64,000 bases of DNA from positions 62,001 to 126,000 of the forward strand of contig JAHBWU010000002.1 in the NCBI GenBank assembly GCA_019636835.1, in the 5' to 3' direction. Each line of letters begins with the position of its first letter. Position 1 is the first letter of the stretch. A program made the translations under genes and the position numbers. Below the pieces are notes generated by a model that had not been told where the DNA came from, made no database searches, and saw only the letters and a list, made by a program, of their open reading frames with translations. This DNA comes from Nitrospira sp. (GTDB lineage Bacteria; Nitrospirota; Nitrospiria; Nitrospirales; Nitrospiraceae). Of the stretch, positions 1 to 64,000 are shown one piece after another.

Positions 1-140
1 TCGACACGACGATTGATAACAAGGCGTTACGCCCGTCACGGCGCCTCCTGCAAGAGTGAGCCACAACCTCCCGTGGGGAAGGGGCATTGATTTTCTGAGG
101 GGCGACGGCAACCTCAATCTGTCTTCAAGGAACCCTCACG

Positions 141-1202
141 GTGCGTGAGCGGCGGTGGGAAACGACGACGCCCTTGAGTTTCGGTCAGGCGCTTGCGGTG
201 GGGGACCGACTCGCCGCACACGGGTTAAAGCCGGTCTCGCCTGCCAGCGACGTGATCTGCTATGTGGAGGAATGGACGGTCGGGTCTCTCGACGACTTTG
301 ATCATCTCGACCCCTGGGCCACGGAAGACGTCACGCTCGTCCATGTACGGGAACGATGGCGCGGCGATTTCTTTCTTCTGTCCGGAGCCTATCATACGGT
401 CTATCAGCGTCATCAGGATATCGGCACGTATTGCTCCATCAGTCATCCCTGGCGCATTCGAGAAATACTGCAGTTTCATGATCAACGTGCCATGTTCTGG
501 ATCGGGTTTCGGCATGCCCATTCGTTCATCCGGGTTCGCCTCCAGACCCAGGTCGTCATCACGCCGGGCGAAACGCGTGGCGATGCCGATCGGACACGTT
601 GGTTGGATGAGAGGCGAGCGGCCTTCCTCGATGCGATTACCGTTTTGGACCTGCCGATCGAGACCCATGTGGAGAAGAACGTGGTGACCGTCCGACCTTC
701 CGATTCGTCCATTCCGTTCTTCTGCTCATGGCCCGATGCGTTCGGTCCTTGCCAGTTCGAGTACAACACGTCCGATGCGTTTGAATTCCTCGTGCCGGCC
801 AGCAAGCTCGCTGAGACGTTCCATCCAGAACCGGCCGGAGTTCGTGCCTATCTCACAGGGTTTTCAGAAGCAGCCTTGGCAGAATTCCAGGGGATCGAAC
901 CAGGAGCTCGGCTTGCCTATCGCTGCTCCGTCCACTGCCCGCTGGATGATCTGCCGGAGGTGCTGAGCGCAATTCGACCGCACGGTCTCCTGTACGCCAC
1001 GCTCTGCGAATTTCAGACACAGTCGGTGTTGCCTGACGCTGAGGATGCCTCGGCGATCATCGGCATCGTCGGAGTCAACGGGCAGTTCAAGATCGAAGCG
1101 CGCCTCAATCACGCTCCGCTCCACGAAGAAGCGATGGCGCCATGGCTGGAGCGGCTGATTGGCCACCCCGTCGCGTATGCCCCGTTACCGGCGTTCGTCT
1201 GA
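141..1202 (+). CDS. Hypothetical protein, 353 aa
   Basis: I do not recognise this protein. It reads as a soluble, mixed-composition protein without a signal peptide, membrane segment or obvious repeat, with many aromatic and acidic residues. The GTG start has an AAGGA ribosome binding site about ten bases upstream. It is the first gene in the window, and the 140 bases before it hold nothing I can identify. It is followed by a long inverted-repeat element, so it is probably transcribed apart from the membrane protein downstream. Codon use matches the surrounding G+C-rich genes, which supports real coding. No function can be assigned from the sequence. Confidence 0.7.
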   Translation: MRERRWETTTPLSFGQALAVGDRLAAHGLKPVSPASDVICYVEEWTVGSLDDFDHLDPWATEDVTLVHVRERWRGDFFLLSGAYHTVYQRHQDIGTYCSISHPWRIREILQFHDQRAMFWIGFRHAHSFIRVRLQTQVVITPGETRGDADRTRWLDERRAAFLDAITVLDLPIETHVEKNVVTVRPSDSSIPFFCSWPDAFGPCQFEYNTSDAFEFLVPASKLAETFHPEPAGVRAYLTGFSEAALAEFQGIEPGARLAYRCSVHCPLDDLPEVLSAIRPHGLLYATLCEFQTQSVLPDAEDASAIIGIVGVNGQFKIEARLNHAPLHEEAMAPWLERLIGHPVAYAPLPAFV

Positions 1203-1203
1203 C

Positions 1204-1372
1204 AGGATGCTGAAAAAGACCACCAACTTCGATCTCGCCTCGAAAAAATCCTCAACGTGCTCCAGAGAGTACGCCTCCGGTTTTTTTCTCGTCTGCGGCC
1301 TCGCCCGTGGAACGGCGCGTCTTGGCGTGCCGGGGCTGGGCGGGTGAGAACGACGGCCTTTTTGAGCATCCT
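1204..1372. repeat. Intergenic inverted-repeat element, copy 1
   Basis: The arms 1204-1221 and 1355-1372 are inverted repeats with 16 of 18 positions complementary, and they close a 169-base segment that fills the gap between two genes. Just inside lies a second hairpin at about 1256-1273: CGTGCTC, loop CAGA, GAGTACG. The right arm includes CTTTTTGAGCATCC, which I recall as a recurrent intergenic motif in Nitrospira genomes. Its layout (long outer arms, inner hairpin beginning CGTGCTC) resembles the elements at 15742 and 27036. Whether it acts as DNA, as RNA or as a terminator is unknown. Confidence 0.65.
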
Positions 1373-1458
1373 AAGGACCCCTCTCCGACGTGGTGTGGGG
1401 GCGCCGCACGATTCAGTATTTCATTGAACAATCGAACGGCATCTCGCACAGTGGTGAC

Positions 1459-2568
1459 ATGAGCCCGCTCGGAAAGATCCAGTCCGCGCTCGCGAAACCG
1501 TTCATGCCGGCCGTCTTCTTTCTCTCGGGTGTCACCTATGACACCGTGACCCTCACACGAATCGATCGGCTTCAGGACAACCTGGTTTTGTTGCTGTATC
1601 TTGCCCTTCTGGGTACCTTGATCATTTTGACAGGACGATTGGGCATCGAGCCTCCACCTGATCGCGAGCAATTGGCATCGGTTTCACCGTTCACTCGCTG
1701 GGTATTGGCGAGCCGTCCCTACTATCCTATGGCGAGCCAGTTCTTGTTAGGCGGTCTTTTCAGCGCCTATACGATTTTTTATTCACGGAGCACCTCGTTC
1801 ACCGGCACGGCGATTTTCTTTAGCCTGCTTATCGCGCTCTTGGTGGCCAACGAGTTTTTACGTGACCGCCTGTCGAATCTCCGCCTCCTGATCGGTCTAT
1901 ACGGGGTGGTCAGTTTCGCCTTTTTTACGTTCTTCTTGCCCGTGGTGACGGGCTACATGAACGCGGTGGTTTTCTTGGTCGGAGCGGGCATCAGCGCGAC
2001 GGTGACCTTGCGGGTCGTTCAACTCATCTATCGCAATAATGCCGACCGATCGAGACGCGAAGCGATCAGAGTGACTGTTCCGACTGTTGCATGCATCGTC
2101 CTCCTGGTGGGTTTCTACTTTATGAATTGGATTCCGCCGGTTCCGCTGTCGCTGAAGTTCGGCGGGATGTATCATGAGATCAAGCGAACCGGCGACCAGT
2201 TTGAGCTCTCCTTTGAGAGACAGTGGTATCAGGTCTGGAAGCGTTCAGACACGACCTATCCTTCGAACCAGCCGATCTATTGTTTCACCGCCGTCTTTGC
2301 TCCGGTCGATCTCAACACCACGATTTACCACCATTGGTACTTCCGCCCGAACAGCGAGAAACCGTTCATGCATGCGGATAGAATTCCCCTCAAGATTTCC
2401 GGTGGGCGTGAGGGCGGTTATCGTGCCTATAGTTTCAAGCAGCGCCTTGATCCAGGCGATTGGCGGGTCGATGTCGAGTCCCAAGACGGGCGTATCATTG
2501 GTCGAGTCTCGGTACAGGTGGAGGGACCAGCTGAGACAGTACCGACGCTGGCGAGTATCTCCTATTGA
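1459..2568 (+). CDS. DUF2914-domain integral membrane protein
   Basis: An N-terminal half with about seven hydrophobic segments is followed by a soluble C-terminal domain of about 110 residues. That domain has the DUF2914 pattern: a conserved W-Y core, a HHWYF stretch, a RPNSEK/IPLKISGGREGGYRAYS region and a closing GDWRVDVES strand. DUF2914 domains often sit at the end of membrane proteins, and their role is not established. The frame is open from a GTG at 1390, but the ATG at 1459 is preferred because it starts just before the first membrane segment; the ribosome binding site is weak for both. The predicted product is 369 aa and probably sits in the inner membrane. Confidence 0.7.
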   Translation: MSPLGKIQSALAKPFMPAVFFLSGVTYDTVTLTRIDRLQDNLVLLLYLALLGTLIILTGRLGIEPPPDREQLASVSPFTRWVLASRPYYPMASQFLLGGLFSAYTIFYSRSTSFTGTAIFFSLLIALLVANEFLRDRLSNLRLLIGLYGVVSFAFFTFFLPVVTGYMNAVVFLVGAGISATVTLRVVQLIYRNNADRSRREAIRVTVPTVACIVLLVGFYFMNWIPPVPLSLKFGGMYHEIKRTGDQFELSFERQWYQVWKRSDTTYPSNQPIYCFTAVFAPVDLNTTIYHHWYFRPNSEKPFMHADRIPLKISGGREGGYRAYSFKQRLDPGDWRVDVESQDGRIIGRVSVQVEGPAETVPTLASISY

Positions 2569-2640
2569 CGACCATCATGCTGTAGTCGTTGCAGAGATCT
2601 GGTTGCGGGCGGTGATGGAAGCGAGTAAAGTGCGGGCCCA

Positions 2641-3003
2641 ATGAGTCTGCGGACCCTTTCCCCTTGCCCTTCCAGTCCCAATTGTGTGTCGACTCACGCG
2701 GCTGAAGAGAGCCACGCCATCGCGCCGTTTCAGTACAGGAAGTCTCGCGCGGAAGCGAAAGAGGCGTTGAAAGCGGTGCTTGCAACATTGCCTCAGACCA
2801 AACTCGTCGATGAGGACGAGTCCTATCTCCACTACGAGTTCACCAGCCTGTTGCTCCGCTTCGTCGATGACGTGGAGTTTCTCTTCGATGAAACCACGAA
2901 AACAGTTCACTTCCGTTCCGCTTCCCGCACGGGCTACAGCGATCTGGGCGTCAACCGCAGACGAATGGAGCAGGTGCGGGCTTTGGTGGGCGAAAAGCTT
3001 TGA
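2641..3003 (+). CDS. DUF1499 family protein
   Basis: A 120-aa protein with the DUF1499 signature near the N-terminus (CPSSPNCVST, residues about 9-18), then the expected alternating strands and the closing GYSDLGVNRRRMEQVR segment. DUF1499 proteins are small, widespread and of unknown function; many carry a lipoprotein signal or membrane anchor, but this one shows neither. It lies between a membrane protein gene and a PilZ gene on the same strand, with gaps of 72 and 67 bases, so a shared transcript is possible. No clear ribosome binding site precedes the ATG. Confidence 0.75.
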   Translation: MSLRTLSPCPSSPNCVSTHAAEESHAIAPFQYRKSRAEAKEALKAVLATLPQTKLVDEDESYLHYEFTSLLLRFVDDVEFLFDETTKTVHFRSASRTGYSDLGVNRRRMEQVRALVGEKL

Positions 3004-3070
3004 GCATTTCTGTAATTGCTTCGGCATGATCCATCCTCCTGTTAGGATGTCGGAAATATGAGGATTGGTT

Positions 3071-3394
3071 ATGGGTTTCAAACGTAAGCACTCGCGTGTG
3101 GATGTCGGCCGTGTCGGCCGGTTGCAGCGCGGCTCGCTTTCGGCGCCATGCAAGGTACTCGACGTCAGCGAGTCCGGCGTCCGTCTAGAAAGCCGTCTCT
3201 TCGTGAAACGCGGTGATGTGCTTCAACTCGGAATAGAGCTTGAGCGGGGGAGGTCTTTAACCTGTGAGTTGGAAGTCATTCACGTGCGTGCGCCTAAATT
3301 AGGCGCAAAAATCATTTCGATCAGTCCTGAGGATCGAGAGCGATTGACTCATATTCTCGACGATCATGTCCAGAGTCGTTTTTCCCGCGGTTAG
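3071..3394 (+). CDS. Single-domain PilZ protein
   Basis: A 107-aa protein consisting of one PilZ domain, a cyclic-di-GMP receptor fold. The two ligand-binding motifs are visible: RxxxR (RKHSR near the N-terminus) and DxSxxG (DVSESG). It carries no partner domain, so it would signal by binding another protein. The ATG at 3071 with GAGGA six bases upstream is preferred over the TTG two codons earlier. It is one of five short PilZ genes in this window (see also 10903, 11561, 20232 and 20697). Confidence 0.85.
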   Translation: MGFKRKHSRVDVGRVGRLQRGSLSAPCKVLDVSESGVRLESRLFVKRGDVLQLGIELERGRSLTCELEVIHVRAPKLGAKIISISPEDRERLTHILDDHVQSRFSRG

Positions 3395-3632
3395 GCGCGT
3401 CGACGCAGGGTTGACCGCACTCGCCTACAGTTCCTTCTTTGAAAAAGTTGGGTTGGGGGGATAGGCTAGGCCATCCTTCCAGGTGGCGGTAGGCTTCAAA
3501 CTCTTTCAAGTCATACCACTGAAAAATGGTGTTGGTTTGGAGGATCTTAACGAGGTGCCAACGGCCAGAGATGACATGTGTTACCGTAAAGAGATGGCTG
3601 TCGGTGGTCAGGATAGAGGAATCAGCCGTCAA
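3321..3632 (-). CDS. Possible small hypothetical protein
   Basis: A 103-codon minus-strand frame fills the otherwise empty gap between the PilZ gene and the flavoprotein gene. The first 70 codons have the C/G-rich third positions of real genes here and a protein-like composition. However, the only start is a TTG without a ribosome binding site, and the last 25 codons run into the PilZ gene. It resembles nothing I know. It could be a small real protein or chance. Confidence 0.25.
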   Translation of the reverse strand: MTADSSILTTDSHLFTVTHVISGRWHLVKILQTNTIFQWYDLKEFEAYRHLEGWPSLSPQPNFFKEGTVGECGQPCVDAPNRGKNDSGHDRREYESIALDPQD

Positions 3633-4336
3633 TGGAATCTGTTCAGGCTAAGGTGAGTCGGATCAGGAATTTAACTCACGATGTCCGCGAACTAGAGCTC
3701 ACCCTCTATGAGCCTGAGGGCATAAGCTTTAAAGCCGGGCAATTTATCTCATTCGACATATCAAAGGAAGGTTATCCCTACCCGGTCACGCGTCCCTATT
3801 CCATCGCTTCACCTTCCTCAATCTCGGATCGGGTGCTCTTGCTCTTCAATCTGGTTCCAGGAGGTCCTGGATCGACCTATCTTTTCAGTCTTCGGGAAGG
3901 AGACCCCGTGCGCTTTAAGGGGCCGACCGGATCCTTCACTCTGCGAGAAGATCCGACCAAACGGATGCTGTTTGTGGCGACCGGGACCGGAATTGCCCCC
4001 TTTCGATCCATGATCCTCTCGCAACTTGAGCGGGATGGCACTCAACCCCTGATATTGTTCTGGGGAGTCAGAAGTGAGCGGGACCTGTATTACCAAGACG
4101 AGTTCAAAGATTTGGCCGACCGCTACCCGCAGTTTTCCTTTGTGATGACCCTCTCGCAGCCAGGACCGGAGTGGATCGGAGTTAGAGGGCGAGTATCTAG
4201 TCTCGTCCAGGAACGAGTGGCATCGGTCCAGGATTTAGCCGTCTATCTATGCGGCAATGGAAATATGATTAAGGACGTGACGGCGTCCATTCAGAGGAAG
4301 GGGTTATGCCCGATTTACCGGGAGAAGTACTATTAG
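3632..4336 (+). CDS. FAD/NAD(P)-binding oxidoreductase of the ferredoxin-NADP reductase family
   Basis: A 234-aa protein with the two-domain FNR fold. The N-terminal FAD barrel carries the RPYSIAS motif (about residues 53-59), in which the arginine contacts the flavin phosphate and Y-S the isoalloxazine. The nucleotide domain carries GTGIAPFRSM (about 117-126), then a LFWGVRSERDLYY strand and a C-terminal CGNGNMI motif. There is no ferredoxin, haem or iron-sulphur domain, so it must pair with a separate electron carrier that is not encoded nearby. It is probably a cytoplasmic NAD(P)H-linked reductase; the physiological partner cannot be named from sequence. Confidence 0.85.
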   Translation: MESVQAKVSRIRNLTHDVRELELTLYEPEGISFKAGQFISFDISKEGYPYPVTRPYSIASPSSISDRVLLLFNLVPGGPGSTYLFSLREGDPVRFKGPTGSFTLREDPTKRMLFVATGTGIAPFRSMILSQLERDGTQPLILFWGVRSERDLYYQDEFKDLADRYPQFSFVMTLSQPGPEWIGVRGRVSSLVQERVASVQDLAVYLCGNGNMIKDVTASIQRKGLCPIYREKYY

Positions 4337-4357
4337 ACTGGAGCATTTTGGCCAGAA

Positions 4358-4537
4358 TCATGGAACTGGTTTCTGAAGCTTGGATCCTAGCCTGGTGGTG
4401 TGCTGAAAGATGCATTTGGGGCAGGTGTAATGGACAAACTGGTTGCCACCCACCAGACGCTTCCTCATGAGGACTTTGCACCACGTGCAGAGGCGATCAG
4501 GTAGCTCGATTCTGGATGTGTTAGAGGCGGACAGCAT
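4358..4537 (-). CDS. Small zinc-ribbon protein
   Basis: A minus-strand frame encodes about 59 aa with two CxxC knuckles 18 residues apart (CTWC and CPKC), separated by a basic segment and GGNQFVHYT. This is the layout of a zinc ribbon. The ATG at 4537 is chosen over a TTG twelve codons upstream; a CAGGA lies about 12 bases before the ATG. It lies alone in the 372-base space between the flavoprotein gene and speD and is antisense to both. Function is unknown; small ribbons of this kind often bind nucleic acid or a protein partner. Confidence 0.5.
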   Translation of the reverse strand: MLSASNTSRIELPDRLCTWCKVLMRKRLVGGNQFVHYTCPKCIFQHTTRLGSKLQKPVP

Positions 4538-4708
4538 GAGGCATATTGTTCCTGAGCTCCATGACCTTGTCAACCGATTGACGGTGCCATTTTCGCCAGA
4601 TCTGAAATTTTTTCCCCTGCATCACGTGCACAGTAAAAAAATCATGGTATAGTTCACGCATGATAGTTCCTGTCACCATAACCTCTTACAGAAAAGGATC
4701 AACCCCCT

Positions 4709-5149
4709 ATGAGCACCTCGCCCAGTTCCGAGTCCACAATCTTACCATCCGACGCCCCTGCGGCTGTAGCCCGACCTGTCCAAGACATGGTGGGAAGCGG
4801 CAAGGCATGGGGGCTCTGCACCGCTGTTGATCTCCACGATTGCAATCCGGATCTTATACGTGATGCGAATCATATCAAGCGCTACGTGGTTGAGCTCTGT
4901 GAGCTCATCGGCATGAAGCGCTACGGTGACTGCCAGGTCGTCAATTTTGGCGAAGGTCGTGTAGCCGGCTACTCGATGGTGCAGTTGATCTCGACCTCAT
5001 TGATCAGCGGCCATTTTGCCAATGAAACCAATCACGCCTACCTCGACATTTTCAGCTGCAAGGGGTATGATCCCACGGTCGTCGAGTCGTTTTCGAAGGA
5101 GTTTTTCGGCGCCCGTCGGAGTGTTGCGACCGCCACACTCCGGTACTAA
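4709..5149 (+). CDS. speD: SpeD-type S-adenosylmethionine decarboxylase proenzyme family
   Basis: A 146-aa member of the pyruvoyl-dependent AdoMet decarboxylase family, which makes decarboxylated AdoMet for polyamine synthesis. The three residues of the Thermotoga-type enzyme are present with exact spacing: Ser97 (pyruvoyl precursor), His102 and Cys117, matching Ser63/His68/Cys83 with a constant offset of 34. The offset reflects a 34-residue N-terminal extension rich in Ser, Ala and Pro. The residue before the cleavage serine is Thr instead of the usual Glu. No spermidine synthase (speE) lies beside it. SpeD homologues that act on arginine or ornithine are known, so the substrate is not certain. 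A hairpin downstream probably ends the transcript. Confidence 0.85.
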   Translation: MSTSPSSESTILPSDAPAAVARPVQDMVGSGKAWGLCTAVDLHDCNPDLIRDANHIKRYVVELCELIGMKRYGDCQVVNFGEGRVAGYSMVQLISTSLISGHFANETNHAYLDIFSCKGYDPTVVESFSKEFFGARRSVATATLRY

Positions 5150-5173
5150 AACTTTTGCTCACAGTGAACTTGC

Positions 5174-5213
5174 TTCGGGGGCGTTAGAGTAGTAGAGCGC
5201 CCCCGAGTGCTTT
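5174..5213 (+). terminator. Probable intrinsic terminator after speD
   Basis: A perfect 8-bp G/C stem pairs 5176-5183 (CGGGGGCG) with 5198-5205 (CGCCCCCG). Flanking pairs extend it, and the loop has about ten bases. Only a short T run (CTTT) follows, so termination may be partial. It sits 25 bases after the speD stop. Confidence 0.55.
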
Positions 5214-5244
5214 AACTATCCAATATCATGGGTATCGCCTAGAC

Positions 5245-5583
5245 ATGAAAGCCACGACTGTCAAAGAGGTGCTCGACTCGCTTCCATCAAAACTCGATAA
5301 AGACGCGGCCGAAGATCTTGATGCCGTCTACCAGTTCGACCTCCGAGGGAACCAAGGCGGCCAGTACCATCTGTTGGTACAAAATGGGACCTGCGTCGTG
5401 AAGGATGGAACCCATACCGATCCGCATGTGACTCTATCGATGACTGGAGAAGACTGCATCGGGGTCCTGAACGGAAACCTCAGCGGGATGACGATGGCGA
5501 TATCGGGGCGTCTGCAAGTTACCGGGGATATCGGGCTGGCTATGCAGTTGAAATCCTTGTTCCCGAACGTTGTTGAGGGCTAG
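5245..5583 (+). CDS. SCP2 sterol-carrier-like protein
   Basis: A 112-aa single-domain SCP2 protein. The family pattern is visible: an amphipathic N-terminal helix, a strand series around YQFDLRG and GQYHLLVQNGTC, then DPHVTLSMTGED and the LNGNLSGMTMAISGRLQVTGDIGLAMQL segment with its closing hydrophobic helix. SCP2 domains bind lipids or acyl chains in a hydrophobic tunnel; the bacterial ligands are mostly unknown. The gene lies between the speD terminator and the convergent RND pump gene, so it is probably monocistronic. Confidence 0.85.
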   Translation: MKATTVKEVLDSLPSKLDKDAAEDLDAVYQFDLRGNQGGQYHLLVQNGTCVVKDGTHTDPHVTLSMTGEDCIGVLNGNLSGMTMAISGRLQVTGDIGLAMQLKSLFPNVVEG

Positions 5584-5589
5584 CGAGCG

Positions 5590-8500
5590 CTACTCCCGCC
5601 CAAGAACCCCCACGGTTTGAGCTTTCTGGTGATCTCGCATTTCCCAATCAAGCCTTCTCGGGAACCGTTCCTCTAAAATCGCGTACATCGTTGGGACGAG
5701 AAACAACGTGAGGAGCGTAGAGACGCTCAACCCTCCGACGACCGCTCGTGCCAGAGGGGCATTGGTTTCGCCGCCGGTTCCAAGGCCGATCGCCATGGGA
5801 AGCAGGCCGAAGACCGTGGCCAGAGAGGTCATGAGAATCGGACGCAGTCTAGTTCGCGCGGCGGTCACGACGGCCTGGTGAAGCTCTTCCCCTCTGCGGC
5901 GCAGCACGTTGGTGTAATCGACCAGCAGGACACCGTTCGAGACGACAATCCCAAACATCATGATGATGCCCATCATCGATGTGGTGGACAGCGTTGTATT
6001 CGTCAGGAACAGCATCAAAATGACGCCCGGAAAACCCATCGGCACCGAAAACATGATGATGAATGGGTCGATGAGCGACTTAAATTGTGCGGCCATGACC
6101 ATGTAGACCAGCAAGAGCGCCAAGATGATCGCAAACTGCAGCCCTTCGAAGGTTTCGCGCTGTTGCTGAATCTGCCCTGCCAGCTTGATGCTGAAGCCTG
6201 CCGGCAACTGGAGTGTGGCTAATGCGGACTCGAGGTCTTCGGCGATATCACCGAGAGGTCGGGTGGTTGGATTGGCCGTTATGTGAACCACGCGCTGGAA
6301 ATACTTCCGATCGACTTTCACCGGTCCCGCGTTCAATTTGAGGGACGCCACGTTCTTCAGTAAGACCGGCTCGCCGGCTTTGGTGGTGAGAAGAATAGTC
6401 TCCAGATCGGTGAGACTTTTTCGGTGTTCCTCAGCGAGCCACGCGCTGATGAAGTATTCGTTGCCGCTTTGTGGATCAGTGTAAATGATCGGATCGGTTT
6501 GGCCGTTTCCGTTCAGGGAAAACAGGACGGCATTGGCTACGTCAGCCTCGCTGATGCCGAGCAGAGCCGCCTTCTCCCGATCGACTGTGATGTTGATCTC
6601 CGGATAGTTTTCCTCCCGACTCGGTTCAATATCCGCCAGGCCCGGAGTCTGCTCCATGATCTCCTTGACGCGGGCGATGACGTCTCTCGCTTTTTCGAAG
6701 TCATAACCATAGATTTCCACATCCACGGCCTTTTGGGAGCCGAAACTCGTGACGCGTTTGACGAGCCCACCGGGATCGAAGTACATCGAGACTCCGGGAA
6801 ACAGTTTGACGATCTTAGGGCGCACATCGTTCATGATCTCGACTTGGGTTCTGTTCCGCTTGTCCGGTGAGGCCAAGTACACTTGAATTGAAGACGTATG
6901 AGGCCCTGTGTTGGGATTGAAGAGCGACGAGCGACCTTGCGACAGGATACCCGTAGTGGAGACGATTGTTTCCAATTCGGTCGCGGGAATATTGGCTCGG
7001 AGCACTCGTTCGACTTCCGAGACCTGCTGTTCGGTCTTTTCAACCCGTTGACCGACCGGCGCCCGCAGGACGATGCGAAACTGACTCTCATCGGAAACCG
7101 GCAGGAACTCGGTCCCGATCATTGGAACCAAAGTGAGCGATCCGACAAAGATCAGCAGCACCATGGCGATAAAGATCCGACGATGTCCCAGCACCCATTG
7201 CAACGACTCTTCGTAACTCCTATCGAACGACTCGTATCGGCGGCGGCTCCAACCCATCAGTTCGGCAAACCAGTCCGGCATTGTCCGCCGAACTTCCTGC
7301 TCAGGCTTGAGGAACTTGTAGCAGAGCGCCGGCGTCACCGTGCGGGAGACTAAGAAAGAAGTGAAGAGTGCAATCGCGATCGTCACGGTCAGCGGTATCA
7401 GCAACAGACGGGCGACGCCGACGACGAAGAACATCGGGAGGAAGACCACCACCGTCGTGACGGTCGACGCAAAGATCGGCATCGCGACTTCCCGAGCGGC
7501 CTCGAGGATACTATCCCACCGGCTGGAAGCGGTATTAAGATGACGCTGGATGTTTTCCAACTCCACGATCGAGTCGTCAACCAGCCGGCCGATCCCGAGC
7601 GCGAGTCCGCCGAGCGTGAAGACGTTAAGGGTTTGACCGGTAAAATAAAGAACGATAAACGTCACGAGCATGGAGAGCGGAATGGCCACGGAAATGATCA
7701 TGGTACTTGTGAGGTTGCGCAAGAAGATAAGAATCACGGCGGCGGCCAACAGCGAGCCGTGAAGAGCCTGTTCAATCAGATTGTTGATGGATTGACGAAT
7801 GTAGAGGGATTGATCGAACGAGATGCCGAGCTTGACTCCTTCAGGGATGCCAAACATCCTGGGGAGGGCTGCGCGGAGAGCGTCTACAACCTCAACCGTG
7901 TTGGCGATCGGTTGCTTGTTCACACGAAGAAACACCGATTTGGCTCCATCGGCATGAACGATGTTTGTTTGGATATCGGATGAGTCTGTCACGGTCCCTA
8001 TGTCGCGCACGCGGACCGGATTGCCTTGCTGATTCACCTTCACGATGACGTCCTGGATCGGATCCACGGTTCGAAACTGATTGTTCGTAAATACATTGTA
8101 GTCAAGGTTGCCGGCTTTGATATTGCCGGAAGGCAGAATCAAATTGGAGGCTTTGACGGATTTCACGACGTCGAGAATGGAAAGCCCACGGGCACTGAGG
8201 AGCGCCGGATCAAGGTTGATGTTGATCTGGCGGATCTTGCCTCCTTCGACGGTTGCCGCCGCAACATTGGCGATCTGCTCAATCTGTGGGGCGATCGTGT
8301 TATAGGCAAGATCATAAAGCGCTCGCTCGTCCAACTCATCGCTCGATACCGAAACGATCGAAACCGGTATGTTGGAAACGTCGAACTTGACGATAAAGGG
8401 CTGCAAAATGCCTGGTGGGAGGCTATTCAAGATCTGGGTAATGCGCTGCATCACTTCCATTTGGCCGACATTAATGTCGGCCCCCCAGTTGAACCAGATT

Positions 8501-8775
8501 TGAACGGCTCCAATGCCCTGCTTGCTGAACGATTCGACATGTTCGACATTGGATGCGGAACTGACGGCTTTCTCGATCGGGTAGACGACGCTCTGTTCGA
8601 TGTCGAGAGGGGGCGCTCCTTTGTAAATAACGCCGACAAAGGCGACCGGAACCTGGATTTGCGGGAAGAGGTCAACCGGCAATCGCTGGAGAGACGTCAG
8701 CCCTAATACCACCATCGCAAGCGACAGCATCAGAATACCGATGCGATTGCGTAATGCGAGTAGAGTCAACCACAT
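5590..8775 (-). CDS. RND family efflux pump, inner membrane subunit (HAE1 type)
   Basis: A full-length 1061-aa RND transporter with an N-terminal membrane helix, two large periplasmic loops and two six-helix bundles. The TM4 proton-relay pair Asp400-Asp401 is present in GRLVDDSIVELEN. In the TM10 segment the position of the relay lysine of AcrB reads Ser (VVSNGVLLVDY), a variant seen in part of the HAE1 group. The double acidic pair argues for drug or small hydrophobic substrates, not metals. It is the last gene of a minus-strand tetR-adaptor-pump operon, 80 bases after the adaptor. No outer membrane channel gene is present, so a TolC-like protein encoded elsewhere must complete the pump. Confidence 0.93.
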   Translation of the reverse strand: MWLTLLALRNRIGILMLSLAMVVLGLTSLQRLPVDLFPQIQVPVAFVGVIYKGAPPLDIEQSVVYPIEKAVSSASNVEHVESFSKQGIGAVQIWFNWGADINVGQMEVMQRITQILNSLPPGILQPFIVKFDVSNIPVSIVSVSSDELDERALYDLAYNTIAPQIEQIANVAAATVEGGKIRQININLDPALLSARGLSILDVVKSVKASNLILPSGNIKAGNLDYNVFTNNQFRTVDPIQDVIVKVNQQGNPVRVRDIGTVTDSSDIQTNIVHADGAKSVFLRVNKQPIANTVEVVDALRAALPRMFGIPEGVKLGISFDQSLYIRQSINNLIEQALHGSLLAAAVILIFLRNLTSTMIISVAIPLSMLVTFIVLYFTGQTLNVFTLGGLALGIGRLVDDSIVELENIQRHLNTASSRWDSILEAAREVAMPIFASTVTTVVVFLPMFFVVGVARLLLIPLTVTIAIALFTSFLVSRTVTPALCYKFLKPEQEVRRTMPDWFAELMGWSRRRYESFDRSYEESLQWVLGHRRIFIAMVLLIFVGSLTLVPMIGTEFLPVSDESQFRIVLRAPVGQRVEKTEQQVSEVERVLRANIPATELETIVSTTGILSQGRSSLFNPNTGPHTSSIQVYLASPDKRNRTQVEIMNDVRPKIVKLFPGVSMYFDPGGLVKRVTSFGSQKAVDVEIYGYDFEKARDVIARVKEIMEQTPGLADIEPSREENYPEINITVDREKAALLGISEADVANAVLFSLNGNGQTDPIIYTDPQSGNEYFISAWLAEEHRKSLTDLETILLTTKAGEPVLLKNVASLKLNAGPVKVDRKYFQRVVHITANPTTRPLGDIAEDLESALATLQLPAGFSIKLAGQIQQQRETFEGLQFAIILALLLVYMVMAAQFKSLIDPFIIMFSVPMGFPGVILMLFLTNTTLSTTSMMGIIMMFGIVVSNGVLLVDYTNVLRRRGEELHQAVVTAARTRLRPILMTSLATVFGLLPMAIGLGTGGETNAPLARAVVGGLSVSTLLTLFLVPTMYAILEERFPRRLDWEMRDHQKAQTVGVLGRE

Positions 8776-8855
8776 GTGAGCAAGAATCAGTAATGCGTGT
8801 CGAGTGTCGAGCGGGAGATCATCCCAGTTGGTTCAATCCTAAGTTTAAGTCCTGT

Positions 8856-10058
8856 TCAACCCTTAGACTCAGCGCTCACGTCTGGAGGTTGGGGAAGCGG
8901 TTGGGTTTGTACGGGTGTGCCGTCATGCACTAAATCTTTACCGGCGACGATGATCTGTTCATGACCCGTCAAACCTTTGGTGATTTCTACATGGTTGCCG
9001 CTATGAGCCCCGATCTCGACGTCCACTCGCTGGGCTTTCCCCTCTCGGACGACATAGACATATTGCGTATCTTCTAGTCGATTGACGGCATCGATGGGAA
9101 TCTGCAACGCTTGGTGATGGGTCCCCACCATGACCTCGACTCGGGCAAACATTCCTCCTTTCAATCGGCGATCTCTATTCGGGAGGTCAATTTCCACTGT
9201 CATGGTACGTGTCGCGCGATTCAAGGCCTGAACGATACGCGTGACGGTTCCTTGGAACACCTGGTCTGGATACGCTTCGGCACGGAGTTCGGCCTTTTGG
9301 CCTATTTTCACCAGCGGAATGTCTCGCTCGACGACTTCGACCAACACACGGACCGTATTGATGTCGTGCAGGCTCATGATGCCCCGCGACATTGTCGAGG
9401 TGCTTGCCGTTGCGCTGCTTACATAGGCTCCCGTATCTAAATTTCGTTCGGCGATATAGCCGGGAAATGGAGCTCGGATGTAAGAGTAGGCGAGGTTCGT
9501 CTCTGCCTGGGCCAGGGCCACCTCCATTTGGTTGACCTGGGCTTGCAGGGATTCGTGTGCTGCTCCGGCAGCCTCCAGGTTGACCTGGGCATTGTCCAGG
9601 TCTTGCTGTGAGACGAATTGGTCCTTGATGAGTGACTGCATACGGTCGAACGTCAGCTTGGCGTTGCGAACCATGGCGTTCTGTTGTGAGACCTTCGCTT
9701 TGGCGGCTGAAAGGTTGGCTTTGGCCTGATTGACGGCATGTTGATAGTCGGTATGATCGATTTCAACGAGTACCTGATTTGCCCTGACAAAATCACCTTT
9801 ATCGACATGCAGCTTGGCGATGTATCCGTCGACCCGTGAGAAGATATTGACGACTTGGTTGGGTGAGATGTCCGCCGTGTAGGCCAGGTGAATATCGAGA
9901 TCCTGTCGCAGCGGGGACACAACGCCGACCGTAATGAGCCGTGTCTTCTTCGTGTCGGCTTTGGCGCCCGTGCTCAGGCGAAAGACCACAAGAACCGTGA
10001 TCGCAAGAAAGATGATGGTCCCAAGGGCTAGAAATGGATGTCGGACGAATCGGCTCAT
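8856..10058 (-). CDS. RND efflux periplasmic adaptor (membrane fusion protein)
   Basis: A 400-aa adaptor with an N-terminal membrane anchor (residues about 8-27), a lipoyl half-motif (VDGYIAKLHVDKGDFV), a long alpha-helical hairpin rich in Gln and Ala (about 105-175), the second lipoyl half (IRAPFPGYIAERNLDTGAYV), a beta-barrel and a membrane-proximal domain (about 290-380). It would bridge the RND pump to an outer membrane channel. The start is the ATG at 10058; the frame stays open far upstream but that part lies antisense to tetR and is not coding. The gene is 16 bases after tetR, which makes a repressor-adaptor-pump operon likely. Confidence 0.92.
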   Translation of the reverse strand: MSRFVRHPFLALGTIIFLAITVLVVFRLSTGAKADTKKTRLITVGVVSPLRQDLDIHLAYTADISPNQVVNIFSRVDGYIAKLHVDKGDFVRANQVLVEIDHTDYQHAVNQAKANLSAAKAKVSQQNAMVRNAKLTFDRMQSLIKDQFVSQQDLDNAQVNLEAAGAAHESLQAQVNQMEVALAQAETNLAYSYIRAPFPGYIAERNLDTGAYVSSATASTSTMSRGIMSLHDINTVRVLVEVVERDIPLVKIGQKAELRAEAYPDQVFQGTVTRIVQALNRATRTMTVEIDLPNRDRRLKGGMFARVEVMVGTHHQALQIPIDAVNRLEDTQYVYVVREGKAQRVDVEIGAHSGNHVEITKGLTGHEQIIVAGKDLVHDGTPVQTQPLPQPPDVSAESKG

Positions 10059-10074
10059 GGTGATGCCTGCCTGT

Positions 10075-10719
10075 CTACGAATCCGGCGACTGCCGGACGA
10101 GTCCGCCGAGGAAAAGAGAAACATATTCGACCACCGATGCTTCATGAGACAGGTGCATGGGTAACTCGAAGATATCGTGCAGTAGCCGATGGTGGAGGAC
10201 GACACCGAAGAAGGCTTTGGCGGCAAGCACCGGATCGATCGGGCGGAAAGCGCCATCCTCGATGCGTCGTCGAATGTAGCCGGCGAGCAGATCATGAAAG
10301 ACTCGATATTGCTGCTGAAAAAACATGTCGGACAGTTCATGTCCTTCCAAGGCACTGAAAAGGAGGAGGCGAAGCATCGTCGGATCTGCGCCCTTTCTGA
10401 TCCGATAGCTGGCGAGCAACGTAAAGAGCCGTTCATCATCTCGTTTCTTGGTTGCTTCTTCGACGGCGTCTCGCAACTCGGAGTATTGAGCTTTTTCCGC
10501 AAGAATTGCGGTATACAGTGCATGCTTGGTCGGAAAGTGCTTGAAGAGCAGTGCTTCACTGACACCGGCAGCCTTGGCGATCTGTTTAGTGGTCGTTCCG
10601 GTAAAGCCGTTTGCGGCGAACAACGATGTCGCAGCGCTGATCAAGCTGGCTTGTCGCTCATGACCAGATGTTCGTAGCGGTTGATGCCGTTGACGAAGAG
10701 ATGTCCTTGCTCTATTCAT
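10075..10719 (-). CDS. TetR family transcriptional repressor of the RND operon
   Basis: A 214-aa regulator with a TetR N-terminal helix-turn-helix (residues about 27-65; TTTKQIAKAAGVSEALLFKHF is the recognition region) and an all-helical ligand-binding C-terminal domain. The ATG at 10719 is chosen because the in-frame TTG at 10743 lies upstream of a perfect palindrome that looks like the operator. As first gene of the tetR-adaptor-pump operon it most likely represses its own transcript and is relieved by a pump substrate. The inducer cannot be inferred. Confidence 0.9.
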   Translation of the reverse strand: MNRARTSLRQRHQPLRTSGHERQASLISAATSLFAANGFTGTTTKQIAKAAGVSEALLFKHFPTKHALYTAILAEKAQYSELRDAVEEATKKRDDERLFTLLASYRIRKGADPTMLRLLLFSALEGHELSDMFFQQQYRVFHDLLAGYIRRRIEDGAFRPIDPVLAAKAFFGVVLHHRLLHDIFELPMHLSHEASVVEYVSLFLGGLVRQSPDS

Positions 10720-10720
10720 G

Positions 10721-10740
10721 GTGAGTAAGTAGTTACTCAC
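10721..10740. promoter_or_regulatory. Palindromic operator for the TetR repressor
   Basis: GTGAGTAAGTAGTTACTCAC is a perfect palindrome with 8-bp arms (GTGAGTAA / TTACTCAC) and a 4-base centre. It ends one base before the tetR start codon and overlaps the expected transcription start. Its size and symmetry fit a TetR dimer site. Binding by this particular repressor is inferred from position. Confidence 0.7.
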
Positions 10741-10744
10741 CAAA

Positions 10745-10773
10745 AATTAACATGATGCTTGTACGGATGACAA
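10745..10773 (-). promoter_or_regulatory. Possible sigma-70 promoter of the tetR-RND operon
   Basis: On the minus strand TTGTCA (10773-10768) and TTAATT (10750-10745) are separated by 17 bases. The -10 box is weak. Transcription would start about seven bases further on, inside the palindrome at 10721-10740, giving a leader of about 20 bases, so repressor binding would block initiation. Confidence 0.45.
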
Positions 10774-10902
10774 GGTGGGATCAAATGGTTAAGTACAGAA
10801 GCTTTAGAAAAAGGCGAGGCATTGTGAGATCGGTAGCGTCCAAGGTGGCATGAGTTTCAGAAACTAATATTTAGCATTGCAAATAAGGCTGCGATTGTCG
10901 GG

Positions 10903-11298
10903 TCACCGAACCGACGCGGGTTGGCCTACCGATTGGGCACGGAGAAATGACAGCATCCGATTGCCATCACGGTGGTCCACTTCCTTTACTTGCACACCAA
11001 ATAGAGATCCTGCCGTCCAGGCGACCGTTACTTCCGAAATAAACAGGGGTTCCTCGTCGTTCGGGAAATATAAAAACAAGGTCAACTCCATGCCGACATT
11101 GACAGGACAATTTCCACGAATGCCCAACCCGCCTTCAGATAGATCAACGGCGCTGCCGTCTCCAATGAGAACGTCGTCTCCATTGATTCCTGAGTACATA
11201 AGGCCAAAGGAGGTACAAGTTCTTCTCGTTCTGCGGCGTTCAATCGAATGAGGTGGGTACGTCGTTTCTGATCGTCTCAAAGGCTTCATCTGTCTCAT
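10903..11298 (-). CDS. Single-domain PilZ protein
   Basis: A 131-aa PilZ protein. The RxxxR-type basic motif (ERRRTRR, residues about 20-26) and DLSEGG (DxSxxG) mark the cyclic-di-GMP site. The start is supported by an excellent AGGAGGTG ribosome binding site upstream of the ATG at 11298. No effector domain is attached. It forms a same-strand pair with the PilZ gene at 11561, separated by about 260 bases in which I see no further gene. The distance and its own strong ribosome binding site suggest independent expression. Confidence 0.85.
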   Translation of the reverse strand: MRQMKPLRRSETTYPPHSIERRRTRRTCTSFGLMYSGINGDDVLIGDGSAVDLSEGGLGIRGNCPVNVGMELTLFLYFPNDEEPLFISEVTVAWTAGSLFGVQVKEVDHRDGNRMLSFLRAQSVGQPASVR

Positions 11299-11560
11299 CG
11301 GTACACCTCCTGGCTGTATTCCTATATTCGGAGATATCGTATGAATGAAGGCTAGCGCCGAGTGTCAATCTTGCCTTCCCACTAGATGAGGGGTAACGCC
11401 CAATCCAGAAGGGGGATGAAGCCTAAATCCTTATGTTATGAATGCGCGTAGAGATGCTGGTCCTGGGGCGCCGTATGCGAAATCTCGGGAGCGAAATGCT
11501 CGTTTTAAGCTCATTCATGAAAAGAATCGTGGCAATAGAGGAGGAGGGGCAGAGGCCGGA

Positions 11561-11965
11561 CTACATAAGTCGGAATCGAGTTCGTTGGTCACTCACGGTG
11601 TGGTGGGAGATGCTTTTCCAAATGAAAGATTGCAGCCGCTTTCGATGGTCTCGGCTCAGATCCATAAATCGGACAGAAAACTGACAACCAGACACCCACA
11701 CGACATGCGCCGATTTCAATGAAAGCTGGGGTAATCCATCGGGAAGCATAATGGTCAGGGTCAATAATGTTCCACGCGTCACCGGACGATCACTGATGAC
11801 GTGGCAACCAGAAACGGATATGTTTTTTGTGAGTCCTTCGCCTTGGTGAGGCTGCGTCGGCACTTCACCGATATAGCGCACTCGACACACGACGGCTACA
11901 CGTTCGGCATAACGGTTATCTAAAGGCACGTAGGATTTACGGCCACTCATCGTCGGTTTCATCAT
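11561..11965 (-). CDS. Single-domain PilZ protein
   Basis: A 134-aa PilZ protein with RYAER (RxxxR) at about residues 18-22 and NISVSG (NxSxxG) near residue 49, both needed for cyclic-di-GMP binding. The ATG at 11965 follows AAGGAAG at seven bases. It differs from its neighbour at 10903 in length and sequence, so the pair is not a recent duplication. The partner protein is unknown. Confidence 0.85.
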   Translation of the reverse strand: MMKPTMSGRKSYVPLDNRYAERVAVVCRVRYIGEVPTQPHQGEGLTKNISVSGCHVISDRPVTRGTLLTLTIMLPDGLPQLSLKSAHVVWVSGCQFSVRFMDLSRDHRKRLQSFIWKSISHHTVSDQRTRFRLM

Positions 11966-12117
11966 CTATAGCTTCCTTATAGCTTCGTTTGGAATATTTT
12001 CCTAATCAATTCGGCAATAGATCTCGGTCATGAGGGATGACATGGTGTGCTGTCTATAATTAGGATTAGGAATAAGTCCGGCGGCGAGGAAGACCAGCTA
12101 CCGTACGACAAAGGGAG

Positions 12118-13797
12118 TTACTGTTGAATCTTTGCCCAGGCTTTTTGGTACTCTTCGAAGGAATCGACTTCCATCCAACCCTTAAAAATCGGTACGGCTT
12201 GGATGCGATAGCCCTGGTCAATCAGTTCTTGCAGCATGTCGGTGAAGGATGCCTTGGCAAGGCTTGCAGACTCGTGGAACGGAGAGGACTGATGCTGTTT
12301 GTGCACCCTGTGGTAGCATTCGCAAAGGGCCTGGGTGCCCTTCTCTGAGAACATGGCCATACCGATGAATTCACCATGCGCCAGTTCGTGCGGAAGTTGC
12401 TGGCCGATCTTAACCACCTGGTGCTCACCTTCCGGCATCACAAATCGGGACAAATAGCTTTTGCCGGGAGGGGCGGCCAGTGAGACAAGATCCGGATTAA
12501 GATGGGTCGGCTGGGCATTTCGTTGCTCCTGATCAAACCAGGCCAGATCCACAACCAGAGCAATGTCGGCGGGACTCTTGAGCAACTTTTCAAGTATCGA
12601 AGTGTCAAAAATGATATCGCCGTACAAGACGATGGTTCGCCCTCTTAACTCATTTTCCGCACAGAAGAGCGAAACGATCTCGCCGGTTTCCTCATAACGA
12701 TCGTTGTCGTAGTAGCGGATATTGGGGAGCGAGATCGCCTCCTTTTTGTACCCGCGAACCAAAGCGATTTCTTTGATGTCGCATTCGTTGAGGGCGCTGA
12801 TCTGGCGGTCGAGGATCGTTTTCCCTTTAATGTCGAGCAAACACTTCGGCTTATCCTCGATCAACGGTAAGAGCTGTTTTTCGAATCCGGCGGCGGCGAT
12901 AATCGCGGTGATTCGTTCGCTTCCCACTGGAAGGAACTGTTTTTCGTCTTGTTCCATTTGCGGGACACCGACAATGTCGTACACTTCGGGCAGCGTAACG
13001 ATTCGGTCGTTCGCAGCCCCGGGGCGCGTGTCTTCTTTGATGAGATCCAGCGCGTCCTTCATCGAACGAATGGCCGCCCGTACCGGTTGGTTGGCATAGA
13101 TGATGATCTTTGCCCCGGCTTCTTCCATTTCCGCCGCCGTGGTCTGATCAAAAATGGTCGGCACCACGACCAGAGGGACGCGCCCGGACCATGATTTGTA
13201 TACGGCCTTCAGCTCGTCAAACTTTTTCGATTTCGAATGGATCAGGATTGCGTCGGCGCCCGCGTCTGCATAGGCTTCAGCCCGTTTCAGCGCTTCTTCC
13301 TGTCCCCAACCGGCGATGAGGGCTTCGGTTCTGGCGATGACCATGAACTCTGGGAAAATCTGAGCTGCTTTCGCCGCTCGAATTTTGCCGCAGTGCTCTT
13401 CAATGGGAATCAATTCTCGTCGAACGCCCGCGTAAAAACTGCAGCGCTTTGGATAGACGTTGTCTTCAATGCAAATGGCAGCCACACCGGCCCGCTCGCG
13501 GTCGGTGACGGTCCGCATGACATTCAGCGCGTTGCCATAGCCGGTGTCGCAATCAGCGATCACAGGAATACTCACGGCCTCAACGATATTCCGCTCGACG
13601 TCGAGTTGCTCGCTTGCGGTGATAAAACTGGCGTCTGGGATACACTTCAGAGAGGCTGAAATGGCGAAACCGCTCGCCCAGACACCGTCGAAACCGGCGC
13701 GTTCGATGAGACGGGCGCTGAGTGCATCGTGGGCCCCGACTATTTTCAAGGCACCCGGTCTTTTCAATGCGGCTCGGAGTTTTGCGGCGTTGGTCAT
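12118..13797 (-). CDS. PEP mutase-like protein fused to a nucleotidyltransferase
   Basis: A 559-aa two-domain protein. Residues about 1-285 form an isocitrate-lyase-superfamily barrel of the PEP mutase group: GAHDALSA, WASGF (Trp40) and CDTGYGN. PEP mutase converts phosphoenolpyruvate to phosphonopyruvate, making the C-P bond. The hallmark EDKx5NS motif reads EDN...CS at residues 111-120, so the lysine and asparagine are replaced. The Cys is where lyases of this superfamily carry a catalytic Cys. Residues about 295-559 form a nucleotidyltransferase domain with DKPKCLLDI and YGDIIF. Fusions of PEP mutase to a phosphonate cytidylyltransferase are known. The gene is divergent from the other phosphonate genes. 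PEP mutase activity is likely but not certain. Confidence 0.8.
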   Translation of the reverse strand: MTNAAKLRAALKRPGALKIVGAHDALSARLIERAGFDGVWASGFAISASLKCIPDASFITASEQLDVERNIVEAVSIPVIADCDTGYGNALNVMRTVTDRERAGVAAICIEDNVYPKRCSFYAGVRRELIPIEEHCGKIRAAKAAQIFPEFMVIARTEALIAGWGQEEALKRAEAYADAGADAILIHSKSKKFDELKAVYKSWSGRVPLVVVPTIFDQTTAAEMEEAGAKIIIYANQPVRAAIRSMKDALDLIKEDTRPGAANDRIVTLPEVYDIVGVPQMEQDEKQFLPVGSERITAIIAAAGFEKQLLPLIEDKPKCLLDIKGKTILDRQISALNECDIKEIALVRGYKKEAISLPNIRYYDNDRYEETGEIVSLFCAENELRGRTIVLYGDIIFDTSILEKLLKSPADIALVVDLAWFDQEQRNAQPTHLNPDLVSLAAPPGKSYLSRFVMPEGEHQVVKIGQQLPHELAHGEFIGMAMFSEKGTQALCECYHRVHKQHQSSPFHESASLAKASFTDMLQELIDQGYRIQAVPIFKGWMEVDSFEEYQKAWAKIQQ

Positions 13798-13877
13798 GGG
13801 GCAACATGATGCGAAAGCGTGCGGCGGTTGTCAATGAAAACTTTTGTCCGGTCTGGGGAGAGTGCGCCTTCATCGAG

Positions 13878-14408
13878 CTACTGCCCAAAATCGGTAATGT
13901 TGTCGTTGAACCGTGGCGCAAGCGTGCGACTATCGAAGAAGATATAGCCACGCTCCGTACCGGCTTGATATGTCAGATTGATTTCGGTATCGGACCCGCG
14001 CCAGTTGTATTGTTGAGTGAGTCCTCGCGTCATTTCTCCGGGAATGCGCTCAAGCCGACCGAAGCGGCTTTCCAAGAAACCCAACACCTGCCGATGGATG
14101 TGGTCCCCCTGATACCGAATGATGACACGCGCGAATTGGTCGTCCACCGAGACATAGAGGACGCTGGTCATCTGGGTTCCCGCAAATGATGATGAGTCTG
14201 TCTTGTGGAGATATTCGACGATATGTGGATCTGTCCGCATCGGTTCCAAGTCCTGTCGCGAAGATAAGGCGGTTCCCCAAGGAATATCGTGAAATCCCTT
14301 CGGATCATTTGTTATGGGAACAGCCCATACGGGGCCGGCCCCGATCACGATCGCGATCATCATTGTCAACGGCCAAGTAAGGGATAATGGTTGCATGGAA
14401 TCTTTCAT
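13878..14408 (-). CDS. Secreted protein of unknown function
   Basis: A 176-aa protein with a signal peptide at residues about 1-29 (hydrophobic core TMMIAIVIGAG, cleavage near VWA). The mature part begins with a GFHDIPWGTAL motif that I recognise from other small exported bacterial proteins of unknown role. There is no lipobox, so it should be periplasmic. The frame is open far upstream; the ATG at 14408 or the one four codons later gives the signal peptide. It lies 80 bases upstream of the PEP mutase fusion on the same strand and may share its promoter. No link to phosphonate chemistry is visible. Confidence 0.65.
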   Translation of the reverse strand: MKDSMQPLSLTWPLTMMIAIVIGAGPVWAVPITNDPKGFHDIPWGTALSSRQDLEPMRTDPHIVEYLHKTDSSSFAGTQMTSVLYVSVDDQFARVIIRYQGDHIHRQVLGFLESRFGRLERIPGEMTRGLTQQYNWRGSDTEINLTYQAGTERGYIFFDSRTLAPRFNDNITDFGQ

Positions 14409-14488
14409 CTCTGCGTGCGGATTGGGCGACAGCCGTATTGGCACTAACGTGAACATGCGAGTGAAGTCAACTCCATCGAGAATCTTTC

Positions 14489-14518
14489 TTGAGAACCCCG
14501 CTGGGCGTATCTTATAAT
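14489..14518 (+). promoter_or_regulatory. Sigma-70 promoter of the phosphonate operon
   Basis: TTGAGA (14489-14494) and a perfect TATAAT (14513-14518) are separated by 18 bases. Transcription should begin near 14525, about 40 bases before the GTG of the phosphonopyruvate decarboxylase alpha gene. Confidence 0.65.
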
Positions 14519-14565
14519 GCGCCGGATTTTGGCGGACGTGGATCAATATTCCAGGGAAACTTCCA

Positions 14566-15063
14566 GTGATTGAAAGCGACGTGTTCGTGCAAACCATGCA
14601 GGAGATGGGGGTCAATTTTTTCACCGGTGTACCGGATTCGATCCTGGGTGGGATCATTGCGGAACTCATGAACCGGCGACTCTACACCCCAGCGGTTCGA
14701 GAGGATGAAGCGGTCGGTATGGCTGTGGGTGCGTATATGGCGGGGAAAACACCCGCCGTACTCATGCAGAATTCAGGACTCGGCACTTCTCTCAATACGC
14801 TCGTTTCTCTGAATGTGATCTATAAACAACCCTGCATATTGATTGTGTCATGGCGGGGTCAAGGAGGAAAGGATGCTCCCGAACATTTGGTGATGGGAGA
14901 AGTGATGCCGCAATTGCTCGATACCGTCAAAATTCCGCATCGTACCTTAACGGAAAAAACGGCCATCGAAGATTTCAGGTGGGTGGCCCAGACGTTCATG
15001 CAGCAACAGATTCCGGTCGCGTTGTTCATCACCAAGGGCGTCGTGAAGGGGTTGCATCCATGA
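14566..15063 (+). CDS. Phosphonopyruvate decarboxylase, alpha (pyrimidine-binding) subunit
   Basis: A 165-aa protein matching the N-terminal half of thiamine-diphosphate-dependent phosphonopyruvate and sulfopyruvate decarboxylases. Residues near the N-terminus (FFTGVPDSIL) and the active-site glutamate in VREDEAVGMAVGAYMAGK are clear, followed by MQNSGLGTSLNTL. It lacks the ThDP diphosphate-binding motif, which is in the next gene. The GTG start is preceded by CAGGGAAA. Together the two subunits should convert phosphonopyruvate to phosphonoacetaldehyde and CO2, the step that makes C-P bond formation irreversible. Sulfopyruvate decarboxylase is the alternative reading, but the PEP mutase and transaminase genes favour phosphonate. 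Confidence 0.85.
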   Translation: MIESDVFVQTMQEMGVNFFTGVPDSILGGIIAELMNRRLYTPAVREDEAVGMAVGAYMAGKTPAVLMQNSGLGTSLNTLVSLNVIYKQPCILIVSWRGQGGKDAPEHLVMGEVMPQLLDTVKIPHRTLTEKTAIEDFRWVAQTFMQQQIPVALFITKGVVKGLHP

Positions 15064-15089
15064 AGGCTCGCATCTCGTCGTTCGTGAAG

Positions 15090-15150
15090 CGTCTCTCGTC
15101 CGACACTCAGGGACCAAGCACGAACGACGAACGACGGGGGACGAGAGACG
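15090..15150. repeat. Inverted repeat between the two decarboxylase subunit genes
   Basis: A perfect 12-bp inverted repeat pairs 15090-15101 (CGTCTCTCGTCC) with 15139-15150. A short tandem of period 7 (CGAACGA twice) lies within the loop. The right arm ends four bases before the ATG of the beta subunit gene and occupies the place of its ribosome binding site. Confidence 0.6.
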
Positions 15151-15154
15151 AACG

Positions 15155-15736
15155 ATGAGGCCCGAGCAAGGTACATTGATCAGCCGAGCGCAGGCCATGG
15201 CGGCCTTGCTGGAGCTGCTGACCGATCAACCCGTCATTATCTGCAATGGGTTTCCTTCGCGCGAGGCTCACAAGATCGCGGATCGTTCCACTCATTTCTA
15301 CATGATCGGCTCCATGGGGAATGCCCCGGCGATCGCGCTCGGTGTCGCACTCGCAAAGCCGAATAAGCAGGTGATTACCTTCGATGGCGACGGGAATGTA
15401 TTGATGGGAATGGGCACACTCGCGACGGTCGGCGCGTTGAAACCGAGAAACTTCATCCACGTCGTATTCGACAACGAAGTGTACGGAACGACCGGGAACC
15501 AGCCCACGATTTCCAACGTGGTGCCGCTGGAGAAAGTGGCGAAGTCGGCCGGCTACGTGAATGTGGAGCGAGTGCTTGATCGCGACGATCTCGTCTACGA
15601 GTTCAAAGACATGCTGAAGAAGGATGGGCCCAGCATGTTGCTCATCAAGGTGAATGAATTTGTGGAAGATGCCGGCCGCGTCTTGCATGATCCGCCGGAC
15701 ATCACGCGCCGGTTCATGAAAGCGATTGAGGGATAG
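15155..15736 (+). CDS. Phosphonopyruvate decarboxylase, beta (ThDP diphosphate-binding) subunit
   Basis: A 193-aa protein equal to the C-terminal half of the enzyme family. The ThDP motif GDGNVLMGMG, ending with FDNEVYGTTG, binds Mg-diphosphate, and NGFPSREAHKI and MGSMGNAPAIALGVA are conserved around it. Alpha plus beta total 358 aa, close to single-chain phosphonopyruvate decarboxylases of about 375-380 aa, so this is a split version. The start ATG has no good ribosome binding site because a 12-bp inverted-repeat arm lies there. The next gene is the aminoethylphosphonate-type transaminase. Confidence 0.87.
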   Translation: MRPEQGTLISRAQAMAALLELLTDQPVIICNGFPSREAHKIADRSTHFYMIGSMGNAPAIALGVALAKPNKQVITFDGDGNVLMGMGTLATVGALKPRNFIHVVFDNEVYGTTGNQPTISNVVPLEKVAKSAGYVNVERVLDRDDLVYEFKDMLKKDGPSMLLIKVNEFVEDAGRVLHDPPDITRRFMKAIEG

Positions 15737-15741
15737 GGGGT

Positions 15742-15882
15742 AGGGGGCGTGACGCGCTTCCCTCGTGCTCGCTGACCGCGCACGACTCGGACAAGACGGA
15801 GTCTCGGCGACGTGGGGGTAGGTTGGTGGAATGAGTGTGCTTGGCCGATGCGCGCAATAAAGGGAAGCCCATCACGCTCCCT
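15742..15882. repeat. Intergenic inverted-repeat element, copy 2
   Basis: The arms 15742-15763 and 15861-15882 are complementary at 19 of 22 positions, with one of the three differences a possible G-U pair. They close a 141-base element that fills the gap between two operon genes. Directly inside the left arm, 15764-15784 matches 27062-27082 of copy 3 at 17 of 21 positions and can fold into a small hairpin. Directly inside the right arm is GCGCAATA, also shared with copy 3. The arms themselves are unlike those of copy 3. Confidence 0.75.
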
Positions 15883-15903
15883 TAGAAGAGGAAGGAGAGA
15901 AGA

Positions 15904-16986
15904 GTGATTCTCCTGAATCCTGGGCCGGTGAACGTTTCCGAACGGGTGCGGCAGGCGCTGCTGAAACCCGATATCTGTCATCGAGAAGATGAATTTTCAG
16001 AACTGCTTCACCGCATCCAAGCCAAGCTGCTCAAGGCCTTTGTCCCTGGAGCTGAATCGGAATATGTCGCCGTCGTGATGACCGGATCAGGGACGGCCGC
16101 CGTCGAAGCCGCCTTGATGTCGTCGCTCCCTCACGGCCGCCGTATGCTCATCCTCAACAACGGCGTCTATGGTGAACGGATGTCTCAAATCGTGGGCCTC
16201 AATCGCCTGGGGGTGAGCGAGTTGAAGTATGAATGGACGGTTCGGCCCGATCCGGAAAAACTGCTTCTTGCCTTGCGGCAGCATCAGGAAGTGCATGCCG
16301 TCGGTATGGTGCATCATGAAACCACCACCGGGCTCCTCAATCCGGTCCACGAGATCGCCGAGATCGTCGATAATCAGAATCGGGTGTTTGTGCTCGATGC
16401 CGTCAGCGCTCTGGCGGGCGAGACGATCGACATCGCGCGGTCGCACATCTATATGGTGGCGGGGACCGCAGGAAAGTGTATTCAGGGGTTTCCAGGTGTC
16501 TCGTTCGTGCTGGTGCGGAAGGGGTTCGTCGAGAAAATGCGCTCGTACCCGAAGCGCTCGTGGTATCTCCACCTGACCCATTACATCGACAACGAGGGGC
16601 GAGGCACGATTCCCTTCACTCCCGCCGTGCAGGTCTACTATGCCTTCGACGAAGCACTCAACGAACTACTCGAGGAAGGCGTGACCACTCGTATCCAACG
16701 GTACAAAAAGACGGCGGCCCTGATCCGCGAACGAATGGCCAAACTCGGTGTGGAGGCGCTTCTCCCGGCGGAGCGACAATCGAATACCATCACGGCCTAT
16801 CACCTGCCGGATGGTGTTTCCTACCATGCGTTGCATGACCGCCTGAAGCAGCAGGGCTATGTCATTTATGCCGGTCAAGGCAACCTGGAAAACAAGATTT
16901 TCCGTGTGGCCAATATGGGGGCATTGTCCGAGGCGCAACTCGGCGGGTTTCTCGACGCCTTCGAGCAAGCGTGCAAATCGGCATGA
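15904..16986 (+). CDS. Class V aminotransferase, probably 2-aminoethylphosphonate-forming
   Basis: A 360-aa fold-type I PLP enzyme of the PhnW/serine-pyruvate aminotransferase group. Visible are the NPGPVNVS start, GSGTAAVEA for phosphate binding, Asp165 in LDAVSALAGE for the pyridine nitrogen and Lys191 in GTAGKCIQGFPG as the Schiff base. Family members interconvert phosphonoacetaldehyde and 2-aminoethylphosphonate. In this operon the direction should be synthesis of 2-aminoethylphosphonate. The GTG start has a good GAAGGAGAG site. It overlaps the next gene by four bases (ATGA), showing translational coupling. Confidence 0.82.
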   Translation: MILLNPGPVNVSERVRQALLKPDICHREDEFSELLHRIQAKLLKAFVPGAESEYVAVVMTGSGTAAVEAALMSSLPHGRRMLILNNGVYGERMSQIVGLNRLGVSELKYEWTVRPDPEKLLLALRQHQEVHAVGMVHHETTTGLLNPVHEIAEIVDNQNRVFVLDAVSALAGETIDIARSHIYMVAGTAGKCIQGFPGVSFVLVRKGFVEKMRSYPKRSWYLHLTHYIDNEGRGTIPFTPAVQVYYAFDEALNELLEEGVTTRIQRYKKTAALIRERMAKLGVEALLPAERQSNTITAYHLPDGVSYHALHDRLKQQGYVIYAGQGNLENKIFRVANMGALSEAQLGGFLDAFEQACKSA

Positions 16987-17702
16987 AGGCGGTCATCCTT
17001 GCAGCGGGAGTGGGAAAACGTCTGTGGGAGGTCACCCAACATCGTCCCAAATGTCTCATCGAAATCGGCGGTCGGTCGCTTCTGCGTCGTTACCTAGAGT
17101 CGCTGGCTTCCGTCGGGATTCGCCGGGCGGAGATCGTCGTCGGGTACAAGCAGGAGATGATTCGTGCGGCGGTCGAGCAGGATGCATGCGGCGTCAGCGT
17201 CAAGTTTCTGGTCAACGAGCAGTTTCATAGAGGCAGTATTTCCTCGCTGTGGATCGCACGAGCCACGCTCGACGACGATACCATCGTGATGGATGCCGAC
17301 GTGCTGTTCCATCAGGAAATCCTGCGGCGTCTGGTGTCGTCACCCTCTGAGAATGCGCTGTTGATGGATGAGACGGTGAAGCAGACCGGAGAAGAATGCA
17401 TGGTGGTCACGGCGGGGGGCCGAGTTGTCGCGCTGACAAAGAACATGCCGGAACAGTACGACTATGCCGGTGAAGGGGTTGGATTTCTTCGGGTTCGGCA
17501 TGCCGACACGCCGCGCGTCGTCTCGTCGCTCCGTGGCCACATCGACAGAGGATCGTGGGATATGGAGTACGAAGACGCGCTGCGGCAGTATTTTCAGGAC
17601 GTGCGAGTCGGTTATGAACGGATCGGAGGACTGCCCTGGACCGAGATCGATTTCATCGAAGACATAAAAAAAGCCGAGTTGGAAGTTGTGCCAAGATTAT
17701 GA
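16983..17702 (+). CDS. Nucleotidyltransferase, probable CTP:2-aminoethylphosphonate cytidylyltransferase (PntC-like)
   Basis: A 239-aa LicC/PntC-type nucleotidyltransferase. The signature LAAGVGKRL with HRPKCLIEI binds the nucleotide, and VMDADVLF carries the metal aspartate. The C-terminal WTEIDFIEDIKKAE carries the second acidic site. Proteins of this type activate choline phosphate or 2-aminoethylphosphonate with CTP, giving CMP-linked donors. The position directly after the transaminase (ATGA overlap) and before a CDP-alcohol phosphotransferase points to CMP-aminoethylphosphonate. The frame also has an upstream GTG at 16971, but the ATG overlapping the previous stop is preferred. Confidence 0.78.
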   Translation: MKAVILAAGVGKRLWEVTQHRPKCLIEIGGRSLLRRYLESLASVGIRRAEIVVGYKQEMIRAAVEQDACGVSVKFLVNEQFHRGSISSLWIARATLDDDTIVMDADVLFHQEILRRLVSSPSENALLMDETVKQTGEECMVVTAGGRVVALTKNMPEQYDYAGEGVGFLRVRHADTPRVVSSLRGHIDRGSWDMEYEDALRQYFQDVRVGYERIGGLPWTEIDFIEDIKKAELEVVPRL

Positions 17703-17786
17703 GAAAGTCTTTACCGTGGTAAGATGTCCGACGGAGAGAGGCCCTGTGCAAGAAACCACCGGCGAGCAGCAGTTGTCTGTGGAACC

Positions 17787-19223
17787 ATGAGCAAGAGCGT
17801 CCTTCAAAGAAGAGCTGAAATCCACGGCCTGGCGACGGCAATTCTGCTGCCGTCTGTCGGGGTCTTCGGCGGTCCGATCGGATCGCAGGTCGACGACGTG
17901 GGGCCTCTGACGAACGTCGTGGGGATCGGGCTCTTTCAACGGACCGTGCTCACCTTGCAACGGGCGGGGATTCGCCAATTAATCGTCCTTTCCGGTTCCG
18001 AGGAGGAACAGCTGAAACAGGCGCTCGGTAAAGGGCCGCGCGTCACGATTCCCGTCCGATGGATGCCGATCCGTGAGTTTCCTCTCGACGATCCTCGGAC
18101 ATGGGAAGCCTTGGCGGCCGAAGTGCACGGCTTTGCGTTGGTCACGAGCGTCAATAGTGTGTTCTCTCGAGGGTTGATCGAACGGTTGCGGCGTGATGTA
18201 CAGGACGGTCAGGCCATCCTAGTCTCTCAAGCCTCACAAAGGCAGGTCGATCAGCTCATGGTGCAGGGCGTGCGATCGAAAGCTCTGTCCAGTCGCCCGG
18301 CGACCTTCGCCCCCCCTCGTTTTGACGATCCGGCCTTGCGTGTCGCCGAGCTGGTGGTCGTGCCGGCAAGTCTGATGAGCACCGCCAATCAAGCGGCGAG
18401 CGAAAAGGGGAGCCCTCCGATCCGGCAGTGGCTTGAGCGGGCGTCGGCGGATGGTCGAGTGCGTGTCGTCTCGGCCGAAGAGAAGCGGGGCGATTGGTAT
18501 CAACCCGTCCGAACCCTGTCTGACGTCCAAACAGCCGAAAAGAAATTGTTCAATTCGCTCAAGGGGGAATTTGAAGGGTTTGTCGATCGGTATTTCAATC
18601 GGAAGGTCTCTCGTTGGTTTACGCGCCTGTTTCTTGCCATGGGGCTGTCGCCAAATTCCATCACGATCCTTGCCGGACTCATCGGTCTGGTTGCTGCGGC
18701 GGGATTTGGGATAGGCACGTACAGCGCCGGTATTGTGGCAGCTCTCTTGTTTCAATTGGCGGCCGTGATTGATTGCTGTGACGGCGAAGTCGCGCGGTTG
18801 ACCTTTACCGAGTCGCCCTTTGGGGCCTGGTTCGATATCGTCTTGGACAACATCGTGCATATGGCGATTTTTGGGGGCATCGCCGTGGGACTCTATACGA
18901 CGCACATCGGACAAGCGGACGACTGGGTTCCTCTTGCGCTGGGCGTCGCTGCGGTGTTCGGCAACGGCCTCTCATTCTTGCTTGTCGAAAAGGCGCAGAA
19001 GATTAAAACGGCGAGTGGTTGGAGAACTCCTGCACATGCGGCCTGGGCGGATGTCATGCTGAAAAATGTCGCCAACCGTGATTTCTCAGCGGCCTTACTG
19101 GGCTTTGCGCTGTTCGATCAACTCTATTGGTTTCTACTCTTTGCAGCAGCCGGCTCCTTGCTGTTTGCCGGTGCCATGGTCTGGGTCATCCGCTCATCTG
19201 CAATCTCATCTCCTCGGCCATAA
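17787..19223 (+). CDS. CDP-alcohol phosphatidyltransferase with N-terminal nucleotidyltransferase-like domain
   Basis: A 478-aa protein. Residues about 1-245 look like a degenerate nucleotidyltransferase (Rossmann-like strands, but no GxGxR loop). Residues about 265-478 form an integral membrane CDP-alcohol phosphotransferase with the complete motif DxxDGxxAR-x8-GxxxDxxxD (Asp329, Asp332, Asp350 and Asp354). Such enzymes move a head group from a CMP/CDP donor to a lipid alcohol. With an upstream CMP-aminoethylphosphonate synthase, the expected product is a phosphonolipid such as diacylglycerol-aminoethylphosphonate. The layout also resembles bifunctional inositol-phosphate enzymes, so an inositol lipid is the alternative. 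The ATG at 17787 is preferred over an in-frame ATG 63 bases upstream. Confidence 0.8.
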   Translation: MSKSVLQRRAEIHGLATAILLPSVGVFGGPIGSQVDDVGPLTNVVGIGLFQRTVLTLQRAGIRQLIVLSGSEEEQLKQALGKGPRVTIPVRWMPIREFPLDDPRTWEALAAEVHGFALVTSVNSVFSRGLIERLRRDVQDGQAILVSQASQRQVDQLMVQGVRSKALSSRPATFAPPRFDDPALRVAELVVVPASLMSTANQAASEKGSPPIRQWLERASADGRVRVVSAEEKRGDWYQPVRTLSDVQTAEKKLFNSLKGEFEGFVDRYFNRKVSRWFTRLFLAMGLSPNSITILAGLIGLVAAAGFGIGTYSAGIVAALLFQLAAVIDCCDGEVARLTFTESPFGAWFDIVLDNIVHMAIFGGIAVGLYTTHIGQADDWVPLALGVAAVFGNGLSFLLVEKAQKIKTASGWRTPAHAAWADVMLKNVANRDFSAALLGFALFDQLYWFLLFAAAGSLLFAGAMVWVIRSSAISSPRP

Positions 19224-19248
19224 ATGCCGCGTTCGCCATCCGACTAAC

Positions 19249-20256
19249 GTGTTGCGCTATATCCTATTAGCCCTAGGCCTTGTCGTTCTAAGCCTTCTTG
19301 TCTGGCATATCGGCCCCGCCAACATCTATGAGGCCGCTACACGACTGGGTCCGACAGCCTTGCTCGCCCTCCTGATTCCATCCATCATCATGTATTCCGT
19401 TGAAGCCTATGGGTGGAAAGTCGTGTTGGGGCAAGCGGCACAAAGGATTCCGTTTTGGCGACTGCTGACGATTCGGAGCGCCGGCGAAGTGGTGAATATG
19501 ACCACTCCGACCGCCTACCTGGGGGGCGAACCGCTGAAGGTCTATCTGCTCAACAAATATGACGTTCCCATAGCGGAGGGGGCCGCTTCAGTTGTGATTG
19601 CGAAGACGACCATGACCATCGCGGAAGTGTTCTATATCCTCACGGGAATCGCCCTGGCCTTTTGGATTCTGGGTGTCGGAAGCTCGGCAGGGCAGACGAT
19701 CACGGCGGCACTGTTGAGTGTCGGACTGTTGGTGTGTTCAATCGCGGGGTTTGTGTTTATCCAGCAGCGTGGACTCTTTGCATCGATTCTGTCCTTGGTC
19801 AAGAAATTGGGCTTACGAATTCGGTCTCTGGAAGCGCAGGAAGAGCACCTGCGCTCGATCGACCAAACGATCCGGAATTTTTACAGCCACCATCAGAAGG
19901 CCTTTTATGCGTCGTTGGTGGTGTATTTGTTGGGCTGGATGGCCGAATCGATGGAAGTCTTCGGGATCATCTATTTGCTCGGCGGGTCGGTGAGTGTGTT
20001 GTCTGCCCTCTCTATAGGAGCGCTCGCGGTGTTTATCAAGGGCGGATCCTTCTTCATCCCCGGCAGCCTGGGCGCCCAAGATGCCGGCAATCTTCTGTTG
20101 CTCCAAGCGTTCGGCTACAGTGACGTGACGGGGATCACTTTCGCGCTGTTGCGACGATTCCGTGAGCTCGTCTGGATCGGTATCGGGTTGTTGTGTTTGG
20201 CGACGGTCGGAAAAGGCAGGATACCCCAGGATCAAGAGATAGAAATTCCTTCCTGA
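19249..20256 (+). CDS. Flippase-like integral membrane protein (LPG synthase TM / YbhN family)
   Basis: A 335-aa protein with about eight hydrophobic helices and the family motifs TIRSAGEVVNMTTPTAYLGGEPLK and GSFFIPGSLGAQDAGNLLL. The family (TIGR00374-like) includes the membrane half of lysyl-phosphatidylglycerol synthase and HpnL-type proteins, which are linked to lipid flipping. It follows the CDP-alcohol phosphotransferase by 25 bases, so movement of the phosphonolipid across the membrane is a reasonable inference. The GTG at 19249 is chosen because the open frame further upstream is only a shadow of the previous gene. It overlaps the convergent PilZ gene by 25 bases. Confidence 0.78.
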   Translation: MLRYILLALGLVVLSLLVWHIGPANIYEAATRLGPTALLALLIPSIIMYSVEAYGWKVVLGQAAQRIPFWRLLTIRSAGEVVNMTTPTAYLGGEPLKVYLLNKYDVPIAEGAASVVIAKTTMTIAEVFYILTGIALAFWILGVGSSAGQTITAALLSVGLLVCSIAGFVFIQQRGLFASILSLVKKLGLRIRSLEAQEEHLRSIDQTIRNFYSHHQKAFYASLVVYLLGWMAESMEVFGIIYLLGGSVSVLSALSIGALAVFIKGGSFFIPGSLGAQDAGNLLLLQAFGYSDVTGITFALLRRFRELVWIGIGLLCLATVGKGRIPQDQEIEIPS

Positions 20257-20696
20257 GTGATCGTTCGGAGCCGTTCGACCATCCGGTCCCACACGAATCC
20301 GTGGAGCCGAAAATCCGCCGCCCGCTCCACCTTGTGAAACTGAAGCCCCATCCGATTCCCTTGGACCCATCGGACCTCGGCCTCTTCAACCGGGAGTGAC
20401 TGTACTTGATCCGGCAGTATCAGCCGTACGCGGAGAGTGGTCCGCTGCGGGGCGACACAGGTACACTCGATCGCGCAGCCGAACACCGTGAGGTTCATCA
20501 CCCTCCCTTCTGCGATCGTTTCCGCGTCCGAAAACATCACGGGGTACTGCACGGCGAGGGGGACTCGATAGTGATGCCGAAAATAAGGACGTGTGGATTC
20601 CACAGTAGCCCAGTGTAGTCGGCCTTCCGTGGCAGAATGAATCCCCCTTTCGCGGGGACGAAACGCAATCCTGTTCACGGTGAAGGCGGTGTCCAC
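20232..20696 (-). CDS. PilZ-domain protein
   Basis: A 154-aa protein with an N-terminal extension of about 37 residues before a PilZ domain. The cyclic-di-GMP motifs are RHHYR (RxxxR) and NLTVFG, where the usual serine is Thr. Its GTG start follows the stop codon of the upstream PilZ gene directly, so the two are probably translationally coupled, and no separate ribosome binding site is seen. A shorter start at the GTG just before ESTRPYF is possible. The 3' end overlaps the convergent flippase-like gene by 25 bases. Confidence 0.75.
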   Translation of the reverse strand: MDTAFTVNRIAFRPRERGIHSATEGRLHWATVESTRPYFRHHYRVPLAVQYPVMFSDAETIAEGRVMNLTVFGCAIECTCVAPQRTTLRVRLILPDQVQSLPVEEAEVRWVQGNRMGLQFHKVERAADFRLHGFVWDRMVERLRTITQEGISIS

Positions 20697-21095
20697 TCAG
20701 GCAGAGTAGTGCTTATTGAGGTGTTCGCGCTGGAATTTTAAGATATGTCTTATCAGCAGTTCCCGATCCCGATTGGCCATCCTGACGAACCGGCCATGCA
20801 GGCGATACGTGTTGAGTGGGTAGGGGATGGGATCAACGCGCAGCACTTCGAGGAAAGACTTAAAGAGTACCTGGCCGGGAAGGAGCAGGGTGCAGGAGAG
20901 AATTACGTTCACCTCGAAAGTCTGGTTGAGTGTAACGCCGATGCCCCCGCCGCTGATGTTGACGGACCGCTGGACGAGTGTTGCCTCAGCCGTGTCGTTC
21001 TCGGCCTGAAGACAGATGGGCAAGGGGACGGTGATGCGATAAAACTCGCGGCGATCTGCAGGAGACGGCTGTGGGGCCTGGGTATCTGGCGGCAT
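20697..21095 (-). CDS. Single-domain PilZ protein
   Basis: A 132-aa PilZ protein with RREFYR (RxxxR) at about residues 15-20 and NISGGG (NxSxxG) at about 46-51. The DRREFYRI start of the domain resembles PilZ proteins that act on motility or surface functions, but no flagellar or pilus gene is adjacent. It is the first gene of a two-gene minus-strand unit with the PilZ gene at 20232, its stop codon touching the next start. Two different cyclic-di-GMP receptors would therefore be made together. Confidence 0.85.
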   Translation of the reverse strand: MPPDTQAPQPSPADRREFYRITVPLPICLQAENDTAEATLVQRSVNISGGGIGVTLNQTFEVNVILSCTLLLPGQVLFKSFLEVLRVDPIPYPLNTYRLHGRFVRMANRDRELLIRHILKFQREHLNKHYSA

Positions 21096-21368
21096 GGTGG
21101 CAGAAGTATACCAAAACCAGCGCGTCGATCCATTGATTGGTTATTGCATAAAGTTGGAACGCTACTGAGCGAATCCTAGGGCAGGCTCTGTTTCATGCTC
21201 AATGGCCGCATATGTTGCGGGATCGACAAGGACCGCCACTGGGGGATCTGAACGAACCGCTGTGCTGTATGGTTGATTGGATTTCCATTGGCTCCGGTCC
21301 AGCTTTACCGCATTGGAACCAGGTGATATGATGGATACACACTGTAGTACCATCTAGGAGGTGGAGGC

Positions 21369-21596
21369 ATGATCAAGAAGCTGACCAAGCATGGCAATAG
21401 TCTCGCCCTCGTGATTGATCGGGGTGTGCTCGATCTGCTGAACATTGACGCCGAGACGCCGCTCAACATCAAGACAGATGGGAAGTGCCTCATCGTGATG
21501 CCTGCACAGGACGTCGTCCGTCGAAAAAAGTTCCGCGCGGCCTTAGCCAAGGTGAACCGGCAATATGGTCCAGCATTAAAGAAGCTTGCGGAATAA
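21369..21596 (+). CDS. AbrB/MazE-type antitoxin
   Basis: A 75-aa protein with an N-terminal swapped-hairpin DNA-binding domain (KKLTKHGNSLALVIDRGVLD, then LNIDAETPLNIKTDG) and a basic C-terminal tail that should wrap the toxin. The start has a strong AGGAGGTGGAGG site. It sits three bases upstream of a Doc toxin gene, in the normal antitoxin-first order, and should repress its own promoter. The 273 bases upstream hold no convincing gene. Confidence 0.85.
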   Translation: MIKKLTKHGNSLALVIDRGVLDLLNIDAETPLNIKTDGKCLIVMPAQDVVRRKKFRAALAKVNRQYGPALKKLAE

Positions 21597-21599
21597 GTA

Positions 21600-21986
21600 G
21601 TGGAACCGCTGTTTCTTACTTTGGAAGAAGTCCTGGAGATTCACCGTGATGAAATCGAGCGGTACGGTGGGACGCTAGGAGTCCGTGATAATGGGTTGCT
21701 GGAGTCTGCGGTTGCCGCTCCTCAGGCTGGGTTCGGCGGACATTATTTGCACAGTAACTTGTATGAGATGGCAGCAGCTTATCTCTTTCATCTTGTGCAG
21801 AATCATCCGTTCTTAGACGGAAACAAACGCGTGGGGGCAGCTGCGGCTCTCGTCTTTCTGACCATGAATGGTGTCGAAACAAAGATGACGAATCAAGCGA
21901 TCGTCGACATGGTACTAGCGGTGGCGAAAGGGAAGATGGATAAACCGACCATCGCAGAATTCTTCCGCAAGCATTCCCGCCAGTAG
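21600..21986 (+). CDS. doc: Doc (death-on-curing) family toxin, Fic fold
   Basis: A 128-aa Fic-fold protein. The catalytic motif HPFLDGNKR (His69 to Arg77) matches the Doc/Fic consensus HxFx(D/N)GNKR. The N-terminal LTLEEVLEIHRDEIERYGG and RDNGLLESAVAAPQ segments are typical of the Doc branch. Doc from phage P1 phosphorylates elongation factor Tu and so stops translation. The GTG start lies three bases after the antitoxin stop. All catalytic residues are present, so it should be active. The antitoxin is AbrB-like, unlike the P1 system, where Doc is paired with Phd. Confidence 0.88.
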   Translation: MEPLFLTLEEVLEIHRDEIERYGGTLGVRDNGLLESAVAAPQAGFGGHYLHSNLYEMAAAYLFHLVQNHPFLDGNKRVGAAAALVFLTMNGVETKMTNQAIVDMVLAVAKGKMDKPTIAEFFRKHSRQ

Positions 21987-22086
21987 TTCAGGCCCCAGTC
22001 TTGCCATCTGCCATTAGCTACACGCTATTTGTTCTTCAAGCAAGACCGTCGGCGATCCGAATCAGTTATGAGAGGAGTGAGGAATG

Positions 22087-22734
22087 TTAGTTGCCTGTAG
22101 TCATTTCCTGATACCAGCGTCGGAGGTGCTTCAGACTGGGCAATCGTGTCTTTCCGTTGAACAGGTAGTTGCTGAGTATGCCGTAGAGATTGTAATCGAC
22201 GAACAACGGGCGATCGGTCAGAAGAAACGGTGAGGTTGCCAACATGCTGTCGATCGGCTTCAAGAGTTCCGCAAACTGAGTGCACAGATACCGTCGATGG
22301 GTGGTCCATTCTCGGACGCATCCTCTCCCGAATTTCCGCTCCTTGTGGCGAATGAGCATCGTCCGTTCGATGAGGGGGCGGGTTGGAATCACATACGTAT
22401 CGTTCACTTTGAAGCCCACCGATTCCAGATCGTTCTCGATATAGCGTGAAACAATTAGTTGTAGCCCATCGAAGTTTTTGGGAAACAGGTTAAGCCGATA
22501 CCGCCGATCCACGTAACGCGCAACCTCCTGCCCGAAGTCCGTTAGGTCACAGATGGCGTGCCTCCCGTCGATAAGGCAGGGAACCGTATGACCCTGTCCC
22601 TTCGTCGCTTTAATGATCGGAGTTCGATCATGGTAGGCGATGTTGTGGAGCCGAAACGGAATATGATGACGTGTCAGGATGTGCCTGATGGTGATGCAGA
22701 AGGGGGACCAAGGAAATTGGATGAGGGTGAGCAT
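22087..22734 (-). CDS. Glutathione S-transferase-like protein
   Basis: A 215-aa protein with an N-terminal thioredoxin-fold GST domain (FPWSPFCITIRHIL, then the cis-proline segment HTVPCLID at about residues 49-56) and an all-helical C-terminal domain. A Ser and a Cys lie in the WSPFC segment where thiol chemistry occurs. Substrate is unknown; such proteins conjugate or reduce small electrophiles, or serve as stress proteins. It faces the Doc toxin gene convergently with a 100-base gap and has no evident operon partner. Confidence 0.75.
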   Translation of the reverse strand: MLTLIQFPWSPFCITIRHILTRHHIPFRLHNIAYHDRTPIIKATKGQGHTVPCLIDGRHAICDLTDFGQEVARYVDRRYRLNLFPKNFDGLQLIVSRYIENDLESVGFKVNDTYVIPTRPLIERTMLIRHKERKFGRGCVREWTTHRRYLCTQFAELLKPIDSMLATSPFLLTDRPLFVDYNLYGILSNYLFNGKTRLPSLKHLRRWYQEMTTGN

Positions 22735-23024
22735 GGAACTTTTATGAAGGAAGCGAAGCGAAACCGCAAGATCGCAAGAAAGTAACTTTACCTATGCTAC
22801 TTTTCTATCCGATGGCGGTTCGAATCAGCAAGTGTAAGATGATGAGAGATGAGCACTGTTGGCGGTAATGGGGGGACACAACTGGCCCTATTGCTTGGGC
22901 TTGATTGCTCATATATATTCCTTGGCGCTTCATAGCATTACCCTGTGAAATTAATTCTTATCTATCTACGGACTAAGCAAAAGTCACACGATACAATTTC
23001 CTCACTATGCAGGGATAAAGTATA

Positions 23025-24395
23025 GTGCCACAAAGAGAACTGAGAGACCCAATTCATGGGTTCATTAACCGGGAGGATGTCGAAGAAGAGATTATCAATT
23101 CCCCTGTCTTCCAACGCCTAAGGAAGATTAGGCAACTTGCTCTCGCTAGTCTTGTTTATCCAGGAGCAGTCCACACGAGATTTGATCATTCAATCGGGGC
23201 TATGCATGTTGCCGGATTGATCTCAGATGCAGTTCGATTAGAGCCTGAGGAGAAAAGATTAGTGCGCCTTGCGGCTTTACTGCATGACATTGGACATGGG
23301 CCATTCTCGCATGTTTCAGAGCCTGTCCTTGAAAAGTATTTCGATCGTGAAAAGGTCAACATTGAGGGCAAGGTACAGATCCATGAAAAATTGACCGAGG
23401 CGATCATTCGTGAGGATGAAGTGCTTGGTCATGGTTTGAGTCCGCGAGACCGTGAGAGAATTATCGGCATCCTTAACGGAACTTATGGGGATTCTGTTCT
23501 CAAGCATATAGTCTCTGGCCCTCTCGATGCGGACAAACAGGCCTATCTGTTGAGAGATAGTTACTTCTGTGGAGTGAAGTACGGGGTGTTTGATCTTTCT
23601 AGGCTGTCCTCAACACTCGCCGTCCAACGCGATTCCGATGATAGAGATCTGGCAATTAATGAAGATGGCGTCCATGCGCTTGAGCAGTTCGTCCTGGCAA
23701 AGTACTACATGACAACGCAGGTGTATAGACACAAAGTAAGACTAATAACTGATTCTATGATTGGTCGTGCGCTTGATCTTGGGATCAGGGAAGATGGTAT
23801 AGAGTGGCTCCGAAAGGTTTATACCTACGATGGATCGAGGGATTATGTGCGTGAATATAAAACTTGGACTGATGAGCGTCTTACCAATGAGATCCTTTCC
23901 CCACGCACACCTGATGGATACGCAAAGTCAATATTTCAGAACCTAACTCAGCGACAGCTACACAAGAGAATCGCTACCTATAGAATTCAAGAGTTCGATG
24001 ATCCTATCGCCAGAAAAGGGCTCTCTGAGTTGAGTTCATCGGATAAGATAGAACTGGAAAAAAGAATCGGGACCTATCTTTCTGCTGATCACAATCTGGT
24101 TATTGTGAATACATTTTCAATCAAATCGGTTCGAGAACAAGCAAGGAATTCCGAGGCATCGATTATCGTTATGGGACCTGATGTCGAAAAGCCAGCCATA
24201 TTTGAAGCAAAATCTGCGCTCTTTCGTTCAATAGATGAGGCAGTGCAGGAAAAGTATATTGAGGTGTATGCTCCTATAAAATACATAGATGATAAACAGA
24301 AGAAGAAACTGAAGTCTCAGTATCATGGTGAGATTCGATCTATTTTGAACGATTTCATGCAGCCGGGCCCATTTGAAAAGGAGGGAGCGACATGA
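23025..24395 (+). CDS. SAMHD1-like HD-domain phosphohydrolase, candidate dNTPase
   Basis: A 456-aa protein of the COG1078 group. The HD metal site is complete: His55 in HTRFDHS, His87-Asp88 in LLHDIGHGPFSH and Asp168 in GPLDADKQAYLLRDS. The RLRKIRQL segment and PGAVHTRFDHS are typical of dNTP triphosphohydrolases such as SAMHD1 and Bacillus YwfO. It should hydrolyse dNTPs to nucleosides and triphosphate. The GTG start is the only reasonable one. The gene is visibly richer in A and T than its surroundings, suggesting acquisition. Its last four bases overlap the next gene, so the two proteins are made together. Confidence 0.82.
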   Translation: MPQRELRDPIHGFINREDVEEEIINSPVFQRLRKIRQLALASLVYPGAVHTRFDHSIGAMHVAGLISDAVRLEPEEKRLVRLAALLHDIGHGPFSHVSEPVLEKYFDREKVNIEGKVQIHEKLTEAIIREDEVLGHGLSPRDRERIIGILNGTYGDSVLKHIVSGPLDADKQAYLLRDSYFCGVKYGVFDLSRLSSTLAVQRDSDDRDLAINEDGVHALEQFVLAKYYMTTQVYRHKVRLITDSMIGRALDLGIREDGIEWLRKVYTYDGSRDYVREYKTWTDERLTNEILSPRTPDGYAKSIFQNLTQRQLHKRIATYRIQEFDDPIARKGLSELSSSDKIELEKRIGTYLSADHNLVIVNTFSIKSVREQARNSEASIIVMGPDVEKPAIFEAKSALFRSIDEAVQEKYIEVYAPIKYIDDKQKKKLKSQYHGEIRSILNDFMQPGPFEKEGAT

Positions 24396-24949
24396 ACTCC
24401 AAAGACATAGTTTTGCTTGTTATGGATGAATATGGAGGTTCAATGTCTGGGAAAACCCTTCTTCAGAAAGTTTGCTATTTTGCTGAAGTTGCTCTCAACA
24501 TGGGTGTGCCTTTCAAGGCACATCACTATGGCCCATATTCACCAACAATCGAAGAGTCGGTGGGTGAACTAAAGGAGCTTGGTTTTATTGAAGAACATAC
24601 AGTTGGTTTTGGAGTTTCCAATCCCTCTGGATTTGGAGAATTGCGCAGATATGACTACCGTCTAACAGATGATGGCCGAAAGGTCGTTGAAGATTTAAAG
24701 AGTAAGAAACGAGTGGAAGCCAAAAGTATTAGTGGTCTGGTTGAACGAATAAAAAAAAGCGGTAATCCTGATTACTTCGAGTTATCGATTGCTGCCAAAA
24801 GTTACTTTATTTTAAGAAAACAGAATAAGCCTATGACAAATTCTGAGATCGAGAAGGAAGCTCAGAAGCTTGGATGGCCTTTGCAGGAAGGAAGCGTTCA
24901 AAAAGCGATCCACCTACTGCAAGGGCTCAAGCTTGTTACGAGTAATTAA
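24392..24949 (+). CDS. YwgA-like protein paired with the HD phosphohydrolase
   Basis: A 185-aa protein of the YwgA-like group. The N-terminal domain reads SGKTLLQKVCYFAE, then FKAHHYGPYSPTIEESVGELKELGFI, followed by a YRLTDDGRK strand-turn, a winged-helix-like pattern. The C-terminal half is helical, ending in a second possible winged helix. From memory, a ywgA-type gene also neighbours the HD gene ywfO in Bacillus, which suggests a functional pair. It overlaps the HD gene by four bases (ATGA) and shares its low G+C. The role is unknown; a regulator or partner of the phosphohydrolase is likely. Confidence 0.65.
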   Translation: MNSKDIVLLVMDEYGGSMSGKTLLQKVCYFAEVALNMGVPFKAHHYGPYSPTIEESVGELKELGFIEEHTVGFGVSNPSGFGELRRYDYRLTDDGRKVVEDLKSKKRVEAKSISGLVERIKKSGNPDYFELSIAAKSYFILRKQNKPMTNSEIEKEAQKLGWPLQEGSVQKAIHLLQGLKLVTSN

Positions 24950-25024
24950 AGGGTTGCTTCCCGAGAGGCTGTTCCACCTCAAGCTGTGACCTTTCTTCGT
25001 TTCTTTTCTTGCTAGGATATCCAC

Positions 25025-27031
25025 ATGAACGCGGTGATGAATCTGCTCTGGGTCCTGCTTGCTATCCTTGGCACTGTGGCCTTTGCCCATGTTACGGGCG
25101 CCGTTAATCCTCATGAAAAAGTAAACGGTCTCTGGCTCGTCGTGGCGGCGGCCTGCATCTATGTGCTGGCTTATCGGTTCTATGGAAGATGGCTGGCCAA
25201 GCGTGTCGTTGAACTGAACAACCAGCATGTGACGCCGGCGGTGCGGTTGAATGACGGCGTCAATTTTCATCCCACGAATAAGGTCGTCCTCTTCGGCCAC
25301 CACTTCGCGGCGATTGCCGGGGCCGGGCCCTTGCTTGGGCCGGTCTTGGCTGCGCAATTCGGATTCATGCCGGGGTTTCTCTGGCTGGTGATTGGGGCAG
25401 TGCTGGCCGGGGCGGTGCAGGATTTCATCATCCTGGTGGCTTCCATGAGGCGCAATGGGCGTTCGCTCCCTGAGATTGCGCACGATGAATTGGGCTCCAT
25501 TACCGGCACGGCGACGGCGGTGGCGGTCCTCTTTATTGTCGTCGTCGCGTTGGCGGGTTTGGGGTTCGCCGTTGTGAATGCCCTTTACCACAATGCTTGG
25601 GGCACGTTTACGATCGCCATGACGATTCCCATCGGCTTCTTCATGGGCTTCTATCTCCAGCGGTTTCGCCCAGGCGCGATTGCGGAGGTGTCGGTGTTCG
25701 GGATCGTTCTATTACTGGCAGCAGTGTTCTTCGGCCGCGTGGTGGCCCAATCATCCTATGCGTGGCTCTTCGAATTCGATAAACCGGCGCTCGTCTGGCT
25801 CTTGGCCGGTTATGGTTTTCTCGCCTCAGTGTTGCCGGGATGGATGTTGTTGGTGCCGCGTGGCTATCTCTCGACCTTCATGAAGCTCGGGGTCGTCCTT
25901 CTGCTCGGGTTCGGCGTGGTCCTCATGGCGCCGACGATCGAGATGCCGCGCGTGACGACCTTCGCCAATGGCGGCGGGCCCATTATTCCGGGCACGCTCT
26001 TCCCCTTTCTCTTCATTACGATTGCCTGCGGGGCCATCTCAGGCTTCCACTCGTTGGTCTCATCCGGCACGACGCCCAAGATGATCGAGCAGGAGTCACA
26101 GGCGGTGGTGGGGTATGCCGCGATGCTGCTGGAAAGTTTCGTCGGTGTCATGGCGTTGATTGCGGCCTCGGTGCTGATTCCTGGCGATTATCTGGCGATT
26201 AATACGACGTTGAGTTTGGATGCGCTGGTGGCCATGGGTTTTGCACCGTCTCGAATTGCTGAATTGTCACAGATGGTCGAAGTGGATGTGGCAGGTCGCC
26301 CCGGCGGGGCCGTGTCGTTGGCGGTGGGGATGGCGTCCATCTTTTCGGCGTTGCCTGGTATGTCTGGCTGGATGGCCTATTGGTATCAATTTGCGCTGGT
26401 GTTCGAGGCGTTGTTTATTCTCACGACGATCGATACGGGCACGCGCGTGGCGCGGTATCTCATTCAAGAAATGGCCGGGCGGGTTTATGCGCCCTTTCGC
26501 CGAATGAACTGGGTGCCGGGCGTTATGTTGAGCAGTGGTCTGGTCGTGGGAGCCTGGGCCTATTTGATCGGAACAGGGAGCATTTCGACGATTTGGCCGA
26601 TGTTCGGTGCGGCGAATCAACTGCTGGGGATGCTGGCGCTCTGCATTGGGACGACGGTGTTGATCAAGATGTGGAAGTCACCCTATCTCTGGGTGACGGC
26701 GCTGCCGATGCTTTTCGTGGGCATGATTACATTGACCGGATCTTATGAAATGTTTTGGATGTTCTTGAAGAAAGCCGGAACCTTGGCGGCGGGACAGGCC
26801 TTTGCTCTCTACCTGGACGCGGTGTTGGTGGCACTGGTCGCGGTGCTGGGCTTGATTGTCTTGAGCGACAGTGTCAGGCAGTGGTATGGCTACGTAGTCT
26901 TGAAGAAGCCGTTTACGTCAAGTGAAGTCGTCGTGACGGCAGGCGGCGGGACTGTTGGGCGAATGCAAACTGCGATTCATCGTGATGAAGAGAAGGGGTT
27001 TAAACTACCGCACGGAACAGGGTGCTGTTAG
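25025..27031 (+). CDS. cstA: CstA family carbon starvation transporter
   Basis: A 668-aa membrane protein with about 16 to 18 hydrophobic segments. The family blocks are clear: FHPTNKVVLFGHHFAAIAGAGPLLGP near residues 80-105, GAVQDFIILVASMRRNGRSLPEIA near 136-158 and FHSLVSSGTTPKM near 341. CstA and its relatives import pyruvate and possibly peptides, often under carbon limitation. It starts at an ATG with AGGA seven bases upstream. The gene returns to the G+C-rich composition of the chromosome after the A/T-rich pair upstream. No regulator or small accessory (YbdD-like) gene is adjacent. An inverted-repeat element begins right after its stop. Confidence 0.93.
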   Translation: MNAVMNLLWVLLAILGTVAFAHVTGAVNPHEKVNGLWLVVAAACIYVLAYRFYGRWLAKRVVELNNQHVTPAVRLNDGVNFHPTNKVVLFGHHFAAIAGAGPLLGPVLAAQFGFMPGFLWLVIGAVLAGAVQDFIILVASMRRNGRSLPEIAHDELGSITGTATAVAVLFIVVVALAGLGFAVVNALYHNAWGTFTIAMTIPIGFFMGFYLQRFRPGAIAEVSVFGIVLLLAAVFFGRVVAQSSYAWLFEFDKPALVWLLAGYGFLASVLPGWMLLVPRGYLSTFMKLGVVLLLGFGVVLMAPTIEMPRVTTFANGGGPIIPGTLFPFLFITIACGAISGFHSLVSSGTTPKMIEQESQAVVGYAAMLLESFVGVMALIAASVLIPGDYLAINTTLSLDALVAMGFAPSRIAELSQMVEVDVAGRPGGAVSLAVGMASIFSALPGMSGWMAYWYQFALVFEALFILTTIDTGTRVARYLIQEMAGRVYAPFRRMNWVPGVMLSSGLVVGAWAYLIGTGSISTIWPMFGAANQLLGMLALCIGTTVLIKMWKSPYLWVTALPMLFVGMITLTGSYEMFWMFLKKAGTLAAGQAFALYLDAVLVALVAVLGLIVLSDSVRQWYGYVVLKKPFTSSEVVVTAGGGTVGRMQTAIHRDEEKGFKLPHGTGCC

Positions 27032-27035
27032 GGAG

Positions 27036-27162
27036 GGCGAGAGGCAGGCTAGTTGATCTCCCGTGCTCCCGGAGTGCGCACGCAAGGTAGATCAGGATTT
27101 TTGAAACTAAGGGCGGTGCTCCCTCCATGGGCGCAATAGGAGATCAACCAGGCTGCCTCGCC
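27036..27162. repeat. Intergenic inverted-repeat element, copy 3
   Basis: The arms 27036-27061 and 27139-27162 are complementary except for a 2-base bulge and two mismatches. They enclose 77 bases. The first 21 inner bases match copy 2 at 17 positions, and GCGCAATA precedes the right arm exactly as in copy 2. As with copy 2, the element begins about five bases after a stop codon and ends about 30 bases before the next start, leaving that gene's ribosome binding site free. Confidence 0.75.
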
Positions 27163-27191
27163 AAGGTGGGTGGAACAGAGAGGAGGAGATT

Positions 27192-27689
27192 GTGGCTGAT
27201 CAGTTTTCATTTGATGTCGTATCGGAAGTGAATATGCAGGAGTTGAAGAACGCACTGGATCAGGCGATGAAGGAGATTAAGCAGCGGTTTGACTTCAAGG
27301 ACTCAAAGACTGAGATCACGCTGAAGGAAAAGGAAAAAGAGTTGGTCGTCGTCTCCGATGATGAGTATAAGCTGAAGGCGGTTCAGGAGATCATCAAGGC
27401 CAAATGTGTGAAACGCGGCGTATCGCTGAAAGCGTTCACGCAGGGCGCGATCGAGCCGGCGCTGAGTGGTACGGTGCGGCAGGTGGCGAAGATTCAAAGT
27501 GGCTTGGCCTCGGACAAGGCCAAGGAGATCACGAAGGCGGTCAAGGATTCAAAGTTGAAAGTCCAAGCGCAGATTCAGGGCGAGCAAGTGCGAGTGCTGG
27601 GCAAGAGCAAGGATGAACTACAGTCCGCAATCGCCTTTTTGAAAGGCAAGGATTTTGGGATCGATCTGCAGTTTATGAACTATCGCTAG
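27192..27689 (+). CDS. yajQ: YajQ family nucleotide-binding protein
   Basis: A 165-aa protein matching the whole YajQ family (UPF0234): SFDVVSEVNMQELKNALDQA at the N-terminus, FDFKDSKTEI, then CVKRGVSLKAF, VRQVAKIQSGL and a GKSKDELQSAI-type C-terminus. Homologues bind cyclic-di-GMP and some act with a transcription factor; others were reported to bind tRNA or nucleotides. The GTG start has a strong AGGAGGAG site. It adds a further possible cyclic-di-GMP receptor to the five PilZ proteins of the window. Confidence 0.92.
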   Translation: MADQFSFDVVSEVNMQELKNALDQAMKEIKQRFDFKDSKTEITLKEKEKELVVVSDDEYKLKAVQEIIKAKCVKRGVSLKAFTQGAIEPALSGTVRQVAKIQSGLASDKAKEITKAVKDSKLKVQAQIQGEQVRVLGKSKDELQSAIAFLKGKDFGIDLQFMNYR

Positions 27690-27706
27690 ACAGTGTGTAA
27701 CCCCTC

Positions 27707-28723
27707 ATGCGAAACCTCGTTGCGGCCTTCGTTCTCGCGGCCACTCTCTTCGGCTGCAATCGCAGCGATGCAATCGTCGTCATTCAACTCCATCCCAAGA
27801 ATCCCGATATCATCTATGTGGCGACGAACGACTATATCTATAAGACCCGTGATGGCGGGCAGACATGGACGAATCTATCCAAAGGAATGAGTCACTCCCG
27901 TGTGATCGCCATGGCAATCGATCCTGTTTATCCGGCGACGGTCTATGCAGGCACGAAGGGCGATGCCGTCTACAAGAGCCATGATGGGGGGCAGCGCTGG
28001 GTCTCGATGCGTTCCGGGCTTGATGATGCGACGATAACCTCGGTCGTGAACCAGCTTCTCTTCGACCCTGCCGATGCACAGCACATCTTTCTTGCTACGA
28101 CGATGGGTGTGTTCGAGACAAAAAACGGCGGCGAGCAATGGACGAAGAAAATGGAGGGGATGAAAGAAGTAGTGATGGTCGTGACGCTGGGCATGGATCC
28201 GACCAGGCCGTCCATTCTGTACGCGGGTACCAGCGGCGGCGTCTACAAGTCGATCGACCAAGCCAGCCATTGGGAGAAAGTGAACAACGGGCTGGTTCCA
28301 CCGAACATGCTGAAAACGTCGCGGGCGCTGAACGTCACCTCGATCTTGGTGGATCCATACGAGCCCGATACCGTCTATGCGGCCACGCTCGCGGGGCTGT
28401 ATAAATCAACTGACGCGGCCAAGGCTTGGAAGCGAATCGGAGAGTCGCTTGCCGATCAGATGATCGTTGCAATGATGCTCGATCGAACGCGTCGAGGGGT
28501 AATCTACATCGCGGGGAGAGATGGAGTGCATCGAAGCGAAGATGCCGGCGCGACATGGAAGTTGGTCAACAGCGGGTTTGTGACCACCAACATCAGAACA
28601 ATTGCCCAAAGTGCAACGGATTCAAAAGTCTTCTATGCCGGCACAAACGGCAGCGGTTTGTATCGCAGCAACGATGCTGGGGAGACTTGGGAGCAGATGC
28701 CGGCGGTCGGGGATAAGCCGTAA
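27707..28723 (+). CDS. Beta-propeller lipoprotein with BNR/YCF48-like repeats
   Basis: A 338-aa protein with a lipoprotein signal peptide whose lipobox ends at Cys17 (TLFGC). The mature part holds seven copies of a repeat ending in S-x-D-x-G-x-x-W, for example YKTRDGGQTW, YKSHDGGQRW and YRSNDAGETW, separated by about 45 residues and each preceded by a DP(x)n-YAGT strand. This is the sialidase (BNR)/sortilin-type propeller, probably seven-bladed. It should be anchored to the envelope. Such propellers bind proteins or carbohydrates; the ligand is unknown. It lies 17 bases after yajQ but looks unrelated to it. Confidence 0.8.
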   Translation: MRNLVAAFVLAATLFGCNRSDAIVVIQLHPKNPDIIYVATNDYIYKTRDGGQTWTNLSKGMSHSRVIAMAIDPVYPATVYAGTKGDAVYKSHDGGQRWVSMRSGLDDATITSVVNQLLFDPADAQHIFLATTMGVFETKNGGEQWTKKMEGMKEVVMVVTLGMDPTRPSILYAGTSGGVYKSIDQASHWEKVNNGLVPPNMLKTSRALNVTSILVDPYEPDTVYAATLAGLYKSTDAAKAWKRIGESLADQMIVAMMLDRTRRGVIYIAGRDGVHRSEDAGATWKLVNSGFVTTNIRTIAQSATDSKVFYAGTNGSGLYRSNDAGETWEQMPAVGDKP

Positions 28724-28731
28724 GGATTGGA

Positions 28732-29844
28732 CTATCTTTTCCGGCTGTTCAAGTCGGAATCTCCAATAGAAGCACCGACTCCGCGTCGCGGAAGAGTGGA
28801 AGTTCCTTCACGATTTTGCGCGCTCTCTACTTCGAATCCAGTGCTGCTGGACATGGAGGTGTCTTGTATATCCGTTCCCGGCCGATGCGGGAGTCGGCTG
28901 TCATGAACATCATCCCCTCTCCTTGGACGAAGTGATTCTCCCACATTACTATAGGGAGATACCGAGGCTCCGATGTCTGCGCCAAAGTTAGCGTTCAGTT
29001 TGGTGTCCTCGATATCACCGCCGATTCGTGAACGCAACGTCGTGTCTTGAATCTCCATGCCTGTCGGCGCTGAGGATGGCGGCTTTTTGGACTTGAATTC
29101 TTTCTTAATCGCGTCTTCTTCCTCTTGGATCTGCAGTGTGGCCCGGCCGCTCCTTTCGTAGTCGACTTGGCTCAGACCTTGTTGCGCTTCGTTCAACTTC
29201 TCCAGGCGCTCTTTGAGACGAACCAGGTCTTGACGAGCGCGTGCGACCGTACCGACGATCTCGCTGAGTGTATACTGGCGAGCGAATGTGCCAAGTTTCG
29301 GAGCCGCTCCGGGCCCGCCGAATAAGCCGCCGTTTCCACTTCCATTGCCTGGCCCAGTGCCTGGGCTGCCGTCTGCCCTGCTGCCAATCCCGAATCCCGT
29401 CGAGTTGTAGATGCCTTTTTGTTGAACCGCCTTGAGAATATGGTTGGCCTCGTCGATCAAATCGACGATTTCTGCCGGGGCGTCATTATCGGTCAAGCAA
29501 CATGAGAGGAACGTCCTGTAGCGGTCGGAAAATTTCGATGCTGCATTCTGCAATTCCACGATTTTTATCGGATCGCGGTCAGGGAGATCAAACCCCTGTC
29601 GGCGTGCACTTTCCTGGAAAGATTCTGCCGCATGTTGGTCGTAGAGAGGCTCACAGCCCGAGCTCTTTTTCGTTGAAATCTGCTGGTCAGGTGTCTTGCT
29701 CGAACACCAATAGACCGGTGCCGGTTGGTTGAGACGATTATCAGGATTGAAGTCTTTCGCCCCGGCCTGTTCTAAGCAGAAGGATAGAACGATGAGGTAC
29801 AGGAACGGTTTTGCGTATGAGGAAGCCGAATAGCATTTAGACAT
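28732..29844 (-). CDS. Secreted protein with degenerate C-terminal repeats, function unknown
   Basis: A 370-aa protein with a signal peptide (hydrophobic core FLYLIVLSFCLE, cleavage near AGA). The first half holds six cysteines, a Gly/Pro/Asn-rich linker (about residues 150-180) and a charged, coiled-coil-like helix (about 200-245). The last 110 residues are made of about six imperfect 13-residue repeats of the form G-x-(D/E)-I-x-D-(T/S)-x-(L/M)-x-S. I recognise no family. It faces the propeller lipoprotein gene convergently with eight bases between them. An envelope structural or adhesive role is possible but unproven. Confidence 0.65.
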   Translation of the reverse strand: MSKCYSASSYAKPFLYLIVLSFCLEQAGAKDFNPDNRLNQPAPVYWCSSKTPDQQISTKKSSGCEPLYDQHAAESFQESARRQGFDLPDRDPIKIVELQNAASKFSDRYRTFLSCCLTDNDAPAEIVDLIDEANHILKAVQQKGIYNSTGFGIGSRADGSPGTGPGNGSGNGGLFGGPGAAPKLGTFARQYTLSEIVGTVARARQDLVRLKERLEKLNEAQQGLSQVDYERSGRATLQIQEEEDAIKKEFKSKKPPSSAPTGMEIQDTTLRSRIGGDIEDTKLNANFGADIGASVSPYSNVGESLRPRRGDDVHDSRLPHRPGTDIQDTSMSSSTGFEVESAQNREGTSTLPRRGVGASIGDSDLNSRKR

Positions 29845-30039
29845 GAAAGCATTCTCTAATTGAAATCCCTTGAAGTCAACGAAACTCTACGAGTTGGTGG
29901 CTAGGAAAGTATCGGTACCTATTCATGGGATCAGGTATGCAACCGAAGAACATTGGTTGAATGCGGGCCTGCTACCTGTGGCGGTGTATACCCTCTCCTG
30001 CACTTGATTTAGTAGCTCGCTAAGTTACTGAAAAGTCTG

Positions 30040-30067
30040 TTGACAACGAAAAATGCGAGAGTATACT
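30040..30067 (+). promoter_or_regulatory. Sigma-70 promoter of the dcw operon
   Basis: A perfect TTGACA (30040-30045) and TATACT (30062-30067) are separated by 16 bases. The expected start is near 30074, just before a three-copy direct repeat and 23 bases before the rsmH start codon. Confidence 0.7.
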
Positions 30068-30076
30068 TCGTCTGGC

Positions 30077-30102
30077 GTGGGTAAAAGTGGAGGCTAGTGG
30101 GT
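30077..30102 (+). promoter_or_regulatory. MraZ-box-like direct repeats at the head of the dcw operon
   Basis: Three hexamers, GTGGGT, GTGGAG and GTGGGT, begin at 30077, 30087 and 30097, exactly 10 bases apart. MraZ binds three or four TGGGN repeats spaced by 5 bases, upstream of its own gene at the head of dcw operons. Here the boxes lie in the 5' leader of rsmH; the middle copy forms its ribosome binding site and the last contains its GTG start. Confidence 0.6.
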
Positions 30103-31029
30103 AATAGTATTGACCATGAAAACTTGCATGTTCCAGTGCTTGGGCAGCAAGTTGTTTATTGGCTTATTTCTGATCGATCAGCCACTATTTTGGATTGTAC
30201 GGTGGGATATGGTGGGCATGCAGAAATGCTCCTAGCATCTAGTCCAGCTAAAACTACGGTCATAGGGCTAGACCAAGATTCTCAGGCCATTGATTTCTGT
30301 CGACGGCGTTTGAATCGCTTTGGAGACCGTATTGTGTTGCGACAAGGAAATTATCGCGACTTGAAGGCGCACCTTGCTGAAACTGGCATCGCAACAGTCG
30401 ATGGCGTGCTTTTTGATTTTGGGGTTTCATCTCCCCAGTTGGACGATCCGTCGCGAGGGTTCAGCTTTCAGCGGGAAGGTCCGCTTGATATGCGTATGGA
30501 CCAAACGATCGGGAAAACTGCGGCCGATCTGGTCAACTGTAGTCCTGAGCACGAGCTCGCGGACATAATCTTCCAGTATGGAGAGGAGCGATATGCCAGG
30601 CGAATAGCTCGAGCCATTGTGCAGGAAAGGCAATGCCGTCCAGTCGAGACCACAGGAGCACTCGTTTCCATCATCGCTCGGTCTGTACCGGCGTCTTATC
30701 GACACGGACGGATCCATTGCGCAACGCGGACATTTCAGGCGCTTCGCATCGCGGTGAATCATGAACTGGATTTTTTGGAGTCGTCGCTTCGAGATGCAAC
30801 CGAAGTGCTGGCCTCCGGCGGGAGAATCTGCGCCATCTCCTTTCATTCTCTCGAAGATCGTATCGTCAAGCACACGTTCCGATCCCTCTCGCAAGGCCCG
30901 GAAGCCACCCTTTCCATACTTACCAAGAAACCGGTCCTTCCTTCTCAGGAAGAATGTGAAGCGAATCCCCGATCGCGAAGCGCCAAATTACGAGTCGCTG
31001 AACGTCAACCCAAGATGGGGACTTTATGA
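30097..31029 (+). CDS. rsmH: 16S rRNA (cytosine-1402-N4)-methyltransferase
   Basis: A 310-aa RsmH (MraW) protein that methylates C1402 in the ribosomal P site. The AdoMet fold shows DCTVGYGGHAEMLL, then GLDQDSQAI, VDGVLFDFGVSSPQLDDPSRGFSF and the C-terminal GGRICAISFHSLEDRIVKHTF. The GTG start lies inside the third MraZ-box-like repeat with GTGGAGG upstream. It is the first gene of the dcw operon, where mraZ normally precedes it; no mraZ is present here. It overlaps ftsL by four bases. Confidence 0.93.
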   Translation: MGNSIDHENLHVPVLGQQVVYWLISDRSATILDCTVGYGGHAEMLLASSPAKTTVIGLDQDSQAIDFCRRRLNRFGDRIVLRQGNYRDLKAHLAETGIATVDGVLFDFGVSSPQLDDPSRGFSFQREGPLDMRMDQTIGKTAADLVNCSPEHELADIIFQYGEERYARRIARAIVQERQCRPVETTGALVSIIARSVPASYRHGRIHCATRTFQALRIAVNHELDFLESSLRDATEVLASGGRICAISFHSLEDRIVKHTFRSLSQGPEATLSILTKKPVLPSQEECEANPRSRSAKLRVAERQPKMGTL

Positions 31030-31361
31030 AGACCGTCGCTGTTTTTGTAGGACTCTGTCTCGTGTTTGTGTTTGTGTGGGAACGCGTAGACGTGGTTCGG
31101 GTCGGTTATCAAATCGAGCGGTTGAAGCGTGACAAAACGGTGCTGGAACGTCAACGAGATGAGCTCCGCGTCAAGGTTTCCGCTTTAAGTGCCTCCGACC
31201 GGATCGCGAAATTGGCGACTGAAAAACTCGGCATGAGTCTGCCTCAGCAAGGGCAGATCATTGTGGTTCAGTCCAGGCCAAGTACTGTCCGTCCCTCATC
31301 AGACGTTGTTCCGGTTGAGCTGAAAGTCGCCAAGAATTATCTTCCCAGCGGGAGGTTCTAG
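31026..31361 (+). CDS. ftsL: Cell division protein FtsL
   Basis: A 111-aa bitopic protein with a short N-terminus, one membrane helix (TVAVFVGLCLVFVFVW) and a periplasmic coiled coil rich in Arg, Glu and Leu (about residues 27-65), ending in the ATEKLGMSLP motif common to FtsL. FtsL scaffolds the FtsQLB complex that activates FtsW and FtsI. It is identified mainly by position between rsmH and ftsI, since FtsL sequences are poorly conserved. It overlaps both neighbours by four bases and one base. Confidence 0.85.
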   Translation: MKTVAVFVGLCLVFVFVWERVDVVRVGYQIERLKRDKTVLERQRDELRVKVSALSASDRIAKLATEKLGMSLPQQGQIIVVQSRPSTVRPSSDVVPVELKVAKNYLPSGRF

Positions 31362-33079
31362 TGGCCGGTTCTTTTTCTCGCGGTCGTCGGTATGTTCTGC
31401 TGCTGCTGTTGCTGTGCGGTTTTGGAGTGGTTCTGTTCCGGTTGGTCACGTTGCAAGTGTTGCAAGCGGCTGAACTTTCGGTCAAAGCGGATCGACAACA
31501 TCAAAAGACGGTATCGCTGGAAGGGGCGCGCGGTACGATTGTCGACCGACACGGCAAGATTCTGGCCATGAATGTAGAAGTACCGTCCGTCTTCGGAGTC
31601 CCAAACACATTAGATAGTCCGCTGAAGCTCGCGCGACAGTTGTCGCCGATTTTGCATGTGAAGACCGATGAGTTGGAACGAAAACTTCGACAGGACCGGA
31701 GTTTCGTGTGGTTGGCTCGAAAGTTGGATCCTGAGCAGGGGCGTCGACTCGATCGTTTGTCGCTTGATGGAATCGGGGTTGTGATGGAGGGCAGGCGGTT
31801 CTATCCAAAAGGGCCGCTCCTGGCTCATGTGTTGGGTTTTTCGGGAATGGACGGTGAAGGTTTGGAAGGCGTAGAACACCGCTATGAATCGTATTTGCGC
31901 GGCGAGAAGCGGACGATGGTGCTGCAGCTTGATGCCTTACGGCGTACGGTGTTTCCCAAGGGAATGACGGAACGGAGTCCGACGTCCGGCCATAGCCTCA
32001 CACTTACGATCGATGAAGTGATTCAGTATATCGCTGAAAGAGAGCTTGAGGACGCGGTCAGCCGTGCGCAAGCAAAGTCAGGAACTATGATTGTGCTTGA
32101 TCCAAAGACCGGAGCGGTGTTGGCTATGGCGGTGAGTCCGCGATTTGATCCCAATACCGTGTCGGCTTTCAGTCCTGATCGCTGGCGAAACAGGGCGCTT
32201 ACGGATGCCTATGAGCCAGGGTCCACCATGAAGGCGATGATGGCTGCGGCCGCCATTGAGGAACGAGTAGTAAGGCCGAATACGATGGTATTCGGGGAGC
32301 ATGGCCATATGACGGTCGCGAACACCGTGATTCATGATCATGAGCGACTGGGATGGGTGTCCTTTGCCCAAGTGATTCAGAAATCCAGCAACATCGGAGC
32401 GGCGAAAACCGGTATGGCGCTGGGGGAACAGCGGCTCTATCGATATCTCCAGGCATTCGGTTTCGGACAGAGAACGGAAATCGACCTCCCAGGAGAGGGG
32501 GCCGGATTGGTTAGAACCCCAAAAGACTGGGGGCGTCGTTCGGTCGCATCTATTTCCATGGGGCAAGAGATCGGCGTCACGCCGCTTCAAATGGTATCTG
32601 CGGTTGCGGCCATCGCAAACGGAGGTGTGTTGATGAAACCTTACGTGGTTTCGGAAATACGAGATACTGACGGCCACATCCTTAGACAGATACCTCCTCA
32701 AGTCAGGCGACGAGTCATTTCTCAGGAAACGGCCCGTAGCGTGACGAAGATTCTTGAAGGTGTCATCACGGACGGCACCGGGACGAAGGCGGCTATCCGA
32801 GGGTTCCGGGTGGCTGGGAAAACCGGTACGGCCCAAAAGTTCGATCCCAGAACAGGTACCTATTCGGCCTCTCGATTTGTTGCGTCTTTCACGGGATACG
32901 TGCCCGCAGACAACCCCCAGCTTGCCATGATCGTGGTTATCGATGAACCGCGAGGTGATGCGTGGGGTGGGGCTGTCGCCGCCCCCGTGTTTAGTCGTGT
33001 CGGGGAGCAGGTGTTAAGCTACTTAGGCGTGCCATCGAATGGGCCTGTCACGGTGGCGATGGCTTTACGGAAATCGTGA
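31361..33079 (+). CDS. ftsI: Septal peptidoglycan transpeptidase (penicillin-binding protein 3)
   Basis: A 572-aa class B penicillin-binding protein. It has an N-terminal membrane anchor (about residues 10-30), a dimerisation domain (RGTIVDRHGKILA at about 58-70) and the transpeptidase domain with Ser288-Thr-Met-Lys291 (SxxK), Ser342-Ser-Asn344 (SxN) and Lys487-Thr-Gly489 (KTG). It cross-links septal peptidoglycan together with FtsW. No PASTA domain is attached. The GTG start overlaps the ftsL stop by one base. The gene lies in its canonical place in the dcw operon. Confidence 0.95.
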   Translation: MAGSFSRGRRYVLLLLLLCGFGVVLFRLVTLQVLQAAELSVKADRQHQKTVSLEGARGTIVDRHGKILAMNVEVPSVFGVPNTLDSPLKLARQLSPILHVKTDELERKLRQDRSFVWLARKLDPEQGRRLDRLSLDGIGVVMEGRRFYPKGPLLAHVLGFSGMDGEGLEGVEHRYESYLRGEKRTMVLQLDALRRTVFPKGMTERSPTSGHSLTLTIDEVIQYIAERELEDAVSRAQAKSGTMIVLDPKTGAVLAMAVSPRFDPNTVSAFSPDRWRNRALTDAYEPGSTMKAMMAAAAIEERVVRPNTMVFGEHGHMTVANTVIHDHERLGWVSFAQVIQKSSNIGAAKTGMALGEQRLYRYLQAFGFGQRTEIDLPGEGAGLVRTPKDWGRRSVASISMGQEIGVTPLQMVSAVAAIANGGVLMKPYVVSEIRDTDGHILRQIPPQVRRRVISQETARSVTKILEGVITDGTGTKAAIRGFRVAGKTGTAQKFDPRTGTYSASRFVASFTGYVPADNPQLAMIVVIDEPRGDAWGGAVAAPVFSRVGEQVLSYLGVPSNGPVTVAMALRKS

Positions 33080-33091
33080 TCTTATTTGGAC

Positions 33092-34600
33092 ATGTCGATG
33101 ACTTTGGCCACCCTGCTTCAGGCCCTCGAAGGACAAGTGACGATTCTTGATCGTCATGGCAATTTGGACGTGACCGTAAACGCGATCACCGATGATTCTC
33201 GAGCCGTCTCAACCGACAGTCTCTTTGTAGCCGTAAAAGGTGAACGGGTCGATGGACATGAATTTATTTCAGCGGCGATGAGAGGAGGGATGGTCGCATT
33301 AGTGTCGCAGCAACCGGTGAGGGAAGTGTCTCTTCCATTCGTCCGCGTTGACGACTCCAGAAAGGCGCTCGGTTTGCTGGGCAGCCGATTTTATGGAGAT
33401 CCCTCGTCGCATATTCGGATGATCGGCGTGACCGGGACGAATGGAAAAACCACCACGACGTATGTCTGCAAAGCTCTGTTGGAAGTCTTGGGTCACCCGG
33501 TAGGGTTGATTGGAACCGTTGTCTATCAGATCGGTGGGCGCACGATGCCGGCAACGCACACGACACCTGGCTCTCTTGAGCTGCAACAGCTGCTTGCCAC
33601 GATGGTCGCCGGCGGTTGCACAACTGCAGTGATGGAAGTGTCTTCTCATGCCTTGGCGCAGGATCGCACGAACGGATGCGAATACGACGTGGCGGTCTTT
33701 TCGAACCTGACCCAGGATCATCTCGACTTTCACAAGACCATGGAGAAGTACTTTCAAGCGAAACTCAGACTTTTTACAGAATTGAAGAGAGGGGTGAAGG
33801 CGAATAAACGAGCGATCGTCAATATCGATGACCCCTATGGCAATCGTATTGTCGAGCAAAGCCCCGCCCCGGTGTGGACCTATGCATTAAAGACCAAGGC
33901 TGATCTGCGTGCTGAAGCGGTGCGGTTGTCTCTTCAGGGAACAACCTTTACCGCCGCGACTCCGGTCGGGAGCTTCCCCGTCGAGAGTCACCTCGTCGGT
34001 GAGCACAATGTCTACAATTTACTAGCCGCCATCGGGGTCGCGCTGAACGAAGGGGCCACGCCTGCGCAAATTCGTGAGGCTGTGGCGAGAGTCGATAATG
34101 TGCCGGGACGATTCGAACGTGTGATGGCAGGCCAGCCGTTTACGGTAGCCGTAGATTACGCCCACACCGAAGACGCGCTAGTCCGATTGCTGACGGCGGC
34201 ACAAAGACTGAAGATCGGACGCATCATCACGGTCTTCGGCTGCGGTGGAGACCGCGACCGAGGCAAGCGGCCAAAGATGGGAGCAGCGGCCGTGCGCTAC
34301 AGCGACGTCGTGATATTGACCTCGGACAATCCCAGAACCGAAGACCCACTCTCAATTCTGGAACAAGTCGAAGTCGGGGTGGTCGAAGCGCTGCGACAAC
34401 GGCCACACGTCCAATACAGAAAAGTGCCTGATCGGCGAGAAGCCATCGAGGAGGCGATGCGGGAGGCCCATAGTGGAGATATTGTTTTGATCGCCGGTAA
34501 AGGGCACGAAGATTACCAGATCATTGGCACGAAGAAGGTTCATTTCGACGATCGCGAGGTGGCGCGCCACGCCATCGAACGACTCGGAACCCGTGTCTAG
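33092..34600 (+). CDS. murE: UDP-MurNAc-L-Ala-D-Glu:meso-diaminopimelate ligase
   Basis: A 502-aa Mur ligase. The ATP loop reads GVTGTNGKTTTT (near residue 112), and the C-terminal SDNPRTEDP motif contains DNPR, which selects meso-diaminopimelate over lysine. The cell wall is therefore of the Gram-negative type. The TTG at 33086 and ATG at 33098 are alternatives to the ATG at 33092; all give nearly the same protein, and no strong ribosome binding site decides. The gene follows ftsI by about a dozen bases. Confidence 0.95.
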   Translation: MSMTLATLLQALEGQVTILDRHGNLDVTVNAITDDSRAVSTDSLFVAVKGERVDGHEFISAAMRGGMVALVSQQPVREVSLPFVRVDDSRKALGLLGSRFYGDPSSHIRMIGVTGTNGKTTTTYVCKALLEVLGHPVGLIGTVVYQIGGRTMPATHTTPGSLELQQLLATMVAGGCTTAVMEVSSHALAQDRTNGCEYDVAVFSNLTQDHLDFHKTMEKYFQAKLRLFTELKRGVKANKRAIVNIDDPYGNRIVEQSPAPVWTYALKTKADLRAEAVRLSLQGTTFTAATPVGSFPVESHLVGEHNVYNLLAAIGVALNEGATPAQIREAVARVDNVPGRFERVMAGQPFTVAVDYAHTEDALVRLLTAAQRLKIGRIITVFGCGGDRDRGKRPKMGAAAVRYSDVVILTSDNPRTEDPLSILEQVEVGVVEALRQRPHVQYRKVPDRREAIEEAMREAHSGDIVLIAGKGHEDYQIIGTKKVHFDDREVARHAIERLGTRV

Positions 34601-34640
34601 TCTACGGGAGCAGGGGCCGACCGGTGCACGGAAGCATCAG

Positions 34641-36089
34641 ATGACTCTGTTTACCGTCGAAGAATTGCGCGAAGTAATCAGTGCGAGAGTCTTGGCCGGT
34701 GAAGGAGTCGGTAGGGACAAGCGCCGTATCCGGCGAATCAGCTTGGATACTCGGTCTCTTCGACCAGGAGATCTCTTTCTTGCACTGCGAGGAGATCGAT
34801 TCGACGGCCACGACTTTGTGGCCACGGCGCTGTCGCGTGGGGCGGTTGGAGCGATCGTGCTCGATTCCTATGATGTGTCTAGGCTTGCCTTAAAGCGCGG
34901 CTCAAAGCGGACCCAGCCGTTTGTCCTCGGTGTCAGCGATCCACTCTATGCCTACCAGCAGTTGGCCGCGTACCACCGGAGCCGATTTGAGATCCCTGTC
35001 GTAGCGGTCACGGGAAGCAACGGTAAAACGACCACGAAGGAAATGGTCGCCGGTGTCATGGCCCATCGCTGGAAGATCCTCAAGACGGAAGGTAATCTGA
35101 ACAACCGTGTGGGTGTTCCACAGACCGTGCTCTGCCTCAATGATCGACACAAGGGAGCGGTCATCGAGATGGGAGTCGATAATCTTGGTCAGACTGCCAG
35201 GTTGTGCGAAATAAGCCGACCTACGATCGGGATCATTACAAACATCGGCCCGGACCACTTGGAGTTTTTCGGGACGATGGAGGTATCAGCTCAAGCAAAG
35301 GCGGAGTTGCTCGATCTGCTTCCTCGTGATGGGGCTGCAATCCTGAACGCCGATGATCCGTATTACGACTATCTTGCCGCGCGAGCCCGATGTCGCGTGG
35401 TGTCGTTCGGGTTTTCATCAAAGGCCGATGTCCGTGCGATGGACGTGAAATCCGATGGGCGGAATGGGACGATTTTTCGTCTTCTGCTCCCAGGAACAGT
35501 ACGCCATCCCCTCGTTCATATTCGAGTCCAGGGAGAGCACAACGTCACCAATGCCTTGGCAGCCGGCGCGGTCGGTTCAGTCCTGGGCTTGTCCGGAGGG
35601 ACGATCGCTCAGGGACTGTCCCGTTTCCGACCCGCTGCCATGCGGTCACAGGTGCTGGTCAATCAGGGGGTGAAGTTGATCATCGACTGTTACAATGCCA
35701 ATCCTGCCTCCATGAAAGCGGCGGTGCAGTTGCTCGTGCAAATGGGGGCGAAACGAAAGAAAATTGCCGTTCTTGGAGACATGCTGGAACTTGGCACGAA
35801 TGCCGTCCAGATGCACGAGGAAGTCGGCGGATTCTTGGCACGACAAGGCATCGATCAGCTTGTGGCTTGCGGCGTATTGGGGCGAAGCCTCGCCAAAGGG
35901 GCGAAGCAGGCAGGACTGGATCCATCCCGTATCCTCGAAGTGCCGGATGCACGCGCCGCCGCGGCCGCCGTGAAAACGGTCGTAAGGTCGGGTGATGCCG
36001 TGCTGATCAAAGCGTCGCGCGGCATGAAGCTAGAGCTGGTCGCTGAGGCGCTCCAAAGAGCAAAACGTACGACGAAAAGGGCTTCGTAA
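34641..36089 (+). CDS. murF: UDP-MurNAc-tripeptide:D-alanyl-D-alanine ligase
   Basis: A 482-aa Mur ligase that adds D-Ala-D-Ala, completing the pentapeptide. GSNGKTTTKEM (near residue 120) is the ATP loop, with NLNNRVGVP after it, as usual in MurF. The final LIDCYNANPASMKAA segment is also typical. The ATG at 34641 has GGAAG six bases upstream; a GTG at 34593 overlapping murE would add 16 residues. It lies between murE and mraY in standard order. Confidence 0.95.
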   Translation: MTLFTVEELREVISARVLAGEGVGRDKRRIRRISLDTRSLRPGDLFLALRGDRFDGHDFVATALSRGAVGAIVLDSYDVSRLALKRGSKRTQPFVLGVSDPLYAYQQLAAYHRSRFEIPVVAVTGSNGKTTTKEMVAGVMAHRWKILKTEGNLNNRVGVPQTVLCLNDRHKGAVIEMGVDNLGQTARLCEISRPTIGIITNIGPDHLEFFGTMEVSAQAKAELLDLLPRDGAAILNADDPYYDYLAARARCRVVSFGFSSKADVRAMDVKSDGRNGTIFRLLLPGTVRHPLVHIRVQGEHNVTNALAAGAVGSVLGLSGGTIAQGLSRFRPAAMRSQVLVNQGVKLIIDCYNANPASMKAAVQLLVQMGAKRKKIAVLGDMLELGTNAVQMHEEVGGFLARQGIDQLVACGVLGRSLAKGAKQAGLDPSRILEVPDARAAAAAVKTVVRSGDAVLIKASRGMKLELVAEALQRAKRTTKRAS

Positions 36090-36103
36090 CGGTCGTCCAG
36101 ACT

Positions 36104-37180
36104 ATGCTGTATATCTGGCTCTATCCGCTCCATACAGAATTCTCGTTTCTGAATGTCTTTCGTTATCAGAGCTTTCGCATCATATACGCCGCTGTCACGG
36201 CGTTCCTGATCGCGTTCGTGCTGGCGCCGTGGGTGATTCGCAAACTTCAGGAAATCAAGCTGGGACAACAGATACGTGACGACGGACCAAAGCGACATCT
36301 GGCCAAAAGTGGAACGCCCACGATGGGCGGCATCCTCATTATCTTTGCAGTCACGCTGTCGACGCTGCTTTGGGCGGATATCTCACGTCCCCATATCTGG
36401 CTGGTTCTTGTTGCGACGCTGGGTTTTTGCGCCGTTGGGTTTGTGGACGACTATCTCAAATTCATCAAGGCTCGGTCGAAAGGGCTTTCGGCGTCGCAAA
36501 AGTTCACGGCACAAATAGTCATTGCGCTCATCGTGGCGCTGATTTTGTACTCCCTGCCCGGTTACAACACGAAGCTGAGCGTGCCATTTTTTAAGAATTT
36601 TACGCCTGACTTGGGATGGTTTTATGTTGTCTTTGCTGTTCTGGTGATCGTCGGCAGTTCCAATGCCGTCAACCTTACAGATGGTCTCGATGGGTTGGCC
36701 ATCGGTCCGGTGATGATTGCGGCCTTGGCGTACACCGTGGTCGCCTACGTCACCGGTCACCGATTGATGTCGGAATATCTCCTGATCCCACACATCGACG
36801 GAGCGGGAGAGTTGGCGGTCTTTACGGCGGCCATCCTGGGTTCGAGTCTTGGATTTCTTTGGTTCAACACCTATCCGGCCTCGGTCTTCATGGGAGATGT
36901 CGGTTCGCTCCCGCTTGGGGCGGCCCTTGGGGCGGTAGCAGTCATCAGCAAGCATGAGTTGTTGTTGCTGATGGTCGGCGGTGTCTTCGTGATTGAAGCG
37001 GTCTCGGTCATTTTCCAAGTCGCCTCATACAAATCCCGAGGGAAACGGATCTTCCTAATGGCTCCGATTCATCACCATTTTGAGATGAAAGGCTGGGAAG
37101 AGCCGAAAGTCGTCGTACGCCTGTGGATCATCGCCATTTTGCTGGCGCTACTGAGTTTGAGTACGCTCAAGTTGAGGTAA
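36104..37180 (+). CDS. mraY: Phospho-N-acetylmuramoyl-pentapeptide transferase (lipid I synthase)
   Basis: A 358-aa integral membrane enzyme with about ten helices. The catalytic aspartates appear in GFVDDYLKF and in [12 protein letters not shown], and the C-terminal [11 protein letters not shown] motif is complete. It transfers phospho-MurNAc-pentapeptide to undecaprenyl phosphate on the inner face of the membrane. It starts 14 bases after murF and ends five bases before the chosen murD start. Confidence 0.96.
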
Positions 37181-37185
37181 TCGGG

Positions 37186-38595
37186 ATGGTGGGGGTGGAC
37201 ACCACGCAGTTGGCAGGAGCCCGCGTCACAGTTGTCGGGCTGGCACGGAGCGGCGTAGCCGCTACCTACTTATTGCAGGAAGCAGGCGCCTTAGTGACGG
37301 TGGCCGACCGGAAGGATCGAGGAGAGTTGCTTAGTGTGCTTGGATCTCTGGATCAGGCGGCAACCCGCCTCGTGCTGGGCAGCGACTATGAATCGGCTCT
37401 CGACCAGGCCGAACTCGTCATTGTTAGTCCGGGAGTCCCCTCTCGGCTGGAGGCGCTTGAACGTGTTCGTCATCGAGGTGTGAAGGTCATCAGTGAACTC
37501 GATCTCGCATCGCGGTTTCTTTCCATTCCGATTCTGGCGTTGACCGGCACGAATGGGAAGAGCACGACGGTCACGCTGATCGGGAAAATGCTGCAAGAGA
37601 GCGGAAAGCGGGTATTTGTAGGCGGGAATCTAGGCACGGCCATCAGTGAGGCCGCCGTGCAATCGCTGCGAGCCATGAAGATGGGTCGTCTATGTCCATA
37701 CGACGCTGTGGTGGTGGAAGTGTCGAGCTTCCAGCTGGAAACCGTCGAGCGGTTTCATCCATGGATCGCCGCGATTCTCAACGTGACGGTGGACCATCAG
37801 GATCGTTATGAGTCGATCGACGAGTACATCGCGGCCAAAAACAGAATATTCGAGAACCAAACTCCGTCCGACTACGCCCTCTTCAATCTGGATGATTCGA
37901 GGGTGGCTCCTCTGCGTCGGAGCGCGAGGGCCAGCGTGCTCGGTTTCACGAGGACCCAGACATTGCCACCCGATCTGGCAGGGGGAACATATCTCGATCG
38001 AGATCACATCATGACGATCATCGGTGGTCAGACGCAGGAAATCTGTACGCGGAGCGAGGTCAAGATCATCGGCAACCACAACATCGAAAACGCCATGGTG
38101 GCTGCAACCTATGCGCTCTTGAGCGGGTGTCCCCTCGACGTCATCCGCCGGGTTCTCGGAGAGTTTCCCGGATTGGAACATGCGTTGGAGATCGTTCGTG
38201 AGCGGCGGGGCATACGGTTCATCAACGATTCAAAGGGTACCAACGTGGATGCGACACTCAAAGCGTTGGAGAGTATCGACCAACCGATTTGGCTTATAGC
38301 CGGTGGACGCGACAAGGGAGGGGATTTTTCTCGGTTGGCTCCCGCGATTCGTCGGAGAGTGAAGCGACTCATCCTGATCGGTGAAGCGGCGCCGCTGATT
38401 GCGAAGGCGATGGAAGGCTATCAGGCGATCGAACGGGCCGACACATTGAAGCAGGCCGTTGAATCGGCGGCATCGGGAGCGCGTATGGGCGACGTAGTGT
38501 TGCTGTCGCCGGCCTGCGCGAGTTTCGACATGTTTGCCGATTATCAAGATCGAGGGCGGCAGTTTAAAGCTCTCGTGCAATCTTTGCCGGAGTAA
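37186..38595 (+). CDS. murD: UDP-MurNAc-L-alanine:D-glutamate ligase
   Basis: A 469-aa Mur ligase. The N-terminal Rossmann domain starts with [13 protein letters not shown], the ATP loop is [16 protein letters not shown] (about residues 118-133), and [13 protein letters not shown] with [12 protein letters not shown] closes the C-terminal domain, as in MurD. The ATG at 37186 has GAGG eight bases upstream; the upstream open frame is a shadow of mraY. It adds D-glutamate to the stem peptide. Confidence 0.95.
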
Positions 38596-38630
38596 CCGAC
38601 GGCAAGGCAGAGGAGCATTGACGCTGGACG

Positions 38631-39839
38631 ATGTCACAGAGATCTGGAGGGACCTTGGCCTTACCGTGGTCCACCTCTCCCCCCCCGCGCGCTCCGAAGC
38701 GGGTGGGGATGGATCATATCTTGCTGTTCGTGACCATTGCGCTGGCGCTGGTCGGCCTTGTGATGGTCTTCAGCGCGAGTGCTGTGGTGGCAGGCAATCG
38801 ATTCCACGACTCCTGGTACTACCTGAAGCGGCAACTGGCATGGCTGGCGTTTGGTTTGGTCCTTCTGCATGTGGCGTCCCGGATCGATTACATATGGTGG
38901 AAGCGTCTTGCGCTTCCTCTCCTCGGTCTCGTCATCGCGTTGCTGGTGGTTGTCCTTATTCCATCAATCGGTCTAGCCGCCAATGGGGCTCGGCGTTGGT
39001 TACGGCTGGGGCCCATTTCGGTTCAGCCGGCGGAGATGGCGAAGTTGATCGGTGTGATCTATCTCGCCGCGTATCTCGCAAAAAAAGAAGATCGGCTCCA
39101 ACAGTTCTCAACGGGGCTGCTGCCGGCGCTGCTCGTCATTGGGGCCATCAGTGGGTTGGTCCTTTTGGAGCCCGATTTGGGAACTGTGGTGGTGCTGGGG
39201 TTGGTGACGGGAGGGCTCTTGTTCGTTGGCGGTGCGCGCTGGTCTCACCTCTCAACCCTGGCCTTATCTGCCGTGCTGATCGGGCTCGCGCTCGTCCTGA
39301 CATCCTCCTACCGGCGCCGGCGGGTCCTGTCGTATCTAGATCCTTGGAGGGATCAGTCGGATACGGGATTCCAGATTACTCAATCATTCATGGCATTCGG
39401 CAAGGGGGGACTCTTCGGAGTCGGGTTGGGGGAAGGCAAGCAGAAACTGTTCTTCCTCCCGGAATCTCATACCGATTTTGTGCTGGCACTCGTCGGCGAA
39501 GAGCTCGGGTTGGTTGGAACGGGGATCATCGTTCTTTCTTTTGCCCTCTTCGTGACCCGAGGATTTCAGATCTCCACCAGGGCACGCATTCCGTTCGGTC
39601 GCTACCTGGGAATCGGCATCACGACGCTCATCGGCATCCAGGCAATGGTCAATGCCTGTGTTGCGACGGGATTGTTGCCGACCAAAGGGCTTACATTGCC
39701 GTTCGTCAGTTATGGTGGATCTTCCTTGGTGATCAGCCTGATCGGAGTAGGGATTTTGCTGAATATCTCGCGGGATCGGCAAGCTGGACGAGAAGAGATG
39801 AGACAACAGAGTGGACGTGGATGGGCGAGTCGACGATGA
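38631..39839 (+). CDS. ftsW: Septal peptidoglycan polymerase FtsW
   Basis: A 402-aa SEDS protein with about ten membrane helices. Landmarks are GLVMVFSASAV in TM1, the AANGARRWLRLGPISVQPAEMAKL loop containing the catalytic region, LLEPDLGTVVV, FLPESHTDFVLALVGEELG and the C-terminal LPFVSYGGSSL. It polymerises glycan at the septum with FtsI. A 27-residue cytoplasmic N-terminus precedes the first helix. The ATG at 38631 has no well-spaced ribosome binding site; the nearby AGGAG is 16 bases away. It ends with an ATGA overlap with murG. Confidence 0.94.
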   Translation: MSQRSGGTLALPWSTSPPPRAPKRVGMDHILLFVTIALALVGLVMVFSASAVVAGNRFHDSWYYLKRQLAWLAFGLVLLHVASRIDYIWWKRLALPLLGLVIALLVVVLIPSIGLAANGARRWLRLGPISVQPAEMAKLIGVIYLAAYLAKKEDRLQQFSTGLLPALLVIGAISGLVLLEPDLGTVVVLGLVTGGLLFVGGARWSHLSTLALSAVLIGLALVLTSSYRRRRVLSYLDPWRDQSDTGFQITQSFMAFGKGGLFGVGLGEGKQKLFFLPESHTDFVLALVGEELGLVGTGIIVLSFALFVTRGFQISTRARIPFGRYLGIGITTLIGIQAMVNACVATGLLPTKGLTLPFVSYGGSSLVISLIGVGILLNISRDRQAGREEMRQQSGRGWASRR

Positions 39840-40957
39840 CGGTTGTGATTGCGGCGGGTGGGACCGGTGGGCATCTTTATCCGGCTGTCGCGCTGGCCCG
39901 AGAATTTTTGCGCCGCGATCCATCCACGAACATTCTCTTTGTCGGGACGGCGCGCGGGATCGAGTCCAGGGTACTCGCTCATGAGGGATTCGAGTTGGCG
40001 TTGATTACCGCGAAGCCGGTCATGGGAAAGGGACTGCTGGATGTCGTGAGGGGAGTACTTTCTGTGCCTCTTGGAATCCGGCAATCGCTGAAAATTCTGA
40101 AGCGACGGCAGGCCGATTTAGTGATTGGAGTAGGGGGCTATACGAGTCCGACCATGTTGGTTGCTGCTGCCTTGAAAGGAATCGCCCGGGTGATTTTGGA
40201 GCCAAATGCCCATCCCGGATTGGCCAACAAAGTCGTCGCTCCATTTGCGCAGAGGGTTTTTTTGGCATTTGAGTCGGCCGGGACTTTCTTTGACCGGAGA
40301 AAGGTGCGCGTCGTCGGGACACCGATCCGTCAAGAGTTCTTGGTGCGACCGACCGACAGCGTGTCGACCAAGCAGCATCGCCGGCACATGCTGATTTTCG
40401 GCGGAAGTCAGGGGGCCAGGGCTATCAACAGCGCAGTGTTGGAAGGGTTACCCCAACTGAGCCAACGTCTTCCCGGCCTGACCATCACGCATCAAACGGG
40501 GGAGGGAGATTTCAAACGAGTCAGTGATGTGTACCGAACGTTGGGTATCCAAGCCAAGGTCGTCCCATTTCTCTACGATATGCCTACCGTCCTCAGGACG
40601 GCTGATCTGGTGGTGGCTCGTGCCGGTGCGATGACGATTGCCGAACTGACGGCCTGTGGGAAAGCCGCGATTCTGATTCCGCTGCCGACGGCCATCTATG
40701 ATCACCAGATGAAGAATGCGCGGGCGATGGAGGCGGCGGGAGGTGCCGTTGTTCTTCCGCAGGCTGATCTCACCGGAGTGAAACTGGGTGAAATGATCGA
40801 ATCTGCCCTATCGGACCCGGAGCGGCTGGAGAAAATGCAGCGGAAGAGTTTGGAGATGAGACGAATCGATGCCGGCGAAGTGATCGTCGGTGAATGTTAC
40901 GCGCTCATGGGAGTGACACATGACATCAACCAATCTACTAGAGCGACCGGAGGTTAG
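39836..40957 (+). CDS. murG: Lipid II synthase, N-acetylglucosaminyltransferase MurG
   Basis: A 373-aa GT-B glycosyltransferase. The first glycine loop is [12 protein letters not shown] (residues about 6-17), the second is [12 protein letters not shown], and the donor site contains [12 protein letters not shown]. It adds GlcNAc to lipid I on the cytoplasmic face. The start ATG overlaps the ftsW stop as ATGA. The same frame happens to stay open back through ftsW, but only the part from 39836 matches MurG. Confidence 0.95.
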
Positions 40958-41018
40958 GGTTGTTGGGGGACGGGGGATTCAATCACAGATTTCTGCAGGA
41001 CGACAAAGGCTAAGGCGT

Positions 41019-42410
41019 ATGACGCTCTTTCGCAAGATACAGCAGATTCATCTCGTCGGAATCGGCGGGGCCGGTATGAGCGGCATCGCAGAAGTCCTCC
41101 TCACGATGGGATACAAAGTGACCGGTTCAGATCTGCACGCTTCGGAGACGACGAAACGACTGGAAGAACTCGGTGGCAAAGTTTTCATCGGACACCAAGA
41201 CAGCAATGTGGGGGAGGCGCAGGTTGTGGTCATCTCTTCGGCCGTGGCGGCGAGTAACCCCGAAGTCGTGGCGGCGAAGGCCAAGCAGATCCCAGTCATT
41301 CCGCGGGCGGAGATGTTGGCGGAACTGATGCGCCTGAAGTTTGGGGTGGCAATCGCCGGCGCTCATGGAAAAACCACCACGACATCGATGGTCGCGAACG
41401 TGTTGGCGCAAGGCGGCCTTGATCCCACGATGGTGATTGGAGGCAAAGTCAATGCCTTGGGTAGCCACGCGCGGCTTGGACGAGGTGATTTGCTCGTGGC
41501 GGAGGCAGACGAAAGCGACGGGTCATTTCTCCGTCTCTCCCCGACCATCGTGGCGGTGACCAATCTGGATCGCGAACACCTTGATCACTACGGGTCGATG
41601 GAACGCATCAACGAAAGCTTTCTGGAGTTCATCAATAAAATTCCGTTTTATGGGCTGGCGGTATTGTGTGCCGATGACGATCATCTGGCCGCACTGTTCC
41701 CTCGCCTGGTCAAGCGGTATCACACCTATGGGCTTCGCGATCGGGACGGGACGGCACCGGATTTCAAGGCCACCGACATCAGTCTGAGACAATGGGGTGC
41801 CGAGTTCCGGACGCATTTCCGTGGAAAGAATCTTGGCCCCTTCCGATTGGCCGTGCCGGGCATCCACAACGTTTCAAATGCGTTGGTGGCTATTGCCATC
41901 GGCCTCGAGCTGGAAATTCCTGTAGACCTGATCCGCAAAGGATTGGCGGCCTTCACGGGAGTGGAGCGGCGGTTTCATTTGCGAGGGGAAGCCGGCGGTA
42001 TTATGGTGGTCGACGACTATGGCCATCATCCCACTGAGGTGAAGGCGACTCTGGCTGCCGCCAAGCAGGGCTGGGACCGTCGATTGGTGGTTCTTTTTCA
42101 GCCGCATCGATACAGCCGGACGAGGGATTGCATTCGAGAGTTCGTGCATGCCTTTGATCACGCTGACCTGCTGTTCACGACGGAAATTTATCCGGCCGGA
42201 GAATCACCGATACCGGGAGTTTCCGGAGCCGCTCTCGCTGAAACGATCAAGTCCGCAGGCCACCCAGCGGTGACCTTCATCGAACGCAAGGAAACGTTGC
42301 CGGATCAGGTACTGCCTCATCTAAGGCCGGGTGACCTCGTTCTCACGTTGGGGGCGGGTGATATCTGGAAGGCTGGAACAGGGATTCTTGCACGGCTTGA
42401 GTCTGCCTGA
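41019..42410 (+). CDS. murC: UDP-N-acetylmuramate:L-alanine ligase
   Basis: A 463-aa Mur ligase. [17 protein letters not shown] forms the N-terminal nucleotide domain, [12 protein letters not shown] is the ATP loop, and ADESDGSFL plus [10 protein letters not shown] are MurC-specific. The ATG at 41019 with AAGG upstream fits the usual MurC N-terminus; an in-frame ATG at 40920, inside the murG tail, would add 33 unconserved residues. It attaches the first amino acid of the stem peptide. Confidence 0.95.
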
Positions 42411-42416
42411 TGGCTC

Positions 42417-43361
42417 ATGAAGCATCGGGTGCAAACGAATGGAACGAAGGTGCAGCCAATGCGGGCACAGCGCAGATTGGAGTCTGCCGTGGCGGACGTT
42501 CGCGGGGTGGTTCGCTTCAATGCGCCGCTTAGAGGGTACACGTCGTTCCACATCGGTGGCCCGGCCGATGTGTTGGTGGAGCCGGCTGATGTGGAGGATG
42601 TCGTCCGTCTTGTCAAGCAAACGCACGAACAGAAACTTCCGATCTTTGTGTTGGGCGGCACCAACGTCCTCGTTCGGGACAAAGGAATTCGAGGTGTGGT
42701 GGTCAGTCTGGCAAAATTGCGCGCGGTCAAAGAAGAACCAGGATCCATTTTGTATGCCGAAGGAGGCGTCGGCATGCCGACGCTGATCGGCCATGCTATC
42801 CGCCGGTCTTTGGCCGGATTGGAGTGGGCGGCCGGTATTCCCGGCACTGTTGCAGGTTGTGTCGTAATGAACGCAGGGACACGACTCGGTGAAATGAAGG
42901 ACTCGGTGAAAGCCGTCCGGATTGTGTCGCCGAAAGGTGTACTGATCGATTGCCCGGCAGAAGCAATCGAATTTCGATATCGCCGGGCGACATTACTGCC
43001 GGGTGTTGTGGTCGGAGTATGGCTGCAGCTGAAGCCGGGAGTGAGGTCGGACATCGAAAAAGTGGTGAAGGACTATCTCCATTACCGCCGTGATACGCAG
43101 CCGCTTGCGCTACCGAGCGCCGGCTGTGTGTTCAAGAATCCGATGAATGATTCGGCAGGGCGAGTCGTCGAAGCGGCAGGACTCAAAGGAACATCGGTCG
43201 GTGACGCACAAGTTTCGACCAAGCATGCCAATTTTATCGTGAATCAAGGGCATGCCAGTGCCGCCGACGTGCTTTCACTGATCAAGAAGGTGCGTGCTCG
43301 AATCGCTCAAAAGACGGGGATCAGATTGGATCTCGAATTGAAAATCGTGGGTGAAGCTTAG
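42417..43361 (+). CDS. murB: UDP-N-acetylenolpyruvoylglucosamine reductase
   Basis: A 314-aa FAD enzyme of the MurB family. FAD motifs are FHIGGPADVLVEP and LGGTNVLVRD, and GIPGTVAGCVVMNAG binds the pyrophosphate. The proton-donating serine of E. coli MurB (Ser229) corresponds to Cys237 here (PSAGCVFKNP). The closing glutamate lies in LDLELKIVGE. The Tyr-containing insertion of E. coli MurB appears shortened. It reduces enolpyruvyl-UDP-GlcNAc to UDP-MurNAc, feeding murC immediately upstream. Confidence 0.94.
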   Translation: MKHRVQTNGTKVQPMRAQRRLESAVADVRGVVRFNAPLRGYTSFHIGGPADVLVEPADVEDVVRLVKQTHEQKLPIFVLGGTNVLVRDKGIRGVVVSLAKLRAVKEEPGSILYAEGGVGMPTLIGHAIRRSLAGLEWAAGIPGTVAGCVVMNAGTRLGEMKDSVKAVRIVSPKGVLIDCPAEAIEFRYRRATLLPGVVVGVWLQLKPGVRSDIEKVVKDYLHYRRDTQPLALPSAGCVFKNPMNDSAGRVVEAAGLKGTSVGDAQVSTKHANFIVNQGHASAADVLSLIKKVRARIAQKTGIRLDLELKIVGEA

Positions 43362-43417
43362 CCCGCTGGGCGGTTGCGTGACGAACCGTTACGAATAAGG
43401 TGGGATAGCGAAAGGGA

Positions 43418-44407
43418 ATGGTCGTAACGATGGGTCCTATGACAAATGCTCGGATCGGCGTGCTCATGGGAGGACGATCTTCAGAGCGGGATATTTCGCT
43501 GAAGACCGGTCAGGCCGTCTATCAGGCCCTCATCCGTCGAGGATACGACGCGGTGGCCATCGACGTCACCGAGCGTCTGCATCGAGATTTGGAGGATCAC
43601 AAAGTCGCCATTGCGTTTCTCTCGCTGCATGGACCGGGCGGGGAAGACGGAGCCGTCCAGGGATTTCTCGAGACATTGGGAATTCCCTACACCGGGTCCG
43701 GTGTACGCGCGAGTGCCGTGGGAATGCACAAGGCTGCCACAAAAACGTTATTGGCTGCACATGGTATTCCGTTACCTTCAGGAACTGTTGTGCGGGAAAG
43801 CGACAGGCCGTCATTGGCGAAAGTTCTAAGGCAGGCAAAGCTGAAATTGCCGATTGTCGTCAAACCGGTTGCTCAGGGGTCCACGATCGGAGTCACCGTC
43901 GTACGGCGAGCCGGCCAATGGCGGAAGGCTCTCGACCTGGCCCATCGCTATGATCCAGAAGTGATGGTGGAGAGTTATATTCCCGGACATGAAGCTGCCG
44001 TTTCAATTTTGGGAACAGCAACGGAAGGTCCGAAAGTACTTCCCGCCATTGAGATCGTGGCGCCCGATGGTTTTTACGACTTCTCGGCAAAATATCAGAA
44101 GGGCAAGACCCAGTACCTCTGTCCTGCGCCGCTCCCTCTCAAGGTAACTCACCACATCGGTGAGTTAGCCAGACGAACCTACGAGGTGTTGGGGTGCGAA
44201 GGAGCCGCTCGCGTGGATTTTCGCATTACTCCGAGAGGTCGTCCGTATGTCCTGGAAATCAATACCGTTCCCGGCATGACGGAAACGAGCCTTCTGCCCA
44301 TGGCCGCAGCTCAAGTTGGAATCGCGTATGACGACCTAGTCGAACAGATTCTGCAGTCGGCGCTTGATCGCGTGAGTCGCTTTGCACGGGTAATCACAAA
44401 GGAGTGA
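43418..44407 (+). CDS. ddl: D-alanine:D-alanine ligase
   Basis: A 329-aa ATP-grasp enzyme. VLMGGRSSERDISL near the N-terminus binds the first D-Ala, SLHGPGGEDGAVQG follows, VKPVAQGSTIGV forms the ATP grasp and VLEINTVPGMTETSLLP carries the metal ligands and second substrate site. The start is ambiguous among ATGs at 43418, 43430 and 43439, since AAAGGGA abuts the first. The product feeds MurF. Confidence 0.94.
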   Translation: MVVTMGPMTNARIGVLMGGRSSERDISLKTGQAVYQALIRRGYDAVAIDVTERLHRDLEDHKVAIAFLSLHGPGGEDGAVQGFLETLGIPYTGSGVRASAVGMHKAATKTLLAAHGIPLPSGTVVRESDRPSLAKVLRQAKLKLPIVVKPVAQGSTIGVTVVRRAGQWRKALDLAHRYDPEVMVESYIPGHEAAVSILGTATEGPKVLPAIEIVAPDGFYDFSAKYQKGKTQYLCPAPLPLKVTHHIGELARRTYEVLGCEGAARVDFRITPRGRPYVLEINTVPGMTETSLLPMAAAQVGIAYDDLVEQILQSALDRVSRFARVITKE

Positions 44408-44412
44408 CTGTG

Positions 44413-45270
44413 ATGCGATTCTTGGGAAGAAGGCGGCGACCCCCTCCGGTGGGGCCACGAAAGAATCAGTGGAAAGATCCACAAGGAGAAAGAGCAGCGG
44501 AGAAAACGAGCCGGGCAAAAAAAACCAGACGGAAAACCCTTGCTCGATGGGTTGGACTGGCGACCGCTACGATGCTCGTGGCGGGGCTCGTTGTGATGGG
44601 TGTGAAATATTCCGGCCCAGCCCTCCAAGCATTGTTGGAAATCAAGACCATCACCGTCGAAGGAGACCACCATATCGATAGACAGAAAGTGCTCGAGCTT
44701 GCAAGAGTAAAACCCGGTACGGGACTCCACCATATTGTCACGAGAGTTATTAAGGAACAGGTGGAATCTCATCCGTGGATCAAAGAGGCCGAAGTGACCC
44801 GTGTGCCGTTTCATGAGTTACACATATCCCTCGTCGAACGAATACCGGCCGCCGTCATCCGTGCCGATTCTCAGAACTTTCTGACTGATGCGGAGGGGCA
44901 TGTGCTGACCAGGCTCGGTCAGACCGATGATGATGCCTTGCCTCTCGTGACTGGAATCGATTCTGAAGGCTTGTTGGAAGGGGTTGAATCGGTGAGACAG
45001 GTAGTCGTGTCGGGCATCGGGCTTGCAAAATTGGTCGGACAAACATTCGAAGGCCGGCTGCAAGTGAACGCCGAAAACCCGTCAAACCTTGTCGCACTCG
45101 TACAGGGGGTGCGATTCCAGTTCGGAGAAGAAGCGGTCGGAGAGCAGTGGGAACGGTTCCGACGCGTCAAACCGACGCTCAAAACTCTGAACTTTGGCGG
45201 TCATCGGCACGGAGCGAACGAAGTGGATCTCCGGTACGAGAATCGGATCGTCGTACGGGAAGGGGGGTGA
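44413..45270 (+). CDS. ftsQ: Cell division protein FtsQ
   Basis: A 285-aa bitopic protein. It has a very basic cytoplasmic tail of about 45 residues, one membrane helix (about 48-66), a POTRA domain (IKTITVEGDHHIDRQKVLELA onward) and the FtsQ beta-domain (HPWIKEAEVTRVPFHELHISLVER). It recruits FtsL and FtsB to the divisome. The ATG at 44413 has AAGGAG eight bases upstream. It overlaps ftsA by four bases at a GTGA. Confidence 0.9.
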   Translation: MRFLGRRRRPPPVGPRKNQWKDPQGERAAEKTSRAKKTRRKTLARWVGLATATMLVAGLVVMGVKYSGPALQALLEIKTITVEGDHHIDRQKVLELARVKPGTGLHHIVTRVIKEQVESHPWIKEAEVTRVPFHELHISLVERIPAAVIRADSQNFLTDAEGHVLTRLGQTDDDALPLVTGIDSEGLLEGVESVRQVVVSGIGLAKLVGQTFEGRLQVNAENPSNLVALVQGVRFQFGEEAVGEQWERFRRVKPTLKTLNFGGHRHGANEVDLRYENRIVVREGG

Positions 45271-46508
45271 TTGCGGTGCCGAAACGGGATCAAATTCTGG
45301 TCGGACTCGACATCGGAACCACGAAGATTTGTGCGATCGTGGCGGAGATGACCGACGCCGGCGGACTCAGCATTATCGGCGTCGGATCGAGCCCCTCCCG
45401 CGGCCTGCGCAAAGGAGTCGTCGTTGATATCGAAAGCACCGTCGAATCCATCAAGAAAGCGGTCGAAGAAGCGGAGTTGATGGCGGCCGTCCAGATCAAC
45501 TCGGTCTACACCGGTATTGCGGGCAGTCACATTTCCGCTGAAAACTGCAAGGGCGTCGTGGCGCTGAAACGAGCCGAGGTGACTCGCGAGGATATCCAGC
45601 GGGCTATCGAAAGCGCGCGCACTCTCGCCGTGATCCCCCACGAACGCCGGATTCTTCACGTGTTACCGCGAGAGTTTATGGTGGATGGACAGGAAGGTGT
45701 GCGTGAACCGTTGGGCTTGTCGGGCAATCGTTTGGAAGTCAACGTGCACGTCATTACCGGCGCTGTGACGTCCGCACAGAACATCGTGAAGAGCGTGAAT
45801 CGAGCCGGACTCGACGTCGTCGACATCATTCTCCAGCCGCTGGCATCCAGCGAGGCGGTGTTGAGCCAAGAGGAGCGCGACCTAGGCGTGGCGATGGTGG
45901 ACTTGGGAGGAGGAACGACGGACCTGGCTGTTTTCCTGGACGGCAGCATTCGTCACTCAGCGGTCCTCCCCATCGGGGGCCAAAATTTGACGAAGGATTT
46001 AGCCATCGGCCTCCTTACCTCACAGACGGAGGCTGAGAAAATCAAAACCCAGTATGGCGTTGCGCGGACTGAGTTGGTGACCGGGCATCAGATCGTCGAC
46101 GTGCCGTCGGTTGGAGATCGGCCGGCTCGAACATTTTCCAGACGGGATATCGCCGAGATTTTGGAGCCGCGTGTTGATGAGATGTTTGAGCTCGTCCGAA
46201 GAGAAATTGTGCGCGCCGGCTATGAAGGGATGCTGGGTGCCGGGGTCGTGATTACCGGTGGCACGTCCTTATTGGACGGTATGCCCGATGCCGCAGGGAG
46301 GGTCTTGAACTTGCCTGCACGCCGAGGCCTGCCGGCCGGTGTCGGAGGGTTACGCGATATTGTCGGCCATCCCAGTCATTCGACCGGGGTCGGTCTATTG
46401 TTACACGCCCGGCGACATGTCGATGAGCTGGAAACGGCAGGGCTTCGCAATGGGGGAACCTGGGCCAAAATGCGTGGGTGGACGAAGCGGGTGTTGGAGG
46501 TCTTTTAA
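45267..46508 (+). CDS. ftsA: Cell division protein FtsA
   Basis: A 413-aa actin-fold ATPase. Motifs are GLDIGTTKICAIVAE (phosphate 1), the 1C domain after it, AMVDLGGGTTDLAVF (phosphate 2) and GVVITGGTSLLDGM (adenosine). The C-terminus ends with a short amphipathic basic helix (WTKRVLEVF) that should anchor it to the membrane. It tethers FtsZ. The GTG at 45267 overlaps the ftsQ stop; a GTG three codons later is the alternative. Confidence 0.94.
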   Translation: MIAVPKRDQILVGLDIGTTKICAIVAEMTDAGGLSIIGVGSSPSRGLRKGVVVDIESTVESIKKAVEEAELMAAVQINSVYTGIAGSHISAENCKGVVALKRAEVTREDIQRAIESARTLAVIPHERRILHVLPREFMVDGQEGVREPLGLSGNRLEVNVHVITGAVTSAQNIVKSVNRAGLDVVDIILQPLASSEAVLSQEERDLGVAMVDLGGGTTDLAVFLDGSIRHSAVLPIGGQNLTKDLAIGLLTSQTEAEKIKTQYGVARTELVTGHQIVDVPSVGDRPARTFSRRDIAEILEPRVDEMFELVRREIVRAGYEGMLGAGVVITGGTSLLDGMPDAAGRVLNLPARRGLPAGVGGLRDIVGHPSHSTGVGLLLHARRHVDELETAGLRNGGTWAKMRGWTKRVLEVF

Positions 46509-46571
46509 CCTTTAAAACCCTTGCGGGCGGCAGGTGGGTCGTCGTGCGAGGCGATGTGAGGAGGTGCCCCA

Positions 46572-47768
46572 ATGTTCTCATTTCAAGATGACATACTGTC
46601 GCCGGTCCGCATCAAGGTGATCGGAATCGGCGGGGCCGGGTGCAACGCGATCAACACGATGATCACCTCCGGACTCGCGCGTGTCGATTTTATCGCGAGT
46701 AACACAGATCTTCAGGCGCTTGATCGATCGCAGGCTCCTTATAAGATCCAACTCGGGCCGGAACGAACCCGCGGGTTGGGTGCGGGGGCAAAGCCGGAGA
46801 TCGGTAGAGATGCCGCGCTTGAGAGTAAAGAGCACATCCGAGAATGTCTCGAAGGAGCCGACATGGTTTTCGTCACGGCCGGGATGGGAGGAGGGACCGG
46901 CACAGGAGCCGCCCCCATTGTGGCCAGCATCGCTCGTGAAATGGGTATCCTCACGGTAGGCGTCGTCACCAAGCCGTTTCAGTATGAAGGCCAACGGCGA
47001 CACAAGCACGCGGAGGAAGGAATCCGCGACTTACGTCGGCACGTCGATACATTGCTTATCATTCCAAACCAGCGGCTGTTGGGGATCGTCGACAAATCAA
47101 CTCCGCTTCTCGAAGCGTTCAAAGTCGCAGATGACGTGTTGCGGCAAGCTATCCAAGGCATCGCCGACGTCATTACGACCACCGGACATGTCAACGTCGA
47201 TTTTGCCGATGTCCGTACCGTGATGTCACACACCGGACGAGCGGTCATGGGCATGGGCGTTTCTTATGGGCCGAATCGGGCGATCGAAGCGGCTCAAAAA
47301 GCTATGTGCAGTCCTCTTCTCGAGGAAGGAAGTGTCGAGGGGGCCCGCGGCGTTCTCCTGAACATTACAGGAGGACCCAGCATGTCGCTGCACGAGATCG
47401 AAGAAGCCGCTTCGATCATCCAACAGACGGCAGATCCCGAAGCCAATATCATTGTCGGTCAGGTCATCAACCCAGACATGGGCGAGGAACTTATCATTAC
47501 GGTGATCGCGACTGGGTTTGAACGAGAAGAGGACTCAGCGCCTGCCACGATCGGAGCTGATAGGGGAACGAGTCGACCGGCCAAACCCGTCCCATCCGTG
47601 TTGACAGGAATGGGCGCGTCGCTGGCGGTAGATCGACCGATGAAAGACCTCGATCGCCCCGCGTTTTTAAGAAGAATGAACGATGTCCGAGAGTCGATGG
47701 ACCGAGCGGTGCTGACTGCCGAAGATGAATGGGATGTGCCGACATTTCTTCGCAAACAAACAGACTGA
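46572..47768 (+). CDS. ftsZ: Cell division GTPase FtsZ
   Basis: A 398-aa tubulin homologue. The GTP signature GGGTGTG is at residues 106-112, the T7 loop NVDFADV carries the catalytic aspartates and the N-terminal [11 protein letters not shown] is conserved. A variable linker from about residue 320 leads to the conserved C-terminal peptide [11 protein letters not shown], which binds FtsA. A 63-base spacer separates it from ftsA. Confidence 0.97.
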
Positions 47769-47803
47769 TCTCGTGCATCTCTTCACGTGATGAGGTATTG
47801 AAC

Positions 47804-48553
47804 TTGAGTATGACAAGCGCATCCGTCATTACAGTGCCGGCGTTTGCAGATTCCGGGAGTCAGGTCCGCCACTTTTTCGGGACCCGCCGGCATGCCATGG
47901 GACTTGGCCTTGAAGTGGGGATCCCGCGGAGGGGGATCGCAGGTGCGGCGTCGTCCTCATGGACGCTCTCAGTGAAGCAAGTCCATGGGACGGAGGCGCT
48001 GGTGGTGGACCGCGCCTTGGCACCGACCGACCGATTTGTGGGTAGCTGGGATGCTTTGGTCACTGATCAACCTGGAATTATGGTGGCGGTGCGGACGGCG
48101 GATTGTGTTCCGATCCTGATGCATGACCCTAAACGTCGGGTCGTGGCCGCGGTCCATGCCGGCTGGCGGGGAGCAGTTGCCGGCATTGTCCCTAAAACGC
48201 TGGCACTGTTGGAGTCTCGCTTCGGCTCGTGTCCGGAGCATGTACGGATCAGTATCGGCCCATCCGCTGGGGTTTGCTGCTATGAAGTGGATGAGCCGGT
48301 TCTCGACCGTCTGGGTCAGGGATTTCCGGATTGGGAAAAAGTGGTACGAACGAAGGGAGACGGAAAGGCGTATCTTGATTTGAAAGCGTTCGTCAAGGAG
48401 CAGGTGCAAACACTTGGGGCGGCTCCGAAGTCCATCACGACCGTCAACCTCTGTACGATTTGTCATGAGGACCTCTTTTTTTCCTATCGGCGTGAGAGGA
48501 AAGTCAACGGCACCATGGTCAGCGCCATCGGGTTGCCGATGAGGCGAGGATAA
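47804..48553 (+). CDS. pgeF: Peptidoglycan editing factor PgeF (laccase-domain, YfiH family)
   Basis: A 249-aa protein of the multicopper-oxidase-like DUF152/YfiH family. The metal-site residues are seen in KQVHG, TADCVPIL, HAGWRGAV and GVCCYEVDEPV, the His-Cys-His set of the family. E. coli PgeF removes L-Ser wrongly joined to UDP-MurNAc, which fits its place after the mur genes; some homologues act on purine nucleosides. A TTG at 47804, eight bases after TGAGG, is preferred, with ATG 47810 as alternative. Confidence 0.88.
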   Translation: MSMTSASVITVPAFADSGSQVRHFFGTRRHAMGLGLEVGIPRRGIAGAASSSWTLSVKQVHGTEALVVDRALAPTDRFVGSWDALVTDQPGIMVAVRTADCVPILMHDPKRRVVAAVHAGWRGAVAGIVPKTLALLESRFGSCPEHVRISIGPSAGVCCYEVDEPVLDRLGQGFPDWEKVVRTKGDGKAYLDLKAFVKEQVQTLGAAPKSITTVNLCTICHEDLFFSYRRERKVNGTMVSAIGLPMRRG

Positions 48554-48612
48554 GTCAGACTCTGCCAATTCTGAAGTTCTTCCGCTAGAATAAGGAAGGA
48601 CGGCTCACCTGA

Positions 48613-49353
48613 ATGAGCGACAGTGACTCGCGCAAGAGGACGATGGAACCGCTCATCACAGAAGCGATAGCGAAACGTGTTCAATCGATTCTCATGAAAA
48701 TTCGGTCGGCGGAAGAAAAAGCCGGACGTTCAGTCGGTACCGTGCGGCTGGTGGCTGTGACGAAGACCGTGACCGTCGAACACATTGCGGAAGGTGTGCG
48801 TGCCGGCTTGTCCGTCTTGGGTGAAAATCGTGTACAGGAAGCGCTTCCTAAAATTGCCGCCTTCACCCAGATGCCGGTTCACTGGCATTTTATCGGACAG
48901 CTGCAACGAAGGAAGGTACGGTCCGTGATCGGCCCATTCGACCTGATTCATTCGATGGATAGTCTAGAACTGGCACAAGAAATCGATCGCCGTGCGGGAG
49001 AGGCCGGTCGTCGGCAGAATGTCTTGCTGGAAGTGAATATCGGGAAGGAACCGACAAAGGCAGGGTTTCATCCTGATGACGTTGTGCGGTCGATACCACT
49101 GATGGCGCATCTCTCACATACTTGTATCAAAGGCTTAATGACGATCCCTCCGCCGACTGCTGATCCGGATTCAGCCAGGCCGTATTTCCGCAAACTCCGT
49201 GATCTTGCTCGGCAGATTTCGGCATTAGACTTACCGACCGTGAGGATGGATGAACTGTCGATGGGAATGTCAAACGATTATGAAGTAGCGATTGAGGAAG
49301 GGGCGACACTGGTCCGTATTGGCACCGCCATTTTTGGGGCACGTCATGTCTAG
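48613..49353 (+). CDS. yggS: PLP homeostasis protein, YggS family
   Basis: A 246-aa single-domain PLP-binding TIM barrel. Lys51 in VAVTKTV forms the Schiff base, and GENRVQEALPKI, WHFIGQLQRRK and LSMGMSNDYEVAIEEGATLVRIG are the family blocks. It carries no substrate-processing domain; homologues control vitamin B6 and amino acid balance. It overlaps proC by eight bases, the common yggS-proC pairing. Confidence 0.93.
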   Translation: MSDSDSRKRTMEPLITEAIAKRVQSILMKIRSAEEKAGRSVGTVRLVAVTKTVTVEHIAEGVRAGLSVLGENRVQEALPKIAAFTQMPVHWHFIGQLQRRKVRSVIGPFDLIHSMDSLELAQEIDRRAGEAGRRQNVLLEVNIGKEPTKAGFHPDDVVRSIPLMAHLSHTCIKGLMTIPPPTADPDSARPYFRKLRDLARQISALDLPTVRMDELSMGMSNDYEVAIEEGATLVRIGTAIFGARHV

Positions 49354-50155
49354 TTCACAAAGCATCTCGTTTGTGGGTGGTGGCCGGATGGCAGAGGCAT
49401 TAATCAGTGGGGTGCTTTCCTCAAGGGGCTACAAGGCCGACCAGATCCACGTAGCTGATCCAGATACGACCCGGCTGGATCATCTTAAGAGACAGTACAG
49501 TGTTCAGATTGGTCTCACGAACCATGAGGCGGTCGTCTCGGGAGATATCGTCGTGCTGGCCGTGAAACCTCAAGTGACGGCCGACGTCCTCAAAGAGATC
49601 GGGGATGTATTGGCGAAACGGCTCGTGATCTCGGTGGTTGCAGGAATGCAAGTCCGGAGAATTATTGAGGCTTGTGGGCCACAGTCTCGCGTCATTCGCG
49701 CTATGCCGAATACGCCAGCGATGGTCGGCGAAGGGATGACAGCCTTGGCGATCGGTCCCGGGGTAGGAGAAAGTGAGGTGGCATGTGCACGACAGATCTT
49801 TGAATCGGCCGGCAGGGTTGTGCCCGTCGATGAACGTCTCATGGATGCCGTGACCGGGTTGAGCGGAAGCGGGCCGGCCTACGTCTTTCTCATGATTGAA
49901 GCGATGGCCGATGGTGGCGTCAAGATGGGTTTGCCGAGGGAGACGGCCAGTCTCCTCGCGGCGCAGACCGTTTTGGGTGCGGCACGGATGGTCTTAGAAA
50001 CCGGGCAGCATCCGGCGCGACTTAAAGATGAGGTGGCGTCTCCCGGCGGAACCACGATTGCGGGGTTGCATCGGCTGGAGCAGGGAGGTCTCCGAGGCAT
50101 GTTGATCGATGCCGTTGAGGCTGCGACGAAACGTTCTCAGGAGCTGGGAGGCTGA
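49346..50155 (+). CDS. proC: Pyrroline-5-carboxylate reductase
   Basis: A 269-aa enzyme catalysing the last step of proline synthesis. The N-terminal Rossmann motif is FVGGGRMAEALISGV, VLAVKPQ follows, and the C-terminal dimer domain has VTGLSGSGPAYVFLMIEAMADGGV plus the SPGGTTIAGL signature. The ATG at 49346 lies inside the end of yggS. Its TGA stop overlaps the yggT start by one base. Confidence 0.95.
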   Translation: MSSSQSISFVGGGRMAEALISGVLSSRGYKADQIHVADPDTTRLDHLKRQYSVQIGLTNHEAVVSGDIVVLAVKPQVTADVLKEIGDVLAKRLVISVVAGMQVRRIIEACGPQSRVIRAMPNTPAMVGEGMTALAIGPGVGESEVACARQIFESAGRVVPVDERLMDAVTGLSGSGPAYVFLMIEAMADGGVKMGLPRETASLLAAQTVLGAARMVLETGQHPARLKDEVASPGGTTIAGLHRLEQGGLRGMLIDAVEAATKRSQELGG

Positions 50156-50451
50156 TGTTTGTGGTGGGAAATACATTGTTAGGGATCGCTACGGTACTTG
50201 ACTATGCGTTGACGATCTATACCTGGGTCGTCATCGCCCGAGCTCTGATCTCTTGGGTGAATCCGGACCCCTGGAACCCGATTGTTCAATTCCTTACTCG
50301 TGCCACCGAACCGGTCTTGGCCCCAATCAGACGGCGATTGGGCTGGAGTATGGGCGTGGATTTGTCGCCGTTGGTCGTCATCGTGACCATCTGGTTTTTA
50401 CAGATTGCGGTTGTACAATCGATTAAGGATTTCGCGGTACGGATGAATTGA
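50155..50451 (+). CDS. yggT: YggT family membrane protein
   Basis: A 98-aa protein with two hydrophobic helices (about residues 12-32 and 70-92) and the family core SWVNPDPWNPIVQFLTRATEPVL. YggT proteins lie in division gene neighbourhoods of many bacteria and plastids (CCB3/YLMG) and are linked to nucleoid or membrane organisation. The start overlaps the proC stop by one base. Confidence 0.9.
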   Translation: MFVVGNTLLGIATVLDYALTIYTWVVIARALISWVNPDPWNPIVQFLTRATEPVLAPIRRRLGWSMGVDLSPLVVIVTIWFLQIAVVQSIKDFAVRMN

Positions 50452-50470
50452 CTCAACTAAGGGGGATGCT

Positions 50471-50983
50471 ATGAGGATCACACCGCTCGATATTCAGCAG
50501 ATGGTCTTTCAAGTGAAGCTTCGTGGCTATGACCGTGAAGAGGTCAACCGCTTTTTAGAAGAGATCGCACAAACCGTCGAATTCTTGAACCGTGACAATG
50601 CCATGCTGCGTGACCGTATTGTGTCGCTTGAGCAGCAGGTCTCGGAGTTGAAACGAACAGAGGCGACCTTGTCTACCACATTGGTCTCGGCGCAGTCCTT
50701 AGCCGAGGATGTCAAGCGAAGCGCGCAACGCGATGCCGAGTTGATCGTCAAAGAAGCAGAGTTGAAAGCCAGCGAATTGTTCCGACAAGCGCGAATCGAG
50801 CTGGCAAATACACAGCGAGACCTGTCGGTGCTGCAGAAGCAGCGGTTGCTCATGGTTGAGCGGATGCGGGCGACGCTTCATACATTCGAGCGGATGCTGG
50901 ATGTGGAAACAAGTGAAGCATACCAGGATCATGGCGTCATGCAGGAAGAAAAGTTGGAAGGGGAATCAAGCCCAACCCGTTGA
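50471..50983 (+). CDS. divIVA: DivIVA-domain protein
   Basis: A 170-aa protein. The N-terminal lipid-binding module reads RITPLDIQQMVFQVKLRGYDREEVNRFL, as in DivIVA/GpsB proteins, followed by a continuous coiled coil (about residues 28-150) and a short acidic tail. DivIVA gathers at curved membranes such as septa and poles. Its place after yggT matches the dcw-linked order of many Gram-positive bacteria, although this cell is a diderm. GGGGGATG upstream provides the ribosome binding site. Confidence 0.93.
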   Translation: MRITPLDIQQMVFQVKLRGYDREEVNRFLEEIAQTVEFLNRDNAMLRDRIVSLEQQVSELKRTEATLSTTLVSAQSLAEDVKRSAQRDAELIVKEAELKASELFRQARIELANTQRDLSVLQKQRLLMVERMRATLHTFERMLDVETSEAYQDHGVMQEEKLEGESSPTR

Positions 50984-51060
50984 CCATTTCCGGTTGATGG
51001 TGCCGCCGCTGCGTAGTCCCGATCGTTTGTCCTGAGCGTCTCCCGTCGATCATCATCTCG

Positions 51061-52197
51061 ATGCCCGATCTCAGTGTCATTCAAACAGCACTCAATCGAG
51101 CCGTTACCGATGGGGTATTTCCGGGAGCCGTATTGGCCGTGCGGTGCGGCGACAGACCGGCTTCTTACTTTCATGCCGGTCATCTTTCGACGGTTCCTCC
51201 AGGAGCCCCCGTCAGTGCCTCCACGATTTATGATCTGGCTTCATTAACCAAACCGTTGGCAACCGTCACGGCTCTCGTTCTATTGATACAGAAAGGCCAT
51301 TGCCGGCTTGATGACCATGTGGCCGACCATCTTCCGGAATGTGCCGATGCCTCGATCGGTTCTGCAACGATTCGTCACCTTCTGACGCACTCGTCCGGAT
51401 TGCCAGGCTGGCGTGGGTTCTATGAACGGCTAAGTCTGGATGGAACAATTCCTTCCTCGGCTCGAGAGAGAGAGCAGGCTAAACAGGCTATGCTCAGCCT
51501 CATTCGGTCTGAGGCGCCGGTGTATGAACGGGGCGCTCGCAGCCTCTACAGCGATCTCGGTTTTATATTGCTCGGCCTTATTGTTGAACGAAGCAGCCGA
51601 CAACCCATAAGCGACTATTTTCTTGATCACATCGTACGTCCGCTGGGAGGGCCACGCATTAGATTTATCCCGTCCGAACGACTCCATGCATTTTCTGACA
51701 GTTTAGAAGACGATACCGGTGCCGTAGCGCCGACAGAGGTTGATCGATGGCGAGGGCACCTCTTATGTGGAGAAGTGCATGATCAGAACGCAGCCGCTTT
51801 GGGTGGCGAGGCAGGGCACGCCGGGCTGTTTGGGACTGCCGATGCGGTGTTGGCGATTTCGGGCGAGTGGTTGCGAGCCCATCATGGTCGAGCGACGATC
51901 CTCGATCAGACAATGGTCCAGGAATTTACACGACGACAGAAACCGGAGGGAGCTTCTAGTTGGGCACTCGGGTGGGACACTCCATCGGTCCCGTCCTCCG
52001 CGGGACGCTATTTCTCAGCCCAATCATTTGGGCATCTCGGCTATACGGGAACTTCCGTCTGGATTGATCCAGTGCGAGAATTAGAAGTCGTGTTGCTCTC
52101 GAATCGCGTGCATCCTTCGAGCAGAAATGAAGCAATCCGGGACTTCCGTCCTGCGATTCATGATCTGGTGTATCAGGAATTCATCGGCTCGATTTAA
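51061..52197 (+). CDS. Serine beta-lactamase-family hydrolase (class C / esterase type)
   Basis: A 378-aa protein with the penicillin-recognising fold. Ser61-x-x-Lys64 (SLTK) is the nucleophile motif, Tyr163-Ser-Asp165 (YSD) stands in for the YxN motif and the third motif is in the GYTGTSVW region. No signal peptide is evident, so it is probably cytoplasmic and more likely an esterase or peptidase than a drug-resistance beta-lactamase. It begins 77 bases after divIVA and might act on cell wall peptides. Its end overlaps a convergent gene by four bases. Confidence 0.82.
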   Translation: MPDLSVIQTALNRAVTDGVFPGAVLAVRCGDRPASYFHAGHLSTVPPGAPVSASTIYDLASLTKPLATVTALVLLIQKGHCRLDDHVADHLPECADASIGSATIRHLLTHSSGLPGWRGFYERLSLDGTIPSSAREREQAKQAMLSLIRSEAPVYERGARSLYSDLGFILLGLIVERSSRQPISDYFLDHIVRPLGGPRIRFIPSERLHAFSDSLEDDTGAVAPTEVDRWRGHLLCGEVHDQNAAALGGEAGHAGLFGTADAVLAISGEWLRAHHGRATILDQTMVQEFTRRQKPEGASSWALGWDTPSVPSSAGRYFSAQSFGHLGYTGTSVWIDPVRELEVVLLSNRVHPSSRNEAIRDFRPAIHDLVYQEFIGSI

Positions 52198-52511
52198 GAC
52201 CGGTCTGGATAGTCGAGCCACGTTTCTTTTTCGGCAAGATAGCGTGTGCCCTTAAAATTGGCCCGCGTTCTCATGCGAGTGAACCCGGATTCTTGAAGTT
52301 TATCTACTAATTCCTTTACCGCAGCTGCAATGGTCGAGTGTGACCGACTCTCCACAACGAAGGCTTCATACATGATCTTAGCCGAGTATCCAGCCAGAAT
52401 CCGGTTGACCAGGATGGTGCGGTTAAAATAGCGGTCGCTTGGGTCGACTCCTTCAAGCTGATGTTTCTCGACCAATCCTTCTTTCTTAAACATCAGTGGC
52501 AATGTGCTCAT
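52194..52511 (-). CDS. Conserved small protein of unknown function
   Basis: A 105-aa, soluble, basic protein without known motifs. It has a plausible alpha/beta pattern (IMYEAFVVES, then a helix AAVKELVDKLQESGF, then TRMRTRANFKGTRYLAE). The ATG at 52511 has a strong AAGGAAG site. It lies alone on the minus strand, back-to-back with pgsA, and overlaps the hydrolase gene by four bases at the 3' end. Confidence 0.65.
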   Translation of the reverse strand: MSTLPLMFKKEGLVEKHQLEGVDPSDRYFNRTILVNRILAGYSAKIMYEAFVVESRSHSTIAAAVKELVDKLQESGFTRMRTRANFKGTRYLAEKETWLDYPDRS

Positions 52512-52595
52512 GCTTCCTTATCCCTCCGAAATAACAGTTGACGACAAGCCTCGATGAATCAATTATAGGGGGTGATTCGTGCGACCTGCAACTCG

Positions 52596-52624
52596 TTGAC
52601 AAGCGGGGTTTCGGTTATTATGAT
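52596..52624 (+). promoter_or_regulatory. Sigma-70 promoter of pgsA
   Basis: TTGACA (52596-52601) and TATGAT (52619-52624) are separated by the ideal 17 bases. The start would be near 52631, about 35 bases before the pgsA ATG. Confidence 0.75.
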
Positions 52625-52665
52625 GCCTCCCTTCATCCAGCCAGAGGCCCGTCCAGTTCCATCCC

Positions 52666-53208
52666 ATGAACATCCCCAATAGCCTCACGATTCTTCGAAT
52701 CCTCTTGGTCCCTGTCTACATAGGGTTCATGACCTACGGCTCCTATGGGTTCGCACTCCTGACACTACTCGTCGCGGGGCTAACGGATGCCGTTGACGGG
52801 CATCTTGCACGCAAGCTGAATCAGCGGACACGATTGGGGACGTTACTTGATCCTCTCGCAGACAAGCTGCTGCTGACGTCGAGCTTCATCTCGCTGGCGA
52901 TACTGCACCTGGTGCCGTCCTGGCTTGTCATCTTGGTCGTGAGCCGGGACATTATTCTCCTACTGGGGACTGTGGTGGCTCACGTCACCAATACACCGAT
53001 CAATGTGACTCCGACGTTCTTGGGAAAAGGAACGACCCTCCTTCAGTTGAGCTACGTCCTTTTGATTGTTCTCTTGACATGGCGAGGGCTCGACCGCTCA
53101 ATGCTCACTCCACTCGTCGTGCTGATGGTTGGGTTCACCCTCGCTTCAGGGTTACATTACCTTTACAGAGGGTATCGAGACACGAATGCGGCTCCTCCGT
53201 TTGCCTAG
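52666..53208 (+). CDS. pgsA: CDP-diacylglycerol:glycerol-3-phosphate 3-phosphatidyltransferase
   Basis: A 180-aa membrane enzyme of phosphatidylglycerol synthesis. The N-terminus NIPNSLTILRILLVP and the full CDP-alcohol motif (D-G-x2-A-R-x8-G-x3-D-x3-D, within TDAVDGHLARKLNQ and GTLLDPLADK) are typical of PgsA. It is the second CDP-alcohol phosphotransferase in the window; unlike the one at 17787 it has no N-terminal extension and its motif is standard for glycerol phosphate. It is expressed from its own promoter. Confidence 0.93.
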   Translation: MNIPNSLTILRILLVPVYIGFMTYGSYGFALLTLLVAGLTDAVDGHLARKLNQRTRLGTLLDPLADKLLLTSSFISLAILHLVPSWLVILVVSRDIILLLGTVVAHVTNTPINVTPTFLGKGTTLLQLSYVLLIVLLTWRGLDRSMLTPLVVLMVGFTLASGLHYLYRGYRDTNAAPPFA

Positions 53209-53265
53209 CGAATTTTCGTTGCACATACGACCTCTTCAGACGCTCGGTAAATAATTCAATTGTTT

Positions 53266-53294
53266 TTGACAGGTTTCCGACCCACCAGTAGACT
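53266..53294 (+). promoter_or_regulatory. Sigma-70 promoter of pilC
   Basis: TTGACA (53266-53271) and TAGACT (53289-53294) are 17 bases apart, 60 bases before the pilC start codon. Confidence 0.6.
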
Positions 53295-53354
53295 CGCTTC
53301 GTAGTCCTAGTCTTCCGTACAGGAGTTCAGGGAGCCATAACAGGACGAGAATCT

Positions 53355-54569
53355 ATGGCCACATTTGCATATGTTGGGCGGACCAAATCCGGAGGGGTAA
53401 AAAAAGGTGAACTCGTCGCGAAGTCTCGCGACGAAGCGGTGGACCAACTACGCAAACAAAGCGTAGTAGTGACGAGTCTCGAGGAGAAGGCGGCCAAAGA
53501 GGGATTCAGTTTTAAACTCGGAAGCGGAGTAAGTGAAAAGGACTTGGTTGTTTTTACCAGGCAATTCGGGACCATGATCAATGCCGGTTTGCCCTTGATT
53601 CAATGCCTGGAAATCTTATCGACCCAATCGGAGAATGCGGCTCTCAGAAAATCCGTGGGTGAGATCAAAGTCCAGGTCGAGGGAGGTTCGACGTTCTCAG
53701 ACGCCCTCCGCAAGCACCCCAAAATATTCGATGACTTGTATGTCAATATGGTCCATGCAGGTGAAGTGGGAGGGTTGCTGGATACCATTCTTGGTCGTCT
53801 CTCTAAACATATTGAGAAGGCAATGAAGTTGAAGGGGCAAATCAAAAGTGCACTGGTCTATCCTGCCGCCATCGTCGGAATTGCCGGTATCGTTATTACG
53901 GTCCTGATGATTTGGGTTATTCCGGTATTTGAGAAAATGTTTAAAGAAATGTCCGGCGGGAAGATGGCGCTTCCAGGACCGACGCAGCTTGTCATTGACA
54001 TGAGTAATTTCGCACAAGGAAATTGGTACATCATTCTGGGGGTGATCATCGCGGCCGTGGTGGCGGTCAAAAAATACTATGCGACTCCACAAGGCAAGTT
54101 GGCGATCGATAAGCTCTTGCTGAAACTGCCGGTGTTTGGAGATCTCATCAGAAAAGCATCGGTCGCGAAATTCACACGGACGTTGGGGACCTTGCTGGCG
54201 AGCGGCGTTCCGCTGCTGGAGGCATTGACGATTTGCGCGAAGACCTCCGGAAACAAGGTGGTGGAGGGAGCGCTTCTTGATGCCAAAGTCAGTATCAGTG
54301 GAGGGAAGACGATCGCTGAACCGCTCGCCAAAAGCGGGACATTCCCCAAGATGGTGACCCACATGATATCGGTCGGAGAATCGACGGGTGCATTAGATAG
54401 CATGCTCGGGAAAATCGCCGATTTCTACGAAGACGAGGTGGATCAGGCCGTGACGAATCTCACGGCCCTTTTGGAGCCGATGATGATGGTGTTCTTGGGC
54501 GTCACCGTCGGATTTATCGTGGTGGCAATGTATCTGCCGATCTTTACGATGGCGTCCGCTATCGGGTAA
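53355..54569 (+). CDS. pilC: Type IV pilus inner membrane platform protein PilC
   Basis: A 404-aa protein with two type II secretion F domains (about residues 68-190 and 270-395), each ending in hydrophobic helices. Signature segments are FTRQFGTMINAGLPLIQCLEIL and FTRTLGTLLASGVPLLEALTI, with MVHAGEVGGLLD and MISVGESTGALD in matching places. It forms the platform on which the pilus motor turns. pilS and pilR follow, but pilB, pilT and pilin genes are not in the window. Confidence 0.94.
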   Translation: MATFAYVGRTKSGGVKKGELVAKSRDEAVDQLRKQSVVVTSLEEKAAKEGFSFKLGSGVSEKDLVVFTRQFGTMINAGLPLIQCLEILSTQSENAALRKSVGEIKVQVEGGSTFSDALRKHPKIFDDLYVNMVHAGEVGGLLDTILGRLSKHIEKAMKLKGQIKSALVYPAAIVGIAGIVITVLMIWVIPVFEKMFKEMSGGKMALPGPTQLVIDMSNFAQGNWYIILGVIIAAVVAVKKYYATPQGKLAIDKLLLKLPVFGDLIRKASVAKFTRTLGTLLASGVPLLEALTICAKTSGNKVVEGALLDAKVSISGGKTIAEPLAKSGTFPKMVTHMISVGESTGALDSMLGKIADFYEDEVDQAVTNLTALLEPMMMVFLGVTVGFIVVAMYLPIFTMASAIG

Positions 54570-54594
54570 GCAAATAGACGATTCGATATTGCGA

Positions 54595-54633
54595 AGCGGC
54601 TTCGTCCCTTCAAAGGTATGAAGCCGCTGACTT
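54595..54633 (+). terminator. Probable terminator between pilC and pilS
   Basis: A 9-bp stem pairs 54595-54603 (AGCGGCTTC) with 54620-54628 (GAAGCCGCT). A CCTT/AAGG inner stem sits within the loop, and CTTTT follows shortly after. pilS-pilR may therefore have a separate promoter in the 130 bases that follow. Confidence 0.5.
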
Positions 54634-54763
54634 TTCAGTGATCTCCTTTCATCGTTACGACCGCGAGCGACGTACTTTCCAAGACATAACGGTGTCGGCC
54701 GGCACCTCAGCGAAGTCAGGCGCGACGCTATGACGAACCATCTTGTAGGTGAGGTTTCGGTTC

Positions 54764-56458
54764 ATGAGAGGTATCAAAGACAGAATTTACTGGTTGATGG
54801 GATGGCGAGTTGTTCTCGTTACACTTCTTTTGGGATTGTCCCTTGCCTTCGAGGTGACCAAGGGGGAGCGCGTTGAAACGTTCTACGCTCTGATCATTTT
54901 TACCTATGCGGTCACGATTCTCTATTCATTCCTGTTCCGGTGGCTCACTACTCTTCAAGTTCTCGTGCAATTCGCATGGGTCCAGATCGCCGTGGATTTC
55001 ATGCTGGAGACGGTCTTGATCGCAAGAACGGGCGGAATCGAAAGTCCGTTCGCGGTGCTCTACGTCATCAGCGTGACGGTGGCAAGTCTGGTTCCACGTC
55101 GTCGTGTTGGGCTTTTGACCGCCAGTCTCTGCATTATCTTATTTGGAGCACTAACCAATGTGCAGATGTACGGGCTCGCTAAGGTATGGGGATGGTTGCC
55201 TCACGCTCACCTCAGTGCCGCCGAAACGCTCCAGGCATTTGGAGTCTACAGTTTGGCGTTCCTGGTCGTCGGGTTTTTAAGTGGGGCGCTTGCGGATCAG
55301 CTCCGACTGGCCGATCAATCGCTCTGTGAAAAGGAACAGGGACTAAACCGGCTTCAAGCTTTCCATGAGAATATCGTGCACAGTATCAGCAGCGGCGTCT
55401 TTACGACCGACGAGAGGGGCCGGATTACCTCATTCAACCCGGCGGCACAGGAAGCGACAGGCTATAGCTTTGAGCAAGTACAGAGGCGTCCCTGGCGGGA
55501 GGTGTTTAATTGGCATCCTAGTCAGTCTGAAGAGGATCGCATGCAGGAGGTGTCCGCCAACATGCGGTTCGAAGTGGAGTGCAAGCGGTCCGACGGCAAT
55601 CGGTTGATCCTCGGCATGACGCTCGCGCCTTTGCACGAGCTAGGAGAAAAGACGGGACTGGTGGGAGTGTTCAAAGATCTCACTCAGATCCGTGACCTTG
55701 AAGAAGAAATGCGTCGGAAGGAATGGTTGGCCAGTCTGGGGGAAATGTCGGCGGGGATGGCGCATGAAATCAGGAATCCCTTGGGCGCGTTGGCCGGAGC
55801 GATGCAAATGCTTCGAAAGGATCTCCAGGCCGATGACACCAGCCAACGCTTGATGGACATCGCGGTTCGGGAAGCGACCCGGTTGGATACCATCATCACG
55901 GAGTTTCTCCAGTATGCCAGGCCACCCGCACTGAATTTGGCGGAGTACGATTTAAACAAAGTCCTTGCTGAGACTCTTGATCTGGTACAACATGAAGCAC
56001 GAAGTCGAACGAACATCAGCATCGCGTCTGTTCCGTGCACCGGGGCTTTGCCCGCGCAAGTGGATCAGGATCAAATGAAACAAGTGTTCTGGAATCTAGC
56101 GGTGAACGCCTTCGATGCCATGCCCAAGGGTGGGCAACTGACGATTGCAACCGGATGCAGAAAGGTCGACGTCGCTGGGCGAAAAGCTGAGGTGGTAGAG
56201 ATCTCATTCCATGATACTGGGAAAGGCATCTCAAAGCACAATCTCAGCAAAATTTTTCTCCCATTTTTTACCACCAAAAAGCGAGGCTCTGGGTTGGGGT
56301 TGGCCGCAGTCCATCGCATCGTCGATCTTCACGGAGGGTGGATCAAAGTGGAAAGCGAGGAAGGGCAAGGAACGCGATTTGGAGTCTGCTTGCCTCGTAC
56401 GGCGGATTCAGGAGTGCGGCTTTGGCACGAAGGTAGAGAACCGTGGAAAAGATCCTAG
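54764..56458 (+). CDS. pilS: PilS-type sensor histidine kinase with PAS domain
   Basis: A 564-aa membrane kinase. The N-terminal third has about six hydrophobic helices, as in PilS. A PAS domain follows (about residues 200-310, beginning NIVHSISSGVFTTDERGRI), then HisKA with the phospho-acceptor in GMAHEIRNPLGAL and HATPase motifs FWNLAVNAFDAM, FHDTGKGIS and KRGSGLGLA. It should phosphorylate PilR. The ATG at 54764 has GGTGAGG nine bases upstream. It overlaps pilR by 16 bases. Confidence 0.9.
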   Translation: MRGIKDRIYWLMGWRVVLVTLLLGLSLAFEVTKGERVETFYALIIFTYAVTILYSFLFRWLTTLQVLVQFAWVQIAVDFMLETVLIARTGGIESPFAVLYVISVTVASLVPRRRVGLLTASLCIILFGALTNVQMYGLAKVWGWLPHAHLSAAETLQAFGVYSLAFLVVGFLSGALADQLRLADQSLCEKEQGLNRLQAFHENIVHSISSGVFTTDERGRITSFNPAAQEATGYSFEQVQRRPWREVFNWHPSQSEEDRMQEVSANMRFEVECKRSDGNRLILGMTLAPLHELGEKTGLVGVFKDLTQIRDLEEEMRRKEWLASLGEMSAGMAHEIRNPLGALAGAMQMLRKDLQADDTSQRLMDIAVREATRLDTIITEFLQYARPPALNLAEYDLNKVLAETLDLVQHEARSRTNISIASVPCTGALPAQVDQDQMKQVFWNLAVNAFDAMPKGGQLTIATGCRKVDVAGRKAEVVEISFHDTGKGISKHNLSKIFLPFFTTKKRGSGLGLAAVHRIVDLHGGWIKVESEEGQGTRFGVCLPRTADSGVRLWHEGREPWKRS

Positions 56459-57828
56459 TCGTTGATGACGAACAAAGTTTGCGCGATGTATTGAGCATCA
56501 TGCTCAAACGGGCCGGGTATGCCGTGACCAGTGCCATGGATGGCGAAGAAGCCATCGAGCTTCTGAACAGGGAAATCTTTGATCTGGTCATCACCGATTT
56601 GCGGATGCCGAAGATCGATGGAATGGAGGTCCTTAAGGCCGTCAAGTCCGCCTCGCCGGAAACAGTCGTGCTGATCATTACGGCCTTTGCCACCGCGGAT
56701 TCCGCCGTCGAGGCCATGAAACAGGGTGCGTACGACTATCTGACCAAGCCGTTCCAAGTCGATGAAGTCCAGTTGATCATCCGGAATGCACTTGAAAAGC
56801 GGCGCCTCACGACCGAGAACATGCTTCTCAAGCGAGAGATGGCGAGTCAGTCGTCATTCGCGCAGCTGGTCGGTCAAAGCGAAGCGATGCAGAAGGTGTT
56901 CGATGTCGTACGGAAAGTCGCTGACTCGAAAAGCAATGTCCTCATCTGCGGCGAAAGTGGAACGGGAAAAGAATTGGTTGCGCGAGCGATTCATTACAAC
57001 AGCGCCAGAAGCGTCCTCCCCTTTGTGGCCGTGAACTGCAGTGCGGTGCCGGAAACTTTGTTGGAGAGTGAGCTGTTCGGCCACATGAAGGGATCGTTCA
57101 CCGGAGCGATCTCGAATAAAGCAGGGCTGTTCGAAATCGCCGACGGAGGGACCATTTTCCTCGACGAGATCGGCGATACGACCCCGACGATTCAAGTGAA
57201 GCTGCTGCGTGTCATCCAAGAACGGGAGTTTCGGCGGGTGGGCGGCAATCAAGACGTCAAAGTCGACGTACGTGTGGTGGCCGCCACCAACAAGGATCTC
57301 GAGCAAGCGGTTGCGGAAGGGGCGTTTCGAGAAGACCTGTATTATCGTTTGGATGTGATTCCTATACGGCTTCCTCCCTTGCGCATGCGTGCCGGCGATA
57401 TTCCTTTACTGGTCAATCACTTTCTGGAACGGTTTTCAAAGGAGAGCGGTAAACCCAAACCCATGATCAGCCCAGAGGCGATGCATGTCTTGCTGGGGCA
57501 TGAATGGCGCGGGAACGTCCGTGAGTTGGAAAATCTGATCGAACGGGTCGTCGCATTCTCGACGGAAGGGCCGGTGACCGATACCGAGGTGCGCGGATGG
57601 CTTCATCGACCCACGACGCAGTCGCAACAACCGGCGCTGCCTCTGGATCTGACTGACGAAGGGTTGGATCTCGAAGGGCTCATCAACGGAATCGAAAAGG
57701 ATCTATTGCTGAAGGCGCTCGAACGATCGAAGTGGGTCAAAAAGAGAGCCGCGCGGATGCTCCGTCTGAACACCAGATCGTTTCGGTATCGCTTGGAGAA
57801 GTATGCTATAAAAGGAGGTCGTGACTAA
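56443..57828 (+). CDS. pilR: PilR-type sigma-54-dependent response regulator
   Basis: A 461-aa NtrC-family activator. The receiver domain has phospho-acceptor Asp52 (VITDLRMP) and Lys102 region (YLTKPF). The AAA+ domain has Walker A GESGTGKE, the sigma-54 loop GSFTGA, Walker [12 protein letters not shown] and the R-finger segment. A C-terminal Fis-type helix-turn-helix ends in [22 protein letters not shown]. It normally drives pilin gene transcription. It overlaps pilS by 16 bases and ispE by eight. Confidence 0.93.
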
Positions 57829-58804
57829 CCCTGTTTCCCGATCAATCGTCTTACCTGCGTCCATTACCGTTTTCGTCCCAGCCAAGATCAACCTCGTCCT
57901 TCGTATTCTGGACCGTCGACCTGACGGTTATCACAATCTTTGGTCTCTGATGCAGACCGTACAGTTAGAGGACGAACTCGCGCTTTCCCTTAGCAACAGT
58001 CATTCGACCATCACCTTGCGATGCGATGAGTCTTCCTTAAAGACGGATCCTTCCAACCTGGTCTATCGTGCCGCTGCGGCAGTACTTGAACAGAGCGGAC
58101 AGACTGTTGGACTGGACATGGTCCTCGCAAAACGAATTCCGATGGGGGCTGGGTTGGGAGGGGGGAGCAGTGACGCCGCGGCGACTATTATCGGGCTGAA
58201 CCGATTATTGAGTTTGGGATGGTCGAGGGAGAAGATGGCTCACGTTGGTCAAGCACTCGGAAGCGATGTCCCGTTCTTCTTTTTCGCTCCTTCTGCGATT
58301 GTAGAAGGGCGAGGTGAAAAGGTAGCGCCAGTGCGAATCAAGGGGAACCGATGGGTCGTCCTGGTTAATCCGGGGTTTCCGGTCGAAACAAAGTGGGCGT
58401 ATCAGCAGCTTTCTGTAAACCGCACAGGGGTACAGCCGCTTTCGGATGTGCATGCGGGGCTGGGGAAAGCATCTGAGCTCTCATGGGAAGAAGTGCTCCA
58501 AGCCGCCGAAAACGATTTTGAAGCCACGGTGTTCAAGGCTCACCCTGTCCTTCACAAAATCAAGCAGAAGCTTCTCGCTGAGGGGGCCGAGACGGCTCTA
58601 TTGTCGGGGAGCGGAGCAACGGTCTTTGGGGTGTTTCGTGATGAGACGACAGCTCGGCGGGCCGAGATCGAGTTTCGGACCGAACCTCACGTCAAGGTCT
58701 ATACCGTTTCCACCCCCCCACTGACCCCTGGCCGTAGTGGACAAGCGTTCCATGATCGTTTGTTGACAGATGCCAGCAATTTCCGATACAGTTTCACCCT
58801 TTGA
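57821..58804 (+). CDS. ispE: 4-diphosphocytidyl-2-C-methyl-D-erythritol kinase
   Basis: A 327-aa GHMP kinase of the non-mevalonate isoprenoid pathway. Motif 1 reads FVPAKINLVLRILDRRPDGYHNL, the ATP loop is PMGAGLGGGSSDAAATI and the third motif is ALLSGSGATVFGVF. It is about 35 residues longer than usual, mainly at the C-terminus. The GTG start has AAAGGAGGT just upstream, inside the pilR end, so it is coupled to the pil regulators without functional relation. Confidence 0.93.
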   Translation: MTNPVSRSIVLPASITVFVPAKINLVLRILDRRPDGYHNLWSLMQTVQLEDELALSLSNSHSTITLRCDESSLKTDPSNLVYRAAAAVLEQSGQTVGLDMVLAKRIPMGAGLGGGSSDAAATIIGLNRLLSLGWSREKMAHVGQALGSDVPFFFFAPSAIVEGRGEKVAPVRIKGNRWVVLVNPGFPVETKWAYQQLSVNRTGVQPLSDVHAGLGKASELSWEEVLQAAENDFEATVFKAHPVLHKIKQKLLAEGAETALLSGSGATVFGVFRDETTARRAEIEFRTEPHVKVYTVSTPPLTPGRSGQAFHDRLLTDASNFRYSFTL

Positions 58805-58935
58805 TTGGCTTCGCCGGTAGTGTGTACATCGAACGAGAGAGTTGGCCTACACAAGGCCGACGCCGATCACCGCTCAAGAACCACTAGAGAATCCAATACG
58901 TTATAGATAGAAAGATAACGGTTCAGGAAAGTCCG

Positions 58936-59877
58936 ATGAACAGGGAACTGAAAATTTTCTCTGGGAACGCCAATCTTGCGCTTGCCCATGAAATTTGCGC
59001 CTATCTTGGGCAGAAGTTGGGTGAGGCAACGGTCTCGTCTTTCAGCGATGGAGAAATTCGGGTCAAGATCGATGAAAACGTGCGTGGCGCCGATGTGTTC
59101 GTTGTGCAGTCCTGTTGCCAACCAGTCAACGATTCCTTGATGGAGTTGCTGATCATCATTGATGCGCTGAAACGTTCCTCAGCCAATCGTATCACGGCCG
59201 TCATCCCCTATTTCGGATATGCTCGTCAGGACCGCAAGGATCAACCGCGTGTTCCCATCACCGCAAAGTTGGTCGCAGATTTGATGACCACCGCCGGAGC
59301 CGATCGTGTTTTATCGATGGATCTTCACGCCGGACAAATCCAGGGGTTTTTCAATGTGCCGGTCGATCACTTGTATGCGCTACCGGTTCTGCTGGATTAT
59401 ATCGTGAAGAAACAAATCACTGATTTGGTCGTCGTCTCTCCCGATGCCGGCGGTGTGGAGAGGGCCAGAGCGTTTGCCAAACGCCTTCAGGCCAACCTGG
59501 CTATCATCGACAAGCGACGCGAGGGTCCGAACCAAGCGCAAATTATGAACATCATTGGGGATGTGCAAGGGAAAAGCGTGTTGCTCCTTGATGATATGAT
59601 CGATACGGCGGGCACCATTGTCCAAGGGGCTCAGGCCTGTCTTGATCACGGCGCTCGCGACGTGATCACGGCCTGCACGCACGCAGTGCTGTCGGGGCCG
59701 GCTCTGGAACGGTTACAGGCGTCGTGTCTCTCCGAAGTGGTGGTGACCAACACGATTCCGCTGCGAGGGAAAGAATTGGCCTGTCCGAAGTTGCATCAAT
59801 TGTCGGTGGCGCCGCTGCTGGGCGAAGCCATCAGACGGATCCATGAAGATGAGTCGGTGAGTTCACTATTTGCCTAA
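58936..59877 (+). CDS. prs: Ribose-phosphate pyrophosphokinase
   Basis: A 313-aa class I PRPP synthetase. [16 protein letters not shown], the ATP flag region [17 protein letters not shown], the metal site [13 protein letters not shown] and the PRPP loop [11 protein letters not shown] are all present. It makes PRPP for nucleotide, His and Trp synthesis. The 131 bases upstream hold a GTTGGCCT/AGGCCGAC hairpin but no tRNA. It heads a housekeeping run prs-rplY-pth-ychF, a widely conserved order. Confidence 0.96.
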
Positions 59878-59927
59878 GCCGTTATCGACTGGGCGCTGGG
59901 TAAGAAGTAGAGGAGCGGAGGAAGATC

Positions 59928-60710
59928 ATGAAATTCGATTTGACAGTGGCAGTAAGAGAAGAAGCAGGGAAAGGAGCCGCGCGGTCTATGCGGCGGGCGG
60001 GAAAAATCCCGGCCGTGCTTTACGGCCAAGGGGAATGTCTCTTGCTGACCGTCAATCCAGAAGAATTAGTTAAGATCCTCAAGTCTCATGCGGGCAGCAC
60101 CGCGCTCATTTCACTCACGGTGAACGGAGCAAAGTCCAAACCGAATCGCACGGCCCTCTTACGCGACTATCAGGTCGACCCGGTGACCGGGGCCGTCCTG
60201 CACGCGGACCTCTTTGAGATTTCCATGAGCAAGCCGATTCGGGTGAAGGTTCCGATCAAAGTCATCGGTGGGATCCCGGCTGGCGTCAAAGAGGGCGGTG
60301 TGCTGCACCACAACATGCGCGATGTGCACCTTGAATGTCTTCCAGCCGTTCTGCCTGATCACATAGAAATCGACGCGTCGGCATTGACCATCGGCAGCGG
60401 CATTCATGTGAAAGAGATCGGAGCGCACGAGGGTGTCCGTTTCTTGGATGATGCCGATCAGATGGTCGTCAGCGTCGCGGCACCGATGTCGGATGCCAAA
60501 CTCGAAGCCTTGCTCACCAGCGCCGCGGGTACGGCAGGAGAGACCGAAGTCATGGCAAAGGGCAAGGAAGTGGCTGGGGCTGAGGGGACCGGCGCCGAAC
60601 CAGCCAAAGCCGGTGCGGCAGCGCCTGCCGGTGAAGCGAAGGGCGGCGAGAAGAAAGAAGCCGCAGCCGCTCCAAAGGCTGAAAAGAAAGAAGCTGAAAA
60701 GAAGAAGTAA
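59928..60710 (+). CDS. rplY: Large ribosomal subunit protein bL25, CTC form
   Basis: A 260-aa long-form bL25 (CTC type). Residues about 1-95 are the 5S rRNA-binding domain (GKGAARSMRRAGKIPAVLYG), and residues about 96-190 form the TL5 beta-domain (PIKVIGGIPAGVKEGGVLHHNMRDVHLE). The last 60 residues are an Ala/Lys/Glu/Gly-rich low-complexity tail, which is common but long here. GGAGGAAG precedes the ATG. pth starts three bases after the stop. Confidence 0.94.
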   Translation: MKFDLTVAVREEAGKGAARSMRRAGKIPAVLYGQGECLLLTVNPEELVKILKSHAGSTALISLTVNGAKSKPNRTALLRDYQVDPVTGAVLHADLFEISMSKPIRVKVPIKVIGGIPAGVKEGGVLHHNMRDVHLECLPAVLPDHIEIDASALTIGSGIHVKEIGAHEGVRFLDDADQMVVSVAAPMSDAKLEALLTSAAGTAGETEVMAKGKEVAGAEGTGAEPAKAGAAAPAGEAKGGEKKEAAAAPKAEKKEAEKKK

Positions 60711-60712
60711 CG

Positions 60713-61306
60713 TTGCACCTGCTCGTTGGACTGGGCAATCCCGGAAAGGCCTACGCCCAGACCCGTCACAACGTCGGCATGTGGGTCATCGAGCGGGCTG
60801 CCGCTCGATGGTCGATCCGACTCTCACTGCGCGGCACAGCTCAACGAGGTTCCGGACGGCTCGGCGGAGAATTGGTCGAGTTGGCCGGCTTGCTCGACTG
60901 GATGAATATTTCCGGTCCTCCGCTGAAAGGACTCCTACGTAAGTTCGATCTCACAACCAACGAACTCATCATCGTGCACGACGATCTGGACTTGGAACCA
61001 GGCCGGCTGCGGATTAAGCTTGCCGGTGGTCATGGGGGACACAACGGGATCAAATCCGTCATCGACGCGCTTGGAACTCCGCAATTCGTGAGATTGAAGA
61101 TCGGGATCGGCCGCCCTGCTCCGGGACAAGATTCCGCCGACTATGTCTTAGAGCCGGTGACGAAGGATGAGATGGCTGTCTTTGAGCCCTGCCTGGAGAG
61201 GGCAGTGGACGCACTGGAATGTCTGGTCCATCGCGGAGCGGAAGTGGCAATGAATCAATTTAATGTCAGAGAGAAGGTTGCTAGCGAAGGAGAGGACACG
61301 AACTAA
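60713..61306 (+). CDS. pth: Peptidyl-tRNA hydrolase
   Basis: A 197-aa Pth enzyme that recycles stalled peptidyl-tRNA. GLGNPGKAYAQTRHNVG holds the catalytic His and Asn, and VHDDLDLEPGRLRIKLAGGHGGHNGIKS holds the catalytic Asp and the substrate loop. The TTG start is the only one that keeps the N-terminal motif intact. The stop overlaps the ychF start by one base. Confidence 0.94.
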   Translation: MHLLVGLGNPGKAYAQTRHNVGMWVIERAAARWSIRLSLRGTAQRGSGRLGGELVELAGLLDWMNISGPPLKGLLRKFDLTTNELIIVHDDLDLEPGRLRIKLAGGHGGHNGIKSVIDALGTPQFVRLKIGIGRPAPGQDSADYVLEPVTKDEMAVFEPCLERAVDALECLVHRGAEVAMNQFNVREKVASEGEDTN

Positions 61307-62397
61307 TGGGTCTCTGTTGCGGCATGATCGGTCTTCCGAACGTCGGCAAGACGACGGTCTTCAATGCGCTGACCGGCGGCGGCGCCCTGGCAGCGAACTA
61401 TCCGTTTGCGACCGTGGATCCAAACACCGGCATCGCCCTGGTGCCGGACCCTCGTCTCATCAAACTGACGGAGAGCTTCATCTCAAAGAAAACCACCTAC
61501 AGCACGTTGGAAGTGCGGGACATTGCAGGACTCGTCGAAGGGGCCAGCAAAGGCGAAGGCCTCGGCAACCAATTTCTTGGCCACATCCGAGAAGTGGATG
61601 CGCTTCTTCACGTGGTCCGCTGTTTTCAGAGCACCGATGTTGTTCACGTCAGCGGCGGGATTGATCCGCTTCGTGACATCGGCGTGATCGAAACTGAACT
61701 TATGTTGTCCGATCTGGAGACACTGGATCGGCGGAAACAGAAGACTGAGAAGAAAGTTCGGGCCGGCGATAAAAAAGCTGCGTTTGAAGTGGAGTTTCTC
61801 GCCAAGCTCATTGGATTACTTGACAAAGGCGAATGGTTGGGCAATCGGGAATATACAGCGGAAGAACGGGTAGTCCTTAACGAATGTCAATTGCTCTCAG
61901 CCAAACCGGTTCTGTTTGTCGCAAACGTGTCCGAAGGAAAGAATGCGGACGAGGCCATGGTGCAGACAGTGCGCGAGTTTGCGGCCAAGCGCGGGGCCAG
62001 AGTCGTGACCATCTGCGGACAGCTGGAAGCCGAGCTGTCGTCATTGCCTGAGAGTGAACGGGCGGACTTCCTGAACGAAATGGGGCTCACCGAGTCGGGA
62101 CTCGTCCGATTGACACGAGAAGCCTATACCCTGCTGGACCTGGTTACCTTCTTCACCGCCGGCGAGATCGAATCCCGCGCCTGGCCGATTCCGAGAGGCA
62201 CCAAGGCGCCGCAAGCGGCCGGCAAGATCCACTCTGACATGGAACGGGGTTTCATCCGTGCCGAGGTTTACCACTACGATGATCTGTTGGCCTGTGGGTC
62301 GGAAGCGAAGGTAAAGGAAAAAGGGTTGTTCCGCCTAGAAGGCAAAGACTACGTCATCAAAGAAGCGGATATCGTGTATTTTAGGTTCAACGTTTAG
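61306..62397 (+). CDS. ychF: Ribosome-associated ATPase YchF (OLA1 family)
   Basis: A 363-aa P-loop protein. G1 is GLPNVGKTTVFNAL, G3 is VRDIAGLVEGA and the degenerate NKxD position is NVSE, which explains ATP preference in this family. A coiled-coil insertion (KKVRAGDKKAA region) and a C-terminal TGS domain (about 280-363, FFTAGEIESRAW onward) complete it. It is the last gene of the prs-rplY-pth-ychF run. Confidence 0.95.
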   Translation: MGLCCGMIGLPNVGKTTVFNALTGGGALAANYPFATVDPNTGIALVPDPRLIKLTESFISKKTTYSTLEVRDIAGLVEGASKGEGLGNQFLGHIREVDALLHVVRCFQSTDVVHVSGGIDPLRDIGVIETELMLSDLETLDRRKQKTEKKVRAGDKKAAFEVEFLAKLIGLLDKGEWLGNREYTAEERVVLNECQLLSAKPVLFVANVSEGKNADEAMVQTVREFAAKRGARVVTICGQLEAELSSLPESERADFLNEMGLTESGLVRLTREAYTLLDLVTFFTAGEIESRAWPIPRGTKAPQAAGKIHSDMERGFIRAEVYHYDDLLACGSEAKVKEKGLFRLEGKDYVIKEADIVYFRFNV

Positions 62398-62544
62398 CTT
62401 TCCTCAACACCGCACAGGCACACCAGTCTTTCATCAAGAGGCAGGAAACAGAGTACCCGTACGGACTTGACCCAGGTCTGCAATATAAGCGATCCTGCCG
62501 CCTTGTTTATTCCTGTTATCTAAGCATGCTTTTAGGTAGTGATA

Positions 62545-63288
62545 ATGCTCGACTCGCTTACTGATGCGTTTGCATGGGAAGCAATCGCCATCTATTGGGG
62601 AATTGGCCTGCTCTTTTTCGCGGCAGAGTATTGGTGGCCCACTCGTCTGATCTCCTACAGTCAGGTGCTCGCGCAGGATGTGGCAGCCCTCACCACGTAC
62701 CAGGTCTTCTTCGTCTTTGCCGCACAGGTGACGGATCGAATCCCGTTCCCTCACTACTCCTATTGGCGTTGGCAGGCACTTCCATTCGGTTTCAAGCTGA
62801 TAGTGTTCTTGTTCGTCCTCGACGGGATTGCCTACTGGATGCATCGGCTGTGGCATACGTCATGGGGCTGGCCGATCCATCGATGGCACCATTCGCCCAC
62901 TGAACTATACTGGCTGGCCGGTGTCCGGGCGAGCTTTCCACAAACCGTCCTTGCTAATGTCCCGTATCTGTTGGCGTTCCCACTACTTAAACCGGTGCCC
63001 GCAGCATTTTTCCCGATCTATGGCTATATGTTGGTCCTAACCAATAACTGGATGCACATGAACGTGACCTGGCAATCGAAAAAACTGGAGTGGCTCTTTG
63101 TCACGCCTCGCTACCATCGTGTGCATCATCTGAGAGAGATGGGGAGGACGGGGGCGAATTTTGGGGTCCTGTTTACCCTGTGGGATCGGCTGTTCGGGAC
63201 ATATGTCGATCCGGAGCAAGTGGATTTGACAGGGCCGTACGGGATTCGAGAAACCGTCCATCCAGTCCGCATGGCAGTCGGGCTCTAA
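62545..63288 (+). CDS. Fatty acid hydroxylase / sterol desaturase family protein
   Basis: A 247-aa membrane protein with about four hydrophobic segments. The di-iron histidine boxes are present in order: HRLWHT (HxxxH), HRWHHSPTE (HxxHH) and HRVHH (HxxHH) near residue 192. The family inserts hydroxyl groups into fatty acids, sterols, carotenoids or alkylglycerols; the substrate cannot be told. The ATG at 62545 has TTAGG eight bases upstream; a GTG two codons earlier is possible. The 147 bases after ychF are otherwise empty. Confidence 0.85.
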   Translation: MLDSLTDAFAWEAIAIYWGIGLLFFAAEYWWPTRLISYSQVLAQDVAALTTYQVFFVFAAQVTDRIPFPHYSYWRWQALPFGFKLIVFLFVLDGIAYWMHRLWHTSWGWPIHRWHHSPTELYWLAGVRASFPQTVLANVPYLLAFPLLKPVPAAFFPIYGYMLVLTNNWMHMNVTWQSKKLEWLFVTPRYHRVHHLREMGRTGANFGVLFTLWDRLFGTYVDPEQVDLTGPYGIRETVHPVRMAVGL

Positions 63289-63393
63289 GTCGCGAAGCGA
63301 TTATTAATCAGCCGCGACTCGCCGCCGCGTTCAGCGATCTAGTAGTAAAAACATTCCCAACCCGACTCGCATCGCGCAAAGAAAGGGAAAACT

Positions 63394-64000
63394 TTGGAAA
63401 AGGTTATTTTTTTGCTGGGAGCGGGTGCTTCTGTAGATGCTGGAATGCCTATGGTAACCGAACTCACCAAAGAACTGGCCGCCTTACTGCCGACCCTTCC
63501 TGATATGAACGGTACACCTTGTCCTGCATACAAGGAAGCTTTCGACGATATCGCAGCTCATGACCCATCTGTAGCAGAGAACTATGAAAGGTTTTTTGAA
63601 TGGGTAAAACTTATTCGCGATGTAGAGCGAGAACCGTTCAGGAGGATTATCAATACCAGAATTAGGCCAGAATTGGTTGAGTCTTTGTCTCATTTACCTT
63701 TTGTCCTTTGCGAGGCCATTGCCCACCTGCTTTGTTCAAGGCACGCAAAGCCGTGCTACCTAGCAAAACTTGCAGATTTTGTTCCTTCTCATGGCCGCTT
63801 AAAGGTCTTTAGCCTCAACTACGATTGCTGTGTTGAAGAAGCATGCCGGCTAGGAGGGATAGATTGGACTACAGGATTCGATCCTACAGCTAAAACCTGG
63901 AGCCCAAACCTATTCCAATCACAAAATAAAGGCATTAACCTTTATAAACTTCACGGTTCTCTTCATTGGTTCATGACTCAGGATACTAGGACTCGTAGCG
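63394..64000 (+). CDS. SIR2-like domain protein, cut by the window edge
   Basis: At least 202 residues of a SIR2-like (SIR2_2 type) domain. The glycine-rich NAD loop LLGAGASVDAGMP is at residues about 7-19, and the catalytic set is in FSLNYDCCVEEA (Asn) and LYKLHGSLHW (His). Proteins of this type, often fused to further domains, degrade NAD during phage infection in several defence systems (for example Thoeris ThsA, DSR and SIR2-pAgo). The TTG start with AAAGG upstream keeps the NAD loop; later ATGs would remove it. The gene is richer in A and T than its neighbours. The rest, and any partner genes, lie beyond 64000. Confidence 0.8.
   Translation, partial: MEKVIFLLGAGASVDAGMPMVTELTKELAALLPTLPDMNGTPCPAYKEAFDDIAAHDPSVAENYERFFEWVKLIRDVEREPFRRIINTRIRPELVESLSHLPFVLCEAIAHLLCSRHAKPCYLAKLADFVPSHGRLKVFSLNYDCCVEEACRLGGIDWTTGFDPTAKTWSPNLFQSQNKGINLYKLHGSLHWFMTQDTRTRS

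What the first reader, a model, noticed from the sequence alone, without database searches (positions are those of the whole stretch)
23025..24949. A/T-rich SAMHD1-like HD phosphohydrolase plus YwgA-like gene, possible dNTP-depletion defence
The two genes overlap by four bases, both are clearly richer in A and T than the genes around them, and they lie next to a toxin-antitoxin pair. The HD site is complete. dGTPase-type enzymes that drain dNTPs are an established anti-phage mechanism, and HD/YwgA-type neighbours also occur in Bacillus as I recall. Inference: a transferred two-gene system in which the YwgA-like protein senses or controls the phosphohydrolase.
Basis: partly seen in the sequence, partly recalled or inferred. 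Interest (0 to 1): 0.6.

Follow-up and report, generated by a model that had tools for sequence, protein, structure and literature searches.

The report
Mobile dNTPase with DarG-fold partner
A pair of overlapping genes that hops between unrelated bacteria, and sits here in a spot where close relatives keep other phage-defence genes, joins a SAMHD1-like enzyme expected to destroy DNA building blocks to a small partner built like the domain that silences the DarT toxin, and so looks like an undescribed virus-defence module.

Summary
Window 23025-24395 encodes a complete SAMHD1/EF1143-type HD phosphohydrolase and 24392-24949 a YwgA-like protein, overlapping by ATGA. They are the most A/T-rich stretch of the window. 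The pair lies in a ~2.2 kb insert between conserved genes (GST-like / cstA). It is absent from the same place in all 20 same-genus relatives checked, one of which has an empty site. Others carry different cargo there: a type II-A retron, DndB, OLD/AriA-like and other AAA ATPases, SIR2+HATPase, TcmP. The site is a defence-type hotspot; the neighbouring Doc toxin-antitoxin pair is a separate layer. Relatives (37-51% identity) occur in Acidobacteria, Desulfobacterota, Zixibacteria, Cloacimonadota, LCP-89, Armatimonadota and two viral contigs. Wherever the downstream DNA is held, a YwgA-like gene follows directly, and in 14/14 contigs the pair is the GC-poorest stretch of its length. The partner is not a generic regulator: by sequence profile and predicted fold it matches the DarT-binding C-terminal domain of antitoxin DarG (PDB 7yk3). 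I infer a defence module in which the partner restrains a dNTP-depleting effector. It resembles Clover in logic but with a protein regulator instead of a nucleotide-signal synthetase. dNTPase activity, inhibition and phage protection were not tested.

The parts
23025..24395 (+). SAMHD1/EF1143-type HD phosphohydrolase (456 aa, GTG start), predicted dNTP triphosphohydrolase effector
   Evidence: Pfam HD + HD_assoc_2; profile vs PDB 2o6i (EF1143) 2.5e-89, 2hek 1.1e-84, 9mr6 2.2e-60, SAMHD1 about 1e-57
23187..23189 (+). H55, metal ligand (SAMHD1 H167)
   Evidence: invariant in the family; register
23283..23288 (+). H87-D88, HD motif (SAMHD1 H206-D207)
23310..23321 (+). H96...E99, catalytic HE dyad (SAMHD1 H215/D218 positions)
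23532..23534 (+). D170, metal ligand (SAMHD1 D311)
24379..24384 (+). AGGAGG ribosome-binding site of the second gene, inside the HD gene
   Evidence: sequence
24392..24395 (+). ATGA overlap of stop and start codons (translational coupling)
   Evidence: spacing -35 to +20 in 20 of 20 pairs
24392..24949 (+). YwgA-like protein (185 aa) with the fold of the DarG toxin-binding C-terminal domain; predicted regulator/inhibitor of the HD enzyme
   Evidence: profile vs 7yk3_B 1.1e-6; AF2 pLDDT 91; Foldseek 7yk3_B 3.8e-6, TM 0.66; hhalign vs DarG CTD E 1.6e-8
24527..24541 (+). YGPYS motif (residues 46-50), shared in form with DarG CTD; Y46, G47, P48, S50 invariant in the family
22829..24994 (.). inserted stretch: flank homology with same-genus relatives stops at about 22770-22828 and resumes at about 24995-25010
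   Evidence: empty site in L128 (about 250 bp between the same flanks)
22087..22734 (-). conserved left flank: GST/glutaredoxin-like gene
25025..27031 (+). conserved right flank: CstA-type carbon starvation protein, hotspot border (name from own knowledge of the family)
21369..21986 (+). antitoxin (TIGR02609-like) + Doc toxin; neighbour only, not part of the unit
   Evidence: antitoxin and/or Doc found without the HD pair in L131, L134, L135, L136

Best explanation
The pair is a horizontally mobile two-gene anti-phage module. The HD protein is a SAMHD1/EF1143-type dNTP triphosphohydrolase effector. The YwgA-like protein, a stand-alone DarG-CTD-fold domain made by coupled translation, binds it and holds it inactive. 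Infection (a phage protein that captures the partner, or changed nucleotide levels) frees the enzyme, which drains dNTPs and stops phage DNA synthesis. Shown here: mobility, co-inheritance as one unit, intact active site, family assignment, partner fold, and location in a hotspot with defence-type cargo. Inferred: dNTP hydrolysis, direct binding, inhibition rather than activation, the trigger, and phage protection.
For: Pair in 1 of 175 family genomes, while a partnerless 38%-identical HD paralogue is near-universal. Empty and alternatively filled sites in the genus with retron II-A, DndB, OLD/AriA-like AAA, SIR2+HATPase, TcmP. Fourteen relatives carry a clear YwgA-like gene right after the HD gene and two a divergent one; the other four HD genes run into or near a contig end. 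Two viral contigs carry full pairs, one beside a phage integrase and repressor. Lowest-GC stretch in 14/14 contigs. Coupled spacing in 20/20 and mirror correlation r 0.94. HD proteins in clades outside the window's clade also have a partner next door. Partner = DarG CTD by three methods and by NCBIfam in independent subfamilies; DarG CTD blocks DarT by binding it (PMC11481870). A dNTPase held back by a partner gene is an established defence logic (Clover, PMC12265719). Neighbours elsewhere: Lit-like, PLD helicase, DrmD/HmaA-like helicase.
Against: No experiment links this clade to defence or dNTP hydrolysis. A divergent HD/YwgA pair sits among apparently core genes in Priestia, so the pair can be housekeeping. 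The partner is near-neutral in charge, so DNA-mimicry as in DarG is not indicated. The fused AF2 model (pTM 0.72) does not establish a complex. Several loci (e.g. L057, L058) show no obvious defence neighbours.
Confidence: 0.55

Rival explanations
1. The YwgA-like protein is a required activator or infection sensor of the HD enzyme rather than an inhibitor; the pair is still a defence system.
For: Effector-first gene order with coupled translation fits co-assembly of a complex; Foldseek also finds PadR-like winged helices, far more weakly.
Against: The only strong fold and sequence relative is an inhibitory toxin-binding domain.
Confidence: 0.2
2. The pair is a mobile toxin-antitoxin addiction module whose main role is its own maintenance, with little phage defence.
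For: DarG-type antitoxin fold, mobility, prophage location.
Against: Chromosomal insertion in a site otherwise holding defence genes; no YwgA-like match on plasmids in two searches.
Confidence: 0.1
3. It is an ordinary dNTP-pool housekeeping enzyme with a regulator, gained by chance.
For: Core-like position of the Priestia pair; the near-universal HD paralogue of the family.
Against: Rare within the family, low GC in every contig tested, hotspot placement; HD tree places the window with an Acidobacterium, away from other Nitrospirota pairs.
Confidence: 0.1
4. The HD enzyme acts on another substrate (modified phage nucleotides, ribonucleotide signals or single-stranded nucleic acid) under partner control.
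For: HD enzymes are substrate-diverse (own knowledge); only active-site residues were compared.
Against: Closest solved relatives and conserved Q37, R52, K171, Y174, D178 match dNTP-handling SAMHD1 positions.
Confidence: 0.05

Closest known systems
Clover (CloA dGTPase + CloB nucleotidyltransferase), PMC12265719
   Same: two-gene unit with a SAMHD1-superfamily HD enzyme carrying HD motif and HE dyad; in Clover the second gene restrains the first
   Different: partner here is a DarG-CTD-fold protein, not a nucleotidyltransferase; 9mr6, probably CloA (my inference), is only a distant homologue
DarTG toxin-antitoxin / defence system (DarG C-terminal domain, PDB 7yk3)
   Same: partner shares the fold and QK...YGPYS-type motif of the DarT-binding domain
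   Different: no DarT, no macro or NADAR domain; effector is an HD phosphohydrolase
Anti-phage dGTPases (NCBIfam NF041026, PADLOC dGTPase)
   Same: HD phosphohydrolase expected to consume dNTPs
   Different: 22.7 bits against a cut-off of 400; different branch of the HD superfamily; has a partner gene
EF1143 (Enterococcus) and YwfO/YwgA-type pairs of Bacillaceae
   Same: HD + HD_assoc_2 architecture; in Priestia a YwgA-like gene follows
   Different: Priestia HD is 26% identical and sits in a core-like context, not as mobile cargo
Panacea/SocA antitoxin domain (PF13274)
   Same: possible shared N-terminal QK...GP motif
   Different: no Pfam hit; profile match only 36-70% probability over about 50 residues

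Membership tests
SAMHD1/EF1143-type HD phosphohydrolases | HD domain plus HD-associated region, complete metal site and HE dyad | tested here: met
SAMHD1/EF1143-type HD phosphohydrolases | dNTP triphosphohydrolase activity | not testable with these tools
   needs enzymology
Clover | CloA-type HD dNTPase effector | tested here: inconclusive
   homologous to 9mr6 (2.2e-60 by profile), but not shown to be an orthologue of CloA
Clover | second gene is a Pol-beta nucleotidyltransferase (CloB) | tested here: not met
   second gene has the DarG-CTD fold
DarTG | DarT ADP-ribosyltransferase next door | tested here: not met
   neighbour is an HD protein
DarTG | DarG macro/NADAR domain fused to the CTD | tested here: not met
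   185 aa, CTD-like region only; 20.9 bits vs cut-off 250 for NF048014
DarTG | C-terminal toxin-binding domain fold | tested here: met
   7yk3_B: Foldseek 3.8e-6, TM 0.66; profile 1.1e-6
Anti-phage dGTPase (NF041026) | score over the curated cut-off | tested here: not met
   22.7 vs 400 bits
Panacea antitoxins (PF13274) | match to the SocA_Panacea model | tested here: not met
   no hit at E <= 0.1; none in the whole own genome; weak N-terminal profile similarity
Type II toxin-antitoxin system | effector toxic alone, partner neutralises by binding | not testable with these tools
   no experiment; fused AF2 model inconclusive
Mobile anti-phage defence system | patchy occurrence and location in defence hotspots or prophages | tested here: met
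Mobile anti-phage defence system | protects against phage | not testable with these tools
   needs plaque assays

The most novel reading that the evidence does not exclude
The DarG C-terminal domain is one member of a wide family of neutraliser domains (YwgA family) that swap enzymatic effectors: SAMHD1-like dNTPases most often among the stand-alone ones, and also DarT and possibly TIR proteins. HD/YwgA pairs would then be a new class of toxin-antitoxin-like nucleotide-depletion immune systems, and some phages keep an orphan YwgA-like protein (L153, HD reduced to a remnant) as counter-defence.
Probability: 0.35. Interest if true: 0.8.

Novelty: new variant of a known kind. Interest (0 to 1): 0.63.

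Why it matters
dNTP-depleting HD enzymes are known antiviral effectors in animals and bacteria, but how bacteria keep them from harming their own cell is explained mainly for Clover. A widespread SAMHD1-like enzyme locked to a DarG-type domain would give a second, protein-based solution. It would connect two immune families not linked in the papers found here, suggest a function for the uncharacterised YwgA family, and point to how the trigger might be found (what removes the partner).

Tried and rejected
Single-protein scans of viral contigs found nothing; alignment-based scans did. The Doc toxin-antitoxin pair as part of the system: rejected, because it occurs without the HD pair in relatives. 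Panacea membership: only weak N-terminal similarity. DNA-mimicry by charge: the partner is near neutral. A fused HD-YwgA chain (L052 read through its stop codon) for complex prediction: pTM 0.72 with good local confidence is compatible with independent domains, so inconclusive; a first alignment for it (A4) misplaced the YwgA rows and was replaced (A5). RNA element in the insert: none in Rfam. Terminal repeats of the insert: only short imperfect matches, likely chance. Promoter scan: fewer hits than in shuffles. Taxon-wide counts around the other hosts could not be made: re-centring needs a genome handle. A first automatic search of Panacea genes missed most of them and was redone.

Full report
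WHAT IS THERE. Two overlapping genes lie at 23025-24395 (HD, 456 aa) and 24392-24949 (185 aa), with an ATGA overlap and AGGAGG upstream of the second start. Their GC3 is 0.43 and 0.36, against 0.56-0.72 in the nine genes around them, and no other stretch of that length in the window is as GC-poor (0/582). The HD protein matches Pfam HD and HD_assoc_2. A profile of the family finds EF1143 (2o6i) at 2.5e-89, 2hek at 1.1e-84, 9mr6 at 2.2e-60 and SAMHD1 at about 1e-57. H55, H87, D88, D170, the H96/E99 dyad, and H91, H120, Q37, R52, K171, Y174 and D178 are invariant in the 15 aligned family members. The SAMHD1 register is read; the role of the HE dyad is taken from the Clover paper (PMC12265719). 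That 2o6i is EF1143 and 9mr6 probably CloA is my own knowledge or inference.

MOBILITY. The genome is a MAG, 88% complete. In 175 genomes of the same family only this one has a close HD homologue. The listed matches in the rest are at best about 40% identical over roughly the first 290 residues (higher only over shorter stretches), which is a near-universal paralogue also present here (L002), with no YwgA-like gene beside it. Some second matches in that search were not listed. A YwgA profile gives 15 of 175 family genomes; all but the window are weak (E 5e-8 or worse), mostly DarG-length ORFs. The flanking genes (17724-21095, the GST-like gene, cstA, yajQ) are largely conserved, mostly at 75-95%, in the relatives that keep the synteny, but the pair is missing from all 20 checked. 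Homology stops at about 22770-22828 and resumes at about 24995-25010. In L128 the same flanks are only about 250 bp apart, an empty site.

A HOTSPOT. In other relatives the same interval holds different, mostly low-GC cargo: a type II-A retron with its NDT partner (L123; RT 9.7e-106, NDT 4.3e-55), DndB (L126; 1.6e-110), an OLD/AriA-like AAA ATPase with a partner (L127), another AAA protein (L133), SIR2 plus HATPase (L134), a DUF3800 protein hitting PDC-M04A (L135), DUF5131 and TcmP (L140), and a D12 methyltransferase with ParB-like and unknown genes (L141). The AAA and SIR2 matches are to broad families and are weaker evidence than the retron, DndB and TcmP. The Doc toxin-antitoxin genes occur in several relatives without the pair, so they are a separate layer.

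RELATIVES. One scan of 84,980 genomes gave 20 relatives. Fourteen carry a clear YwgA-like gene directly after the HD gene (E 1e-26 to 1e-47), two more carry a divergent one, and the other four HD genes run into or near the end of their contig. The clear pairs are in Acidobacteria, Cloacimonadota, Zixibacteria, Desulfobacterota or Deltaproteobacteria, LCP-89 and Armatimonadota. In 14 of 14 contigs tested (window included) the pair is the lowest-GC stretch of its length; in L044 the difference is small (0.014). Two viral contigs carry full pairs; L143 has it immediately after a phage integrase and near a CI-like repressor. Stop-to-start spacing is -35 to +20 in 20 of 20 pairs, and HD and YwgA distances correlate at r = 0.94, which shows co-inheritance and by itself does not prove contact. 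In the HD tree the window groups with an Acidobacterium, while other Nitrospirota pairs fall in another clade. Within the phylum, six of thirteen other YwgA/DarG-type loci examined (L157, L158, L159, L160, L162, L166) have an HD gene beside or near the YwgA-like gene.

WHAT THE PARTNER IS. The YwgA-like family profile finds one natural solved protein, DarG in the DarT-DarG complex 7yk3 (1.1e-6); the remaining hits are weak (E 0.02 or worse) and mostly designed proteins. hhalign against DarG C-terminal domains from the same phylum gives 95% and 1.6e-8, against 0.2% for a control. The AlphaFold model (pLDDT 91, pTM 0.86) matches 7yk3_B best (3.8e-6, TM 0.66); the next hits are PadR winged helices about a thousand-fold weaker. 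Partners from other HD clades, including Priestia, hit only DarG in NCBIfam (best 8.6e-13 among HD partners) and always far under the cut-off, so they are relatives and not DarG itself. The DarG C-terminal domain is reported to occlude the DarT active site by direct binding while mimicking ssDNA (PMC11481870). The window partner is near neutral (+2), so charge-based mimicry is not indicated.

MECHANISM. The best-supported reading is a restrained effector: the partner binds and silences a dNTP triphosphohydrolase, and infection releases it. The enzyme family, active site, mobility, co-inheritance and partner fold are shown. Activity, contact, direction of control, trigger and protection are inferred. 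A fused-chain model was inconclusive. The main counter-argument is that a divergent HD/YwgA pair sits among core-looking genes in Priestia.

NOVELTY. It is not Clover (no nucleotidyltransferase partner), not DarTG (no DarT, no macro domain), not a family anti-phage dGTPase (22.7 of 400 bits) and not Panacea. The PADLOC 2023 library gave no full-length match for either protein. Literature searches in the held open-access library found no description of HD/YwgA pairs, but many journals and preprints are not held. I therefore call it a new variant of a known kind: nucleotide depletion with a new type of regulator.

Noticed in passing
window 22735-25024 and L123-L142: The interval between a GST-like gene and cstA is a cargo hotspot in this genus: empty or nearly so in some genomes, and retron II-A, DndB, AAA/OLD-like, SIR2+HATPase, TcmP or methyltransferase cargo in others.
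   Followed up: partly
L123, L127, L132 just upstream of cstA: Partial 5' duplicates of cstA (46-81 aa) lie 0.8-1.0 kb before the intact gene, beside the cargo, as if insertions leave cstA scars.
   Followed up: no
L153 5927-6534 (81.8 kb viral contig with thymidylate synthase and terminase): An intact YwgA-like gene follows only a remnant of the HD N-terminus (about 42 aligned residues) in a patchwork of gene fragments: a possible captured inhibitor used by a phage, or a decayed or chimeric region.
   Followed up: partly
L033 1399-2981 (same gene pair as L155): A YwgA/DarG-CTD-like gene is followed by a TIR-domain gene instead of an HD gene, hinting at effector exchange.
   Followed up: partly
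L150 1-6207: A truncated HD gene of this family (102 aa ORF) lies beside type I restriction-modification genes; the HsdM match is confirmed, HsdS and HsdR are read from sequence only.
   Followed up: no
L044 4490-5763; L048 590-3280; L049 14143-16935: Neighbours of the pair in other phyla: SLFN_AlbA_2 and a Lit-like protein; a PLD helicase (full-length PADLOC match); a DrmD/HmaA/BrxH-like helicase.
   Followed up: yes
L156 1483-2230: A YwgA-like gene preceded by a short ORF that looks like a leftover HD C-terminus, near a cytosine methyltransferase fragment (both read by eye).
   Followed up: no
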